A stretch of DNA of 64,000 bases. It comes from Bacteroidota bacterium (GTDB lineage: Bacteria > Bacteroidota > Bacteroidia > Sphingobacteriales > Sphingobacteriaceae). The notes beneath the pieces are model-generated. The model did no database searches. It saw nothing but the letters and a program-made list of their open reading frames with translations, and had not been told where the DNA came from. The translations under genes and the position numbers were made by a program. The DNA lies in contig JABDBM010000004.1 of the NCBI GenBank assembly GCA_013288685.1, positions 42,502 through 106,501 on the forward strand, written 5' to 3'. This document shows, piece by piece, positions 1-64,000 of this stretch. Every line of letters starts with the position of its first letter. The first letter of the stretch is position 1.

Positions 1-1417
1 AGCCTTCGCGATACTTACGTTTTACAAATTGGTTAACATCGTCAAAGTTTGTTATTTTCATGGCATTGTTATCCCATAATAACTTAATCCTGCCGCCTTT
101 AAGGTCGTGACCGCGTACAGCAAGATTAGCCATTAATAAAGCCTCGGTTAACGGACCAGCCACGTCAAACGACGAACTTAGCTCGGTATTACCATACCCC
201 GCAATACAACCCTCTACCCATTGCGCATAGTGTCCGTTAGCGCCGCCCGGAACACGCGCCCATTTTTGCGGGGCCTTTGCATCCTTAGTAAGATTGGTTG
301 GTAACAGGGTAGCCGCATCAGAATAGGTACTGGCATACATTTTACCTTTTGTACCAATAAACAGCGTACCGTTACCACCTTCTCCGCCAAAATTTTCATT
401 TGCGCCTAATTCTTCAGGACGCTCTGGCTGAATACCACCATCCATCCAATGTAAAGTAACGTCGCCTTTTGTTTTATCGGTTTTAGGGAAAGTTAATGTA
501 ATATGGCTCGACGGCGGACAGCTTTCAGGGAAATGTCCTTCTTTAAATTCATCAACGTAAACACTGCCCACGCTTGCCTGTACGTCTTTGGCATATTTTA
601 TACCCAGTACCCTGAATGGAGCTTCAACCAGGTGACAACCCATATCGCCAAGGGCGCCCGTTCCGTAATCCCACCATCCGCGCCAGTTAAACGGCACTAA
701 TTTATCTATGTAATCTTTTTTGGGAGCAGTACCTAACCACAGATCCCAGTCCAGTTCTTTCGGAATATTGGGTTGCGGTGCAGGCCAGGCAATGCCTTGT
801 GGCCAAACCGGGCGGTTTGTCCAGCAATAAACGGTATGTACATCGCCTATCAGGTCGGCATCATACCATTCAGACATTAAGCGCGTTCCATCATTTGAGG
901 CACCCTGGTTACCCATTTGGGTCACCACTTTATATTGTTTGGCTGCGGCAGTTAGTAAACGCGCTTCGGCAATATCATGGGTTAGTGGTTTTTGCACATA
1001 TACGTGTTTGCCCAGTTGCATAGCATGATAGGCCACAATAGCGTGGGTATGATCGGGCGTTGAAACTGACACAGCATCAAAATTCTTTGATTCTTTATCA
1101 AACATTTCGCGCCAGTCTTTATAGTATTTCGCCTTAGGGAACCTGCCTACGGTTTTTGCAGCACGTCTTTCGTCAACATCGCACAAATAAGCAATGTTGG
1201 CTTTGCCGCTTTTATCAAAGTTGAAAATATCGCTTTCGCCTTTGCCACCAACACCCACGCTGGCAATAGTAAGGCGGTCGCTTGGTGCAATGTAGCCTTT
1301 ACCGCCCAGCACAAAACGCGGAACGATCATGAAGCCGGCAGCGGCAACCGTACTTGTTTTTAAAAACTCCCTTCTGGAGGCGTTTGGTTTTTTATTATTA
1401 TCTTTTTCTTCGGCCAT
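1..1417 (-). CDS. Gfo/Idh/MocA-family oxidoreductase with twin-arginine-like signal (3' end outside window)
   Basis: Open minus-strand frame from ATG at 1415-1417 (MAEEKDNNKKPNASRREFLKTSTVAAAGFMIVP...) running off the left edge; contains ASVGVGGKG and VQKPLTHD motifs. Missing from the supplied ORF track because it is open at the edge. Confidence 0.88.
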   Translation of the reverse strand, partial: MAEEKDNNKKPNASRREFLKTSTVAAAGFMIVPRFVLGGKGYIAPSDRLTIASVGVGGKGESDIFNFDKSGKANIAYLCDVDERRAAKTVGRFPKAKYYKDWREMFDKESKNFDAVSVSTPDHTHAIVAYHAMQLGKHVYVQKPLTHDIAEARLLTAAAKQYKVVTQMGNQGASNDGTRLMSEWYDADLIGDVHTVYCWTNRPVWPQGIAWPAPQPNIPKELDWDLWLGTAPKKDYIDKLVPFNWRGWWDYGTGALGDMGCHLVEAPFRVLGIKYAKDVQASVGSVYVDEFKEGHFPESCPPSSHITLTFPKTDKTKGDVTLHWMDGGIQPERPEELGANENFGGEGGNGTLFIGTKGKMYASTYSDAATLLPTNLTKDAKAPQKWARVPGGANGHYAQWVEGCIAGYGNTELSSSFDVAGPLTEALLMANLAVRGHDLKGGRIKLLWDNNAMKITNFDDVNQFVKRKYREG

Positions 1418-1535
1418 TGTAATAGATATAATTGGTTTGTTTGAGTTTGTTCGTCAGTTGGCAGTTTTCAGTTGGCAGTTCGCAAGGGCGTAGCTTTTTC
1501 CTGCCGCCAACTGCAAACCGCCCACTCCAAACTTA

Positions 1536-3218
1536 TTATATATTTCCCTTTTTCAATTCCTCAACCGCATGGTTAGCTGCCCGTGCTGTTATGGCCATAT
1601 AAGTTAATGACGGGTTTTGGCAGGCTGTTGAAGCCATACACGCCCCATCGGTAACAAATACGTTTTGGGCATCCCACACCTGGTTCCAACCATTCAACAC
1701 AGATGTTTTAGGATCGCGGCCCATACGCGCCGTGCCCATTTCATGAATGCCGCGGCCTAAATAAGGCTCGCCTTTAAAAGTGCCTACATTTTTAACACCG
1801 GCTGCTTCCAGCATTTCCTTGGCATCGTTCTCCATGTCAATACGCATTTTCTTTTCGTTGTCCTTAATTTCGGCATCGAAGGCTAAAACTGGCAGTCCCC
1901 ATTTATCCTTAACGGTTTTATCGAGCGTAATCTTATTTTCGTGATAAGGCAATGTCTCACCGAAGCCGCCTATACCCATCGTCCAGGCGCCAGGTTCGGT
2001 TAAGGCATCCTTAAATGCCCCGCCGATGTTCAGCTCGGGTATATCCCTGCCCCAGTCTTCGCGGCTTGCGCCACCCTGGTAACCAAAGCCGCGTATGTAA
2101 TCGCGCTTTTCGCCGCCGTCCAGATTTCTGAAACGCGGAATAAAAATACCGTTTGCCCTGCGGCCGAAAGTATATTTATCCTCAAAACCTTCTACCACAC
2201 CATAAGCACCTGCACCTAAGTGATGGTCCATCACATTATGACCCAGTTCGCCGCTACTGCTGCCCAAACCACCTGGCCAGATATCGGTAGCCGAATTCAT
2301 TAAAATCCAGGTACTATTAAATGTTGACGCATTGGCAAAAATGACTTTAGCAAAAAATTCGTAAGTCTGATTTGTTTCTGCATCAAGTACTTCAACTCCC
2401 TTTGCCTTTTTGGTATCCTTATCGTAAATTATTTTGGTAACTATTGACCATGGACGAACTGTTAAGTTCCCGGTAGCCGTGGCTGCCGGTAAAGTAGAAG
2501 ATTGCGTACTAAAATAAGCCCCAAACGGACATCCTAACCAGCATTTATCACGGTACTGGCAATTAGTGCGCGCATAATGTGGTTGTGTAATGTTAGCTGT
2601 ACGGCCAATAATAAAAGCACGGGTCTCTTTATAGTGCTCTTTAAAACGCTTGGCAACATCTTTTTCCACCACGTTCATATCCATAGGCGGCATAAAGTCA
2701 CCATCCGGCAGTACCGAAAGGCCGTCTTTATTGCCTGATATTCCTGCGAATTTCTCAACGTAACTGTACCAGGGAGCTAAATCATTATAACGGATGGGCC
2801 AATCAATACCTACGCCTTGTTTTAAATTCTCTTCGAAATTAAAATCGGCCCAGCGGTATGATTGTCTGCCCCACATTAATGAACGGCCGCCCACATGATA
2901 GCCCCTGAACCAGTCGAAACGTTTAACCTCAACATAAGGGCTGTCGATATCGCTGGCCCAATAATCAAGGTTAGTTTCGTTCAGCGGATAATCGCGTTTT
3001 AATTTGGGATAATCATGGATCATTTGCTGCGTACGCCCGCCCCTGTGCGGAAATTCCCAGGGATCTTTATTGGCGTTCACATAATCTTTTACGTGCTCGA
3101 TATTACGGCCACGCTCAAGCATAATAGTCTTTAACCCTTTTTCAGTTAGTTCTTTAGCAGCCCATCCGCCCGAAATCCCTGAACCGATGACAATTGCGTC
3201 ATAAGTATTTGCAGCCAT
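1536..3218 (-). CDS. GMC family oxidoreductase (FAD-dependent sugar/alcohol dehydrogenase), copy 1
   Basis: DAIVIGSGISGGWAAKELTEKGLKTIMLERG Rossmann motif; C-terminal GMC motif GIHEMGTARMG...NPSLTYMAITARAA. Confidence 0.93.
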   Translation of the reverse strand: MAANTYDAIVIGSGISGGWAAKELTEKGLKTIMLERGRNIEHVKDYVNANKDPWEFPHRGGRTQQMIHDYPKLKRDYPLNETNLDYWASDIDSPYVEVKRFDWFRGYHVGGRSLMWGRQSYRWADFNFEENLKQGVGIDWPIRYNDLAPWYSYVEKFAGISGNKDGLSVLPDGDFMPPMDMNVVEKDVAKRFKEHYKETRAFIIGRTANITQPHYARTNCQYRDKCWLGCPFGAYFSTQSSTLPAATATGNLTVRPWSIVTKIIYDKDTKKAKGVEVLDAETNQTYEFFAKVIFANASTFNSTWILMNSATDIWPGGLGSSSGELGHNVMDHHLGAGAYGVVEGFEDKYTFGRRANGIFIPRFRNLDGGEKRDYIRGFGYQGGASREDWGRDIPELNIGGAFKDALTEPGAWTMGIGGFGETLPYHENKITLDKTVKDKWGLPVLAFDAEIKDNEKKMRIDMENDAKEMLEAAGVKNVGTFKGEPYLGRGIHEMGTARMGRDPKTSVLNGWNQVWDAQNVFVTDGACMASTACQNPSLTYMAITARAANHAVEELKKGNI

Positions 3219-3319
3219 GTTTGATTTGTGTTTTATAAAAAATTATTCTATTGGTTGGCAGTTTGCAGTTGCCGGTTTGCAGTTTTTTTTCGAACTGCCC
3301 ACCGCAAACTGCAAACTTT

Positions 3320-4999
3320 CTAAATATTACCTTTTTTCAATTCCTCAACCGCATGGTTTGCAGCGCGCGCCGTCATAGCCATATAAGTAAGCGATGGGTT
3401 TTGACAAGCTGTAGAAGCCATAGCTGCGCCATCAGTTACAAATACGTTTTGGGCGTCCCAAACCTGGTTCCAGCCGTTTAGTACTGAGGATTTTGGATCT
3501 TTACCCATACGGGCGGTTCCCATTTCGTGAATGCCACGGCCTAAAAATGGATTGGAGCTATGTGTTTTTACGTTTTTAACACCTACAGCTTCCAGCATTT
3601 CCTTAGCATCGTTCTCCATGTCAATCCGCATTTTCTTTTCGTTGTCCTTTATCTCGGCATCAAAAGCTAAAATTGGCAATCCCCATTTATCTTTCTTCGT
3701 TTTATCGAGGGTGATCTTGTTTTCGTGGTAGGGCAATGTTTCGCCAAAACCACCTATATTCATTTGCCATGTTCCAGGTTCAGTCAGCGCGTCCTTAAAG
3801 TCGCCGCCGATACTGAGTTCCGGAATATCCCGGCCCCAACTCGAACGGCTACCGCCACCCTGGTACCCAAAGCCGCGTATATAATCGCGTTTATCGCCAT
3901 TCAGGTTACGGTAGCGTGGAATGTATATACCATTTGCCCTGCGGCCGAAGATATATTTATCCTCAAAGCCTTCTACAGTACCCGATGCACCAACACCAAG
4001 ATGGTGGTCCATCACATTGTGACCCAATTCGCCACTGCTGCTGCCTAAGCCACCTGGCCAAATATCAGTGGCAGAGTTCATTAATATCCAGGTGCTGTTA
4101 AAAGTGGACGCGTTAACGAATACGATTTTAGCGAAGAACTCATAAGTTTGATTAGTTTCGGCATCCAGTACTTCAACTCCTTTTGCCTTTTTGGTATCCT
4201 TATCGTAAATAATTTTTGTTACGATTGACCATGGCCGCACGGTTAAATTGCCGGTAGCCATCGCAGCAGGCAATGTTGACGATTGTGTGCTGAAGTAAGC
4301 GCCAAACGGACAACCTAACCAGCACTTATTACGGTACTGGCAATTGGTACGCGCAAAATGCGGCACTGTAATATTAGCTGTACGGCCAATCACAAAAGCA
4401 CGGGCTTCCTTATAGTGTTCTTTAAAACGTTTGGCTACGTCTTTTTCAACCACGTTCATTTCCATAGGCGGCATAAAATCACCGTCGGGGAGGATAGAGA
4501 GCCCGTCTTTATTACCCGATATACCAGCAAATCTTTCAGCATAACCATACCATTGTTCCAAATCCTTATAGCGGATAGGCCAGTCGGTGCCGATGCCGTC
4601 TTTTGCATTGGCTTCAAAATCGATATCGGCCCAGCGGTATGATTGCCTGCCCCACATTAATGAGCGGCCACCTACGTGATACCCCCTAAACCAGTCGAAA
4701 CGTTTAATTTCTGTATACGGGCTATCCTTATCGCTTGCCCAATAATCCAGGTTGGTTTCGTTTAACGGATAATCGCGTTTAAGCACCGGATAGTCCTCGA
4801 TCATTTGTTGTGTGCGGCCTCCCCTGTGCGGAAATTCCCAGGGATCCTTGGTGGCGTTTACATAATCTTTAACGTGCTCAATATTGCGACCACGCTCCAG
4901 CATTATGGTTTTTAAGCCTTTTTCAGTTAATTCTTTAGCAGCCCAACCGCCCGAGATCCCTGAACCAATGACAATCGCGTCATAAGTATTTGCAGACAT
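3320..4999 (-). CDS. GMC family oxidoreductase, copy 2 (close tandem paralog of copy 1)
   Basis: Near-identical protein to 1536..3218 over full length. Confidence 0.93.
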   Translation of the reverse strand: MSANTYDAIVIGSGISGGWAAKELTEKGLKTIMLERGRNIEHVKDYVNATKDPWEFPHRGGRTQQMIEDYPVLKRDYPLNETNLDYWASDKDSPYTEIKRFDWFRGYHVGGRSLMWGRQSYRWADIDFEANAKDGIGTDWPIRYKDLEQWYGYAERFAGISGNKDGLSILPDGDFMPPMEMNVVEKDVAKRFKEHYKEARAFVIGRTANITVPHFARTNCQYRNKCWLGCPFGAYFSTQSSTLPAAMATGNLTVRPWSIVTKIIYDKDTKKAKGVEVLDAETNQTYEFFAKIVFVNASTFNSTWILMNSATDIWPGGLGSSSGELGHNVMDHHLGVGASGTVEGFEDKYIFGRRANGIYIPRYRNLNGDKRDYIRGFGYQGGGSRSSWGRDIPELSIGGDFKDALTEPGTWQMNIGGFGETLPYHENKITLDKTKKDKWGLPILAFDAEIKDNEKKMRIDMENDAKEMLEAVGVKNVKTHSSNPFLGRGIHEMGTARMGKDPKSSVLNGWNQVWDAQNVFVTDGAAMASTACQNPSLTYMAMTARAANHAVEELKKGNI

Positions 5000-5280
5000 A
5001 TTTAAATATAATAAAGGTTAAAAAATTTATAGTATTGGTTATACTCCGACTAATGTATGAACAAAAAATTAGTGAACAAATATTTCATTGTGTTTTTTTA
5101 ACACAATAATGGGTTTGCAAAGCCACAGGGCCAATTTATACAAAATTTGTATAAACTTTTTATGCGTAATCAGCCCATTTTATTGTGTATTTGGCATTTG
5201 TTTTAACATTATTTGTATGCCCTTTTGGGGCTTTTTTAATAATTAACGGATGAGGAGTTAAGTCACTACAAGCATTTGTC

Positions 5281-5329
5281 ACGCCTCACCTAAATCCTCT
5301 CCAACGGAGAGGGGTTGGGGGTGAGGCGT
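5281..5329. repeat. 49-bp palindromic element, short form of the 51656-51736 repeat
   Basis: ACGCCTCACCTAAATCCTCTCCAACGGAGAGGGGTTGGGGGTGAGGCGT. Confidence 0.9.
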
Positions 5330-5333
5330 TAAC

Positions 5334-7058
5334 CTACACATTCCCCTTTTTTAATTCACTAACTGCATAGTCAGCCGCCCGTGCGGTTATTGCCATGTAA
5401 GTAAGCGAAGGATTTTGGCATGATGTTGATGTCATACAAGCGCCATCGGTTACAAAAACATTGTTGCAGGCATGTACCTGATTCCATTTATTCAGAATAG
5501 AGGTTTTGGGATCGTTGCCCATCCGCGCACCACCCATTTCGTGAATATCCAAACCCGGAGCCTGATGATTGGTTGATGGCTGGATGTTTTTGAACCCGGC
5601 AGAGGTAAACATTTCTGTCATCTGCTCGATATAATCCTTCTTCATCTTCTCGTCGTTATCATCATAATCAACCGATATGTTTAATAACGGCATGCCCCAA
5701 TCATCTTTCTTTTGGGCATCAAGGCTTACAAAGTTGCTTTCTTTCGGGATGGTTTCGCCCATCATGTGCGAGTTTACATACCATGGACTCAGTTCGCCTT
5801 TTACCAAACCTTCTTTAAGGCCGGCACCAACACCATCGTATTTGTGTTGCTGATAACGGTATCCGCTGAAACCTGCAGCATAACCGCGCAAAAAGTTGGT
5901 TTCCTGTTTGTAAACATTTCTGAAACGAGGAATATAACCGCCTGTTGGCGAGCGGCCATCAACTGTCCACTCTTTTAAGCCATCATATTCCGCGTTGATA
6001 TGGGCCGAATAGTTGTGGAAAGCCACATATTTTCCTAAAACGCCACTATCGTTACCAAAACCATTCGGGAACCGGTTTGATTTGGAGTTTAAGAGCAGCA
6101 GGTTGGTATTTAATGCCGCTGCATTTACAAAAATGATACGGGCGTAGTATTCAATGGTTTGCTTGGTTTGAGAATCGACAATGCGAACACCTGTTGCTTT
6201 GCCTTTTTGCTCATCGTAAATAATGGATTCAACTACCGAAAACGGCCGCAAAGTCATATTTCCCGATTTTTCGGCCCAGGGAATAGTTGAAGCATTACTA
6301 CTGAAATAGCCGCCAAACGGGCAGCCGCGCTGGCAAAGGGTGCGATTTTGGCATTGCGCCCGACCCTGCTCAAAATGTATAGGATTGGGTTTTGATAAAT
6401 GCGCGCATCGCCCGCTTATAACATGACGGTTTTGATATTTACTTTTTACGTGATTGCTAAAATAAGTTTCCACGTCATTTAGCGGATAGCCTGGTAAAAA
6501 TTCACCATCGGGTAATTCCGCAATACCATCTTTATTGCCTGCTATGCCTGCAAACTTTTCTACATAGCTATACCAGGGAGCAATATCTTTATAGCGGATG
6601 GGCCAGTCTACGGCAAAACTATCGCGGGCGGGGCCTTCAAAATCAAAATCGCTCCAGCGCTGGGTTTGCCTGGCCCAAAGTAACGACTTCCCTCCTACCT
6701 GGTAGCCGCGTATCCAATCGAACGGTTTTTGCTGTACGTAGGGATGTTCATTATCTTTTACAAAAAAATGTGCCGAATCCTCGCCAAAAGCATAGCAACG
6801 GCCCACAATCGGGTTTGCTTCCAATACTTCGGCGGGCAGCTGCCCGTGATGGTCAAATTCCCAGGGGTATTTATTAGTGGTGGGATAATCTTTTACGTGT
6901 TTTACATCGCGGCCACGCTCCAAAACCAGAGTTTTTAAGCCATTGCCAGTAAGCTCTTTTGCTGCCCAGCCGCCGCTAATGCCCGAACCGATGACAATTG
7001 CATCAAAGGTGCGCGCCTTTACGCTATCTATATTTAAGTTAGCCATAATATTAAGCAA
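5334..7058 (-). CDS. GMC family oxidoreductase, copy 3 (diverged)
   Basis: Same FAD motif and GMC C-terminal motif; start could be the internal Met (MANLNIDS) at 7046. Confidence 0.92.
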   Translation of the reverse strand: MLNIMANLNIDSVKARTFDAIVIGSGISGGWAAKELTGNGLKTLVLERGRDVKHVKDYPTTNKYPWEFDHHGQLPAEVLEANPIVGRCYAFGEDSAHFFVKDNEHPYVQQKPFDWIRGYQVGGKSLLWARQTQRWSDFDFEGPARDSFAVDWPIRYKDIAPWYSYVEKFAGIAGNKDGIAELPDGEFLPGYPLNDVETYFSNHVKSKYQNRHVISGRCAHLSKPNPIHFEQGRAQCQNRTLCQRGCPFGGYFSSNASTIPWAEKSGNMTLRPFSVVESIIYDEQKGKATGVRIVDSQTKQTIEYYARIIFVNAAALNTNLLLLNSKSNRFPNGFGNDSGVLGKYVAFHNYSAHINAEYDGLKEWTVDGRSPTGGYIPRFRNVYKQETNFLRGYAAGFSGYRYQQHKYDGVGAGLKEGLVKGELSPWYVNSHMMGETIPKESNFVSLDAQKKDDWGMPLLNISVDYDDNDEKMKKDYIEQMTEMFTSAGFKNIQPSTNHQAPGLDIHEMGGARMGNDPKTSILNKWNQVHACNNVFVTDGACMTSTSCQNPSLTYMAITARAADYAVSELKKGNV

Positions 7059-7641
7059 GCTTTAGTTTTGAAACCGGATAATGAACGTTATAGCGGCCGG
7101 GTATCATATCGTAAAAAATTTGTTTGGTCATAAAATATTGCGAGGTGGTGTACCCGAATATGGTTTGCTGTTTCACCGTCCAGTAAAAAGCAAGTACAGG
7201 GTCGGCATTTGCAGCTTTCTGAGGTTTAAACCTGCGGGCGGGCGTTGCACCTGCCTTAGGTTTATTGGCATTTTCGATACCGGTAAGCACAGCCTCACGT
7301 TCTTTGGCATCCAAATCTGCGAAGGCTTTATTGTATTTAGATTTGACCAGATCGTTAAACGCCGACAATCCTTTTAAAAACGCCTCCTGATCTTTTTTGC
7401 CGTAGCAATCGTCAATCATTTTTAATACAAAAGCAGGCAGATTTAAATCTTTGGCTCCAGGGGTTGTTGTTTTTGGAATAATGGTATCTGCCACATCGGC
7501 AATTAGCTGTTGCTGATCGCTGTCAAGGGCTATGTGTTTTAACTGAACATAAGATGTCCCGTCTTTTCGCAAGCACGACGGCAATAATACCGCCCCACCA
7601 ACAACCAAAGCCAGGTTTTTGATAACCGTACGCCTGTTCAT
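7051..7641 (-). CDS. gluconate 2-dehydrogenase subunit 3-like protein
   Basis: N-terminal NRRTVIKNLALVVGGAVLLPSC (twin Arg plus lipobox-like Cys); 8-nt overlap with the GMC gene. Confidence 0.82.
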   Translation of the reverse strand: MNRRTVIKNLALVVGGAVLLPSCLRKDGTSYVQLKHIALDSDQQQLIADVADTIIPKTTTPGAKDLNLPAFVLKMIDDCYGKKDQEAFLKGLSAFNDLVKSKYNKAFADLDAKEREAVLTGIENANKPKAGATPARRFKPQKAANADPVLAFYWTVKQQTIFGYTTSQYFMTKQIFYDMIPGRYNVHYPVSKLKLA

Positions 7642-7823
7642 TTTGTTAAGTTTAATTAGTTATTTAGGGGTGTAAGGGTCATAACGAGTTGTAAAAGTTG
7701 TAAGTGTTGTAAAAGTTGCGAGGACGAGAATTAAGAGTTATTACTCCTGCAACAATTTTAACTTATAACTTTTACAACATTTTTAACCTTTAGATAACAA
7801 AGTGGGAAGTTAAAATAATATCA

Positions 7824-8738
7824 TTAAAATCCCCACTTTTTCATCATTTGTAAGTCAATTTTTACACAGTCGAACGGATCTTTGCCCTGATACGATTCCT
7901 GTTCGATAATAAATTGCGATGTACCGCCTATTTTTCTGGCTTCCTTTACAATATCCTTTACCGGCATCACGCCCTGGCCCAATATGGTGCTGTCATAGCC
8001 GTCCATGCCGCCGCCGGTTGTGCTTTTTATTTCGTCTTTAACGTGCATCAGTTCAAAACGGCCGGGATATTTCTTCAGCAAATCTAAAGCAATGCCGCCA
8101 GCGCCCAGCATATTACCTACATCCATTTGCTGTGCTACCAATTTTGGATCGGTATTGGCCAGTATATAATCGTACAAAGTACCGTCACCAATTTTTGTAC
8201 TGAATTCAAAGTTGTGGTTGTGGTAACCAAAGGTCATTCCATGAGCCTTGCATAGCTCGCCGCATTTATTGAACACATCCATAAAGCGCTTTAAGCCCTC
8301 CATGTCGGTACGCAGGTTTTCATCCAGCCATGGGCTTACAACATAACGCTGCCCCACTTCGGCGGCATCATCAATGGTAAATTTCCATTTGGCGGTAAAA
8401 TCATTAGCAGCTGCATCCCAATCGCTTCCCCGCATTACGGTATGGCCGCTTGGCATTTGCAAACCCAGGTCTGATAACAGTTTTTTAAATTCTTTGGCCG
8501 AATAGCCGTAAAATTTGCGGTCGATATAATTGGCATGCTCTACATGCAGGTAGCCCATGTCAGCAATTTTTTTCAACGAACCTGCCGGGTCCTTGCCCAT
8601 GGCATCGCGTACCGAATAGAGTTGTATCCCTACCCGTTCAATTTTTTTTGATGATGCAAAAACCTCGCTGCCCAACAACGAAGCACCCGCTGCCACCATA
8701 GCGGTATTTTTGATAAATTCTCTGCGTGAAGTACCCAT
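7824..8738 (-). CDS. sugar phosphate isomerase/epimerase-type TIM barrel with Tat-like signal
   Basis: TSRREFIKNTAMVAAGASLLG; GIQLYSVRD, YHNHNFEF motifs. Confidence 0.88.
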   Translation of the reverse strand: MGTSRREFIKNTAMVAAGASLLGSEVFASSKKIERVGIQLYSVRDAMGKDPAGSLKKIADMGYLHVEHANYIDRKFYGYSAKEFKKLLSDLGLQMPSGHTVMRGSDWDAAANDFTAKWKFTIDDAAEVGQRYVVSPWLDENLRTDMEGLKRFMDVFNKCGELCKAHGMTFGYHNHNFEFSTKIGDGTLYDYILANTDPKLVAQQMDVGNMLGAGGIALDLLKKYPGRFELMHVKDEIKSTTGGGMDGYDSTILGQGVMPVKDIVKEARKIGGTSQFIIEQESYQGKDPFDCVKIDLQMMKKWGF

Positions 8739-8782
8739 TTTTTTAAGTTTTTTCTTGGTTCTTGATTCTTGGTTCTTAGCTC

Positions 8783-10315
8783 TTATTTAGCCATTGGAAA
8801 TATAGGAAACAATAATGAAGTATTGCTTACAAATGCCAAATGTTTGCTATCGGGCGCCCATGACGGTGTATTGATAGTACCCTGCCCGCCATATAAGTAC
8901 GCTATAACTTTTGAGGGTCCGCCCTCAACCGGCATTAGCCTAAGGTAAACATGCTTATAAAAAGGATGGTCGTTGGCTGCAACCTCATTTTTAAAGAAAG
9001 TAATATACACTATCCATTTGCCGTCAGGCGAAATATGTGGAAACCAGTTATCGTAATCATCATTGGTGAGTTGCGTTTGTTCGCTACCGTCCGCCTTCAT
9101 CCGCCAAATTTGCATAAGGCCGCTGCGTACCGAATTAAAGTAGATATATTTTCCATCAGGCGAATATTCAGGACCATCGTCCAAACCCGGAGCGGTTGTG
9201 AGTCGAACCTCGGGGCCACCGGCTGATGGGATACGATAAATATCAAACTCTTTATCGCGCTGTCCGGTAAATACCAAATACTGACCATCTGGCGACCAGC
9301 CATGCATATACGACGGACCAATATCATTCATCCGTTTGGGTTCGCCGCCGGTTATTGGCAATGTCCAACCAATAGATGCGCCGCTTTTATCACTGCTGCT
9401 TACAGCTAACTTTTTACCGTCAAATGAAATTACGTGGTCGTTATTATTATGATTAACGGTACCTGTGTTTAAAAGGGTTGGTGTTGAATTCTTCAAATCA
9501 AAAGTGTACAACAAACCATCGCTATTATACAATAAATGTTTGCCATCCTTCATCCAGTTTGGCGCTTGTATAGATATGGGTGATTGGTAGATGATTTTGC
9601 TGTTCTGCGTTTCCAAATCAAGCACTTCAATATCGCTGCCGATATATTGGCGATACGGTACCAAATCCTTGGGAGCCGGCACCACAATGCGAACATTGTT
9701 AAATACTGCTTTTTCCACAACGTTAGGATTGTGGGCGCAGATAAATAAGCCTACATATACATCATCACCTAAATCAACATCGCTTACTTCCTGGCTTACA
9801 AATAAATCGCCTTTGCGGGCTACTGACATGGTGTATACGCTGCCGCGTCTCTCCAACTGAATAATATCAGCCGAAGTCATATCGAATTTCTTTTCCTCGG
9901 TTATTCCGCCGGTTGTGCGACGAAACTGCAATGAAGTTAAACCCGCACCGTGTACCACCGCATTAATGTGTTTTGAACCGGTATCAAGCGAAGTGCGCAC
10001 CATCCACCCTATTTTGCGGTGCTCTTCAACGCCCTTGCCAATAAATGCGGCGTTGGCACGCAAAATAAAATCGCCTTTCATTTTTTTCCAAACAAAATGG
10101 AATTCATCGTGTGTAGCCCAAATATTGGTACCCGAACCGGATAAATGATATTCCTGCGCTTTGCCGTCGTAGGTACCAGTGCCCGCGTACTTCACCCTCC
10201 CTACATCATTCTGCCCATCAAATATGCCTAAGGAAGTTGACTGTGCAGCCGTTTTTTGAATAAACAACGCGCATACGCAGGTTAAAAAAAACAAGCTAAG
10301 TATTTTTTTGCTCAT
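8783..10315 (-). CDS. TolB-like/PD40 beta-propeller secreted protein
   Basis: Repeated SPDGKYIYFNS / SPDGQYLVFTG / SPDGKWIVY motifs; signal peptide. Confidence 0.8.
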   Translation of the reverse strand: MSKKILSLFFLTCVCALFIQKTAAQSTSLGIFDGQNDVGRVKYAGTGTYDGKAQEYHLSGSGTNIWATHDEFHFVWKKMKGDFILRANAAFIGKGVEEHRKIGWMVRTSLDTGSKHINAVVHGAGLTSLQFRRTTGGITEEKKFDMTSADIIQLERRGSVYTMSVARKGDLFVSQEVSDVDLGDDVYVGLFICAHNPNVVEKAVFNNVRIVVPAPKDLVPYRQYIGSDIEVLDLETQNSKIIYQSPISIQAPNWMKDGKHLLYNSDGLLYTFDLKNSTPTLLNTGTVNHNNNDHVISFDGKKLAVSSSDKSGASIGWTLPITGGEPKRMNDIGPSYMHGWSPDGQYLVFTGQRDKEFDIYRIPSAGGPEVRLTTAPGLDDGPEYSPDGKYIYFNSVRSGLMQIWRMKADGSEQTQLTNDDYDNWFPHISPDGKWIVYITFFKNEVAANDHPFYKHVYLRLMPVEGGPSKVIAYLYGGQGTINTPSWAPDSKHLAFVSNTSLLFPIFPMAK

Positions 10316-10463
10316 TGGGTTAATGGTTTTAGTATGATTAAAATTGGTTCACTAAAGGTATAAAAATTCCATTTGTAAACAGAATAGTATTTCGTGATGC
10401 CATACAACATTTATACTACAACTTCGGATAATACATTGAATTTAAGTTTATTGTATTTAAAAT

Positions 10464-10498
10464 AAAAAAGCCACCCGCTTATGCAGATGGCTTTTTTT
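10464..10498 (-). terminator. Rho-independent terminator of the small secreted protein gene
   Basis: AAAAAAGCCACCCGCTTATGCAGATGGCTTTTTTT hairpin with flanking A/T runs, just past the stop at 10514. Confidence 0.75.
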
Positions 10499-10513
10499 GT
10501 TTTAAATGAGGAG

Positions 10514-10750
10514 TTAGTGTTTATCTTCCACCTTCTTTGTTGTTTTCACCATGTGGCCATTCACTTCAGTTTTATGTTTTACTTTATAACCATTATAGCG
10601 TTTGTGCCTGCTAAAGGTGTTGTGTACTTTTTCCCCTATGGTAGAAGTCTTTCTTACCTTTTCCTTCTCTTTATCTTTATGTTCTGTTTGTGCAAAGGCT
10701 GTTAAGCCAATTGTACAAACCATTACTAATACTGCAATTATTTTTTTCAT
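10514..10750 (-). CDS. small secreted Lys/His-rich hypothetical protein
   Basis: Signal peptide MKKIIAVLVMVCTIGLTAFAQ; start placed at the internal Met of ORF 10514..10783. Confidence 0.6.
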   Translation of the reverse strand: MKKIIAVLVMVCTIGLTAFAQTEHKDKEKEKVRKTSTIGEKVHNTFSRHKRYNGYKVKHKTEVNGHMVKTTKKVEDKH

Positions 10751-10876
10751 GATTTTGATGTTTATTTCTTTATAAACCATCAATAATGAAAAATGTTTTA
10801 CTTTAAGTTAATGTTAGAAATTAGAGGCTGGAGATTAGAAAAAAGTAATGTTAGAACTGTCTCTAATCTTTACCTA

Positions 10877-11947
10877 TCAATCAACAATCAAAATAGATTC
10901 TTCTGGAACCGCGATTACCTTTGCAACAGCAACCGGCGCATTTACATACTCGGCAAAAAACTGCTTTTTCGAGTCGCGGTATGAGCTTACAGCACCTATC
11001 ATACTCATAAATTTGATATAATACCAGGCAGTATCAACCTGGTAAGCCTTAAAGCCTGAACGGGCGCTATTGGGAAACAGGTGATGGTTATTATGCCATT
11101 CGCCAGCCACAAAACCCGGCCATATCTGGTTGATCGACATATCTTCGCGGTTATGATCTACTCCATCGCGGCGTTTATCCTTGCCTTTGCCGTGCCCTTC
11201 ATAATTAAAGGTACGCACGCCCACTGCCCAAAACCCAGCTGCAGCAAACATGGTGCAAGCAAGCGGAAAACCCCCGATTAAAAAGAACGCTGTAAACCAA
11301 AAGCCCCAGTTAAGCACAATAGCCAGCATGGTGCGGCCAGGGTTGCAAATGGTACCAAACTTTTGATATTGTGCGTAGGTATTGGGGGTAATTCCAACAT
11401 GATCCATTAAAGTTACACAGCGTGCATAGTCCTTTTCGCTCATGTTACGGTTTATTGGCTGGTGGTTTACATCGGCCAGAAAACAATACAGGAAGCCGCC
11501 ATTGGCATTATATGGGTCGCCGGGCTGGTCGGACAGTGCATGGTGCACATGATGCGATACAGCGTATATCTCTTCGGGAATAATACGTAATGTTAAATTT
11601 TGCGTAAAAAACCGCCAGAATTTGTTGCGAAATTTATAAGCACTATGCGTGCAATAACGGTGATGCCAGACGGTACCATGGGAGCCCATGACAATCATAC
11701 TGTAACAAAACGCGATAATGAGATGAGTAATTGTCAGGTACTTAAATACAAACAATACAAAAAAAGGAGCAAGACATGCGACTAACATCCAGCTGGTAAA
11801 AGAAAGCCAGTTTTTTTTATCCTTGAAAATATTTAACCTGGAAAAAAATTCTTTGAAAATTTGATTTTGGGTTGGTTTTGTTAGTTCACCATTGGTATCT
11901 CTCCAGCCATACGAGGGCGGTTCGAGTACATTTTTTAAAAAAGTCAT
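10877..11947 (-). CDS. acyl-CoA (fatty acid) desaturase
   Basis: Histidine boxes HHRYCTH, HHVHH, HNNHH. Confidence 0.9.
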   Translation of the reverse strand: MTFLKNVLEPPSYGWRDTNGELTKPTQNQIFKEFFSRLNIFKDKKNWLSFTSWMLVACLAPFFVLFVFKYLTITHLIIAFCYSMIVMGSHGTVWHHRYCTHSAYKFRNKFWRFFTQNLTLRIIPEEIYAVSHHVHHALSDQPGDPYNANGGFLYCFLADVNHQPINRNMSEKDYARCVTLMDHVGITPNTYAQYQKFGTICNPGRTMLAIVLNWGFWFTAFFLIGGFPLACTMFAAAGFWAVGVRTFNYEGHGKGKDKRRDGVDHNREDMSINQIWPGFVAGEWHNNHHLFPNSARSGFKAYQVDTAWYYIKFMSMIGAVSSYRDSKKQFFAEYVNAPVAVAKVIAVPEESILIVD

Positions 11948-12200
11948 TAAATGGGGGAGATCAGTTTTTATGTTTATAACCGTATCTTAATGATAACGTA
12001 CTAAAGGTAGACTAAATTACTTAAACATGACAATAAATAAAACATTTTTAATATATATGATCCTTAGATGATTAGAGGTTGGAGATTAGAGATTAGACGA
12101 TAGTCATAGCCGGAAAAGGGCGTGAAGAGCATCGGAAAAGTGAGTAAAGCCTGAAAACGGGATAATTTGCCACAGCCATCAGCATACCACTCCTGCGCTT

Positions 12201-12278
12201 ATTTAAACTAATTCTAAATAATATTTTGAAATCCAAAGCCGCGTTATATCTTTGCGCTTAATTAGACTTAATCTAAAT
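12201..12278 (+). promoter_or_regulatory. Bacteroidota-type promoter (TTTG-N18-TATCTTTG) bracketed by two Fur-box-like palindromes
   Basis: ATTTAAACTAATTCTAAAT at 12201-12219; AATTAGACTTAATCTAAAT at 12260-12278; TTTG 12225-12228; TATCTTTG 12247-12254. Confidence 0.6.
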
Positions 12279-12285
12279 AAAAGCA

Positions 12286-14724
12286 ATGAAAAAACTCGAC
12301 ACCATAGTTCTTAAACTGACTTTCTTTATCTTAATCCTCTGCAATACCGTTAAAGCGGACGACCTTACCAGCGGTAAAATATCTGGAACAATCACAACAT
12401 CCGACGGCAAGCCAGCAGCGTTTGTAACCGTAGCCATTAAAGAAATAAACAGGGCAACCGTTACCGCTGACGACGGCAGCTTTGTAATCACCAATATTAA
12501 GGCCGGCAATTATACTTTGGTCGTTTCATTTATCGGCGCAAAAAGCCAGGAAAAGTATATTACCGTAACGGCGTCAAAAATTACAACAGCAAACTTTATC
12601 CTTTCCGAAAACTCATCGCAACTAAATGAGGTAATCATAAGTGCGAATAAAAGGCCCAAGCCAGTATCGGCAGACAAAGCGAATATCCGCTCTCTTGATC
12701 TTCCTCAAAGTACCGGGACGGTAAACAGCCGCGTTATTGAAGACCAGCAAATTAACCGCCTGGGCGATGCCGTTAAAAACGTAAGCGGCGTTTCGTTAAC
12801 GCAAACACGGGGAGGCGTAGGCGAAACGTTTTCGGCTCGCGGATACAGCATTGGTATAACCGGCGCATCGGGCAGTATTTTTAAGGATGGCGTGCTGACC
12901 AATACGGCAGGTTTCCCTGAAGCCAGCACACTGGAATCGGTAGAAATCCTGAAAGGTAGCGCGGCGCTGCTTTATGGCAACGTCTCGGGCGGGCTTATTA
13001 TTAATATGGTTACTAAAAAACCTAAGTTTGATTACGGTGGCGAGGTTTCCATGCGGTATGGAAGCTACAATATGTTTAAACCAAGCTTTGATGTTTACGG
13101 GCCGGTTAGCGAAAACACGGCTTTCAGATTGATAGGCGTTTATGAAAACGATGGTAGTTACCGCAACCATGTGTATACCATACGGAAATATGTAAACCCC
13201 TCTTTATTGTTTAACCTGGGCAAAAAAACTACGTTGCTGGTTGAGGGGGATTATTTGCGTGAAAGTCTGACGCCTGATTTCGGTATAGGATCGTTAAATA
13301 ACGGGAGGGCTATTCCAACTATGGTGGCGCGATCTCAATACATTAATACTTCATGGGCTTACAGCCACATGAACCAGTTTTCGGGAATGGCAACTTTAAA
13401 CCATCAGTTTAATGATAACTGGCATTTAAATGCGATCATATCCGGACAAGGTACTGATATTGATTCGTACCAGGCCAGTTTACCCAATACCGTAAGTGCA
13501 ACCGGCGAATGGAGCAGGGGGCTGGCCCGTGCAAACACCGTTGAAAATGATTATACAGGGCAAGTGAATTTAACAGGAAAATTCACTACCGGAACAGTAA
13601 GCCATCAGGTATTAATTGGAACGGATGCCACCAAAGTGCTAAATATCACCAACGGATACAGTATTAATGGCAAAAACATCAGCACCTATGTTTATGATAA
13701 GATAAACACCATCGACCTGACCAAGTATACACAACGTACAGATATTCCAAATGCTTTGGATACATCGCGCACCACAGCGCCGGTTTACCGTTTGGGCGCT
13801 TATGCCCAGGACCTGGTAAGTATCACCAATAAAATAAAAGTGCTGGCCGGAATAAGATGGTCGTGGCAGCAAACTTATCAAACCAATATTCAATACCTGC
13901 TGACACAAACATCGGCCGGCGGCACGGCCATAACCCGGTACGACCGGGCGTTTACGCCGAAAGTGGCATTTATTTATGAGCCGACTACAAACAACTCGTT
14001 CTATTTAAGTTACAGTAATAACTTTATGGTGAACAGCGGCACTGATGTAAATACGGGGCAGGGCCTGAAGCCCTCGCTGGTAAACCAGTACGAGGCCGGT
14101 TCAAAAAACGAACTGTTCGACGGCAAAATTATAGCTAATGTAAGCGTGTACCGCATTATTAACAGCAACCTGGCCGTTGTAGCGCCTTTTAAAGCCGACG
14201 GCACCATCAACAGTGACAATACCATAAAACAACTGGATGGAGAAACCACCAGCGATGGTGTTGATGTAGATATAACGGGACACCTTTCAAAAAACTTTTA
14301 TTTTATTACCGGCTATTCCTATAACAACGCACGGTACACAAAAACAACCGGCTTAAAAGGATCACCGCTATTGGGCGAACGGTTAGTAATTAGCCCGGTG
14401 AGCACTGCCAATGCTACCTTGTTTTATACCTTTACCAATCCGGGGCTTAAAGGATTTAAGGTTGGCGCAACTGCATTTTACACCGGGAACAGGATGGCGG
14501 GCTATAACAACACCGTTGGCCAGGCGCAGGCCTACAGCAGGCTGGTACCGGTTAGCGGCTTTACCACGCTCGATCTTTCGGCCGGGTATACCTATAAAAA
14601 AATATCGCTGCTGGCAAGTGTAACTAATGTAACCAATACGCTGAATTATTTGATACACGATAATTATAGCATTACACCTATTGCACCGCGCCAGTTTTTA
14701 ACGACATTGGCTTACCATTTTTAA
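12286..14724 (+). CDS. TonB-dependent siderophore receptor
   Basis: CarboxypepD-reg-like N-terminus, plug motif (VIEDQQINRLGDAVKNVSGVSLTQTRGGVGETFSARGY), C-terminal ...TTLAYHF. Confidence 0.9.
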   Translation: MKKLDTIVLKLTFFILILCNTVKADDLTSGKISGTITTSDGKPAAFVTVAIKEINRATVTADDGSFVITNIKAGNYTLVVSFIGAKSQEKYITVTASKITTANFILSENSSQLNEVIISANKRPKPVSADKANIRSLDLPQSTGTVNSRVIEDQQINRLGDAVKNVSGVSLTQTRGGVGETFSARGYSIGITGASGSIFKDGVLTNTAGFPEASTLESVEILKGSAALLYGNVSGGLIINMVTKKPKFDYGGEVSMRYGSYNMFKPSFDVYGPVSENTAFRLIGVYENDGSYRNHVYTIRKYVNPSLLFNLGKKTTLLVEGDYLRESLTPDFGIGSLNNGRAIPTMVARSQYINTSWAYSHMNQFSGMATLNHQFNDNWHLNAIISGQGTDIDSYQASLPNTVSATGEWSRGLARANTVENDYTGQVNLTGKFTTGTVSHQVLIGTDATKVLNITNGYSINGKNISTYVYDKINTIDLTKYTQRTDIPNALDTSRTTAPVYRLGAYAQDLVSITNKIKVLAGIRWSWQQTYQTNIQYLLTQTSAGGTAITRYDRAFTPKVAFIYEPTTNNSFYLSYSNNFMVNSGTDVNTGQGLKPSLVNQYEAGSKNELFDGKIIANVSVYRIINSNLAVVAPFKADGTINSDNTIKQLDGETTSDGVDVDITGHLSKNFYFITGYSYNNARYTKTTGLKGSPLLGERLVISPVSTANATLFYTFTNPGLKGFKVGATAFYTGNRMAGYNNTVGQAQAYSRLVPVSGFTTLDLSAGYTYKKISLLASVTNVTNTLNYLIHDNYSITPIAPRQFLTTLAYHF

Positions 14725-14738
14725 CAGAAAGGTAAATC

Positions 14739-17573
14739 CTAATAAATAAAACTTCCATCACCGCGCCTGCGCAACTGTTTACCATTGCGGGTTGGCACGC
14801 CGCTCCATTTTTGCAGGTTGAGCACAAAGCTCACCATCAAATACCTGCTTAGGGCGTTGGTTTTGGTGTCGGTGATGGAAGTTTGGGTAATTACCCGGTT
14901 AATGAAATTGTTCTGGTCGAAAATATCGAATGCCGAGATTCTTAAAATACCATTCTTCCGTTTAAAAAACTCTTGTTCCAGGTAAGCATTCATTACAAAA
15001 GGGTTTTTCGAAACGTTTGAACTTATACCGCTGATATAATTTTTGCTTGCGCTGTAACCAATAGTAAGTGTTCTTGATTTAAGCAGGAAAAACCGGCCAT
15101 CTACGCTTAACGCTGTTGTTTTTATATTACTATTGACGGAGTTCGGTAGGGTGTTATTTGATTTATTAACATCGTACGAAATATAGGGGTTTACTTCCAG
15201 CCAGTCGTTCGGGTCAATTCGCGGACCAAACCGCTCGTTGAAACGCCAACCGGTTACAACGTTCTCGATATTATTGCTCATACCCAACGAGTGGGTATAA
15301 GAGACCAAACCATTCAGCGCCAGGTTGTACGAACGGTCATCCGACTGTTTGGAAATATTGTAATTGGCCAGCATCGAACGGCCGCCGCTCAGGTTTACAT
15401 AATGCGTTTCATACAGGAAACTATGCAACGCCGGCTGCGCCACCTGTACTACGTTGCTCACAATCTGATCTTCGTAAAAGCTGGTATTGATATTGGCGGA
15501 TAAATTCAACTTCGAATTAGGCATGTAATTATTGTAGATGGTATTGATGCTATGCTTAAAGGAAGGTGACAAATCGGGATTACCAAATACCGGACTTTGC
15601 GGGTCGGAATAATCAGGCAATGGTTGTATTTGAGTAAACGTTGGCTCGGTTGGCGCACCTGAATAGTTGATTGATATACGATGTTGCCGCGACCATACGT
15701 ATTGAAACCTGAAAATAGGGATCAGGTAAAAATCATTCCGGTTGGATGATGTGGACTTGCTGATATTTGCCCCTTCCAAATGCGCCGGTATGGCCGTAGC
15801 CCCGATAGACAAATTGTACTTTGTTTTATTTAAACGGTAGTTTAACGATATGCGCGATTCGGTAAAGGAATAGCGGTAAACATTGCTCAACGAGTCGACT
15901 TCCATAGATGTACCATCCGGTCTTATATTGCTGGTGATGGCAGTGTTGTTGTACCCCCTGTAATTGATTTGACCGTTAAATTCCAGTTGCGACAGTTTGC
16001 CCAATGGCTCCACATAGGTAAGGCTGGTGCGGTAGTTTTTGGTGATGTTACTCCTATCCACCGTGCGGTGTACCAGCGAGTCTTTGACCACATTATTCAA
16101 CGAATCTTTATATTGTATTTCAGTATTTTGACCGGTGTTTTGCTGCTGATCGCCATGGGCTAAATTAAACTGGATAGAGATATTGCGGCGCGGTTTCTTA
16201 AAGATGTACTGGTATAAAATAACAGCTCCGTACGTAGGCGTAGAGTTTGTACCGGTTGACATCCCATTGGAAAATTGATTCTGCAAACCTGTTTGGTTAT
16301 ACTGCGTATTGTTGCTGGTATTGCTGCCGGTATAGCTAAAGCTTGGCGTTATGCGCAAAAAATTACTGCTGTCGGGTGTGTATTCCAGTTCGAAACTGGC
16401 AGTGTGGGTTTTATTGTTGTTGGTGCCCGTGCTTTGCCTGCTAAAATCGGTAGTGCCCAGCGAGCTAAAAGTTTGCCCAACGCTGTTGTTTATGGAATTT
16501 ACATCGTTAAAGGTATAGCGGTAGCTGGCATTCACCTGTACTGATTTGCTCCATTGATCGCGATAATTAAATGACGGGCCTCCCGATGTGGTGGTACCCC
16601 CACTCCCACCCGATGTACTGTTCCCGGTTGCTGTGCCGCCGGCGCCGTTTCCGCCGCCGCCTGCTGCTTGCCCGTTGGCCCCGGCATTAAGCCCGGTGCT
16701 GGCCACGCCATTTACCGTATTACGGATATTGCCGATTAGGCCCAGTTGCTCATTGGCATTTATCCGCTGCGCAAACAGCCGTTCGTCGTACCGGTCATCA
16801 TCTCCCGCACTGGCGGTGGCACGCACAATATTGCCAACCGATCTATCGGCACGAGTGGTAATATTCAATACTTTAGTGGGGTCGCCGTCTTTAATGCCTG
16901 TGCGGCCGGACTGGTCGCCGTAGTCGTCAACAATTTGAATTTTCTCTACGATGTCAGCTGGCAGGGTTTGAATGGCCTGCGCTACGTCGCCACCTGCGTA
17001 ATCTTTTCCATTAAGCCGGGCCTTGGTTACCTGCTGGCCCTGGTGGGTTAAGGTGCCGTCGGAACCGACTTCCATTCCCTCCATCTTTTTTAGCAGTTCA
17101 TCAACTGTTGCATTTTCGCGTACTTTATAATCGCTGGCGCGGTATTCAACGGTATCTGTTTTATAAGTAATGCTGGGCGCGCCGTTAATTTTAACCTCTT
17201 TCAGCATATTCACATCGTTTTTTAAAACCACCGGATCTAAAATTATCCGTTTTACCGCATCATTGTTTAAATACCGCCTTACCGAAGTGGCCAGCCCTAT
17301 TGATTTTATGGTGATGACAAAGGTGGCCATTTTTACATTTTTAAACACAAAAACGCCATCCTCGTTGGTAGCAGCATGCAACGTGTCCCTTTTGGACACC
17401 AGCGTTATGGTGGCGCCAATAACAGTTAGGCCATCGAGGCCTTTAACAATGCCGCTTACTTCGCGCAGCGGTAATGGTGGCGGCGCTTGTGTTTGCGGCC
17501 TGGAACGTGCCTGTTGTGCAAACAAGCCGGCAGAAAGCAGTATCAGTAAACTTGTAATAATTATGCGGCTCAT
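14739..17573 (-). CDS. outer membrane beta-barrel protein (CarboxypepD-reg-like plus TonB-receptor-like barrel)
   Basis: SGIVKGLDGLTVIGATITLVSK N-domain; paralogous to 36169..39027 (DTVEYRASDYKVRENATVDELLKKMEGMEV). Confidence 0.85.
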   Translation of the reverse strand: MSRIIITSLLILLSAGLFAQQARSRPQTQAPPPLPLREVSGIVKGLDGLTVIGATITLVSKRDTLHAATNEDGVFVFKNVKMATFVITIKSIGLATSVRRYLNNDAVKRIILDPVVLKNDVNMLKEVKINGAPSITYKTDTVEYRASDYKVRENATVDELLKKMEGMEVGSDGTLTHQGQQVTKARLNGKDYAGGDVAQAIQTLPADIVEKIQIVDDYGDQSGRTGIKDGDPTKVLNITTRADRSVGNIVRATASAGDDDRYDERLFAQRINANEQLGLIGNIRNTVNGVASTGLNAGANGQAAGGGGNGAGGTATGNSTSGGSGGTTTSGGPSFNYRDQWSKSVQVNASYRYTFNDVNSINNSVGQTFSSLGTTDFSRQSTGTNNNKTHTASFELEYTPDSSNFLRITPSFSYTGSNTSNNTQYNQTGLQNQFSNGMSTGTNSTPTYGAVILYQYIFKKPRRNISIQFNLAHGDQQQNTGQNTEIQYKDSLNNVVKDSLVHRTVDRSNITKNYRTSLTYVEPLGKLSQLEFNGQINYRGYNNTAITSNIRPDGTSMEVDSLSNVYRYSFTESRISLNYRLNKTKYNLSIGATAIPAHLEGANISKSTSSNRNDFYLIPIFRFQYVWSRQHRISINYSGAPTEPTFTQIQPLPDYSDPQSPVFGNPDLSPSFKHSINTIYNNYMPNSKLNLSANINTSFYEDQIVSNVVQVAQPALHSFLYETHYVNLSGGRSMLANYNISKQSDDRSYNLALNGLVSYTHSLGMSNNIENVVTGWRFNERFGPRIDPNDWLEVNPYISYDVNKSNNTLPNSVNSNIKTTALSVDGRFFLLKSRTLTIGYSASKNYISGISSNVSKNPFVMNAYLEQEFFKRKNGILRISAFDIFDQNNFINRVITQTSITDTKTNALSRYLMVSFVLNLQKWSGVPTRNGKQLRRRGDGSFIY

Positions 17574-17604
17574 GTAATGGGGTATCTAATAGGGGTTCGG
17601 AGTA

Positions 17605-18480
17605 TTATTTCGTCGCTAAAGTGTATTTGGCCCAAAAATCTGTTGGGGTAGTTAAGTCGGCAAAGTCAATATTATTACTTGCTCCACCGCTGTTTCTGCC
17701 ACCTGCACCGCCACCCCTTCTGCCACCACCACCTCCTCCGAAACCGCCACCTCCGCCGCCAAATCCGCCCCCGCCATTATCGCCGCCAGCTGCAAGGCCT
17801 TTAAATGCGCCACCCATGTTAACCTGCAAACCGTTTACTTTAATATTGTAGGCAATTTCTTTGATGCTATCGGGCGATATACCCAACACCTTTAGCGGGA
17901 TTGCCAGTTCATAACTGTAATTCCCCAGAGTATCATAACCTATCGCCACTTTAATCCCATACTCGTTGTAGATGGAGATCAGCGTATCGTCCATATCTTT
18001 AAACCCTAAAACCTTAATCTCTTTGGCTGATGAAATGAATTGTCTGTGCGCCGCATTAATGGCAGCGGTATCCGGTGCATCAGTTTGCGCCGCGCCACTG
18101 CGGCTGCCTCTTTGTCCGCGCCCACGGCCTGCCCGTGATATTACCGGGTAAGTAAGGCTATAGGCGTTTTTATCTTTCTTCTTCCCCGCCGTGTTAATCG
18201 TTAGTGTTATCCCGCCTGCCGCAATTTTGGTATTGTTACCCGCATCGGTTGAGGTTACTGCCAGGTACAGGTATTTTTCGTTATTAGATATGGTGTAAAA
18301 CAACCGGGTGCTTTTATTATAAGCCTGGAAGGAGTCTTCCCACTCATTAATCCTGCCGTCAATTTTGACACCAGCAGGCGCCCAAATACTGGTGGCCTGC
18401 ACATCCTTTAAATGCGATTGCGCAAATAGTTGATAACCTGAGAGCAAGAATAAAATTGTGAAGAGGCTATTTTTTTTCAT
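17605..18480 (-). CDS. secreted protein with CBM9/DOMON-like fold and Gly-rich insertion
   Basis: Signal peptide; KIDGRINEWEDSFQAYNKSTRLFYTISNNEKYLYLAV; GGGGFGGGGGGFGGGGGGRRGGG insert. Confidence 0.6.
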   Translation of the reverse strand: MKKNSLFTILFLLSGYQLFAQSHLKDVQATSIWAPAGVKIDGRINEWEDSFQAYNKSTRLFYTISNNEKYLYLAVTSTDAGNNTKIAAGGITLTINTAGKKKDKNAYSLTYPVISRAGRGRGQRGSRSGAAQTDAPDTAAINAAHRQFISSAKEIKVLGFKDMDDTLISIYNEYGIKVAIGYDTLGNYSYELAIPLKVLGISPDSIKEIAYNIKVNGLQVNMGGAFKGLAAGGDNGGGGFGGGGGGFGGGGGGRRGGGAGGRNSGGASNNIDFADLTTPTDFWAKYTLATK

Positions 18481-18725
18481 CGGGGTATTTATTTAATCAT
18501 CAAAAACAACTATGGTGTAAAATGCATTACTGACTACATAGATACACGGAAGTTTAATTGCTTTTTTTATGTATTAGAATTGTTGCAGAGAGGAGCGGGA
18601 GTCGGGAATCCCGATAACTATCGGGGCGGAAAAGTCCGTGAGTCCGAAAGAAGCTGCAAGGGGTGTTGGATTGAGAGATTATATTCGCTAAAACTCTTGC
18701 GGCTAATGGTTCAAGCTATTCATTA

Positions 18726-18899
18726 TTAAAGTTCGTCTGTGAGAGGTTGAAGGGGTGGTCGAAGGTTTTTTTTCAGCTCTCGCCATAACGCAAATTGGGC
18801 TTCATTATCCTCCAGTGCAATTCGCAGGCGTTCTTCTGGCGGTTTGGCAAGCCAAATCTTCAAATGTATTTTTTTTATTTCGGGCGAAGTATCTTCCAT
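18726..18899 (-). CDS. 57-aa hypothetical protein paired with the adjacent nucleotidyltransferase
   Basis: ORF below the track cutoff: MEDTSPEIKKIHLKIWLAKPPEERLRIALEDNEAQFALWRELKKNLRPPLQPLTDEL; starts 4 nt after the NTase stop. Confidence 0.6.
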   Translation of the reverse strand: MEDTSPEIKKIHLKIWLAKPPEERLRIALEDNEAQFALWRELKKNLRPPLQPLTDEL

Positions 18900-18903
18900 C
18901 AGG

Positions 18904-19428
18904 CTATAGCAAGTTAAATGTATTCAAATTTAATTCATTTACCCAATAATGCACGTAATCCAATTGTAGCTCAGGAATCAAAGATAGGTTTTTTATATCT
19001 TCCATTTGTATTGCGTTTTGCCAATCCTGTATCCATATCAGCTTTGAAATCAGCAAATCCTCCAGCGAAACTGCGTAAACCGGAGTTCCATAAAAATCAG
19101 TTTTCAGCCTTCGTTCAAATTCAGTTTGCCGGTAGATATTTTTTTTTAGGATAACGAAGTCAGCCTTAAAACCTGACCTGTGGTCAATGATATTGAATAG
19201 GCTTTGCCTGTTTATGGCGTCGAGCGCAGCTTCTTTACTGCAATAATAGCCGTCTTTAAAAAAATCAATAAGACCGTCAACATCTCCAGCCTGTAAGTTC
19301 ACTACAAAATCGATGTCGCGGGTGGCCCGGGGAAGTGTATACAAACTCATGGCAAAACTTCCCGATAACATATAGGGGATATTATTTGCTTCGAAATAGG
19401 CTATTATCTTTTTAAAAAATTCAAGCAT
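18904..19428 (-). CDS. nucleotidyltransferase (AbiEii/MNT-like)
   Basis: GSFAMSLYTLPRATRDIDFVV NTase signature; C-terminal SLEDLLISKLIWIQDWQ. Confidence 0.75.
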   Translation of the reverse strand: MLEFFKKIIAYFEANNIPYMLSGSFAMSLYTLPRATRDIDFVVNLQAGDVDGLIDFFKDGYYCSKEAALDAINRQSLFNIIDHRSGFKADFVILKKNIYRQTEFERRLKTDFYGTPVYAVSLEDLLISKLIWIQDWQNAIQMEDIKNLSLIPELQLDYVHYWVNELNLNTFNLL

Positions 19429-19464
19429 TGCTTAAATGTAGAAATTTATTGTAAATGTCGCTGA

Positions 19465-22400
19465 TTATTTAGCCGGGTCCGCGCCTTCGCGGATAAATGC
19501 AGCCGCCTGTTGCATCACTTCTGTTAGCTTTTCAATCTTCATCGGTTTAGCCAGGTATTCGTCCATTCCGGCTTTTATACACACATCCCGGTCCTCGGGC
19601 ATTGCATTAGCGGTTAACGCTATTATATAAGGCTGTGTGTAATTTTGGTTTCGGATATTTCGGGTTGCCTCAAGACCATCCATCCCAGGCATTTGAACAT
19701 CCATAAACACCAGGTTATAACCACCTTTGGCCATCATTCCCAGTGCCTCGATGCCGTTAGCCGCCAAATCAATTTCATAACCAAGTTTATTTAAAACCCG
19801 CGCTATAAGTTTTTGATTGATCGGGTTATCTTCAGCAACCAGAATTTTGAACGGAAATTGCGCAGCAAATTTAACATCTAATAATTTCGTTTCTTTTGGA
19901 GCGGGCAGGGCCGGCGCATCTTTTAGCACCTCATTTATTTCGTTAAAAATCAGTTGCTGTTTAACTGGTTTGATCAATACCGACCTGAACAAATCCGGAA
20001 ACTTCCGACTATTTTCATCGCCCCGGCCGCCCATCAGCATCAACGGAATTTCGGCGATTTTGCTTTTGATAGCCCGGGCCAGCGCTACGCCATCCATCTC
20101 CGGCATTTTTAAATCCGTGATCACTAAATCCGGCGCGTTTTCTTTAGACAAAATCTCTAATGCCTGCTTTGCCGATGAGGCAGTAACCACATCGGCACCC
20201 CAATGGAGTAGTTGTTTGCCCAGGGTGCTGAGGCTTGTTAAGTTGTCGTCCACAATCAAAATCTTTTTACCGCTTAATCCACCCGTGGTTATGTACACTT
20301 CAGCCCCGGGAGAGTTTGCAGCGGTTGTTTTAATGGTAAAATTAAAAGTGGTGCCTTCACCAAACAAGCTTTCGGCCCAGACATTGCCGCCCATCAATTT
20401 TACCAGCCGTTCGCTAATAGCCAGGCCTAAGCCGGAGCCACCATATTTGCGGGTTGTTGATGAATCGACCTGCGAAAACGCCTGGAACAAGTTGGAAAGT
20501 TTATCCGTCGGTATTCCTATGCCCGTATCCTTAATACTAAATTTAATTTCCAGTTCAGTTTGTGTTGTTTCTGACACAACTGCGCCAATAAATACTTCAC
20601 CGTGTTTTGTAAACTTGAGCGCATTGCTGATAAGGTTTATCAATACTTGTTTTAAACGCAGATTATCGCCGATCACCTTACCGGGTAAGCTAACATCAAT
20701 GTCATACACAAGTTCAATCCCCTGTTCTTCCGCCTGCTGAATAAATAAATCTACAACATCTTCAACGCTGACGCGTAAATCGAAAATTTCTTTTTCGATC
20801 TCCATTTTACCGGATTCTATTTTCGAGAAATCCAATATATCATTGATAACGCGTACAAGGCTCTCGCCGGAGGAGATAATCGTATCAGTATACTCTTTTT
20901 GCTCCTTAGTTTGCTCTGTTTCGCGCAGCAAAGAGGCCATTCCGATAACACCATTCATCGGTGTTCGTATTTCATGGCTCATAGTGGCTAAAAAAGTACT
21001 TTTGGCCTGATTTGCGCGTTCTGCTTCTTCGCGCGCTATCTTTTCCTCTTCCTTCTTCTTTTCCAGTTCTTCATTTAATGTTTGTAAAAATACAGATTGC
21101 GAGTGAAGTTGTTCAACCTTTTGCGATACCTCGGCGGTCCGTATTTTCACCTGCTGCTCCAGCTCTATCTGCTGTTTTTCAATCATTCTTACCCTAAAAT
21201 GGTATAGTGCATATAACAGACCGGCAACCGAGACAATGAAAAAGAGCCGGAACCACCACGTTGCCCAAAAAGGCGGATCAATGATAATGGTTAAAGTGGC
21301 GCCGGTGTTATTCCACACGCCATCATTATTGGATGCCTTTACATGAAAGACATAGGTGCCGGGATTTAAGTTAGTGTACTCGGCTTTCTTTACATTGCCC
21401 GCGTATACCCAGTCTTTATCAAAATTATCCAGCTTCCAGGCGTATTGATTATTTTCGGGCTGCAAGTAATTTAATGCTGCGAAGCGAAAGGAAATATAGG
21501 ATTGATTGTGTTTCAGCCGGATTTGGCGTGTTAAACCTATATCGCCTTTTAGTATGGAATCCGCTTGCCCGGGGACGATGCTTTTATTAAAAATATTAAA
21601 ATCAGTAATGTACACCGGGGTAATAAAGTCATTGGTTTTTATTTTAGCTGGATAAAATGTATTAAAACCGTGAATGCCGCCAAAAAACATTTCGCCATCC
21701 CTGGTCATTAATGATGCGTTGTATTCAAATTCTTTACCCTGTATGCCATCATTGAGTTTAAATTTTCTGAAGAAATAGGTATCCGGATTAAATTTTGTTA
21801 ACCCTATCGCGCTTGAAATCCATAGGTTGCCGTCTTTGTCCTCGGCAATGCTTTTTATCAGTTCTTTGTCGAGCCCGCCCTTATTGGTGTACAGTCCAAA
21901 TTTTCGCCCCACGGGGTCAAAAAGATATAAACCGATTTTACCGAGCCAAACCCGCCCCTTACTATCGGTAAAAACAGTACCAACATCCTGGCTATAGTAA
22001 TTAAAATAATGTGTAAAACGTTTGGTATGCAGGTTATAGCAATTCAGCGCGCCGTCCACCGCGCCAAACCATACATTTCCAGCCTTATCCTCGTTAATCG
22101 TCCAAATATTGCTTCCCGAAAAGCTGGTCATACCATCAGGATCTTTGAATATCCGCTTAAATTTCCGCGTATTATAATCGAACAAATTGAGTCCCGCCCA
22201 GGTGCCTACCCATAAATTGCCCTCGCTGTCCTGGAAAGTTTTCACTACCCAGTTTGAACTGATAGTAGTGCTGTCGGCCGGATTATTAAGAAACCTCCTA
22301 AATGTTCCGCTTTTAGGATCAAACAAATTGAGCCCGCCCCAGGTGCTCACCCAGAGATTTTTGTCCCTGTCCTGCATAACATCCGTTACGGCATCTGAGC

Positions 22401-23691
22401 TGATGCTTTTGTTGTTACGCGGATTGTTTTTATACAATCGGAACGTTTGATGTTTACGGTTGAATAAATTTAAACCGCCGCCATCAGTACCTATCCAGAT
22501 ATTACCATTTACATCCTCGCAAAAAGATCTCACATCATTATTGCTGATGCTGCTTATGAGTTTTTCTTTACGATAAGTGTTGAATTTATAGGCGCCCGGG
22601 GTGTATAAACTCATCCCGCCGCGGCGTGTACCTACCCATAAGTTGCCTTCCTTGTCCTCAAACAACCCGCAGGCCGTTTTTTGCGACAGCGTTTCAGGGT
22701 CGTCGGATTCGTGCTTGTAATGAAAAAATGAATCCGTTTCCGGATCATACAGATTCAGTCCTCCATCCACGACCCCTACCCAAACACGGCCCTCTCTGTC
22801 AGCAAGCAATCCACCTGAAAAAAAACCAAGTATATTGGCCGACAAGCTGCCTTCGTTACTTACCTGGTGCTTATATTGCTTAAATGTTTTGTGCTTTAAA
22901 TTATAAACCACTACGCCATCGTAAGATGTACCTAACCACAAGTTCCCGTTTTTATCCTGCTGTATATAATTGATGATGTTGGCTGCTTCACCAAAGGGAT
23001 TTGCAATTAAGCTAAAGGTTTTGTTTTTGCGGTTAAACAACTCCAGGCCGGCGTTGGTGGCTACCCAAAGGTTATTGGCGGCATCTTCATAAATACAGTT
23101 GACGGTATCACTGCGTAAACTATTTCTATCCGCGGCATTATGTTTAAAATGCGTAAATACATTAGTTTCCCGGTTTAGCAAATTAAGGCCGCCGCCAATG
23201 GTACCTACCCATAAGTTATTCTGTTGATCTTCGTAAATATTGGTGATTTCATTTCCGCCAATGCTTTTGTCGTTACGCGGGTCATGATGATAGATGGTAA
23301 AATTGTTTTGGTAAGGATTAAAAAGATCAAGCCCGTTTTGAGTGCCTACCCAAAGCCTATGCCTATGGTCTTCATAAATATTACGAATTAAATTATTGCT
23401 TAAACTCAAGCGGTCTTTGGTACTGTTGCGGTATACCCGAATACTGTCACCATCGTAACGGTTTAATCCGTTAACAGTGCCAAACCACATGAAGCCGCGG
23501 TAATCCTGGTAAGTGCTGGTTATAAAACTATTGGAGAGGCCCTGCTCGTCGCTTATTTGTTTAAACTTTAAAACTGGCGCCTGAGCAACGGCAAAGAACG
23601 GGCAAAACGAAAGGAGCAAACATAACAGACCTAAGAGGTTGTAAAACCAAATGCCACCAAAACGACACTGACACTTTAAAATAACCTTCAA
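19465..23691 (-). CDS. hybrid two-component sensor histidine kinase (two-component propeller, Y_Y_Y, HisKA, HATPase, two REC)
   Basis: Multiple GLNLFD-type propeller repeats, Y_Y_Y region, [14 protein letters not shown]-box, DTGIGIP, two REC domains ([24 protein letters not shown]). Confidence 0.92.
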
Positions 23692-23947
23692 AACTCCCTT
23701 CCCGATTTATTTAGAAATATTATAATATATTATACGGAGTAATAAATGTAAGGTTGTTTATTAGTTATTAACAATTTATTTATAATTTATTTGTTATAAA
23801 AAATAAAGGTTTGCACTTTTTTACCATTTCGCGGCGTCGACTTTAGTCCATCAAACTCGCTGCAAACATGGAAAGCATACATAATTTGAAGATGCACAAG
23901 TGAAGCCAATAGTTTTTTATTTGCAGATATAAAGCATCCTGTGATTG

Positions 23948-24976
23948 TTATTTCAAAATATACAATACACTAAAAGCCACATCCACGTTTATTTTCCCTT
24001 TCGCGTCAGCAGCGTCGGCCTCATAAGTATCCGATTTCCTCCGCAACATCACATCGGCCAGTTTTTTCTTTTTATCAAGAATAGCATCCCGGTCGGCCTG
24101 GCGCAAAGTGTCATTTGGCTTATCCTTCAGACGTAGGGAATCCTTTAAAAGTTTGAGCCCAGGTGCAAAACTGAGCCTTAACGGCTTAAATACTACATCA
24201 GACCCATTGAACCATTTTACCATTTTGGTTTGCAGCTTAAATTTTACCGGCAGGCCCGCCAGGCCGCGCAGATTAAACAACTGTATATTATCTGCTTTAA
24301 TATAAAGTGTATCTATTTTATGCCCGAAGTTAATATCAAGCAGGTGGCCCGATGAAAAAACACAGGATGCGTTACCTGATATATCGCCGATTTTTATCGT
24401 GTTAAATCCTATAGCCGTCACGTTGCCTGTCTGTAGTTTGCCTATGGTCATACTGCCCTGCTCAATGCGGATGTGGCCTGCAGTTAGCAGCTTTCCGGCG
24501 GTAAAATCGCCAAATTTTTCATAAATAGTCAGTTCCCCTGCATAGTCGCCGGTATTAATGTTTCCGAATTGGTTGGTTACCGTCAGCGGTAAATCATCAG
24601 GAGCATATACCACATAGCTCACACTGCTTTGTATTTTGGAAAGAGACGAATTGGTATCGATAGTCGTGCGGCAGCTGATTACATGTTGAGTCCTGCCAGC
24701 GTAAATATGCACCCGGTTAGCCCGCTTATTTAATGGTGAATTTTGAGTTTGGGTGGCGATGGTGATAATGATACGCACTTTTCGATGTCGCCATGTTTTA
24801 ATTTCTACATCGCCATACTGGTTATCAATAACCAGTTGGTCATTTTTCAACAAGTTTAAAGTTTTGATGATGGTTTTATGACCAACAGGTGAGGGCACCA
24901 CTGCCCATAGGTTACCCCAACAAAGACTGCAGCACAGCAACAGCATTAAACTATATTTCTTTAACCGATTTTTCAT
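23948..24976 (-). CDS. putative adhesin/DUF4097-like secreted protein
   Basis: Signal peptide, repetitive beta pattern (VIDNQYGDVEIKTW, VTNQFGNINTGDY). Confidence 0.55.
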   Translation of the reverse strand: MKNRLKKYSLMLLLCCSLCWGNLWAVVPSPVGHKTIIKTLNLLKNDQLVIDNQYGDVEIKTWRHRKVRIIITIATQTQNSPLNKRANRVHIYAGRTQHVISCRTTIDTNSSLSKIQSSVSYVVYAPDDLPLTVTNQFGNINTGDYAGELTIYEKFGDFTAGKLLTAGHIRIEQGSMTIGKLQTGNVTAIGFNTIKIGDISGNASCVFSSGHLLDINFGHKIDTLYIKADNIQLFNLRGLAGLPVKFKLQTKMVKWFNGSDVVFKPLRLSFAPGLKLLKDSLRLKDKPNDTLRQADRDAILDKKKKLADVMLRRKSDTYEADAADAKGKINVDVAFSVLYILK

Positions 24977-25637
24977 GATTACTGGTTGATTGCGCCTCGC
25001 GGATAATTTGCAATTGATTGCCTAATATTTTTTCCTGTAGTTGCAGGTTTTCTATCATCGACTCCAGCACTTTTTGCCTGTTGATGCTACTTGGTAATTG
25101 ATTTCTTAACTGGCTATAAGCGTCGCTTAAATCCAACAGGGCCTTTTGGCATTCTTTATATAAATCAGGGTCAGAACTTTGCAGGCGCCTGATCTGCCGC
25201 TGCCTGATCTCCACGAGCCGACTATAATAAAAAATTGATTGCCGGTATTCGTCACCTGTTAATTCATAAGCGCTATTTTTCCGGGATGGGCTGGTGCTGG
25301 TTTTTAAATCAATCTCCTTTTTTGCATCAATTGTATCTCCGTTTTTAATTTTTGGTATTTCTTTCGCTATGTTTTGACCAGTATGAATTTTAGGGCTGAT
25401 GTTGGTAATTTGCGTAGCCCCATGTTGTTTATTCACTATCAGCAACCCAACGCTCCCTAATAGAAGCAGGCTTGCCGCAATACTCCAGGCAATCCGCTGA
25501 ATTTTAACAATCCGCGCTTTCCGGGCTGTATGCAATATCAGTTGCTGTTCAATCTTATCCCATAAATCGGGCGATGGCGACCCTTTTTCAAATTGGTCGC
25601 GGTTTTGGCCCATATATTTTTCAAATTCCTCTTCCAT
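24951..25637 (-). CDS. membrane protein, likely anti-sigma-like partner
   Basis: N-terminal soluble region, single TM (IAWSIAASLLLLGSVGLLIV), directly downstream of ECF sigma. Confidence 0.5.
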   Translation of the reverse strand: MEEEFEKYMGQNRDQFEKGSPSPDLWDKIEQQLILHTARKARIVKIQRIAWSIAASLLLLGSVGLLIVNKQHGATQITNISPKIHTGQNIAKEIPKIKNGDTIDAKKEIDLKTSTSPSRKNSAYELTGDEYRQSIFYYSRLVEIRQRQIRRLQSSDPDLYKECQKALLDLSDAYSQLRNQLPSSINRQKVLESMIENLQLQEKILGNQLQIIREAQSTSNHEKSVKEI

Positions 25638-25642
25638 AATCT

Positions 25643-26182
25643 TTATATTTTATGGCCTATACTGCTTAATATTTTCTGCCGTCCACGTAAATACTGGCTC
25701 CTTATGGTGGCCGACGGCGTTTCCATCATTGCAGCAATTTCTTCAAAACTCATTCCCTCAAACACGTGCAGGTTTATTACTATTCGGTATTTATCGGGCA
25801 GCAAACCCAAAGCCTCCGTTATCAGTTCTATTTTTTGCTGAAATGCGTGTTCGTCAATTTGCTCCTCAACGGCTGTATTGTATAAACCAGTTTCCTCCAG
25901 TTCCACCCAGCTTTGCCGGCTTCGCTTTATAAAGTTTAAAGATTTATTAATAACAATCCCTTTCAGCCAGCCTCCGAAAGCTTCAATATTCTTCAACTTA
26001 TCAAGCCTTGTAAAAGCTTCCATAAACGCTTCCTGCAAAATATCTTCAGCATCAGTATCGTATACTACAATGCGCAAACACGTATGATACATGGCCCGGC
26101 TATACCTGTTGTACAACAACCGGTAGCTTTTGATGTCACCCTTTTTGCATTTTTCTATTAAGTCGGCTTCTTCCTTACTCAA
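25643..26182 (-). CDS. ECF-type RNA polymerase sigma factor
   Basis: Sigma70 r2 (DAEDILQEAFMEAFTRLDK) and r4 (EGMSFEEIAAMMETPSATIRSQYLRGRQKI). Confidence 0.92.
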   Translation of the reverse strand: MSKEEADLIEKCKKGDIKSYRLLYNRYSRAMYHTCLRIVVYDTDAEDILQEAFMEAFTRLDKLKNIEAFGGWLKGIVINKSLNFIKRSRQSWVELEETGLYNTAVEEQIDEHAFQQKIELITEALGLLPDKYRIVINLHVFEGMSFEEIAAMMETPSATIRSQYLRGRQKILSSIGHKI

Positions 26183-26361
26183 CTGTTTTTGATGTTCCTT
26201 CTGGTTTCTACTTAATAAGTAGCAATTAACGCCGATTCGTTGCAGAAATAAATAAAATATTTTAATAGAACGGGTTACATTTAAATAAAAAAAAATAATT
26301 ACTAATCCTTACGCTTATCTTTATCGTAAAAGATTAAATAGCTTACCAGGTACCCGCAATT

Positions 26362-27603
26362 ATGAAATACAGGTTCTTACTTATTCTTTTGTTCTTTCCA
26401 TTTGGCGTATTATTTGCGCAGGGCACGCTGTCGTCTGATGACCTTTTTCAGCAGGCCCGAAAAATGGCCTTCGATAATAAAAACTACCCCGGCGCCATAG
26501 CCTTATGTAAAGAAGCACTTTCCAAAAGCCCGGATTATACCGACATACGCGTTTTTTTAGGGCGGCTTTATACCTGGTCAAAGTACACTGATAGTGCCCG
26601 CACCCAGCTTATTGAAGTTTTAACCAGGCACCCCGATAATGAAGATGGCGCCATTGCCTACGCCAGTTTAGAATACTGGAACAATAATTCGGCAAAAGCA
26701 TTGCAATTTGTACAACAAGGGTTAAAGTACCATCCGGCATCAACTGATCTGCTGCTGTTAAAAGCAAAAGTGCTTATTGATTTAAAGCGGTTTCAGGAAG
26801 CAAACCTGGCTATAGATACTCTACTAAAAGCCAATCCTAAAAATACGGATGCCCGGGCACTGGCGGACCGAATAAGCGATAACACATCTAAAAACAAGAT
26901 GAGCATCAACTATGATTTCGTTTATTTTGACAAACAATTTAATGATCCCTGGCACCTTGCAAGCGTAGATTATACCAGGCAAACGGATATAGGTTCAATA
27001 ACGGGCCGCGTAAACTTCGCCAATCGTTTTAACACCAATGGCGCCCAGCTTGAAATGGACGCGTATCCGCATCTGTCAAAAACGTTTTATGCCTATTTAA
27101 ACGCAGGCTACTCGGACAACGTAGGGGTATTTCCTAAATACCGGGCCGGATTTTCGTTATATGCCAATTTGCCGGCGAGTTTTGAAGGCGAGGCGGGCTT
27201 TAGGTTTTTGAGTTTTAGTGGCCCCACCTGGATATATACTGCATCGGTAAGTAAATATTATAAAGACTACTGGTTTAATTTCCGCACTTTCCTTACCCCC
27301 TCCAACAATAATATTTCGCAATCTTATGCGCTTAATGTTCGGTACTATTATGGGGGTGCTGACGATTATTTTAGCCTGGGGTTAGGCACTGGCATTTCAC
27401 CTGATGACCCGGGCAACAGTGTTTTATTGAATAGTGGTAACGTTTATAAGTTGCGATCAAATAACGTATCAGCAGGGTATCGCCATTCATTTAAAACCTT
27501 AAATGTGTTTTTTATAAATTTAAGTTTAGCCAACCAGGAATATCTGCCGCACACCAGGGGTAACCAGTTTGATGCCGGTGTTGGATACATCAGGCGTTTT
27601 TAA
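26362..27603 (+). CDS. YaiO-family outer membrane beta-barrel protein with TPR N-terminus
   Basis: Signal peptide, TPR-like repeats, C-terminal beta barrel ending in ...GVGYIRRF. Confidence 0.8.
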   Translation: MKYRFLLILLFFPFGVLFAQGTLSSDDLFQQARKMAFDNKNYPGAIALCKEALSKSPDYTDIRVFLGRLYTWSKYTDSARTQLIEVLTRHPDNEDGAIAYASLEYWNNNSAKALQFVQQGLKYHPASTDLLLLKAKVLIDLKRFQEANLAIDTLLKANPKNTDARALADRISDNTSKNKMSINYDFVYFDKQFNDPWHLASVDYTRQTDIGSITGRVNFANRFNTNGAQLEMDAYPHLSKTFYAYLNAGYSDNVGVFPKYRAGFSLYANLPASFEGEAGFRFLSFSGPTWIYTASVSKYYKDYWFNFRTFLTPSNNNISQSYALNVRYYYGGADDYFSLGLGTGISPDDPGNSVLLNSGNVYKLRSNNVSAGYRHSFKTLNVFFINLSLANQEYLPHTRGNQFDAGVGYIRRF

Positions 27604-27615
27604 TTTTCTTTTTTT

Positions 27616-28782
27616 ATGACCAAAAAACAATTGTTTCTGGGCGTACTGATCTTTATTGTTTTATTGCCGCTTTGGATGTGGCTGGCCTGGTTTTTTACAC
27701 CCCAAAAAAAACTGGTAGTAGCCATTATAGATAAAACCGTGCTAACCCCGCAAGGGCAGGAACATAAATCGTTAAACTGGATATTAACTAATGAACGCTA
27801 TACAAAAACACATCACAAAGGATATAAAATAAACCACGACTATTTTGGATTTTTCCCCTTACCTGACGAAAAATTTAAAATAAAAGGATTAGAACGATTT
27901 TCGGTAGCGCAACTACAGCAATTGAGTGCAGATGCCGATATGGTTTATGTTACCGATACTTACGGCATTTACAAAAACGAATGGTACAGCGGCAAGGGCA
28001 GTACAGAACGTTCGGGCATAGTATATGGTGGAATGAGCGATAACGACGTAACCTTACTCGACGATATGAAAGCGAAACACAAGCTAATTGTGACTGAGTT
28101 TAACAGCATAGGATCGCCCACTACCCTAGAAGTGAGGGGTCGGTTTGAACGTTTGTTTGCTATGCATTGGAGCGGTTGGACAGCAAGATATTTCGATAGT
28201 TTTGATACCCTTAAAAATAAAGAATTACCCAAATGGCTTATCAGGAGTTACAAAAGGGAGCATGATAATAAATGGCCGTTTCATAAATCGGGGATAGCAT
28301 TTGTGAGCGATGATGACCGGGTTGCCGTATTGGAGGACAGCACCCATTTGACCGACCCCGTACCACATATATTAACCCTGGCTTACGGCCAGGAAAAATT
28401 AGGACTTCCTGAAAAAATGAAATATCCCTTTTGGTTTGATATTATTATTCCAGACAAGGTGGTTAACCAGGTGGTTTCCACCTTTGACATTAGCGCAAAC
28501 GCTAATGGCGTAGCCGAATTAAAAAAATATGGTATCCCCTTAACTTTCCCTGCCGTATTGATGCATCGTGGGGCGGACTATCAATTTTATTATTTTTCGG
28601 GAGATTTTTGTGATAATCCCATTACTACAATAACCTCCTATTTTAAAGGCATCCATTATTTTAAATGGCTATTTTACAACGAGGATGATCCTATTGAACG
28701 CAACAGCTTTTTCTGGAAATTCTATCAGCCATTAATGAAGAATATTCTGAATGATGACGTGAATAGGCTATCGAAAAAATAA
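27616..28782 (+). CDS. membrane-anchored protein of unknown function
   Basis: N-terminal TM (LFLGVLIFIVLLPLWMWLAWFF); 12 nt after the YaiO-like gene; no family recognised. Confidence 0.7.
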   Translation: MTKKQLFLGVLIFIVLLPLWMWLAWFFTPQKKLVVAIIDKTVLTPQGQEHKSLNWILTNERYTKTHHKGYKINHDYFGFFPLPDEKFKIKGLERFSVAQLQQLSADADMVYVTDTYGIYKNEWYSGKGSTERSGIVYGGMSDNDVTLLDDMKAKHKLIVTEFNSIGSPTTLEVRGRFERLFAMHWSGWTARYFDSFDTLKNKELPKWLIRSYKREHDNKWPFHKSGIAFVSDDDRVAVLEDSTHLTDPVPHILTLAYGQEKLGLPEKMKYPFWFDIIIPDKVVNQVVSTFDISANANGVAELKKYGIPLTFPAVLMHRGADYQFYYFSGDFCDNPITTITSYFKGIHYFKWLFYNEDDPIERNSFFWKFYQPLMKNILNDDVNRLSKK

Positions 28783-28896
28783 GCAGGAACTCCGTCGAAA
28801 TAACTTCCGCAAAATCTACAATATCATTAACCTGGTAGTTGAGCAGCTTTTTTTCGATGTTTAATTGCGGAACTTATTTTGAAAGTATTAGCTAAG

Positions 28897-30945
28897 TTAT
28901 TTTTTGGGCGCATAATGCCGGCTAATGCTATCCGGGATGATTTTTGCGCCGTTTATTACCAGGTTATTACGCTTTTTAAACGCCTCAAAAGCATTTTGTA
29001 ACTGATTAAGCTTATTGTCGTCCTGTACCGGTTCCTCGCCTAAGTCGGATGACAGTTTAAATAGACTTGTACCGTTTAAATGATACTCCCCCATAATAAA
29101 ATCAATCATGTCGGTTTTAGTTTGCATCAGTGGGTATTGATGCAGGTTTTGAAAGTTAACGCTGGTATCTAAGCCCTGCCCCATCCAGCTTACCAATGAC
29201 GGCCCTTTAATTTTAAAATTAGTTTTCAAATAAGCCACCAAGCTTGGGCTGATGTCAAAATGAGTGGATATGGAAGACAGCTGAGCAGTTCGCTTTAGCA
29301 TTGGCGAGTAAATAATCAGCGGTACATGATAGCGATCTATCTTATCACTCATGGGTATTTCGGGCATACGGTGGTCGCCGGTAATTAAAAACATGGTGTT
29401 GGCGTAATCGCTTCTTTTACGGTAAGCCGCAAAAAAATCTCGCATGGCATCATCCAAATACAAAATACTGGCGTATTGATTTTGGTAACTGCGGTACTTG
29501 CTTTTCTTTGCGCCATCAAACCCTAATTTTACCATTCGCTGCTCAAACCGTTGCAGGTAGGCGGTTTCTTCATTTATTATAAAGGGATCGTGAGTGGCAA
29601 CGGTTAATATCACACTTAACTGCGGCGCAGATGGCTGGTTACCGGTACTTCTGGTTGTTAAATAATGACGGAATAATTCTTTATCATTATACCCCCAGGT
29701 AAACCCATTAGTTGCAGGTAATTTAGTATAACCTGCCGGGAACGATTTTTCATCATTCAGTTCATCAACCTGGTTTTTCCGCAAAAACACATCCATATTA
29801 TCAAAGTGCGAATCGCCCCCATAATAAAACGAAGTATGATAACCGTTATACTTTAATAAACTCATCAACGACAAATGTGCAGGCATCTGTTCGCCGAGTT
29901 CCAGGAACCCATTTTTAGCAAAAGGTAATGAGCCCAACAATGATGGCAGCACGGCAAAGGTGCGACCGCCTTCGCTTAAAAAATTGCGCCAGTATAAACT
30001 CTGGTTAGATAATGAATCGATAAAGGGCGTGAAATTACCCAGGTACGCGCCTTCATTGGTGAAAGCCCGACCCAGGCCTTCAACCAACACAATTACGATA
30101 TTGGGCGGTGTGGCTGTTGCTTTAAAAAATGGTGATAATACATCCTTGCTGCTATCGGTATGCAAAAATGGGAAGTTACCGGCATCAACGTAATTATAAG
30201 CCGCGATGCTTTGCTGTCCGCCGTAATCGCCAATATAGCTATCGGCATAAATGTCTACCTCATCTTCGTCCGGGAAAAAGTGATTTAGTGTAGAACTATA
30301 AAAGAAATCAGATTTATTGACCACTAAGCTGTTGGCAAAATCCGAATGAAGATTACCATGCGTAATCATTTTTGATGTACTGGTAACATACAGCAATAAC
30401 GACAGCGCCGGCAAAACCACAGCAGCGCCGAAACCTAACTTAATTTTGCCTGGAAGCCATTTAAGTACTGTAATAATACAGGCGATGCATACTACAAACC
30501 CTAAAACCATTATCACGCTTACCCCGCCCGATGCCCCTATGGTTTGTTTAATATCCGCTATTGAATATCCATACAGGTCGGCGCCTAATGGTAACAGGGC
30601 CTTGCTAAAATATAGGATAAGACTTATATGTATAACCACCAGCACCGCAATAAATACTTTGTAAAGTATTTTTGCCAGCAACGGGCGAAACAAGAATACC
30701 GGGATGTAAACCAGGTATATGATAAATAAATAATTAAGTAAAAAGAGTGTATCTGCCAGAAACGACCAAAATATGATTCCAGCTATATTGGGGGGAAACT
30801 CATGAATTTTTCCGTTATAAACTATCTCGAAAATGCTTAATACAAACAGCATTAAAAGCCATAACAGCGATAAAACCGAAAAGGAAATGGTTGCTGCTTT
30901 TATTTTGCCAACTATGGGCTGCGTTTTCAGATCCTCAAGCTTCAT
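28897..30945 (-). CDS. LTA synthase-like membrane sulfatase/phosphoglycerol transferase
   Basis: N-terminal TM helices then NIVIVLVEGLGRAF...EGGRTFAVLPSLLGS...FLITGDHRMPE. Confidence 0.85.
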   Translation of the reverse strand: MKLEDLKTQPIVGKIKAATISFSVLSLLWLLMLFVLSIFEIVYNGKIHEFPPNIAGIIFWSFLADTLFLLNYLFIIYLVYIPVFLFRPLLAKILYKVFIAVLVVIHISLILYFSKALLPLGADLYGYSIADIKQTIGASGGVSVIMVLGFVVCIACIITVLKWLPGKIKLGFGAAVVLPALSLLLYVTSTSKMITHGNLHSDFANSLVVNKSDFFYSSTLNHFFPDEDEVDIYADSYIGDYGGQQSIAAYNYVDAGNFPFLHTDSSKDVLSPFFKATATPPNIVIVLVEGLGRAFTNEGAYLGNFTPFIDSLSNQSLYWRNFLSEGGRTFAVLPSLLGSLPFAKNGFLELGEQMPAHLSLMSLLKYNGYHTSFYYGGDSHFDNMDVFLRKNQVDELNDEKSFPAGYTKLPATNGFTWGYNDKELFRHYLTTRSTGNQPSAPQLSVILTVATHDPFIINEETAYLQRFEQRMVKLGFDGAKKSKYRSYQNQYASILYLDDAMRDFFAAYRKRSDYANTMFLITGDHRMPEIPMSDKIDRYHVPLIIYSPMLKRTAQLSSISTHFDISPSLVAYLKTNFKIKGPSLVSWMGQGLDTSVNFQNLHQYPLMQTKTDMIDFIMGEYHLNGTSLFKLSSDLGEEPVQDDNKLNQLQNAFEAFKKRNNLVINGAKIIPDSISRHYAPKK

Positions 30946-30951
30946 AGTGAA

Positions 30952-32379
30952 TTATTTTTTTTTCGGTGATGACAAGCCCTGGCGGGTCATTTCGCCCCAT
31001 GCGTTCTTTTTCCGTAATAAATCAATATTGCCTTTTATAGCCGACCATACCACAAAAGGGTGAAAAATAAAAGGCTCTAAAAATGCAGTTAACATTAAGT
31101 TAGCAATATCTTTTTGCTGCTTGTATTGATGGTAAGTTAATACCTCCATTAAGACGGCAAAAATTGAATACAAAAACCCAAAGCAAAATACAAAAGCTAA
31201 CAGGATAAAAAAGAAACTCCAGTTTATTAATCCAAATATCCCGAAAATGATGAATACCGACATGCCAACAAATTCAACAATGGGGGCTAAAAATTCAAAA
31301 AAGAACCAATAGGGATAACTGATCATACCCAGCAAGCCATAGCTTGGGTTAAAGAACATAATTTTATGAAAACGCAATGTTTCAATGGTTCCGCGCGTCC
31401 ATCGGTTGCGCTGCCGGCCCAGTATTTTAAATGAAGCGGGAGCCTCCGTCCAGCATAGCGGATCGGGAATAAAAGCCACCTTATAGGGTTGTTTTAATTC
31501 TTCCATATAACGGCGCATCCTCACCACCAGCTCCATATCTTCACCTACAGTTTTATGGTTATAGCCGCCGCATTTTATTACAATTTCCTTATCAAAGGCC
31601 CCAAACGCACCCGATATAAGCAGCAAACCGTTTAGTCGGCTCCAGGCCATACGTCCCAGTAAAAAGGCACGTATGTATTCAAGTGTTTGTACACGCGGTA
31701 AAAACTGTTCGGGTAAGTGTACCTTTATCAGCCTTCCGTTTTCAATTTCGCAGCCGTTGGCAATGCGTATTACGCCGCCGGTTGCAATTACCCTATGATT
31801 TGGGTATTCCAAAAACGGTTTGGCCAATTTCAATAACGCGTCCTGCTCTAAAACACAATCCACATCAATGCATACAATATAATCGTTTTTGGCAATGTTA
31901 ACACCCACATTCAGGGCATCTGCTTTACCCCCGTTTTCTTTATCAACTACAATTAGTTTTCGGTACACGTGGTTACGGCTTTTATAAACGCCACGCACTT
32001 TTTTTGTGTGAATTTGCTGATTTACAAAAAAGTCGATTTTGTACAGGTCATAAGCGGCAATTAATTTTTCTAATGAATCGTCCTTACTGCCATCGTTCAG
32101 GATAATTACCTCCATATTATTATAATAAATGGAAAGCAGCGACCTTACGTTCTCAATTATATTTGCGCCTTCGTTATAGGCCGGCGCCAAAATACTCATG
32201 CTGGGCGTTTGTGTTGAACCAGCTAATATCCGGTAATCAGTAAAACTATTTTTATGCAGGTAATTATTTACGGCGCCACTGGAGTATATCCCAATAAAAA
32301 TATAGCACGACATTAACGTAACAGAATAAGCCAGTATAGCATAAGTAAAAAAATCAAATACAAAGGTTTGCCAACTCAT
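30952..32379 (-). CDS. glycosyltransferase family 2 (processive, membrane)
   Basis: ILAPAYNEGANI, ENGGKADALNVG, CIDVDC, QRNRWTRG motifs plus C-terminal TM helices. Confidence 0.92.
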   Translation of the reverse strand: MSWQTFVFDFFTYAILAYSVTLMSCYIFIGIYSSGAVNNYLHKNSFTDYRILAGSTQTPSMSILAPAYNEGANIIENVRSLLSIYYNNMEVIILNDGSKDDSLEKLIAAYDLYKIDFFVNQQIHTKKVRGVYKSRNHVYRKLIVVDKENGGKADALNVGVNIAKNDYIVCIDVDCVLEQDALLKLAKPFLEYPNHRVIATGGVIRIANGCEIENGRLIKVHLPEQFLPRVQTLEYIRAFLLGRMAWSRLNGLLLISGAFGAFDKEIVIKCGGYNHKTVGEDMELVVRMRRYMEELKQPYKVAFIPDPLCWTEAPASFKILGRQRNRWTRGTIETLRFHKIMFFNPSYGLLGMISYPYWFFFEFLAPIVEFVGMSVFIIFGIFGLINWSFFFILLAFVFCFGFLYSIFAVLMEVLTYHQYKQQKDIANLMLTAFLEPFIFHPFVVWSAIKGNIDLLRKKNAWGEMTRQGLSSPKKK

Positions 32380-33437
32380 ATAGCCAATTCGTTTTTAACC
32401 TGCGCAATTATTTCAATAAACGGATATTGCAACGCTTGTTTGTGGTTCATTAAACTTTCAAGTCCTTTGGCGCTAATATTTGCAAGTGCGCGGGCGGCAA
32501 ATAGTTTTATTTCTACATTTTCATGATCAAGCTGCTGTAGTAAAAAAGGAATATCATCATCAGTAGCAATATTTTGTAATACCTTAATAATGGCCAACTG
32601 ATGTTTGGGATGGGCGCTTAAAAACTGGCCAATTAACAGGCGGGAAGTTTCGGCAGTGTATATTTCGCCCAGGCTTATTATCGCCTGTAACTTCACTTGC
32701 TTATCGGCATCTGCCAGGCATCCCACCACACTATCGTGCAGCTCAAAACGATGATAGCCCCTAACTAACTTTAAGGCAAAAACAACCACCGTTTTATTCG
32801 GGGATTTAAGCCATTTCTCAATCCCCTTAAAATTATCGGGCGAGATACGTAACAGTTCCTGTAATAATTTAATTTGCTGCCATTCCGTAATAGGGTACGA
32901 TACCACATCTAAAAAGCGCAGGCCTTCAAAGCCATAAAAATTAACAATAGCAATCTGCGCCTCCATGCGCACCAGCTCGTTGGCGTTATTGGTAAACCTG
33001 TAAATTTTGGTTAAATATTCTTTAAGGCCCATAACAGATAATTCTTGTATGGCTTGTGCTTTTAAGTACCAACGGCGATTTTTAAGGCCGGCGAGGGCAT
33101 ATTGATTAAGGTTAAGCTGCAGGTACAGTTGTTTAATATTTTCGGCGGCACTGCCGCTTACATTCTTTTTGGCTTTTAACAGTTCGTTTGTTAAAAATTT
33201 CCGGAAGGGAGTTTGTTTTAATGATTGCTGCACCCGGAGAGTAACCGGTATATCATCCTCTATCTCTTCAAAAAATATAGCTTTCCTTATTAACAAATTA
33301 GCCATAACCGTCCATTTTTGTTGCTTTTTAGTACTCTTATTTCTTAAATACATATAAATAAGTATAAAAGCAATGAGCGATAAAGCAACTAAAATGAAAA
33401 AAAAGATAGCCAGAATAAAATAGTAAGGCCTAATCAT
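32376..33437 (-). CDS. membrane-anchored HEAT-repeat protein
   Basis: N-terminal TM, HEAT-like repeats (VKLQAIISLGEIY, VEIKLFAARALANIS); 4-nt overlap with the GT2 gene. Confidence 0.82.
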   Translation of the reverse strand: MIRPYYFILAIFFFILVALSLIAFILIYMYLRNKSTKKQQKWTVMANLLIRKAIFFEEIEDDIPVTLRVQQSLKQTPFRKFLTNELLKAKKNVSGSAAENIKQLYLQLNLNQYALAGLKNRRWYLKAQAIQELSVMGLKEYLTKIYRFTNNANELVRMEAQIAIVNFYGFEGLRFLDVVSYPITEWQQIKLLQELLRISPDNFKGIEKWLKSPNKTVVVFALKLVRGYHRFELHDSVVGCLADADKQVKLQAIISLGEIYTAETSRLLIGQFLSAHPKHQLAIIKVLQNIATDDDIPFLLQQLDHENVEIKLFAARALANISAKGLESLMNHKQALQYPFIEIIAQVKNELAI

Positions 33438-33455
33438 AATAGCTTACAAAGCGTT

Positions 33456-33830
33456 TTAAGCATGCACGGCGTGGGCAAAACCGAAACGTCTGACCCGTAC
33501 AGTGAGTTCATTTGGACTAAACGGCTTCGTAATATAATCATCGGCGCCTAATTGAAAAGCTTCCAGCACCACATCTTCCTGGTACATTCCCGAAAGTATA
33601 ATTATCGGAATCCGGTTCACATAATTTTGTCGTACAGCGCTTATAATTTCTAATCCCGATGAGTAGGGCATCATAATATCGGTAATCACCAGGTCGGGGC
33701 TGTGTATCGCTATTTGTTCTAAAGCCTCTTTACCATCGTGTGTCACAATCACTTCATGTCCGTCTCTTTTCAAACGAAATTCTAAAGTTTTAAGCATTAA
33801 ATCATCATCTTCCGCTACTAAAATCCTCAT
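33456..33830 (-). CDS. single-domain response regulator (REC only)
   Basis: VAEDDD, VITDIMMP, GADDYITKPFSPNEL. Confidence 0.92.
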   Translation of the reverse strand: MRILVAEDDDLMLKTLEFRLKRDGHEVIVTHDGKEALEQIAIHSPDLVITDIMMPYSSGLEIISAVRQNYVNRIPIIILSGMYQEDVVLEAFQLGADDYITKPFSPNELTVRVRRFGFAHAVHA

Positions 33831-34008
33831 AACTCTTTATACTAAATAACACAACAAAAAGTTGTTAAGTAAAACGTATATTTTTGCGCAATGTGGTAAT
33901 ATCCCGCTAATTATAAAGCTACTATTAAATCTATTAAAATGCTATATTTACTTCAAAAAAGTTTATTTGCGGCATCATTGCTGCCTGCAATTGTCATTGA
34001 TTAAATAC

Positions 34009-35211
34009 ATGTTAAACAACAAGCCACCGGTACCAAAACATGAGTCGGATAGAATTTTAGAACTATCTAAACTCGATTTGGATTATTCAACACTCGAAGA
34101 TAATTTCAAGTACCTCACCAGGTTAGCCGCAAAAATAACCGGAAAGCCCATTGCTTTAATTAATCTGATTGATTCCTTTACCCAATGGACCATTTCAAAT
34201 CATGGGTTTCCTTTAAAATCAATGCCCCGCGAGGATTCTGTTTGTCAATATACAATTGCCGGTGATCACAACTATTTCGAGGTTAAGAACTTGTTACAGG
34301 ATGAACGATTTAAGGATAAGCCCTATGTTAGCCCGCCCGATGGCTTGCGGTATTATATGGGGGTTCCATTAAAAAGTGAAGACGGCAACTCTATTGGCGC
34401 CTTATGTGTTGTTGACATGCAGGTAAGTGAACTTAGCGCTGAACAAATAGATTTTTTAGAAATTATTGCTGATGAAATAGTTAACAGGCTGTACGAATTA
34501 AAACGTACGCACCAATTATTTAACAAGTTTACCGCAGCGCAGGAAGAGCATAAAACATTGGCGCGCAATATACGCGAGCCCTTAGCCGGTATAATTGGCA
34601 TTTTACAGGTAATAATAGAAGATGCCGGCAATACCAAAATTGACGGCGAGGTTTTACAATATATTAAACTGATAGAGAAAAGCAGTAATTCGATATTAAA
34701 CCTTACGGACGCTGTATTAGATACCGACGAAGAAAGGCACCTGAATAAAGACCAAGGCGATTTAATATGGCTAAAAACTACCATCGAAACGCTTTACATG
34801 CCCCTGTGCCTGCAAAAAAACATCGGCTTTAAAATAAACGTTTCAACCCGGACGGAACGAATACCTTTTTCAAAAAACAAGCTCGTGCAGATAACCGGTA
34901 ATTTAATAACCTACGCTATCCGGAGTATTCCTGATTTTGAAAACATAACGCTTGACTTAATTTTAAAAGTTGAAGCGAGCCAAAATGTTCTTTGTATAAA
35001 TTTATCGTTTTTGGATAGCGGAACGGACATCATCAATAAAGTATTTGATAAAACCGGGCTTTCCGCTTCCGAACAAAAAAACACCGGCGTTCAGGCTTTG
35101 GTACTTGTTCAAAAAATGATTGAGAGCTTAAATGGCCAAATAGAAACCAGTATTATGCCGGGAACAAAAAGAGTATTTAACATCATAATTCCACAAAATC
35201 AGCCGAAATAA
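34009..35211 (+). CDS. GAF-domain histidine-kinase-like protein with degenerate H/N boxes
   Basis: GAF (ALINLIDSFTQWTISNHG...YYMGVPLKSEDGNSIGALCVVD); kinase-like C-terminus. Start moved from 33862 to the Met before LNNKPPVPKHESDR. Confidence 0.78.
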   Translation: MLNNKPPVPKHESDRILELSKLDLDYSTLEDNFKYLTRLAAKITGKPIALINLIDSFTQWTISNHGFPLKSMPREDSVCQYTIAGDHNYFEVKNLLQDERFKDKPYVSPPDGLRYYMGVPLKSEDGNSIGALCVVDMQVSELSAEQIDFLEIIADEIVNRLYELKRTHQLFNKFTAAQEEHKTLARNIREPLAGIIGILQVIIEDAGNTKIDGEVLQYIKLIEKSSNSILNLTDAVLDTDEERHLNKDQGDLIWLKTTIETLYMPLCLQKNIGFKINVSTRTERIPFSKNKLVQITGNLITYAIRSIPDFENITLDLILKVEASQNVLCINLSFLDSGTDIINKVFDKTGLSASEQKNTGVQALVLVQKMIESLNGQIETSIMPGTKRVFNIIIPQNQPK

Positions 35212-35285
35212 AAATACTTTTAATTACCGGGCCCATCATGTTACCGGAATTTTACTAACTTCCACTATTAAACAAACCAGGCATT

Positions 35286-36050
35286 ATGAACCGTTTTAAA
35301 CTTATTCTCGTTTTTTTTGTGGTACAATTTTCATTTGCTTTCAGTACGATGGCGCAAAAGCAATTCAAAGTTCTATTGGTAACAACTACCAGGGGTTGGC
35401 ATCACGAGTCGTTGCATGCAGGTGTACTGGCCATTCAGCAATTAGGTGTCCACAATTTTTTTGATGTAGTTTTATGGGAAGATCCCAACGGATTCACCGA
35501 TAAATACCTGGAACAATTTCAGGCGGTGATATTTTTAAATACCACCGGCGATATTTTTGACGAAACCCAGCAAAAAGTAATGGAGCGCTTTATTGAATCA
35601 GGAAAAGGATTTGTGGGCATTCATAGTGCGTCGGATACGGAATATGGATGGGAATGGTACACCAAGCTTGTTGGGCGAATGTTTCATATTCATCCAGCGG
35701 TACAAACAGCCAAAATGAAGGTGCTCGACCCCTCGTTTCCCGGGCTGCAGGGTTTTGCTAACGACAAGCTATGGACGGAGGAGTGGTATGAATTCGGCCC
35801 CGAAAAAATTTCAGGCTTAAATTATATTTTAGGGGTGGATGAGTCTACCTACAATCCGAAGGCCGATTGGGGAGCAAGGGGAAAAGGAGAAGGAATGGGG
35901 AAATTACATCCGCTGGCCTGGTATCACAACTATGATGGCGGCCGCGCATTTTATACAGCGCTGGGGCACTTACCAACAAACTTTAGCGAACCTGCTTTTT
36001 TGGACCATTTATATGCCGGCATATTATGGGCTGCTACCGGTAAAAAATAA
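35286..36050 (+). CDS. ThuA domain-containing secreted protein
   Basis: KVLLVTTTRGWHHESL; VGIHSASDTEYGWEWYTKLVGRMFHIHP; LPTNF. Confidence 0.9.
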   Translation: MNRFKLILVFFVVQFSFAFSTMAQKQFKVLLVTTTRGWHHESLHAGVLAIQQLGVHNFFDVVLWEDPNGFTDKYLEQFQAVIFLNTTGDIFDETQQKVMERFIESGKGFVGIHSASDTEYGWEWYTKLVGRMFHIHPAVQTAKMKVLDPSFPGLQGFANDKLWTEEWYEFGPEKISGLNYILGVDESTYNPKADWGARGKGEGMGKLHPLAWYHNYDGGRAFYTALGHLPTNFSEPAFLDHLYAGILWAATGKK

Positions 36051-36168
36051 GTAATTGCTACTTTGGTGAAAATTGACGGGGCGGCCAGGGCTATCCCGTT
36101 TTTTTATGCTCTTTTATGCAACAAATTTACCTGCCCTGTTACTTCCATGTAAGCTAACTAAAGCAAAC

Positions 36169-39027
36169 ATGAAGCAAGTAACATTCACCCTATTATTTAT
36201 TCTTTCTATCAGCACCGCATCCGCCCAAACCGGCCGTCAAATACAAGGCATGCTCATCGACTCCTCAAAAACGCCGCTTACCGGAAGCAGCGTTAGGCTA
36301 AAAACAGAAAAAGGCGACAGCAGTACAACTATAGCTAATGCAAAAGGCATGTTTGTTTTTACCGGGATAACCGGCAATAAACTCACGCTGACCATCAGCT
36401 CAATTGGCTATCAAACATTAATAAGGCACTATATTTTGGATAACAATCCCGCCCCTGCCCTGCTTGGCGTTATCACCCTGAAACAACAACCCAATATGCT
36501 TAACCAGGTAAATATTGTGGCTACAAACGCTGTTTCGATAAAGGAAGATACCGTTGAATACAAAGCCAGTGCATACAAAGTACGCGATAATGCGCCGGTT
36601 GAAGACCTGTTGAGAAAAATGCCCGGGGTAGACGTTGATGCCAACGGCAATGTTACCGCGCAGGGAAAGGCAGTTACCAAAGTAAGAGTGAACGGTAAGG
36701 ATTTTTTTGGCGGGGATGTACAATCAGCCACACGAAACCTGCCGGCTGATATCGTAGATAATGTACAGGTGATTGATGACTATGGTGATCAGGCCAACCT
36801 CACCGGCATTAAAACCGGCGACCCGGCAAAAATCATGAACATCAACATCCGCAAGGATAAAAATTACGGTTACACCGGCCAGGCTACGCTTGGTGATGGT
36901 TCGGATGCCTTACCGGCAAACCCGGGTATAACAAACGATAATCGGTATATAGGTTTAGCAAATGCCTTTAAATTCAATGGCGATCAGCAAATTGCATTTT
37001 TGGGAAACATAAATAATACCAACGTTAATACATTTTCATTCGGATCGCCGGCAATGGGACCGTCATCCGGATCGGTGCTACTGAACAAAAAAATCGCTGC
37101 CGATGCCATGATGGGCGGTGGCGGTGTTAAACTCACCATTGGCAGCGGCGGCAACTTTACCAGCCAGGCCAGCCAGCAAAACGGCATAACTGATGCCCAT
37201 GCAATCGGCGCAAATTTCCGTGATCAATGGGGGAAAAACCTCTCGGTATATGGCAGTTATAGTTTTGCCGATAATACGATTTTTACCAAAACCAGCACCT
37301 TACAACAGAACACCTCGGCCGATAATCCAGGCAACACTAATCAAACCAACAATCAAATCGACAGAAACATTAATCATCGCTTTACATGGAACATGGAGTA
37401 TAAGCCTGATACGGTTAACTATTTTAAAATAACGCCAAACTTTTCGTACGCAAATACTATAAGCAATGGTAGTGGACAGGTTACCTCGGCACACAATAAC
37501 GTAATGGATGGCGCGTATAATTCAACCACTTATGGCACTTTAACTTCGCCCAATTATGGCTTTACGGCCTTATATAATCATCGTTTTAACAGCAAGGGAA
37601 GGGATTTCAGCATAAATATTAATCTAAATTCCTCGCACGAAACACAATATCAAAACCCGGTTTTTGATTATACCACCGGCACGGGAACTGCACCCTCAAA
37701 CCAAATGATCATCACCAGCAGTCGCTCCAACAATATCGGGACCACCCTATCCTACCTGGAGCCGTTGGGTAATTTTTCATACATGGAGTTTAATTACACG
37801 TTCAGCCGTTCGGCCACATCGAACGATAAAAAATCGGATGTTTTAGATACAGTGCAAGATGTTTTTAAACGGGACACTGCACTCAGTAACCGTTACAATT
37901 ACACATTTATCACCAACCGATTCGATTTAAATTACCATTATGCACAAAAAGGAAAATATAACTACACGCTGGGTTTAAGTGTTGAACCATCGGAACTGAA
38001 TGGAAATTCAGTTTTATCAGGTATTACCACCCATGTATCTGCAGTTAACCTTACGCCAACAGCACATTTTGTTTATAATTTATCGCGCAGCCGGTCGTTC
38101 AATTTTAATTACAGCGGATCAAGCAGTCAACCTAATTTTACTCAATTACAACCTGTTACCGATTTCACTAATGCTTTATATCCGGTAACTGGTAACCCCA
38201 ACCTGAAGCCTTCATTTACGAGCAATATATCTGCCAGGTATAATCAGTTTAGTTTTGATACGGGTAATTTGCTTTTTACCAATTTGTCGTATACGCAAAC
38301 TCAAAACCAGGTGGTAACCAATACCATTATTTATCCTGCAGTTTATAAACCAAATGCTGCACTTGAAAATACGTATTTAACCCGGTACCTAAATGCAAAC
38401 GGCTATTACACGGCGTCTGGTTACATAAGCTATGCCAAACCCTGGGATAACCGCAGGTACACCCTGATGTTTAACGGCACAGTTGCCTATACCAACAACA
38501 TTGGTTATATTACCGACATCGCCCCCGGTACCTATACCGAAGCTATGAACAAAAACATCGCAAAGAATTGGACGGTAGCGCCCGGCATACGTTTTCGCAC
38601 AGATATACCTGACGTAATTGACGCCCAGATTTTAACTAACTACAGTGTCAGTAAAACCGATAACTCCGTGCATAATGAATTTACCAATGCTTCGGCAAAC
38701 ATCCGTACCTGGAACATGGGCCTTAGTGGTAAAAATTACTTTCACAACTGGACGGTAAGCTACGATTACAGCAAGGCTATTAATTATGGCTATGCGCAAA
38801 GTATAAACGTCGTCAACCCTAATATTTTAAATATGTACGTTGAACGGCGTTTGATGAAGGGCAATAAAGCCACCATACGCTTTGCTGCATTTGATCTTTT
38901 TAACCAAAACACCGGTTTTTCGACGACGACAACCGCAAGCTCCGTAATACAAACCAACAACAACAGGCTGGGGAGGTATTACCTGGCTACGTTTACGCTT
39001 AGGCTACAGAAGTTTGCAGGAAGATGA
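36169..39027 (+). CDS. outer membrane beta-barrel protein (CarboxypepD-reg-like plus barrel)
   Basis: Signal peptide MKQVTFTLLFILSISTASAQ; paralog of 14739..17573; start moved inside ORF 36073..39027. Confidence 0.85.
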   Translation: MKQVTFTLLFILSISTASAQTGRQIQGMLIDSSKTPLTGSSVRLKTEKGDSSTTIANAKGMFVFTGITGNKLTLTISSIGYQTLIRHYILDNNPAPALLGVITLKQQPNMLNQVNIVATNAVSIKEDTVEYKASAYKVRDNAPVEDLLRKMPGVDVDANGNVTAQGKAVTKVRVNGKDFFGGDVQSATRNLPADIVDNVQVIDDYGDQANLTGIKTGDPAKIMNINIRKDKNYGYTGQATLGDGSDALPANPGITNDNRYIGLANAFKFNGDQQIAFLGNINNTNVNTFSFGSPAMGPSSGSVLLNKKIAADAMMGGGGVKLTIGSGGNFTSQASQQNGITDAHAIGANFRDQWGKNLSVYGSYSFADNTIFTKTSTLQQNTSADNPGNTNQTNNQIDRNINHRFTWNMEYKPDTVNYFKITPNFSYANTISNGSGQVTSAHNNVMDGAYNSTTYGTLTSPNYGFTALYNHRFNSKGRDFSININLNSSHETQYQNPVFDYTTGTGTAPSNQMIITSSRSNNIGTTLSYLEPLGNFSYMEFNYTFSRSATSNDKKSDVLDTVQDVFKRDTALSNRYNYTFITNRFDLNYHYAQKGKYNYTLGLSVEPSELNGNSVLSGITTHVSAVNLTPTAHFVYNLSRSRSFNFNYSGSSSQPNFTQLQPVTDFTNALYPVTGNPNLKPSFTSNISARYNQFSFDTGNLLFTNLSYTQTQNQVVTNTIIYPAVYKPNAALENTYLTRYLNANGYYTASGYISYAKPWDNRRYTLMFNGTVAYTNNIGYITDIAPGTYTEAMNKNIAKNWTVAPGIRFRTDIPDVIDAQILTNYSVSKTDNSVHNEFTNASANIRTWNMGLSGKNYFHNWTVSYDYSKAINYGYAQSINVVNPNILNMYVERRLMKGNKATIRFAAFDLFNQNTGFSTTTTASSVIQTNNNRLGRYYLATFTLRLQKFAGR

Positions 39028-39200
39028 TTTATTGCTTCATAATATATTCAGATTTGGCTTGTATTATTGTTCAGAAAATTCAAATATTATCGGAGTTATT
39101 AAACTCAATAATAAATGCCGTTTCATGTTAACAACCATTTAAACTAATGCTTTTTAAAGCATCGCAACCCTGATTATTATTTCCGTTACGCCGTAAGCTC

Positions 39201-40742
39201 TTGAATTACCCAAAAAGGCTTTTACTGTTAATAACCATTTTTACAGCTTTAAGGTTGTTATTTAGCTGCGCTACAGAATTGGGCGCCGACGAGGCTTATT
39301 ACTGGACCTATGCATTAAAATTGCAATGGAACTATTTTGACCACCCGCCAATTGTAGGCTGGCTGATACGATTAACTACTTTAAACCTTTTAATTCATAA
39401 TGAACTTTTTGTACGGCTGGGCGCGGTAATTTGCTGCGGCGTTTGCACCTGGCTAATTTTTAAAATCGGCAACGTTATTCATAATGAACGGGCCGGCTGG
39501 TTTGTCGCCTTATTATACACTTCGTCTATTTACTGCAGCATCAGAGTGGGTGCGAATATTTTGCCCGACAGCCCCCAAATGATTTTTTGGCTCGCCGGCG
39601 TTTTAATCTTAGTAAAAATTACACGCCTGTCAAATTGCAGCCCAAAATCCAATTTACTTTGGTGCCTCTTTGGGCTGACGGCGGGATTGTGCATCATGTG
39701 CAAAATTCATGGGTCATTTTTATGGCTTGCTGCGTTGCTTTACCTATTGCTATTCAGCCGTAACTGGCTAAAAAACAGCGGCATTTATTTAGCAGCTATT
39801 ATTACCCTGGTTATTATATCCCCAATCGTCATCTGGAATATCCAAAATAACTTTATCAGTTACCAGTTTCACAGTAGCCGTGTCAGTCCTGCCGGGTCGG
39901 GCATTGACCTGTTGAGGTTTATCAAGGCTATATTACAACAAATCGGTATCTGTAACCCTATCAATTTCTTCCTCATTTGCAGCAGCGGTGTGTGGCTTTA
40001 CAAAAGGAAAGCTGTGGTTGATAAAAAGGCAATAATCATTATATTATGCTGCAGTCTGCCACTCATTTTAACTGTAATATTTCTCTCTTTATTCAGGGAG
40101 ACATTTCCGCATTGGAGTGGTCCGGCTTACAGTAGTCTTTTGATATTGCCTGCAATACATTTGGCATCGGCCCCCAAAAACCAAACACGCATCGTTCCAA
40201 AAGTGCTTAAATGGGCGTTGGCGTACATGGTATTTATCGGATCATTACAAATTCTGTCCACAAACTTTTTCCCGGGAGCGTTATCAACACAACAAGAGGG
40301 ACCGAAATTGGGTTCGGGGGACCTTACATTAGATAGCTATGGATGGAAGGATGCGGGCGAAAAAATCGACTCGTTATACCGAAGCGACGTGGCAAAAAAT
40401 ATTATGCCCAATGGCGCTCCTATAATTATCACCAATTGGGATTCGGCCGCGGCTATTGAATTTTACGTAACCAACAAAACAAAGCAGGAAGTAATTGGCA
40501 TTGGCGACGTTGCTGACCTTCATCAATATTATTGGACCAATAAATATAAAAAACAATTAAGGCGAGGAGACTGCGCTTACTTTATAGTTCCTTCGGAGAC
40601 ATTTTACTTTCGGACGTCAAATTTAGTATACAAAAACTTCGCTGGCCATAACAACCCGTTTGTATTTTATCAATATCGTGGCGGACTACCGTGCAGGCTT
40701 ATATCTGTTTACAGAATGCTGGGGTACCTGGGAGACCGTTAA
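39201..40742 (+). CDS. glycosyltransferase family 39 / ArnT-like membrane protein
   Basis: GADEAYYWTYALKLQWNYFDHPPIVGWLIRLT motif and multiple TM helices; TTG start. Confidence 0.88.
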   Translation: MNYPKRLLLLITIFTALRLLFSCATELGADEAYYWTYALKLQWNYFDHPPIVGWLIRLTTLNLLIHNELFVRLGAVICCGVCTWLIFKIGNVIHNERAGWFVALLYTSSIYCSIRVGANILPDSPQMIFWLAGVLILVKITRLSNCSPKSNLLWCLFGLTAGLCIMCKIHGSFLWLAALLYLLLFSRNWLKNSGIYLAAIITLVIISPIVIWNIQNNFISYQFHSSRVSPAGSGIDLLRFIKAILQQIGICNPINFFLICSSGVWLYKRKAVVDKKAIIIILCCSLPLILTVIFLSLFRETFPHWSGPAYSSLLILPAIHLASAPKNQTRIVPKVLKWALAYMVFIGSLQILSTNFFPGALSTQQEGPKLGSGDLTLDSYGWKDAGEKIDSLYRSDVAKNIMPNGAPIIITNWDSAAAIEFYVTNKTKQEVIGIGDVADLHQYYWTNKYKKQLRRGDCAYFIVPSETFYFRTSNLVYKNFAGHNNPFVFYQYRGGLPCRLISVYRMLGYLGDR

Positions 40743-40875
40743 TGTTTAAATGTATTACATAATATTGCAGCCGGTATTATCGTTATTATTTACAAACCAA
40801 AATCTTTTAACGCGCTGTAGCGTTTAACCTTTTAAAACCGTTATAATTTATATTTTCGTTAAATATTTCCGCATT

Positions 40876-41598
40876 ATGATTATAAACCCTACAAATTTTA
40901 AAAAAACATTACCCCTTATCTGCGTCGTTGGTTTACTTGGCTTGTTATTTGCCTCGTGCCAAAAAATAACAGTGCCTCCGGTGTCGAATACACCCAGTGC
41001 AAAATTAGCGATCACACAAGGTTCACCTGATCAGCCCTTTTTGGATATATCAATAGATAACATATTGGTTAACCAGGCGCCGGTTGAATATGCTACAAGC
41101 TCTTCATACATTAGTGTTGCAGCGGGGCCAACCCCCGTAGTTTTCATGAATGACGGCACCGGGAAAACAGTTTTGATGGATACACTTAATTTGGCGCAAA
41201 ATACCTATTACTCCCTTTTTTTAGCTAATACAACAAGCAAAACCGAAAGTTTTTTATTGACAGATACCCTGAACAAGCCGGCAGCCGGTAATGCCTCATT
41301 ACGCTTCATTAACCTAAGCCCTGATGCACCCGCAGTTGACCTTGTTGTAACCGGTGGCGCCACACTGGTATCAAACCGGGGATTTAAAGGATTTTCGTCG
41401 TTTGCACCTATGGCAGCAGCTAATGGCTATAATTTAGAAGTTCATAAGGCCGGTACAAGTACAGTATTAGCTACCTTTACAAATTTCAACATGAACGCGG
41501 GTTTTGTTTATACCATTTGGCTGCACGGTCTTGTTGCCGGCACTACCTCTGCCGATAAACTGGCGCTCGACGTTATTGATAATGCAGCGTTTTTGTAA
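40876..41598 (+). CDS. DUF4397-like lipoprotein
   Basis: Lipobox GLLFASCQK; RFINLSPDAPAVDLVV. Confidence 0.82.
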   Translation: MIINPTNFKKTLPLICVVGLLGLLFASCQKITVPPVSNTPSAKLAITQGSPDQPFLDISIDNILVNQAPVEYATSSSYISVAAGPTPVVFMNDGTGKTVLMDTLNLAQNTYYSLFLANTTSKTESFLLTDTLNKPAAGNASLRFINLSPDAPAVDLVVTGGATLVSNRGFKGFSSFAPMAAANGYNLEVHKAGTSTVLATFTNFNMNAGFVYTIWLHGLVAGTTSADKLALDVIDNAAFL

Positions 41599-41623
41599 AA
41601 GCGTCTGTTATATCCCTCCCAGG

Positions 41624-41650
41624 CTTACGAAGTTTTAAAAACTTCGTAAG
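41624..41650. repeat. palindrome CTTACGAAGTTTTAAAAACTTCGTAAG
   Basis: 13-bp perfect arms around one central base. Confidence 0.85.
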
Positions 41651-41834
41651 TTTTCACCCTCTTTCAATTTAGCCATAGTGATAGCCGCATGAAAAAACTT
41701 CTTTTGGTTTCAATTAATCGTGCTTTTTAATATCTTGCAACTCAGTTTATTTGCAAGGCTATATAAATCCCCTTCTTGCGCGCTCAACTTATTAATTGTA
41801 ACGCACTATCAACCAAACTCCTAAAAACTATCAA

Positions 41835-43544
41835 ATGAAATTAAATGTTTTTTTGCTTACGCTGATCATTTCTGCTGTTTTTTCTGTAAATACTTTTGGC
41901 CAGGCCACCAAATTAATAGCCGGGCAAACCGTCGAAAAAAAATTACTAAAAGGAGAAGATCACCTTTATACCTTTTTTCTTAAAAAAGGTGAATATGCAA
42001 CGTTAGTTGTGATGCAAAAAGGTGTGGACCTGGCTGTTGATATCAAAGACCCTTCGGGCAAAAAGCTAAATACGGTAGATTCACCTAACGGCAAACAAGG
42101 TCCCGAGCCAGTGTCAATTGAAGCGTTACAAACCGGGAACTATCAATTGAGCATTTACCCAATGCTGGAACAAACTGGCATGAGCGATGCGGAGAAAACC
42201 AAATGGGCCGAGGAGGATCAGGGCGACTACGCTATTACTGACATTAAAAAACTTACAATAAAAGAATACGAGCAAAAGTTGGCCAAAATAGCAGCAGACA
42301 AAAATGTATTTGCCCAATGGGTAGCCAATAATGCCAACGAAATAAAATCGGTTGATGCCGGTAGCGGTTTTGAAGACCTGCAGGTTTTTAAGTCTGTTTT
42401 AAAAGATGTGCGTGTGGTTGGTTTCGGCGAGGCATCGCACGGCACGAGCGAATTTTTCAGGATGAAACACCGGATGCTGGAATTCCTGGTTAAGGAAATG
42501 GGCTTTACCTCGTTTTATATTGAGGCCAGTATGAGTCGTTGCCGCTATATTAATAATTATGTATTGACCGGAAAAGGCAACCTGGACACGGCAACAGCAA
42601 TACAGGGTTTTGTTACCTGGCGGGTAGAGGAAGTCAAAAACATGATTGGCTGGATGCGTCAATATAATGCATCTGTACCGGACGAAAAGAAAGTGAAGTT
42701 TTATGGATACGATTTGCAGGTAAACGATGCAGGCTGGAAAGAATTAAAGGCCTTTTACAGTACGGTAAACCCCTCGAAATTGCCACACCTCGACAGTTTA
42801 CAAAGCAAATTGGATACCGCCGCAAAAATATCAAACAACACCGAGAGGCGAATGGAAGGTGCTAAGCTTTTTAAAGATGCCTATAAACAGTGTTTAACCC
42901 TAATGGACGACATGGTGCTGAACCAGGGTCAGTACGCCTATATTACGGATAAACAGGTTTACGACGAAAACGAACTAAACATCAGGCTGATTGTGGAGGA
43001 AGTGGAATCGTACCAGGAGGGCTTTAACGACCGGCGCGATTATTACATGGCGCAAAATATTTTATACCTGCTAAATCACGAAAAACCAAATACAAAAGTG
43101 ATGGTTTGGGCACACAACGGCCATATTCAAAAAAAATTGGGCGATGGTTTTGGCAGCATGGGCGGTTATTTGGCAAATACATTGAAAGATAAATATTATG
43201 CCGTTGGCTTTGAATTCTACTCGGGGTCATTCCAAACGCGGAATATGGATATCAATAATAAATCGAAAAACTGGGATGTAATGTCGGTTGGCGAACCGCC
43301 GGCGGAATCATTAGCCTGGTATTTTAATAAAGCAGGTAAAACAAAGTTTTTTATTGATTTCAGGAATACAGGGGCTGATAAAGTGGCGATTTTCCCAAAT
43401 ATGTTTAATATGCACTCCTTCGGGTCTATGAATTCGGCAAAATGGCCGCAAATTTTTCCCGATTTGCTGACAAGTTTTGATGGGATGATTTATATTAAGG
43501 AATCCACGGCTGCGAAGAATTTAACTACGGTTTATTTGAGGTAA
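41835..43544 (+). CDS. erythromycin esterase family protein with signal peptide and N-terminal PPC-like domain
   Basis: VVGFGEASHGTSEFFRMKHRML; KVMVWAHNGHI. Confidence 0.88.
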   Translation: MKLNVFLLTLIISAVFSVNTFGQATKLIAGQTVEKKLLKGEDHLYTFFLKKGEYATLVVMQKGVDLAVDIKDPSGKKLNTVDSPNGKQGPEPVSIEALQTGNYQLSIYPMLEQTGMSDAEKTKWAEEDQGDYAITDIKKLTIKEYEQKLAKIAADKNVFAQWVANNANEIKSVDAGSGFEDLQVFKSVLKDVRVVGFGEASHGTSEFFRMKHRMLEFLVKEMGFTSFYIEASMSRCRYINNYVLTGKGNLDTATAIQGFVTWRVEEVKNMIGWMRQYNASVPDEKKVKFYGYDLQVNDAGWKELKAFYSTVNPSKLPHLDSLQSKLDTAAKISNNTERRMEGAKLFKDAYKQCLTLMDDMVLNQGQYAYITDKQVYDENELNIRLIVEEVESYQEGFNDRRDYYMAQNILYLLNHEKPNTKVMVWAHNGHIQKKLGDGFGSMGGYLANTLKDKYYAVGFEFYSGSFQTRNMDINNKSKNWDVMSVGEPPAESLAWYFNKAGKTKFFIDFRNTGADKVAIFPNMFNMHSFGSMNSAKWPQIFPDLLTSFDGMIYIKESTAAKNLTTVYLR

Positions 43545-43642
43545 ATTGCAATTGGTACTCCGCCAAACTTAGTTTTGAAAACTTCGTAGATTTTACATCC
43601 ACCGCGTTCGCCACCTATTTTATTTCTCTTAGCGCCTTAATT

Positions 43643-43966
43643 TTAGATGGCTTTCTTGCGGAATGAATAATACCAAGCACAAATTATTTGTGGCGGAACA
43701 ATCTTGTAAATGATGTACCATTTAAAGCAAGATTTTTGCCGGTACATTTTTGATTTAGTAGGTATTAAGCTACATTCTTTATATATATGGGGATACTTTT
43801 CAATTTTCGAAAATGCTTTAAAAAAAGCATCGCCAACTTTTATAGCGTTCAGAGGCTGATGATTAATGAACGCTATATAGCCTGTTATTTCATCAATATT
43901 TTTAACAGCATTTTCCGAAAGCCTTATTTGATAAGTTGTAGCAGCTTTTCGCGTTGGTTTGTCCAT
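43643..43966 (-). CDS. RelE/ParE-superfamily toxin
   Basis: YQIRLSENAVKNIDEITGYI...NAIKVGDAFFKAFSKIEKYPHIY; overlaps upstream small gene. Confidence 0.75.
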   Translation of the reverse strand: MDKPTRKAATTYQIRLSENAVKNIDEITGYIAFINHQPLNAIKVGDAFFKAFSKIEKYPHIYKECSLIPTKSKMYRQKSCFKWYIIYKIVPPQIICAWYYSFRKKAI

Positions 43967-44214
43967 TGGCTTTTGGCATCTTCTAAAGAAATAGTTGGCA
44001 TTAATTCAGCCTGTTTAATCCAATTTACAAACTGATGGTTAGTTAATGGACTGCCTGGCAATGCCGGCGACACCATCCCTGCTGATTCAAATTCTTGTAA
44101 ACCATCTTTTTTTAGAAATGCAATAACTTCCATTTCTTCCCCAATAAAATCTTCGGGAACAGCAATGGCAAGATTTACCAAACGAGTTTTGGGTACTATA
44201 ACTTTATGTATCAT
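43924..44214 (-). CDS. antitoxin-like small protein
   Basis: 96-aa ORF overlapping the RelE/ParE-like gene by 43 nt. Confidence 0.6.
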   Translation of the reverse strand: MIHKVIVPKTRLVNLAIAVPEDFIGEEMEVIAFLKKDGLQEFESAGMVSPALPGSPLTNHQFVNWIKQAELMPTISLEDAKSQWTNQREKLLQLIK

Positions 44215-44276
44215 AATGCTAGTATTTCTTCAATGTTTAAAGTTAGCGATAATTAATAAAAGTGTTGCAAAATCAT

Positions 44277-44477
44277 TTACCCAACAATTTCAATTCCAAT
44301 TAATTCATTATTATCAAAATCTAAATATATCGACGGTCCAATATATTTCCCTATCAAGTCATTTAGTGAAATCACCTTATCAGATTGACGAGTACCGGGT
44401 TCGCGACCGTCTAGATAGATATACCCAACGGCAGGATCGCTTTTACTCACTTTCAACAAAATTTTCTTTTTTTCCAT
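44277..44477 (-). CDS. DUF2283-like small protein
   Basis: GYIYLD...SIYLDFDNNELIGIEIVG. Confidence 0.65.
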   Translation of the reverse strand: MEKKKILLKVSKSDPAVGYIYLDGREPGTRQSDKVISLNDLIGKYIGPSIYLDFDNNELIGIEIVG

Positions 44478-44510
44478 ACCAGCAAAGATTTATATTTTAA
44501 ATCGGACACC

Positions 44511-44543
44511 AAACTTACGAAGCTTTAAAAACTTCGTAAGTTT
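44511..44543. repeat. palindrome AAACTTACGAAGCTTTAAAAACTTCGTAAGTTT
   Basis: Same family as 41624-41650. Confidence 0.85.
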
Positions 44544-44562
44544 TTCCCGGCATCGAAGCAAT

Positions 44563-45984
44563 TTATTTCTTTACCGTAAATCCCAGTTTTTTCAACCCAT
44601 CCTGAATCTCCGGACAACCCATAAACAGTTTCCATATCAACCCGCTGCGGTAGTTTTCAATCATTACTACAATAGGGCCCTGGTCAATGGCTAAGTGTGT
44701 TTTGGCGTACCAGTTATGGCTCTCGCTAAAGCCATCCGCAAAGCCGTATGGTCCCCATATTTTATCACCCAAATCATAATAAAAATGTTTTAATGCCTGC
44801 ATGGAATATTCCGGTGTGTAGGGAAATGATGATAAGGCAGCTGTCGGCTGTATTACACCCCGGTCATCCTCGGGGCAATGGGCAACGTAGCCTTTAAAGC
44901 TATCGCCGGCGGTAAGGCCCCAGCAGTTTTCGCCATAACCTTTGAATTTTTTAGGGTTAGCTATACAATAGGCCCGGTTAATGAGCGTATGATTTTTTGT
45001 TTGTTCAGCATAATCAATGCCGTTATCATCTTTCAATCCATTGGGGTTTATCCCCATATAGGTATATTGCTCAAAAAACAACGGACCACCGCCTTCGTAG
45101 TTTCCTAAAGGCAGTTTGTAACCATAATAGGTTTTGCCATTCTTCCAGCCGTTGCCTTTTACCCATGAGTTTTCGTACAACTCCTTTGATATGGGATGGT
45201 TAGGCGATGACGCCGCAACAATATAGGTAATTAGCGCTTCATCATAGCCAAATACCGGGAAGTTCATATCAAAATCGTTAGCAGGGCTCCAATGCCAGTA
45301 CAGGTGCTTGTCGTCGCCTTTGCTGTGCCAGTTCCAATCGGCCGAGCCCCACATATCAGCTACCCTGTTACGGAAATATTTTTCGAGCGGAGTATCCCCG
45401 TTAAAATACTGGCGGGCGGTGAGCAGGCCCATAAAAAGGTAAGATGTTTCTACGATATCGGCGCCGTCATCCAACCTGCCAAAGGGAATGGTTTTGCCGG
45501 TTACGCCGTTCATAAAATGCGGATAAATACCGTGATAGCAGTCAGCTTTTATTAAAAAATCAACAATTTTAACTAATCGTTTTAAGGCTGTGTCGCGGCC
45601 TATCCATCCTCTGTTAACGGCAACAACGGTAGACATAATGCCAAATCCGCTGCCGCCAATGGCGCAGGCCTCCGGGCCAAAAGTGCCCTTGCTAAAGTTA
45701 GGCTGATCATCGGCTTCGTTAATATAATCCCAGTAATAATTTGCCTTTACCGTATTATCCCGCTCGCGGGCTAAACCACTTACCGGATGACCAAAATCCC
45801 AGAAATAACGAAAAGTTTGCCGTTGTACAATATCCAGCAAAACGGAATCCGGGATATTTTTGATGATGCCAACAGGAACTATGGTACTCTTAGCAGCAAT
45901 ATGCGCCTTTTTTACCGGCAACTGGGCAAATAAATTAAAGGCGACCAGCAAAGAAGCCGCCAAAACAGACAAATAACGAAACAT
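44563..45984 (-). CDS. glucoamylase-family (GH144-like) secreted glycoside hydrolase
   Basis: FRYFWDFGHPVSGLARER, GGSGFGIMSTVVAVNRGWI, FGYDEALITYIVAASSP; start placed at MFRYLSVLAASLLVAFNLFAQ. Confidence 0.87.
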   Translation of the reverse strand: MFRYLSVLAASLLVAFNLFAQLPVKKAHIAAKSTIVPVGIIKNIPDSVLLDIVQRQTFRYFWDFGHPVSGLARERDNTVKANYYWDYINEADDQPNFSKGTFGPEACAIGGSGFGIMSTVVAVNRGWIGRDTALKRLVKIVDFLIKADCYHGIYPHFMNGVTGKTIPFGRLDDGADIVETSYLFMGLLTARQYFNGDTPLEKYFRNRVADMWGSADWNWHSKGDDKHLYWHWSPANDFDMNFPVFGYDEALITYIVAASSPNHPISKELYENSWVKGNGWKNGKTYYGYKLPLGNYEGGGPLFFEQYTYMGINPNGLKDDNGIDYAEQTKNHTLINRAYCIANPKKFKGYGENCWGLTAGDSFKGYVAHCPEDDRGVIQPTAALSSFPYTPEYSMQALKHFYYDLGDKIWGPYGFADGFSESHNWYAKTHLAIDQGPIVVMIENYRSGLIWKLFMGCPEIQDGLKKLGFTVKK

Positions 45985-46017
45985 AAGGTACAATAATTGG
46001 GTTGCACAATTATAAGC

Positions 46018-46052
46018 AAAAAGGCCCGCTTCTTTCAAAGCAGGCCCCTTTA
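46018..46052 (-). terminator. possible Rho-independent terminator
   Basis: Imperfect GGCCCGCTT...AAGCAGGCC hairpin flanked by A/T tracts between two minus-strand genes. Confidence 0.5.
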
Positions 46053-46149
46053 TCATTGTTATTTTTTTGATTCCGCCCCCGATAGCATCGGGACGAAATT
46101 CCGACTTCCGAAATAAAAAGCTTTCGCCTTTTACCTTTCGGCTTTCACT

Positions 46150-48117
46150 TTATTTCCCGTTCCACACATTATTTTTCCTGTCAACATCAGGTAACTGATG
46201 ATCAGGATCGAGTTCGATGGATTGAATAGCCGAAGTGGATGGATATTTAAACGTCCAAACCCCATTACGTTGCCAAATGTTAACCGGCAGGTGGATGGTT
46301 TCTACCGTTCCGTTTGCCTGCGTAATTTTTGCATCAACCGGCATCGCCATTTTTTCTTTATTAACAAAAGTGATTAAGGCGCCGTTCGCAGCGTCATCCT
46401 TTACATATTTAACGCCTTGTACAGCCTGATCCAATTTCCAGGTGGTGAAGAACCAGGGTTGGAAAAACCAGTTCAAATCCTCGCCCGAAGCATCGTTCAT
46501 GGCGCGGAAAAAGTCGTAAGGCAGTGGGTGTTTAAATGCCCAGTGTTTAATATACTCGTGGAAAGCATAATCAAACCTGTCCGGACCAAGTACTACGTTG
46601 CGCAGCATATCTAAACCCAAAGCGGTTTTGTTATAATACTGACCATAATCGTTAATAGCCTCAGGAGCTACCATTAACGGGTCCTTTGCCCTGCGCATCA
46701 AGCCGGCAATACCGTTTGCCGCACGGCCTTTAGCATTAAAATATTCGCCGTTGTTAAATTTTTCGGTCGAGTATTCGTTGATAAAAGTGTTGAAACCTTC
46801 GTCCATCCACATGTATTTACGCTCGTTCGAGCCGACGATCATCGGGAACCAGTTGTGCCCAATTTCGTGGGTAACATCGCCAAAAAGGTTGCCATTTTTT
46901 AAGTTGCTCAAGCAAAAAATAGCGCCGGGATATTCCATACCCAATGCCACACCTGATACGTTTACAGCAGAGTTCCATGGATATTCGTAATATTTTTCTG
47001 AATAAATTTCCATACTGCGTTTCAGGTACTCGGTTGAGCGGCCCCATGATTCGTTGCCCGAACTTTCAACCGGATAAGCACTCATCGCAATACCCTTACG
47101 GCCGGATGGGAAGTTAACCTTAGCAGCATCCCAGATAAACGAAGTTGAAGCACCCCAGGCAATATCGCGGGTATTCTCCATTTTAAAATGCCAGGTTAAC
47201 GTGCCTTTAAAAGGATGTGTTGCAGCTTGCCCTACTTCATCAGGATTAATGATCATTACGGTTTTGTCGCTTTTGCGTGCTTCGGCCAACCGGCTTTGCT
47301 GGGTTGCAGAAAGCACCTGTGCGCCGTTTTGCAAATCGCCCGAGCCAACAACTGTCATGTTTGCGGGTGCGGTTATATAGTAATCAAAATCGCCGTATTC
47401 GCAATAAAACTCGCCTAAGCCCATGTAGGGTAAAGTGTTCCAGCCTTCCACGTCGTCATAAACGCACATGCGGGGATACCATTCGGCAATTTCATAAACA
47501 TAGCCATCTTTAAACTTTTTGCGGCCCATCCTGTCGGCGCCATAAAAAGGGATCGAAAAGCTGTAGTTTACTTTTACCTGTATTTTATCGCCTTTACCAC
47601 TCATTGGCGTATTTAAACGCAACTGCATACGGGCATCGGTAATAACAGGATCGGTTTTATAGGTTTGACCTTTGTAGGTTACCGAAACCGATTCGATATG
47701 GTAACCGCCGCGGCTAAAACCTTTAACGTCAAAGCGGTCGCCCCCTATTGGTACGGTAGCTGCTCCGCGCGAATCGGGTTTAAACAGGTTCTGATCTAAT
47801 TGCAGCCATAAATAATCCAAATTATCCGGACTGTTATTGGTATAAGATATAGTTACTTCGCCGGTAATGGTTGTATCTTTTGCATCTTCGTTAAGGCTCG
47901 CTTTAATTAAATAATCAGCGCGGTTTTGCCAGTAATGTTCACCGGGGGTTCCGTTTGCCGAGCGTGTGCCGGCACCGGTAACCGGCCAGGTAATAGGTCC
48001 GAAAACATCAAGGTGGTTATATTGAATAGAATCGGGCGTAGTTTGCGCCGATGCTGTTACAGTGGCAAGGCATAACCCCACGCCGCATAGTAAATAGTTT
48101 AATTTTTTACTGAACAT
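46150..48117 (-). CDS. M1 family metallopeptidase
   Basis: [32 protein letters not shown] (HEXXH-X18-E); GMEYPG. Confidence 0.93.
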
Positions 48118-48265
48118 TTTTTAGTTTTAATATTAAAGAGGGCGAATCTATTGAAAAAATTATGAATTTGATAATTTGTATGATTGATGATACAATGCGG
48201 ATAACTACCGTCAAGTCCTATTTGTAATAACACCCAAATTTCGCATATTTATATTTATGTCCCAG

Positions 48266-48290
48266 TCACCCTTAGAGGGTGATTTTTTTT
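48266..48290 (+). terminator. Rho-independent terminator with no annotated upstream gene
   Basis: TCACCCT-TAG-AGGGTGA followed by T8. Confidence 0.75.
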
Positions 48291-48710
48291 AATATCTACT
48301 GCCATCGCTAATGCGAGTTCTTGCGGTGAAACCAGGTTACTCACCCGCGTAGCGTTCCATTTTTAAATTTCCGGAACACCTTATGCATTATGGAACATGC
48401 TGGTTATCAGGGCATTTATTTTACAAATCGCTAAATTTCCGTAAACATCTGATTATCAATATCTATTTGAACTACATTTCAACACCACCGATGTAATTAT
48501 CTAAAAATCAAGAGTTCCAGGTTTTATCGTCCTGAAAATTTGGTAAGATTGATAATTTTGTGCGTTTTTCTGGTATTGTCGGGGTTGTCACCAACGATCC
48601 GGAATGAGAGTCGGGCCCCCATTTAGATGTTGAGTGAACGGAAAACATTACGCGCGTAAATATTAATTGCTTGACAAATAATGTAAAAGGTAATTTACTA
48701 TTTTTGTAAT

Positions 48711-48914
48711 ATGGAAACAGTGATAATGCACCCCAAAACACAGGATCAATTAGATGCGTTAAAAGCCATAGCTAAAGCATTAAAAGTTTCTTTTGAAACC
48801 GATAAAGGTTCCACTTATGATCCTGTATTTGTAGCAAAAATATTAGCTGGTGAGAAGGCAAAAAATGAAGGCAAAGAGCCGTTGATTGTTGACGTTGACA
48901 ATTTATGGAAATAG
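48711..48914 (+). CDS. antitoxin-like protein (DUF2683-like)
   Basis: METVIMHPKTQDQLDALKAIAKALKVSFE; overlaps YoeB-like toxin gene by 10 nt. Confidence 0.75.
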   Translation: METVIMHPKTQDQLDALKAIAKALKVSFETDKGSTYDPVFVAKILAGEKAKNEGKEPLIVDVDNLWK

Positions 48915-49162
48915 CCTTACACGAAGATGCCAAATTAGACTTCGAATATTGGTCTAAATCGGGGAATAAAGCAATCCAAAAGAAAATTCAACAACTATTT
49001 GTAGATATGAAAGCCCATCCTTTTGAAGGCCTAGGTAAACCAGAACGGCTTAAATACGCACTTTCCGGTAAATGGTCGAGGCGCATTAATGACGAGCATC
49101 GGATTGTTTATGATGTTGAAGGTGACTTTATAAACGTCTATTCTTTAAGGGGGCATTATTAG
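48905..49162 (+). CDS. Txe/YoeB-family toxin
   Basis: FEYWSKSGNKAIQKKIQQLFVDMKAHPFEGLGKPERLKYALSGKWSRRINDEHRIVYDV...SLRGHY. Confidence 0.92.
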   Translation: MEIALHEDAKLDFEYWSKSGNKAIQKKIQQLFVDMKAHPFEGLGKPERLKYALSGKWSRRINDEHRIVYDVEGDFINVYSLRGHY

Positions 49163-49329
49163 CCAATGTTTACTTTGCGTATGTCAATATTGTTGTCTGT
49201 GTTAAGGTTGTCGCCAACAGTCTATTATAGAAGTCAAAAAAAAATTCGGCGGTTGCGATGAAATCGAAACATGTATTTTGTGACAATTGCGGAGTAGGAC
49301 GCTGATGTTAAACCATATTTTATATTGAA

Positions 49330-49740
49330 ATGACGACAACGAGAAAAATATTAATCGGCGCTGTTGGCGTGATTTGTTTTTTTGTTATTACCAATCCATC
49401 TATAAGGTCTTTTAAAGAGCATCAAGGTAAATCAAGCCTTGCCGGGCTTGTCAGAAAATACGACTTCTTTATATTCAGCATATATTATGATCGAGCAAAT
49501 TATTTGGGTATTGCCGGAAACTTTTTTCAAATTAAAGAAAGTGACATAATCGTAAAGACTGACTATTCAAAAACTCATTTGGTGAAAGTGGATTCCCCAG
49601 CTACTCTTGACAGGAATAATAATATGAGTAATGGCATTGATCTTTTCTCTAAAGACTCAACAACTCATTATGTACCTAATGCTAAAATTGATAGTGAACT
49701 TGATGCTTATATAAAAAAACACCCAATCAAAAAGAAATAA
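49330..49740 (+). CDS. hypothetical membrane-anchored protein (DUF4359-like)
   Basis: ILIGAVGVICFFVITNPS N-terminus. Confidence 0.5.
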   Translation: MTTTRKILIGAVGVICFFVITNPSIRSFKEHQGKSSLAGLVRKYDFFIFSIYYDRANYLGIAGNFFQIKESDIIVKTDYSKTHLVKVDSPATLDRNNNMSNGIDLFSKDSTTHYVPNAKIDSELDAYIKKHPIKKK

Positions 49741-49742
49741 CG

Positions 49743-49946
49743 ATGGATGAGCTCGAAGAAAAAATCATATCGCTGCTTAAAGCAAAAAAAGAAAGTGGCG
49801 AAGAGAAAAATCTCACAGAAAATGATTTAAGAGGAATACAGTACGGATGGACCGACAAGGATTCTCCTTTTATTTCAGAAACTATCGCGAGGAAAATATC
49901 ACCCCAAACTCTTAAAGAGGTTTACCATCTGTTCCCGAAAGTATAA
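49743..49946 (+). CDS. hypothetical small protein
   Basis: ORF 2 nt after the preceding stop. Confidence 0.45.
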   Translation: MDELEEKIISLLKAKKESGEEKNLTENDLRGIQYGWTDKDSPFISETIARKISPQTLKEVYHLFPKV

Positions 49947-50283
49947 TAAACCCCTATTTTCATCTTGAATAAATTAAAATACATATCGTCGCTAATAACC
50001 TGTCAGAACCCCTATAACAATGTGTTTTTTCACTTACCGACACAGGGTTCCAAAGCTATCGGCAATGAAGACAAGTGGAATCCACTAATAAAACCTAGCG
50101 GTACGAGTAATCATCTAAGCATTCTCGGTGGACCTTGGTATCCACTGCCATCCTCTAACGCAGCCGTTTCATGCAAAAATTCCCAACGATTCGTTTATTT
50201 ATTTTGTAAAACTTTCCCAAAATCTCATTAGGCTACCTTAAAATGCCTCATTTATCGCCACTTTTGCCTTACAAACACTTACT

Positions 50284-52362
50284 ATGAATCATCTCGCTAA
50301 TTCCACCTCGCCATACTTGCTGCAACACGCCAATAACCCCGTTGACTGGTATCCATGGGGACCCGAAGGTTTGCAAAGAGCCAAAGACGAAAATAAACTG
50401 ATATTGGTTAGCATCGGCTACTCGGCCTGCCACTGGTGCCATGTAATGGAGCACGAAAGCTTTGAGGACGAAAAAGTAGCTGCCGTAATGAACGAATATT
50501 TCATCTGCATCAAAGTTGACCGTGAAGAACGCCCGGATGTTGACCAGGTGTACATGAGCGCTATACAACTCATGAGCGGCCGCGGCGGCTGGCCCTTAAA
50601 CTGCATCTGCCTGCCCGATCAGCGACCCATTTATGGTGGCACTTATTTCCGTAAAAACGAGTGGACCAGCTTGCTTTTTAATCTTGCTGATTTTTACAAA
50701 CAAAAACCCGAAGAGGCTGAAGAATATGCTGCCCGCCTTACCGAAGGCATTCAACAATATGAATCGGTTCCCTTTGTTAAGGAGCAGCCCACGTATACCA
50801 AAAATGACCTGGAACGAATCATCACCGCCTGGAAAGGATATTTTGATAAAAACGAGGGAGGTATGGGCACTGCGCCCAAGTTCCCCATGCCCAATAACTG
50901 GCAATGTTTAATGCGCTATGCCCATTTGGCCAATGACGAAGTTGCAGCAAAAGCAGTAAAGCTAACTCTGCACAAAATGGCATTCGGGGGAATTTATGAT
51001 CATGTTGGCGGCGGCTTTGCGCGGTATTCGGTTGACGGGTTGTGGCATGTGCCGCACTTTGAAAAAATGCTGTATGATAATGCGCAGTTAATTAGCCTGT
51101 ATGCCGAAGCGTATACCTGGAATCCTGATCAGCTATATCAAAAAGTTGTGGATGAGATCATCAGTTTTACCTTGCGGGAACTAACATCGCCTGATTTTGG
51201 ATTTTACTCGGCGCTTGATGCCGACAGTGAAGGCAAGGAAGGCAAGTTTTATATTTTTGCTAAAACCGAAATCGAAGAAATATTAGGCGACGATGCGGAA
51301 GTGTTTTGCATCTATTATCGCATTACCGATGATGGTAACTGGGAGGAAGAACGGTCAAATGTGCTGTTTCGCCGCGAGAGTGATGACAATTTGGCAAAAA
51401 AGTTAGGTTTGCCTGTTGATGAACTATTAGAAAAAGTCGAAACATCCCGCCAAAAAGTATTTGAAGCCCGCAGTCACCGTGTTAGACCGGGGTTAGATAA
51501 TAAGATATTGGCATCGTGGAATGGTTTGATGCTAAAAGGGCTTTGCGATGCCTATCGCGCGTTTAATAAGCCGGAATATTTGGAAGTGGCGCTAAAGAAC
51601 GCCGGGTTTATTTTGGATAACCTGGTGACTTTAGGTGGCAGGTTGAATCGCATATACGCCTCACCTAAATCCTCTCCAAAGGAGAGGACTTTAAACAGCC
51701 CCCCTCTCCTTTGGAGAGGGGTTGGGGGTGAGGCGTTTACCAACCAGGTTGTGGCCTTCCTGGATGATTACGCCAACCTCATCGATGCTTTCATCGCCTT
51801 ATATGAAGTAACCTTTGATGAACAATGGCTTGCACAAGCCAAAAAGCTTAGCAACCAGGCCATCAAACACTATTACAACCAGGAAAACGGCATCTTCTTT
51901 TACACCGCCGAAGATGATGAACAATTAATTGCCAGAAAGTCAGAAATTATGGACGGGGTGATACCAGCTTCTAACTCGGTTATGGCCCGAAATCTTAAAA
52001 AACTGGGCTTATTATTCGATAATGAGCAGTACCTGGAAATATCGGCTCAATTATTGAGAAACATTTTTCCGCATCTGGCGCGATATGGTTCGTCCTATTC
52101 AAACTGGATCATGTTATTAACAGAAGAGGTTTTCGGTACGTACGAAATAGCTATAGCAGGAGAACAGGCTGAAGGCTTCCGCCGGCAAATGGAAAATAAT
52201 TACATCCCCAACAAAATAATGTTGGGCGGTAAAAAAGGAAGTTTACCTTTGCTGCAGGATAAATTTGGCGCTGAAACACAAATATTTATTTGTAAAGATA
52301 AAACTTGCGGGCTGCCTGCTAACACTATTGAAGATGCGTTAAAAGAACTGAACCGGGAGTAG
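50284..52362 (+). CDS. thioredoxin-domain protein (YyaL/DUF255 family)
   Basis: [21 protein letters not shown]...[20 protein letters not shown]; contains in-frame palindromic repeat at 51656-51736. Confidence 0.93.
51656..51736. repeat. 81-bp palindromic element inside the DUF255-family CDS
   Basis: ACGCCTCACC...GGTGAGGCGT termini with two internal CCTCTCC/GGAGAGG hairpins; shorter copy at 5281-5329. Confidence 0.9.
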
Positions 52363-52391
52363 AAAGCCTACTATGCTATCGAACGTCCGCT

Positions 52392-52525
52392 ATGTCATTT
52401 CGAACGAAGTGAGAAAACTTTTGAGACATACAAATCGAACAATGCATAACAAACTATACGGAGCTTGCAATGGATGGCGCTTAAGCAAAGATTGTAAAGT
52501 TTTCTCACTGCGTTCGAAATGACAT
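52392..52525. repeat. 134-bp element with 29-bp terminal inverted repeats
   Basis: ATGTCATTTCGAACGAAGTGAGAAAACTT ... AAGTTTTCTCACTGCGTTCGAAATGACAT (one mismatch). Confidence 0.88.
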
Positions 52526-52594
52526 GGCTTTTTAAATCACTGTAATCAAAAATAATCACTGTAATCCCCATAAATAAAAATAAGAACGATAATA

Positions 52595-53092
52595 ATGAAG
52601 ATTAATCCCCAACACGTAGTGTCACTAACTTACGATTTGTATGTTGACCAGGAAGGTGCCGAAGTTTTAGCCGAAAGTGCAACTGAAGAGCAGCCGCTTA
52701 CTTTTTTATATGGCGCAGGACAAATGCTGCCAAAATTCGAGGAAAATTTAAGCGCCCTTTCAACAGGTGATGCTTACGATTTCCATTTATCAGCCGAAGA
52801 CGCTTACGGCGAATACGACGAAGAAGCCGTAGCCAATCTACCTTTAGATATGTTTAAAGAATCGGGCACACCCGAAATCGGCAGCATATTACCTTTGCAG
52901 GATAATCATGGCAACCGTTTTCAGGGCCAGGTAGTATCAGTTGCCGAAGATTCGGTAATTGTTGATCTTAACCACCCTATGGCCGGCCAGGAGCTACATT
53001 TTAAAGGCAATATTATCAATGTTCGACCGGCTACGCCAGAGGAACTATCGCATGGACATGCACATGGTGCGGATGGACATCATGCGCACTAA
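52595..53092 (+). CDS. slyD: FKBP-type peptidyl-prolyl isomerase, SlyD-like, His-rich tail
   Basis: FLYGAGQMLPKFEENLSALSTGDAYDFHLSAEDAYGEYDEE; C-terminal SHGHAHGADGHHAH. Confidence 0.85.
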   Translation: MKINPQHVVSLTYDLYVDQEGAEVLAESATEEQPLTFLYGAGQMLPKFEENLSALSTGDAYDFHLSAEDAYGEYDEEAVANLPLDMFKESGTPEIGSILPLQDNHGNRFQGQVVSVAEDSVIVDLNHPMAGQELHFKGNIINVRPATPEELSHGHAHGADGHHAH

Positions 53093-53110
53093 GTAAAAAA
53101 TTAGTAGAGG

Positions 53111-53199
53111 CGCGATGCATCGCGTCTCCCACATGCAGGTAACGACATAAATGCAAGTGCATTAATTGATACGTATGGTGGGAGACGCGAAGCATCGCG
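53111..53199. repeat. inverted repeat between convergent genes
   Basis: CGCGATGCATCGCGTCTCCCAC ... GTGGGAGACGCGAAGCATCGCG. Confidence 0.88.
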
Positions 53200-53210
53200 T
53201 GTTTACGAAA

Positions 53211-54242
53211 TTAACTATTCTTTAACGTCGACCCCCTCACCATTAATTTCGGTTTGATACTGATAATTTTCGGTATCACCACTGTATCATTATTTTCCAT
53301 TTCCTGAAAATACAAATTGGCTACGGTTTTACCCATGTACACGCTAAACTGATCAATTGTGGTGATGGATGGGCTGGTTATTTCGGTAAATGCTTCGTTG
53401 GAGTAACCGCAAATACCCAACTCGGATGGCACTTTAATCGCCAGATCGTTCGCTACTTCCAATACACCGAGGGCCGAAAAATCGGAGGTGGAAGCAAATA
53501 TAGCATCTGGCAAATCGGTTAGGCTTAGCAGTTTGCGGGTTGCTTCGGCGCCCAGTTCTTTTGTCCAGGCGTTGGCGATGATAAACTCCTCTCTGATGGG
53601 CATATTATATTTTTTGAGCGCATTCAGATACCCCTCCTTTCGCTGCCTGAAAATATTTAGGTTTTGCGGTCCTTCTAACAAGGCAATTTTCTTGTAGCCC
53701 TGTTCAATCATGTGGCAAACGGCTTCAAACGATGCCTGTTCATTATCATTTATTACTTTCAGCGTTTCTAACTCATCAGCCACGCGGTCAAATTGGATGA
53801 GTTGAATTCCCTGATCGAGCACATTTTGCAGGTGCTGGTAGTCGTTACTATCTACCGATACCGAAATCACGATGCAATCCACATGCTGATTGATCAGGGT
53901 GTTTACACATTTTATCTCCTTTTCGTGCGATTCGTTCGACTGGCAAATAATTAAATTATAGTTTTTTTGATAGGTAGCTTCTTCAATTCCGGCAATAACA
54001 TTCGAAAAAAAGTTCTGATTAATACGCGGAACAACTACGCCAATGGTTTTTGTTTGCCCCTTACGCAGGTTTGATGCCAGGGTATTGCGCTTATAATTGA
54101 GTTCCTCGGCCGTTTTAAGGATCAGCTTTTTGGTAGCCTCATTTACATAACTGCTGTTATTTAGCGCTCTGGATACAGAAGAAGCGGTAATATTCAGCTT
54201 TTCGGCAATGTCATAAATGGTGGTGCGTTTCTTTCCTCTCAT
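53211..54242 (-). CDS. LacI family transcriptional regulator
   Basis: TTIYDIAEKLNITASSVSRALNNSSYVNEATKKLI HTH; start placed at MRGKKRT rather than 54287. Confidence 0.92.
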   Translation of the reverse strand: MRGKKRTTIYDIAEKLNITASSVSRALNNSSYVNEATKKLILKTAEELNYKRNTLASNLRKGQTKTIGVVVPRINQNFFSNVIAGIEEATYQKNYNLIICQSNESHEKEIKCVNTLINQHVDCIVISVSVDSNDYQHLQNVLDQGIQLIQFDRVADELETLKVINDNEQASFEAVCHMIEQGYKKIALLEGPQNLNIFRQRKEGYLNALKKYNMPIREEFIIANAWTKELGAEATRKLLSLTDLPDAIFASTSDFSALGVLEVANDLAIKVPSELGICGYSNEAFTEITSPSITTIDQFSVYMGKTVANLYFQEMENNDTVVIPKIISIKPKLMVRGSTLKNS

Positions 54243-54270
54243 ATAGATTGTAAATATGACAAAATAAATT

Positions 54271-54284
54271 TCGACAATCGATTG
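54271..54284. promoter_or_regulatory. candidate LacI-type operator in the regulator/xylB intergenic region
   Basis: TCGACAATCGATTG with palindromic core CAATCGATTG; same 14-mer inverted at 54937-54950. Confidence 0.55.
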
Positions 54285-54370
54285 CAATTTGAAAAAATAA
54301 TTTAATTTCGTTGCGTTAAAAGTTCAAATTGTAAACCAATACGTCTTTCGTACAAACTATTATATAAAGC

Positions 54371-55849
54371 ATGTTATTATTAGGCATTGATATAGGCACC
54401 TCGTCCATAAAAGCGTCCATTGTTGATGCGGCTACTCAAAAAGTAGTAGCATCGGCACAATACCCCGATGAGGAATCGCCCATCATTGCGGTACACCCCG
54501 GCTGGGCCGAACAATCGCCCGATATGTGGTGGGAGCATACCCAAAAAGCTATTGAAATGTGCCATAGCACAGCAAAATACAGCCCTGCCGATATTGCAGC
54601 CATTGGCATTGCCTATCAAATGCATGGCTTGGTGCTGGTGGATAAACACCAAAACGTACTGCGTAACAGCATTATATGGTGCGATAGTCGCGCGGTTGAA
54701 ATTGGCGACGAAGCATTTGAGGCTATTGGTCCCGAGCATTGTTTATCGCACCTGTTAAATTCGCCCGGCAACTTTACCGCATCCAAATTAGCCTGGGTAA
54801 AAAAGAACGAGCCCGAAATTTATGCCCAAATTGATAAATTTATGCTTCCCGGCGATTTTATCAGCATGAAACTGACCGGCGAAATCACCACTTCTATAGC
54901 ATCTTTATCCGAAGGCGTTTTTTTTGACTTTAAAAACAATCGATTGTCGAAAGATATAATCGACTATTTTGGCTTCGACGAGTCTCTGTTTCCTGAAATT
55001 AAACCAGTATTTTCCGAACATGGCGGACTTAGGGTAGCTATAGCACAAAAATTACAGTTAAAGCCCGGTATCCCGGTTACCTACAAAGCCGGCGACCAGC
55101 CGAATAATGCACTCTCGTTAAATGTTTTAAACCCCGGCGAGGTTGCCGCAACGGCAGGCACCTCGGGCGTTATTTATGGCGTAAGTGACCAATTGGCTTA
55201 TGACCCGCAATCGCGGGTAAACACATTTGCGCACGTAAACTATACCGAAGAACAACGCCGGTTAGGTATATTGCTTTGCATCAACGGTACGGGCAGCCTA
55301 AACCGCTGGGCCAAAAACGCGTTCGGCAGTACGTTAAACTACCTGCAAATGAATAACGAAGCCAGCACGGCTCCTATTGGCAGCGATGGCCTGTTTGTAT
55401 TGCCGTTCGGCAACGGTGCCGAGCGTATGCTGAACAACAAGCAAATTGGCGCCCATTTCCACAATATCGATTTAAACTTACATACCCGTGCACACTTGTT
55501 AAGGGCGGTTCAGGAAGGGATTGCCTTCTCGTTCCGCTACGGGTTGGATATTATGCGTTCCAACGGAATGAATCCAACCGTAATCAGGGCCGGTAAGAAC
55601 AACCTGTTTTTAAGCGAGCTGTTTACCGAATCGTTTGTAAACATAACCGGTGTACCCGTTGAACTTTATAAAAATGACGGCAGTGCCGGCGCGGCGTTAG
55701 GTGCAGGCATAGGGGCAAAAATATTCGCCTCTCCTGCCGAAGCATTTGAATTTATGCATCCGGTACAATTGGTTGAACCAACGCACCGGGATTTGGAGTG
55801 GCCTTACCAGGAATGGAAAATATTGTTGGAAAGGCAATTAGCGGGGTAG
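54371..55849 (+). CDS. xylB: xylulokinase
   Basis: LLGIDIGTSSIKASIVD FGGY kinase; adjacent to xylA and xylose-type symporter. Confidence 0.92.
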   Translation: MLLLGIDIGTSSIKASIVDAATQKVVASAQYPDEESPIIAVHPGWAEQSPDMWWEHTQKAIEMCHSTAKYSPADIAAIGIAYQMHGLVLVDKHQNVLRNSIIWCDSRAVEIGDEAFEAIGPEHCLSHLLNSPGNFTASKLAWVKKNEPEIYAQIDKFMLPGDFISMKLTGEITTSIASLSEGVFFDFKNNRLSKDIIDYFGFDESLFPEIKPVFSEHGGLRVAIAQKLQLKPGIPVTYKAGDQPNNALSLNVLNPGEVAATAGTSGVIYGVSDQLAYDPQSRVNTFAHVNYTEEQRRLGILLCINGTGSLNRWAKNAFGSTLNYLQMNNEASTAPIGSDGLFVLPFGNGAERMLNNKQIGAHFHNIDLNLHTRAHLLRAVQEGIAFSFRYGLDIMRSNGMNPTVIRAGKNNLFLSELFTESFVNITGVPVELYKNDGSAGAALGAGIGAKIFASPAEAFEFMHPVQLVEPTHRDLEWPYQEWKILLERQLAG

Positions 55850-55880
55850 CGCAATGCTGCCCTTTTGCAAGTAACCCGCC

Positions 55881-55983
55881 ATGTCATTTCGAACGCAATG
55901 AGAAAACTTTACAAACATGCGTAGCGAATGTGCGCGGCAGGCTACATGACGCAAAAGATCTCTCAATGCGTTTATAATGACAT
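55881..55983. repeat. inverted-repeat element, diverged copy of 52392-52525 family
   Basis: ATGTCATTTCGAACGCAATGAGAAAACTT ... AGATCTCTCAATGCGTTTATAATGACAT. Confidence 0.75.
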
Positions 55984-56059
55984 CAGAGGGAGCAAAATCA
56001 CCGTAACAAAAAGATAATCACTGTAATCCAAAAAAAATAAAAATAAATAATATAACATC

Positions 56060-57388
56060 ATGAGTATCATCACAGGCGACAAAGAATTTTTTAAAGGCAT
56101 AGGCCAAATAAAATACGAAGGGCTACAATCAGACAACCCGCTGGCATTCCGCTGGTACGACGAGAACCGCGTTGTTGCGGGTAAAACCATGAAAGAGCAT
56201 TTGCGCTTTGCATGCGCCTACTGGCATTCGTTCTGCGGCAACGGCGCCGATCCGTTTGGCGAGGCTACCCACATTTTTCCATGGAATGAAAAAAGCGATG
56301 CCGTTGAACGTGCAAAAGACAAAATGGATGCTGCGTTTGAGTTCATCACCAAAATGAACATGGAATATTATTGCTTCCACGATGTTGACGTGGTTGACTA
56401 TACCAACGACATTAAAGAAAACGACCGCCGCTTACAGGCGCTGGTTGAATATGCTAAACAAAAACAAGCCGCCAGCGGTGTAAAACTACTTTGGGGTACT
56501 GCCAACCTGTTTAGCAACCGCAGGTATATGAACGGTGCGGCTACCAATCCTGATTTTCATGTGTTGAGCCATGGGGCTGCACAGGTGAAAGCTGCATTGG
56601 ATGCTACAATCGCTTTAGGTGGTGAGAATTATGTGTTCTGGGGTGGCCGCGAAGGCTATATGTCGCTGTTGAATACCAACATGAAACGCGAACAGGAACA
56701 TTTGGCCAAATTCCTTCATGCATCTAAAGATTACGCCCGCAAACAAGGCTTTAAAGGCACTTTCTTTATCGAACCAAAACCATGCGAGCCTACCAAGCAT
56801 CAATATGATTACGATGCTGCAACCGTTTTAGGCTTCTTGCAGAAATACGATTTAATCAACGATTTTAAATTAAACCTGGAAGTAAACCACGCTACCTTAG
56901 CCGGTCACACTTTCCAGCACGATTTACAGGTAGCTGCTGATGCCGGTATTTTAGGTTCGATAGATGCCAACCGTGGTGACATCCAAAACGGGTGGGATAC
57001 CGACCAGTTCCCGTATGACGTTACCGAAGTAACCGAATACATGCTGATTATATTGGAAGCTGGCGGTTTCGGCGGTGGAGGTATCAACTTTGATGCTAAA
57101 ATTCGCCGTAACTCAACCGATCCGGCTGATTTATTCTACGCACACGTTGGCGGTATGGACGTGTTTGCCCGCGCATTGGTAACGGCTGATAATATCCTTC
57201 AAAAATCAGAATACAAAAAACTGCGCAGCGACAGGTATTCATCGTACGATAGCGGTAAAGGAAAGGACTTTGAGGACGGAAAACTGACCCTGGAAGACTT
57301 ACGCGCGTATGCCATTGAAAACGGCGAACCGAAAGTAACCAGCGGAAAACAAGAATATATAGAAAATTTGATAAACAGATATATATAA
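56060..57388 (+). CDS. xylA: xylose isomerase
   Basis: [47 protein letters not shown]. Confidence 0.96.
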
Positions 57389-57430
57389 CCTATAATTGTC
57401 AAACCAACAAATTAAAATTAAACTATAATT

Positions 57431-59107
57431 ATGAGACAATTATCTTACGGCGATTACATAGTATTCTTTATATACTTTGTAATTGTCGCATCCTACGGCT
57501 TAATCGTTTATCGCCGGAAAAAAATTGCAAGCGTTTCCCAATCAAAGGACTATTTTTTAGCAGAAGGTTCACTTACCTGGTGGGCCATTGGCGCGTCATT
57601 AATTGCGTCGAATATATCTGCCGAGCAAATGGTTGCCATGAGCAGCAACGGGTTTACAATGGGCCTGGCCATATCAACCTACGAATGGATGGCTGCGCTT
57701 ACATTGGTCATTGTAGCCGTGTTTTTCATCCCGGTTTATCTTAAGAATAAGATATTTACGATGCCGCAGTTTTTACATCAACGGTACAATAGTACAGTTG
57801 CCATGATTATGGCGGTGTTTTGGTTATTACTTTACGTAATTGTAAATCTTACCTCCATACTTTATCTGGGCGCAATTGCTATCCATGGAATATCCGGTGT
57901 TGATTTTAATGTTTGTATTGGCTTACTGGCTGTTTTTGCAATAATTATTACCCTTGGCGGGATGAAAGTTATTGGCTATACCGACGTTATACAGGTATTT
58001 TTCCTGATATTAGGTGGCCTTGTAACTACCTACATAGCCGTTAACCTGGTATCAACTCATTATGGGCAAAGCGGATTTGGCAGTGGTTTATCTATTATGT
58101 ACAATCAATTTCATGATCACTTTCACATGATCCTGAAAAAAGACAATGCCAGTTATGGCGACCTGCCGGGATTAACCGTGTTAATTGGCGGTATGTGGAT
58201 AGTTAATTTAAATTATTGGGGATGTAATCAATATATTACACAACGTGCGCTGGGTGCCGATCTGCCAACAGCACGCGGTGGCATTTTATTCGCTGCATTT
58301 TTGAAGCTTTTAATGCCGATGATTGTGGTATTGCCCGGAATTGCTGCTTTTGTTTTATACAAACAAAACGTGTTTAACAGCGATATGACCAGCAGTATTA
58401 CCAATAATCATGACAATGCTTATCCTGTTCTGCTAAACTTACTGCCGAGCGGGATAAAAGGCTTGGCATTTGCTGCATTAACAGCTGCCGTTGTAGCATC
58501 GTTAGCCGGTAAAGCAAATAGTATAGCAACCATATTTACGCTTGATATTTACAAAAAGAAAATTAACCCCGGAGCGTCAGAAACTAAATTGGTTTCGGTA
58601 GGTAAAATCGCGGTTGTAGTGGCTATGATACTTGGGGTAGTTATTTCACCATTTTTGGGAATAGATAAAAAAGGCGGCTTCCAGTTTATACAGGAATATA
58701 CAGGCTTTGTATCTCCCGGGATTTTTGCAATGTTTATTTTAGGATTTTTCTGGAAAAAAGCATCCTCAAATGCGGCCATGTTTGCTACAATAGGCGGCTT
58801 TATTTTCTCGGTATTCTTTAAATTTTTGCCGAAGATGACCGACCTCTCCTACCTGGCGTCATCTGGTTTTTCTTATAAAAATGCCGATAGTGGTCTTTAC
58901 GAAATCCCTTTTCTTGACCGGATGGGGTTTGTTTTCGTAATCTGTATTGTGGGTATGATTGTAATCAGTTTAATTGACCATGCACGCGGTAAAGCAACGC
59001 ATGGATTAGAAATTGATGCTAAAATGTTCCGTACCACCAATGGTTTTGCAGTAGGCGCATTGCTTATTTGCGGAATACTGGCAGCTTTATATACCGTGTT
59101 TTGGTAG
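57431..59107 (+). CDS. sodium:solute symporter family sugar transporter (probable xylose)
   Basis: SKDYFLAEGSLTWWAIGASLIASNISAEQMVAMSSNG; operonic with xylBA. Confidence 0.9.
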   Translation: MRQLSYGDYIVFFIYFVIVASYGLIVYRRKKIASVSQSKDYFLAEGSLTWWAIGASLIASNISAEQMVAMSSNGFTMGLAISTYEWMAALTLVIVAVFFIPVYLKNKIFTMPQFLHQRYNSTVAMIMAVFWLLLYVIVNLTSILYLGAIAIHGISGVDFNVCIGLLAVFAIIITLGGMKVIGYTDVIQVFFLILGGLVTTYIAVNLVSTHYGQSGFGSGLSIMYNQFHDHFHMILKKDNASYGDLPGLTVLIGGMWIVNLNYWGCNQYITQRALGADLPTARGGILFAAFLKLLMPMIVVLPGIAAFVLYKQNVFNSDMTSSITNNHDNAYPVLLNLLPSGIKGLAFAALTAAVVASLAGKANSIATIFTLDIYKKKINPGASETKLVSVGKIAVVVAMILGVVISPFLGIDKKGGFQFIQEYTGFVSPGIFAMFILGFFWKKASSNAAMFATIGGFIFSVFFKFLPKMTDLSYLASSGFSYKNADSGLYEIPFLDRMGFVFVICIVGMIVISLIDHARGKATHGLEIDAKMFRTTNGFAVGALLICGILAALYTVFW

Positions 59108-59125
59108 CAATTGGTTATTGATCAT

Positions 59126-59162
59126 AAAAAAAGCGTTGGGTTTAAAATCCAACGCTTTTTTT
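59126..59162 (+). terminator. Rho-independent terminator of the xyl operon
   Basis: AAAAAAAGCGTTGG-GTTTAAAAT-CCAACGCTTTTTTT, 19 nt after symporter stop. Confidence 0.9.
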
Positions 59163-59226
59163 GTGATAAAATGTCATTTGAAAAGCAAATGAGAATTGAT
59201 CTGAGAGATCAGGAATGAACAATTTA

Positions 59227-59715
59227 CTAATCCTTTTCACTTTTCTTTTTAAATTCATCTAACTGAACCACATCCAACCAATCTTTTGCCCGGTGCGTTA
59301 GGACTTTCATTTTTCTCAAATAGTCAAAATCAACTACTCTCAAAACAACTCCATTACCAATATCGTGTTTTATCGCATGGTTTTCAGCATCGTCAAAATT
59401 GATGTTCGGGTGAACTATTGTTAAGCAATCTATTGTAAAAGGAGGTTCGCCTATTTCACATTTAAAGAAAGTTGTGAAATCTTCCTTTTTGTATTCAGAA
59501 ATTTCTTCATCGGTATACCCTAAATCAAGCAGTACTTTATAAAAAACATCACGATTTTCGTTAGTTGGCGCAAGCCAAATATCCATATCCTGCGTATTGC
59601 GAGACACTCCGTGAAAATTTACGGCAAGGCCGCCAATTAACATATACCTTACCTCCCTGTGTTGCATAGCAGCGAGAAATGCCACAAAAAACTCGTCTCC
59701 AATATCAAATTGCAT
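59227..59715 (-). CDS. nucleotidyltransferase (DUF6036/AbiEii-like)
   Basis: YMLIGGLAVNFHGVSRNTQDMDIWLAPTNENR; C-terminal DFDYLRKMKVLTHRAKDWLDVVQLDEF. Confidence 0.82.
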   Translation of the reverse strand: MQFDIGDEFFVAFLAAMQHREVRYMLIGGLAVNFHGVSRNTQDMDIWLAPTNENRDVFYKVLLDLGYTDEEISEYKKEDFTTFFKCEIGEPPFTIDCLTIVHPNINFDDAENHAIKHDIGNGVVLRVVDFDYLRKMKVLTHRAKDWLDVVQLDEFKKKSEKD

Positions 59716-59905
59716 CGTGCGAACGGTATATCTTAAATATCTTGCCCTTTGGAAAGGATTGTTTACGAAAATTGACGAAAGTTCGTAGTTTGAAATAATA
59801 CCTCAACCGCTCCGAATACGATAAACCCGCAAAAAACTTTATGCGTTCGTCATTGTCTTCCTCCCAGGTGGTATTAAATTTAATGCGCTTCATATTAGTT
59901 ATCAA
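59705..59905 (-). CDS. small protein translationally coupled to the nucleotidyltransferase
   Basis: 66-aa ORF overlapping the NTase start by 11 nt; contains FFAGLSYSERLRYYF. Confidence 0.7.
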   Translation of the reverse strand: MITNMKRIKFNTTWEEDNDERIKFFAGLSYSERLRYYFKLRTFVNFRKQSFPKGKIFKIYRSHDAI

Positions 59906-60020
59906 CGGTTATAAATAGCTGCAAGAGTTATAAAGTTTTAAAATTTCGGTTGATAAACTGATGTCAACGTCTTAAACCTTTATAATAGCAAGTGAAACTT
60001 TTTCAACTCTTACAACATCT

Positions 60021-61028
60021 TCAACCTTCCACAACTTCTCCAACCTCTTTGGCAACCCCCGGCTTCCCGTTCTTAAATGCTTTCCTCGGTTTCAAGCCCA
60101 GCAATTCAAACATGGCCATATCTGTATCAAATGATGGATTTGGCGTGGTCAGTAATTTTTCGCCGGCAAAAATAGAGTTTGCGCCGGCCATAAAACAAAA
60201 AGCCTGTTCAACCACACTCATTTCGGTGCGGCCGGCTGAAAGGCGCACTACAGTTTTTGGCATAATAATGCGTGTCGTAGCTATCATCCGTACCATATCC
60301 CAAATGGATACCCTTGGCTGATCGGCCATTGGCGTGCCCTTAACGGGAACCAACGCATTGATAGGCACTGATTCAGGGTGTTTGGGCAAATTTGATAATG
60401 TTTTCAGCATAGATATACGATCAGCTACCGTTTCGCCCAGGCCGATTATGCCGCCGCTGCAAACGGTAATTTTCGCTTTGCGCACATGCTCCAGTGTTTT
60501 TAAACGATCATCATAAGTACGGGTGGTGATGATCCGTTTGTAATCTTCTTCGGATGTATCGAGGTTATGGTTATAGGCATACAAACCGGCATCGGCCAGG
60601 CGCTGGGCCTGGTGTTCGTTCAGCATGCCTAATGTGCAGCAAACTTCCATATCCATAGCATTAACAGCGGTTACCATTTCAATCACCTTGTCGAAATCGC
60701 GGTTATCGCGTACTTCGCGCCATGCTGCACCCATACAAAGGCGCGATGCGCCGCCATCTTTGGCTTTTTGCGCCGCCATAATTACTTCGTTCATCGGCAT
60801 AATGGCATGCACATCAACCCCTGTATTATAACGCGCCGCCTGGGGGCAATACGCGCAATCCTCCGGGCATCCGCCGGTCTTTATCGATATCAATGAGCTG
60901 ATCTGTACTTCTGAATAATCCTTATTTTCGCGATGTACGGTTGCTGCTTCGTAAACCAAATCCAGTAATGGGCGGTGGTATATTTCAGCTATCTCTTCCT
61001 TTGTCCAGTTATGTCTAACTTCAGTCAT
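60021..61028 (-). CDS. bioB: biotin synthase
   Basis: Radical SAM motif KTGGCPEDCAYCPQ; CCTLGML, YNHNLDTS. Confidence 0.96.
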   Translation of the reverse strand: MTEVRHNWTKEEIAEIYHRPLLDLVYEAATVHRENKDYSEVQISSLISIKTGGCPEDCAYCPQAARYNTGVDVHAIMPMNEVIMAAQKAKDGGASRLCMGAAWREVRDNRDFDKVIEMVTAVNAMDMEVCCTLGMLNEHQAQRLADAGLYAYNHNLDTSEEDYKRIITTRTYDDRLKTLEHVRKAKITVCSGGIIGLGETVADRISMLKTLSNLPKHPESVPINALVPVKGTPMADQPRVSIWDMVRMIATTRIIMPKTVVRLSAGRTEMSVVEQAFCFMAGANSIFAGEKLLTTPNPSFDTDMAMFELLGLKPRKAFKNGKPGVAKEVGEVVEG

Positions 61029-61069
61029 TCTGTTATGTTTATTATATATATAAATCGTAAAGTTCGTAA

Positions 61070-61102
61070 AGATTTGACAACTTTTAAAAAGTTGTCAAAT
61101 CT
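61070..61102. repeat. 33-bp perfect palindrome
   Basis: AGATTTGACAACTTTT-A-AAAAGTTGTCAAATCT, 9 nt past mgtE stop. Confidence 0.88.
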
Positions 61103-61111
61103 ATTCCATTG

Positions 61112-62428
61112 TTAATGTTTCAATAAAAGTTTGGTGGCAAACCACAACGGCAGTAAAAATCCCGCGCAATCCGTAAATGTGGTAATGATGATAGATGATG
61201 CCACAGCCGGGTCAATACCCACTCTTTTTAAAACTAACGGTATCGAGGCTCCTGTTAAGCCTGCTACAATGAGGTTGCCGGTCATTGCTAAAAACAACAC
61301 CAGGCCCAGCATGGGGTTGCTGTCATAAAACAGCGCTATTACAAAAACTATCAGCCCGTTGGCAGCGCCGTTTAGTAATCCTACCAGAAACTCTTTTAAT
61401 ACCGTATTATACGCTTGTTTATCGGTTAGATCACTCAGCGAGATACGCCTTACAGTTACTGCCAGCGCCTGCGTGGCGGCGTTGCCTCCCATACCGGCAA
61501 TGATCGTCATGTATGCCGCCAGAATAGGCAATTTTTCGACGGTTGCATCAAAATGCCGGATAACCGAAGCTGCTAAATAAGCAGTACCCAGGTTAATAAC
61601 CAGCCAGGGAAGGCGGCTTTTTACGGCTTCTTTCCAGTTACCGCTCAACTCTTCGTCTTCGGATACACCGGATATCTTCAGGATGTCCTCGGTACTTTCC
61701 TGCTCCATTACGTCCATGATGTCATCGACCGTAACACGACCGAGGAGCTTCATATTGTCATCAACAACAGGGATAGTAGTTAAGTTATATTGAGATATCA
61801 GGCCGGCTACGTCTTCCTGATCCAGATCGGCCTTAACGTATACAAAATCGGTGTTTACCAAATCGCGCACATGGGCATCGGCTTTGGCTTTGATGATGGA
61901 TTTTACGGATAAAATCCCGAGCAAAATATCATAGTCGTCCACCACGTAAATGGTGTAAAACTCTTCCATTTCTTCGCTTTGGCGGATAATCTCGTCCAGC
62001 GCGTCTTTTTTATCAAGGTTAATATTTACCTTGATAATTTCGGAGTTCATCAAACCACCTGCGGTATCCTCATCGTATTTTAACAGCGCGCGGATACTGT
62101 CGGCATCGTCCTGGTCAATGTCGCCCAATATTTCTTTCTGCTCATCTTCGTCAAGCTGCGAAATAATATCGGTGGCATCATCATAATCCAGCTCCTCCAC
62201 AATCTCCGATCGTTTTTCGGGATGCAGGTTAATCAACAACTCCCCCGGACGATGTTCCTCATCCATTTCCGAAATCACTTCCGATGCGATGTCGGTCGGC
62301 AGGATATTGATGATTCTTTCTTTAGCTTCCTGCGGCAGTCGTTCAAATAGCTCTAAACCAGCGTCATCACCCTCAAGCGCCGTTTCGAAGCGCGCCAGGT
62401 CGGTTTTATCAATTTCAAACGATTGCAT
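61112..62428 (-). CDS. mgtE: magnesium transporter MgtE
   Basis: MgtE_N, two CBS domains, TM domain with GNAATQALAVTVR. Confidence 0.95.
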   Translation of the reverse strand: MQSFEIDKTDLARFETALEGDDAGLELFERLPQEAKERIINILPTDIASEVISEMDEEHRPGELLINLHPEKRSEIVEELDYDDATDIISQLDEDEQKEILGDIDQDDADSIRALLKYDEDTAGGLMNSEIIKVNINLDKKDALDEIIRQSEEMEEFYTIYVVDDYDILLGILSVKSIIKAKADAHVRDLVNTDFVYVKADLDQEDVAGLISQYNLTTIPVVDDNMKLLGRVTVDDIMDVMEQESTEDILKISGVSEDEELSGNWKEAVKSRLPWLVINLGTAYLAASVIRHFDATVEKLPILAAYMTIIAGMGGNAATQALAVTVRRISLSDLTDKQAYNTVLKEFLVGLLNGAANGLIVFVIALFYDSNPMLGLVLFLAMTGNLIVAGLTGASIPLVLKRVGIDPAVASSIIITTFTDCAGFLLPLWFATKLLLKH

Positions 62429-62469
62429 ACGCGCCTAAAATACGCATTTATTTATTGGAATTTTCCACC

Positions 62470-63084
62470 CTACAAACTAAAATCATACTTCACCCCTACC
62501 CCAACCAGCTTATTTAATTTCGCCAGCGTTTGATTAACCTGTGTCTTCCGGATGGATACTTGTACAGTGCAGCTATTATCAAACGATTGATGTATCACAC
62601 CCAAATTTTCCTCCTTTATCAGCCGCATTATATCATTCATCAGCAAATAATCAAAAGCTATAGTATAAACGTCGTTCGCGGTTTTTTCTAAAATCACGGC
62701 GATTTTTAAAGCTTCTTCCGTTGCTGCTTTATAGGCATTAATTAATCCGGGCACACCCAACAAGGTTCCGCCAAAATAGCGGACAACAACCACGGCAATA
62801 TTGGTTAAATCGCGCGACAGCAGCGTGTTTAATATCGGGCGGCCGGCGGTTCCGGAAGGTTCACCATCGTCACTAACTCTGAAAACAGAACGGTCAATAG
62901 TTAAACGCATGGCCCAGCAATGATGATTTGCTTTGGGATGCTGGCTTTTTAAAATGGTAAGGTGTTGCCTCAGATCACTTTCTCCGGCAACCGGATAGGC
63001 GAAAGCCAAAAACTTACTGCCCCGGTCGCGAAAAATGCCTTCGGCAGGTTTTGCAATAGTGCGGTAAGTATCGTCAAATAACAT
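62470..63084 (-). CDS. IMPACT/YigZ family protein
   Basis: DRGSKFLAFAYPV, SDDGEPSGTAGRPIL, VVVVRYFGGTLLGVPGLI. Confidence 0.93.
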   Translation of the reverse strand: MLFDDTYRTIAKPAEGIFRDRGSKFLAFAYPVAGESDLRQHLTILKSQHPKANHHCWAMRLTIDRSVFRVSDDGEPSGTAGRPILNTLLSRDLTNIAVVVVRYFGGTLLGVPGLINAYKAATEEALKIAVILEKTANDVYTIAFDYLLMNDIMRLIKEENLGVIHQSFDNSCTVQVSIRKTQVNQTLAKLNKLVGVGVKYDFSL

Positions 63085-63975
63085 TAAAAAATATGGGAGA
63101 ACAGGTGTGTAAAATAATCGGCATAAAAATTAATAGTAATGGCAATAACGGCCAGTAAGATACCAGCTTTGTTCATCATACTTAGTTTTTCTTTAAATAT
63201 AAAGATACCTATCAGCGTGCCTAAAACTATTACCCCGATATTTACCGACGAAAAAAACGGTTGAGGGTGATTTGGCTAAAACCTGGTGCGCCTTTATATA
63301 AAACAGGATATTGGCAAAGTTAGTCACACCCAACGCCCAGCCAATTAAAATATGCGGCCATGAAAATTTCATTTTTTTGGTAAATACCTGGTAAAACAGC
63401 CCCGCCAGCGAAAGAATAAATGCCAGCGAATAGACTATAAAAAGCGAGGTGCCGTTTGATACGTCTTTAAATACGGCAACTTGTTTAAACAAAACATCAA
63501 TAATACCCATCCCCAAAAAAACAGTTAACAGGTATACCCAGCTATTGGCCGGCACCCGCTTGCCGGCAATTTGCCTTTGCCAGGGTATAGAACATACAAT
63601 TGCTCCAAAACCGATAACAATACCGATGATTTTGACGGCAGAAGTTGTTTCGCCAAAAATAAAAAAGGCCGCTAAAACAGGAATAAATAGCGATAACCGC
63701 TGGGCCACATCCGTGCGTACAATGCCGGTAATCTTTACCGAGGCGGCAATAACAATAAACAGCAGCGGCAGCAACAAACCAAGCAAGCAATACAAAACAA
63801 AGGGCGCCTGTTGCAGGTGATCAAACTTTGGTTTTAAAAATACCCAGGTCAGCAAAATGGCCATTGAATAGTTCCATGTAATGGCCTGGTAAACGTCGAT
63901 ATGGTACCGTTTGGCCAGTTTTAACATCACTGAAACGACAACACTAAAGCAAACACTTAGAAAAACGTATATCAT
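63084..63975 (-). CDS. EamA-family transporter, apparently frameshifted at an A7/T7 run near 63251-63257
   Basis: Intact ORF to 63193 ends in non-EamA residues; removing one T restores TVFSSVNIGVIVLGTLIGIFIFKEKLSMMNKAGILLAVIAITINFYADYF... to a stop overlapping the next start as TAATG. Confidence 0.8.
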
Positions 63976-64000
63976 TCGTATGGTTTAAGTTTGGTTCTGT

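Follow-up and report, generated by a model that had tools for sequence, protein, structure and literature searches.

A recurrent Bacteroidota gene cassette as a probable synthase-dependent surface-polysaccharide system with phospho-receiver and HEAT-protein control

A conserved gene cassette recurs across Bacteroidota, and its genes cluster far above chance. We favor the reading, at a probability of roughly 0.7, that it encodes a synthase-dependent surface-polysaccharide system in which a GT2 enzyme would synthesize the polymer, an LtaS-like enzyme would decorate it, and a YaiO-family protein would export it, under the control of a phosphorylated receiver (REC) and a HEAT-repeat protein in place of c-di-GMP. 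What the analysis shows directly is the gene composition and synteny, the natural fusions, the conservation of catalytic residues, the predicted folds, and the scarcity of c-di-GMP parts in carrier genomes; the identity of the polymer, the donor, the role of the protein P2, and the REC-HEAT-GT2 contact and its sign are inferred.

The cassette was analyzed in a 64,000-nt stretch (the window, whose positions serve as coordinates throughout) of contig JABDBM010000004.1 from a Bacteroidota bacterium (Sphingobacteriaceae; GCA_013288685.1). All seven open reading frames that a sequence-only reading had proposed are present, and searches of Pfam and NCBIfam upheld its family labels (YaiO with TPRs, sulfatase/LtaS-like, GT2, HEAT_2, REC, and GAF). 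The features are as follows.

26362..27603, plus strand: YaiO-family predicted exporter, 413 aa (PF19413, E 1.2e-74; TIGR04390, 204 bits against a cut-off of 32)
27616..28782, plus strand: P2, 388 aa, without a Pfam or NCBIfam match
28897..30945, minus strand: LtaS-like membrane sulfatase-fold enzyme, 682 aa (PF00884, E 2.6e-31)
30952..32379, minus strand: processive-type GT2 membrane synthase, 475 aa (assigned by Pfam and NCBIfam)
32376..33437, minus strand: HEAT-repeat protein, 353 aa (PF13646, E 3e-13)
33456..33830, minus strand: stand-alone REC, 124 aa (PF00072, E 1.4e-28)
34009..35211 (open reading frame from 33862), plus strand: GAF and degenerate histidine-kinase-like protein, about 400 aa from the ATG (GAF; weak HisKA/HATPase)

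REC is separated from HEAT by 18 nt, HEAT overlaps GT2 by 4 nt, and 6 nt lie between GT2 and the LtaS-like gene, so that the four genes form a single tight run from 33830 to 28897. The sequence-only reading had the HEAT/GT2 overlap right (32376 to 32379) but gave the REC-HEAT gap as 19 nt; the tight packing that it described between 30952 and 33830 stands, but the LtaS-like gene, which starts 6 nt past GT2, is not the mere flank that it supposed. The YaiO and P2 genes lie 12 nt apart on the plus strand and converge on this run, and the GAF gene is oriented divergently from REC, with its start probably at ATG 34009 rather than TTG 33862. Sigma-70-like and Bacteroidota -33/-7 promoter patterns were not found above chance, and Rfam and tRNA scans gave no matches.

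The GT2 was detected in 71 of 294 Bacteroidota genomes, representing 44 genera (E<=1e-60). A YaiO-family gene was present in 70 of the 294, every one of which also carried the GT2, and in no genome without it (Fisher p 1e-67, a value that ignores kinship among genomes that are not independent). Carriers include, by their record titles, Pedobacter, Sphingobacterium, Chitinophaga, Pontibacter, Flavobacterium, Chryseobacterium, and Bacteroidales metagenome-assembled genomes; Mucilaginibacter and Polaribacter were named as well. In 150 of 154 loci the HEAT gene directly precedes GT2 on the same strand, most commonly at a spacing of -4 nt. These loci comprise two sets, one (71/74) partly seeded with HEAT matches and the other (79/80) consisting of named genomes drawn by GT2 alone, which is therefore the cleaner. 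In 122 of the 154 loci, a stand-alone REC lies within 5 kb; among the others, some copies may be part of a fusion or missing because the contig stops short. The LtaS-like part is near or fused in 71/154 loci and P2 is linked to the cassette in 25, and thus both are optional. These incomplete distributions, that of REC included, weigh against the preferred reading. The full order YaiO-P2-LtaS-GT2-HEAT-REC is syntenic in three loci of the same genus (L205, L206, and L209). In the window's own genome, the HEAT query had only two matches, each beside a GT2 of this type: the one in the window and one in a second REC-HEAT-GT2-LtaS copy on another contig (C176). The earlier proposal would have fallen had the genes not been syntenic in relatives, or had GT2 acted in an unrelated pathway; neither proved to be the case, and the cassette is syntenic over several Bacteroidota orders.

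The GT2 motifs D96, D172xD174, E280D281, and Q323RxRW327 are near-invariant across 121 sequences. When the GT2 profile was compared with E. coli synthases, PgaC scored 117 bits, YaiP 54, BcsA 31, and NfrB 14.5. Because PgaC is the nearest known relative tested, the substrate is perhaps an amino sugar; however, against the PgaC equivalog TIGR03937 the GT2 reached only 129 bits, far under the cut-off of 422. The window protein has no extra domain and no MshEN fusion.

The YaiO-family protein has a signal peptide, five TPRs (residues ~25 to 175), and a 14-strand outer membrane beta-barrel (residues 178 to 412), and its AlphaFold2 model (pLDDT 90) likewise contains five TPRs and 14 barrel strands. 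Among 350,542 PDB chains, the best matches of the model were BcsC and then PelB, which export cellulose and Pel, respectively. These structural matches back the exporter role assigned to the barrel by the sequence-only reading, for which there is no experimental proof. Membership in TIGR04390 is satisfied, the one named-family score test that was passed; the score against the PgaA equivalog TIGR03939 was 41 bits, with a cut-off of 367. The barrels of PgaA and BcsC have 16 strands (PMC9384988), and the count of 14 here speaks against the preferred reading. In Flavobacterium-type loci, DUF4838 genes beside YaiO hint at a glycosidase-like partner, although the sugar is not identified thereby.

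Of the named families, LtaS and phosphoglycerol transferase I come closest to the sulfatase-fold protein, which matched 3lxq (E 1e-18) and LtaS (E 1e-4) in the PDB; its score against the LtaS NCBIfam equivalog was 42 bits, with a cut-off of 970. The catalytic Thr and the metal-binding Glu and Asp-His features of LtaS are present in the window protein, where Glu289, Thr329, and Asp524-His525 are conserved, with Thr or Ser at position 329 in 44 of 45 sequences. In 28 loci (Sphingobacterium, Chryseobacterium, Empedobacter, Chitinophagaceae, and others), GT2 and the LtaS-like enzyme form one protein of ~1140 to 1270 aa. Such fusions are strong evidence for a joint function and led us to abandon the view of the LtaS-like gene as no more than a neighbor. 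The coupling of the two enzymes in the earlier scheme is thereby supported; the modification step remains experimentally unproven.

The same fusions, together with the affinity to LtaS and phosphoglycerol transferase I and a GT2 far under the PgaC cut-off (129 versus 422), could also be accommodated if the cassette made a lipid-anchored or teichoic-like glycan or glycolipid, with GT2 attaching sugars to a carrier lipid, phosphopolyol units being built or added by the LtaS-like enzyme, and YaiO placing the product at the outer membrane. We consider this unlikely, given that the best fold matches of YaiO are exporters of linear polymers, that GT2 carries the processive QxxRW motif, and that many cassettes combine GT2 and YaiO without an LtaS-like gene. 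It is quite improbable that the cassette is instead a diverged PNAG/Pga-type system in which HEAT substitutes for PgaD. PgaC is indeed the nearest synthase, and a polysaccharide-deacetylase-like gene separates YaiO from HEAT in one locus (L181), but neither GT2 (129 versus 422) nor YaiO (41 versus 367) comes near its Pga equivalog cut-off, the window cassette has no PgaB-like gene, and the carriers lack PilZ and mostly lack GGDEF.

Finally, the genes might be clustered by chance or only loosely, without a joint function. The distribution is patchy, with GT2 in 10 of 61 same-genus genomes, and gene order differs between subtypes. Nevertheless, the HEAT-GT2 adjacency (150/154), the co-occurrence of YaiO in 70 of 71 GT2 genomes, and the natural fusions already refute this explanation, whose remaining probability is negligible. 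A synthase-dependent polysaccharide system remains the reading that we prefer.

The mode of control would set this system apart. c-di-GMP controls well-known polymer synthases and is typical of synthase-dependent systems, though not universal. PilZ was found in none of 43 carrier genomes searched and GGDEF in only 6 (control searches were positive), and neither was found in the window's own genome, which is 71% complete. The phosphoacceptor D51 of REC is conserved in 116 of 121 sequences and K102 in all 121. REC lacks an output domain and the HEAT protein has a single N-terminal transmembrane segment (residues 8 to 26) with its repeats predicted to be cytoplasmic; a posttranslational switch of GT2 is therefore the simplest reading, in which the contact is inferred. 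The role of HEAT and REC as controllers, as previously proposed, gains support from their near-universal operon position, the absence of PilZ, and the general absence of GGDEF, but is experimentally unproven. In one deep relative (G148), the gene directly upstream of REC encodes a GAF-PAS-GGDEF-EAL protein that begins with the GAF domain found in the window's kinase-like gene. Input from c-di-GMP is therefore not excluded everywhere, and this arrangement suggests that the cassette has changed its input from phospho-signaling to c-di-GMP or the reverse. The REC/HEAT regulatory module is probably new.

The window GAF protein has Asn in place of the H-box His (RNIREP) and degraded N and glycine boxes, and is probably a pseudokinase, either regulating or decaying; two Daejeonella copies have lost the ATP-site boxes. 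The degeneracy noted in the sequence-only reading was thus borne out, but the placement of this gene in the cassette was not, since the eight neighborhoods examined within the genus do not conserve it. Because it varies in near relatives, it was dropped as a core part and is regarded as accessory. GAF-kinase homologues lie upstream of GT2 in 49 of 154 loci, and kinases with an H box and a G1 box in 63, many of them sharing the GAF domain of the window gene; hybrid histidine kinases are common upstream of REC in relatives. As the window copy lacks the phosphoacceptor His, REC must receive phosphate from another kinase, for which a Reg_prop hybrid kinase at 19465 to 23691 is a candidate only.

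P2 has one N-terminal transmembrane helix followed by a domain predicted to be periplasmic. No match was found in Pfam, NCBIfam, or the PDB by sequence or profile, and as far as such comparison can tell, P2 is a new protein family. Its AlphaFold2 model (pLDDT 88.5) matched the GATase1-like 3rht, the ThuA-like 4e5v, GH42 beta-galactosidases, and the Agd3 deacetylase in the PDB, at E 1e-4 to 1e-3 and TM-scores of about 0.27 to 0.38 by query length. Scores this low indicate a fold class (GATase1/ThuA-like) and not a family. Thirty-one columns are invariant in 13 homologues, including D39, K40, E161, N163, R191, and D330, which suggests, from conservation, an active or binding site. Two extra copies (L052 and L054) lie on contig stretches without GT2. 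A relationship of P2 to the deacetylase-like protein of L181 was ruled out on comparison.

In the mechanism that we propose, a histidine-kinase input, instead of a c-di-GMP signal, would phosphorylate the stand-alone REC, which would act on the membrane-anchored HEAT protein, an obligate GT2 partner, to turn synthesis on or off; both contact and sign are inferred. GT2 would polymerize sugar and thread the chain into the periplasm, where the LtaS-like enzyme may decorate it with a lipid-derived phospho-group of phosphoglycerol or phosphoethanolamine type (the donor is inferred). In lineages that have it, membrane-anchored P2 might bind or process the polymer, again an inferred role, and YaiO would guide the chain along its TPRs and release it via the 14-strand barrel. 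We see the case as evenly poised for the full proposal, namely, that a histidine-kinase phosphorelay through a stand-alone REC gates a membrane GT2 via an obligate HEAT cosubunit in bacteria without PilZ and mostly without GGDEF, that the synthase is often coupled or fused to its own LtaS-like decorator, and that P2 represents a novel type of protein that processes glycan in the periplasm.

The cassette occurs in about one in four of the Bacteroidota genomes sampled, although no description of it was found in open-access literature on YaiO with HEAT, REC, or Bacteroidota (subscription journals were outside the scope); YaiO appeared there mainly as a PCR marker and in E. coli lists, and the main text of an operon survey mentions neither YaiO, HEAT, nor Bacteroidetes (PMC7112194). 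If correct, our reading would explain the role of YaiO proteins in Bacteroidota as exporters for one synthase and reveal how a processive synthase is switched in bacteria that have no PilZ. It would also point to a phospho-decorated polymer of potential relevance to biofilms, phage adsorption, and life in soil or the sea. REC-HEAT-GT2 coupling can be tested directly, given the fusions and the operon structure.

Judged against synthase-dependent exopolysaccharide systems, the cassette meets the criteria of a processive GT2 and a TPR/outer membrane barrel exporter, but not that of c-di-GMP control. As the earlier reading stated, yaiO of E. coli lies near a GT2 gene, yaiP, with a broken yaiX between them. 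In this uncharacterized yaiO-yaiX-yaiP-yaiS locus, however, YaiO has 257 aa and aligns to the barrel part only, the GT2 scores 54 bits, and REC, HEAT, and LtaS are absent, with a predicted deacetylase, YaiS, instead. The Pga system (PgaABCD) shares the nearest synthase tested, a TPR-porin fusion exporter, and a small membrane protein that partners the synthase; in contrast, the cassette lacks PgaB and PgaD homologues, its barrel has 14 strands rather than 16, and it falls below the family cut-offs. A deacetylase-like gene occurs in locus L181 only. The cellulose system supplies BcsC, the protein that the YaiO model matched best in the PDB, and likewise includes a phospho-group transferase, BcsG, annotated as a cellulose phosphoethanolamine transferase, whereas the cassette has no PilZ, BcsB, or BcsZ and the LtaS-like profile gives no BcsG match. 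The Nfr/NGR system of E. coli, with the GT2-MshEN protein NfrB, the TPR and outer membrane pore protein NfrA, and YbcH, is the published precedent for combining a GT2, a TPR barrel, and an anchored periplasmic protein (PMC8669469). The cassette resembles it in the membrane GT2 with DxD, ED, and QxxRW motifs, the outer membrane protein that combines TPRs with a pore domain, the inner membrane-anchored protein predicted to be periplasmic, the overlapping genes, and, by inference, local posttranslational control of the synthase; it differs in lacking MshEN, in its distant GT2 (14.5 bits), in the inferred replacement of c-di-GMP by REC and HEAT, and in the addition of an LtaS-like enzyme. On the best reading, the cassette is akin in principle to the Pga, Bcs, and Nfr systems but belongs to none of them.

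The window carries a gene for a hybrid kinase that is a candidate for the kinase acting on REC, the stand-alone receiver of the cassette, and genes similar to it lie close to the cassette in five other loci. The kinase and the other neighboring genes are as follows.

19465-23691 (-), hybrid kinase of 1408 aa with a Reg_prop propeller and two REC domains
23948-26182 (-), sigma-70-family (ECF-like) factor, then two uncharacterised genes, divergent from YaiO
35286-36050 (+), ThuA-family gene, past the GAF gene
L098:3683-7039 (deep Bacteroidota relative), GAF-PAS-GGDEF-EAL protein, immediately upstream of REC-HEAT-GT2-YaiO
L181:7198-9087 (another locus), protein that matches polysaccharide deacetylases weakly and has a TM segment at its N terminus, flanked by a long TPR-YaiO on one side and HEAT on the other

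In the L098 protein, the GAF domain is the same as in the window's GAF gene, and c-di-GMP enzymes take the place of a kinase. The two genes following the sigma factor (228 and 342 aa) had no Pfam match.

The predicted fold of P2 also resembles that of ThuA-like proteins, although no link in sequence was seen. A cassette subtype without P2 carries a DUF4838 protein of ~740 aa, possibly glycosidase-like, after YaiO (L067, L076-L079, L112, L114, L182, and L198).

The window's own genome holds another REC-HEAT-GT2-LtaS copy (G000:C176; L059:857-5662), which is interrupted by the end of the contig and whose GT2 is 77% identical to that of the window.
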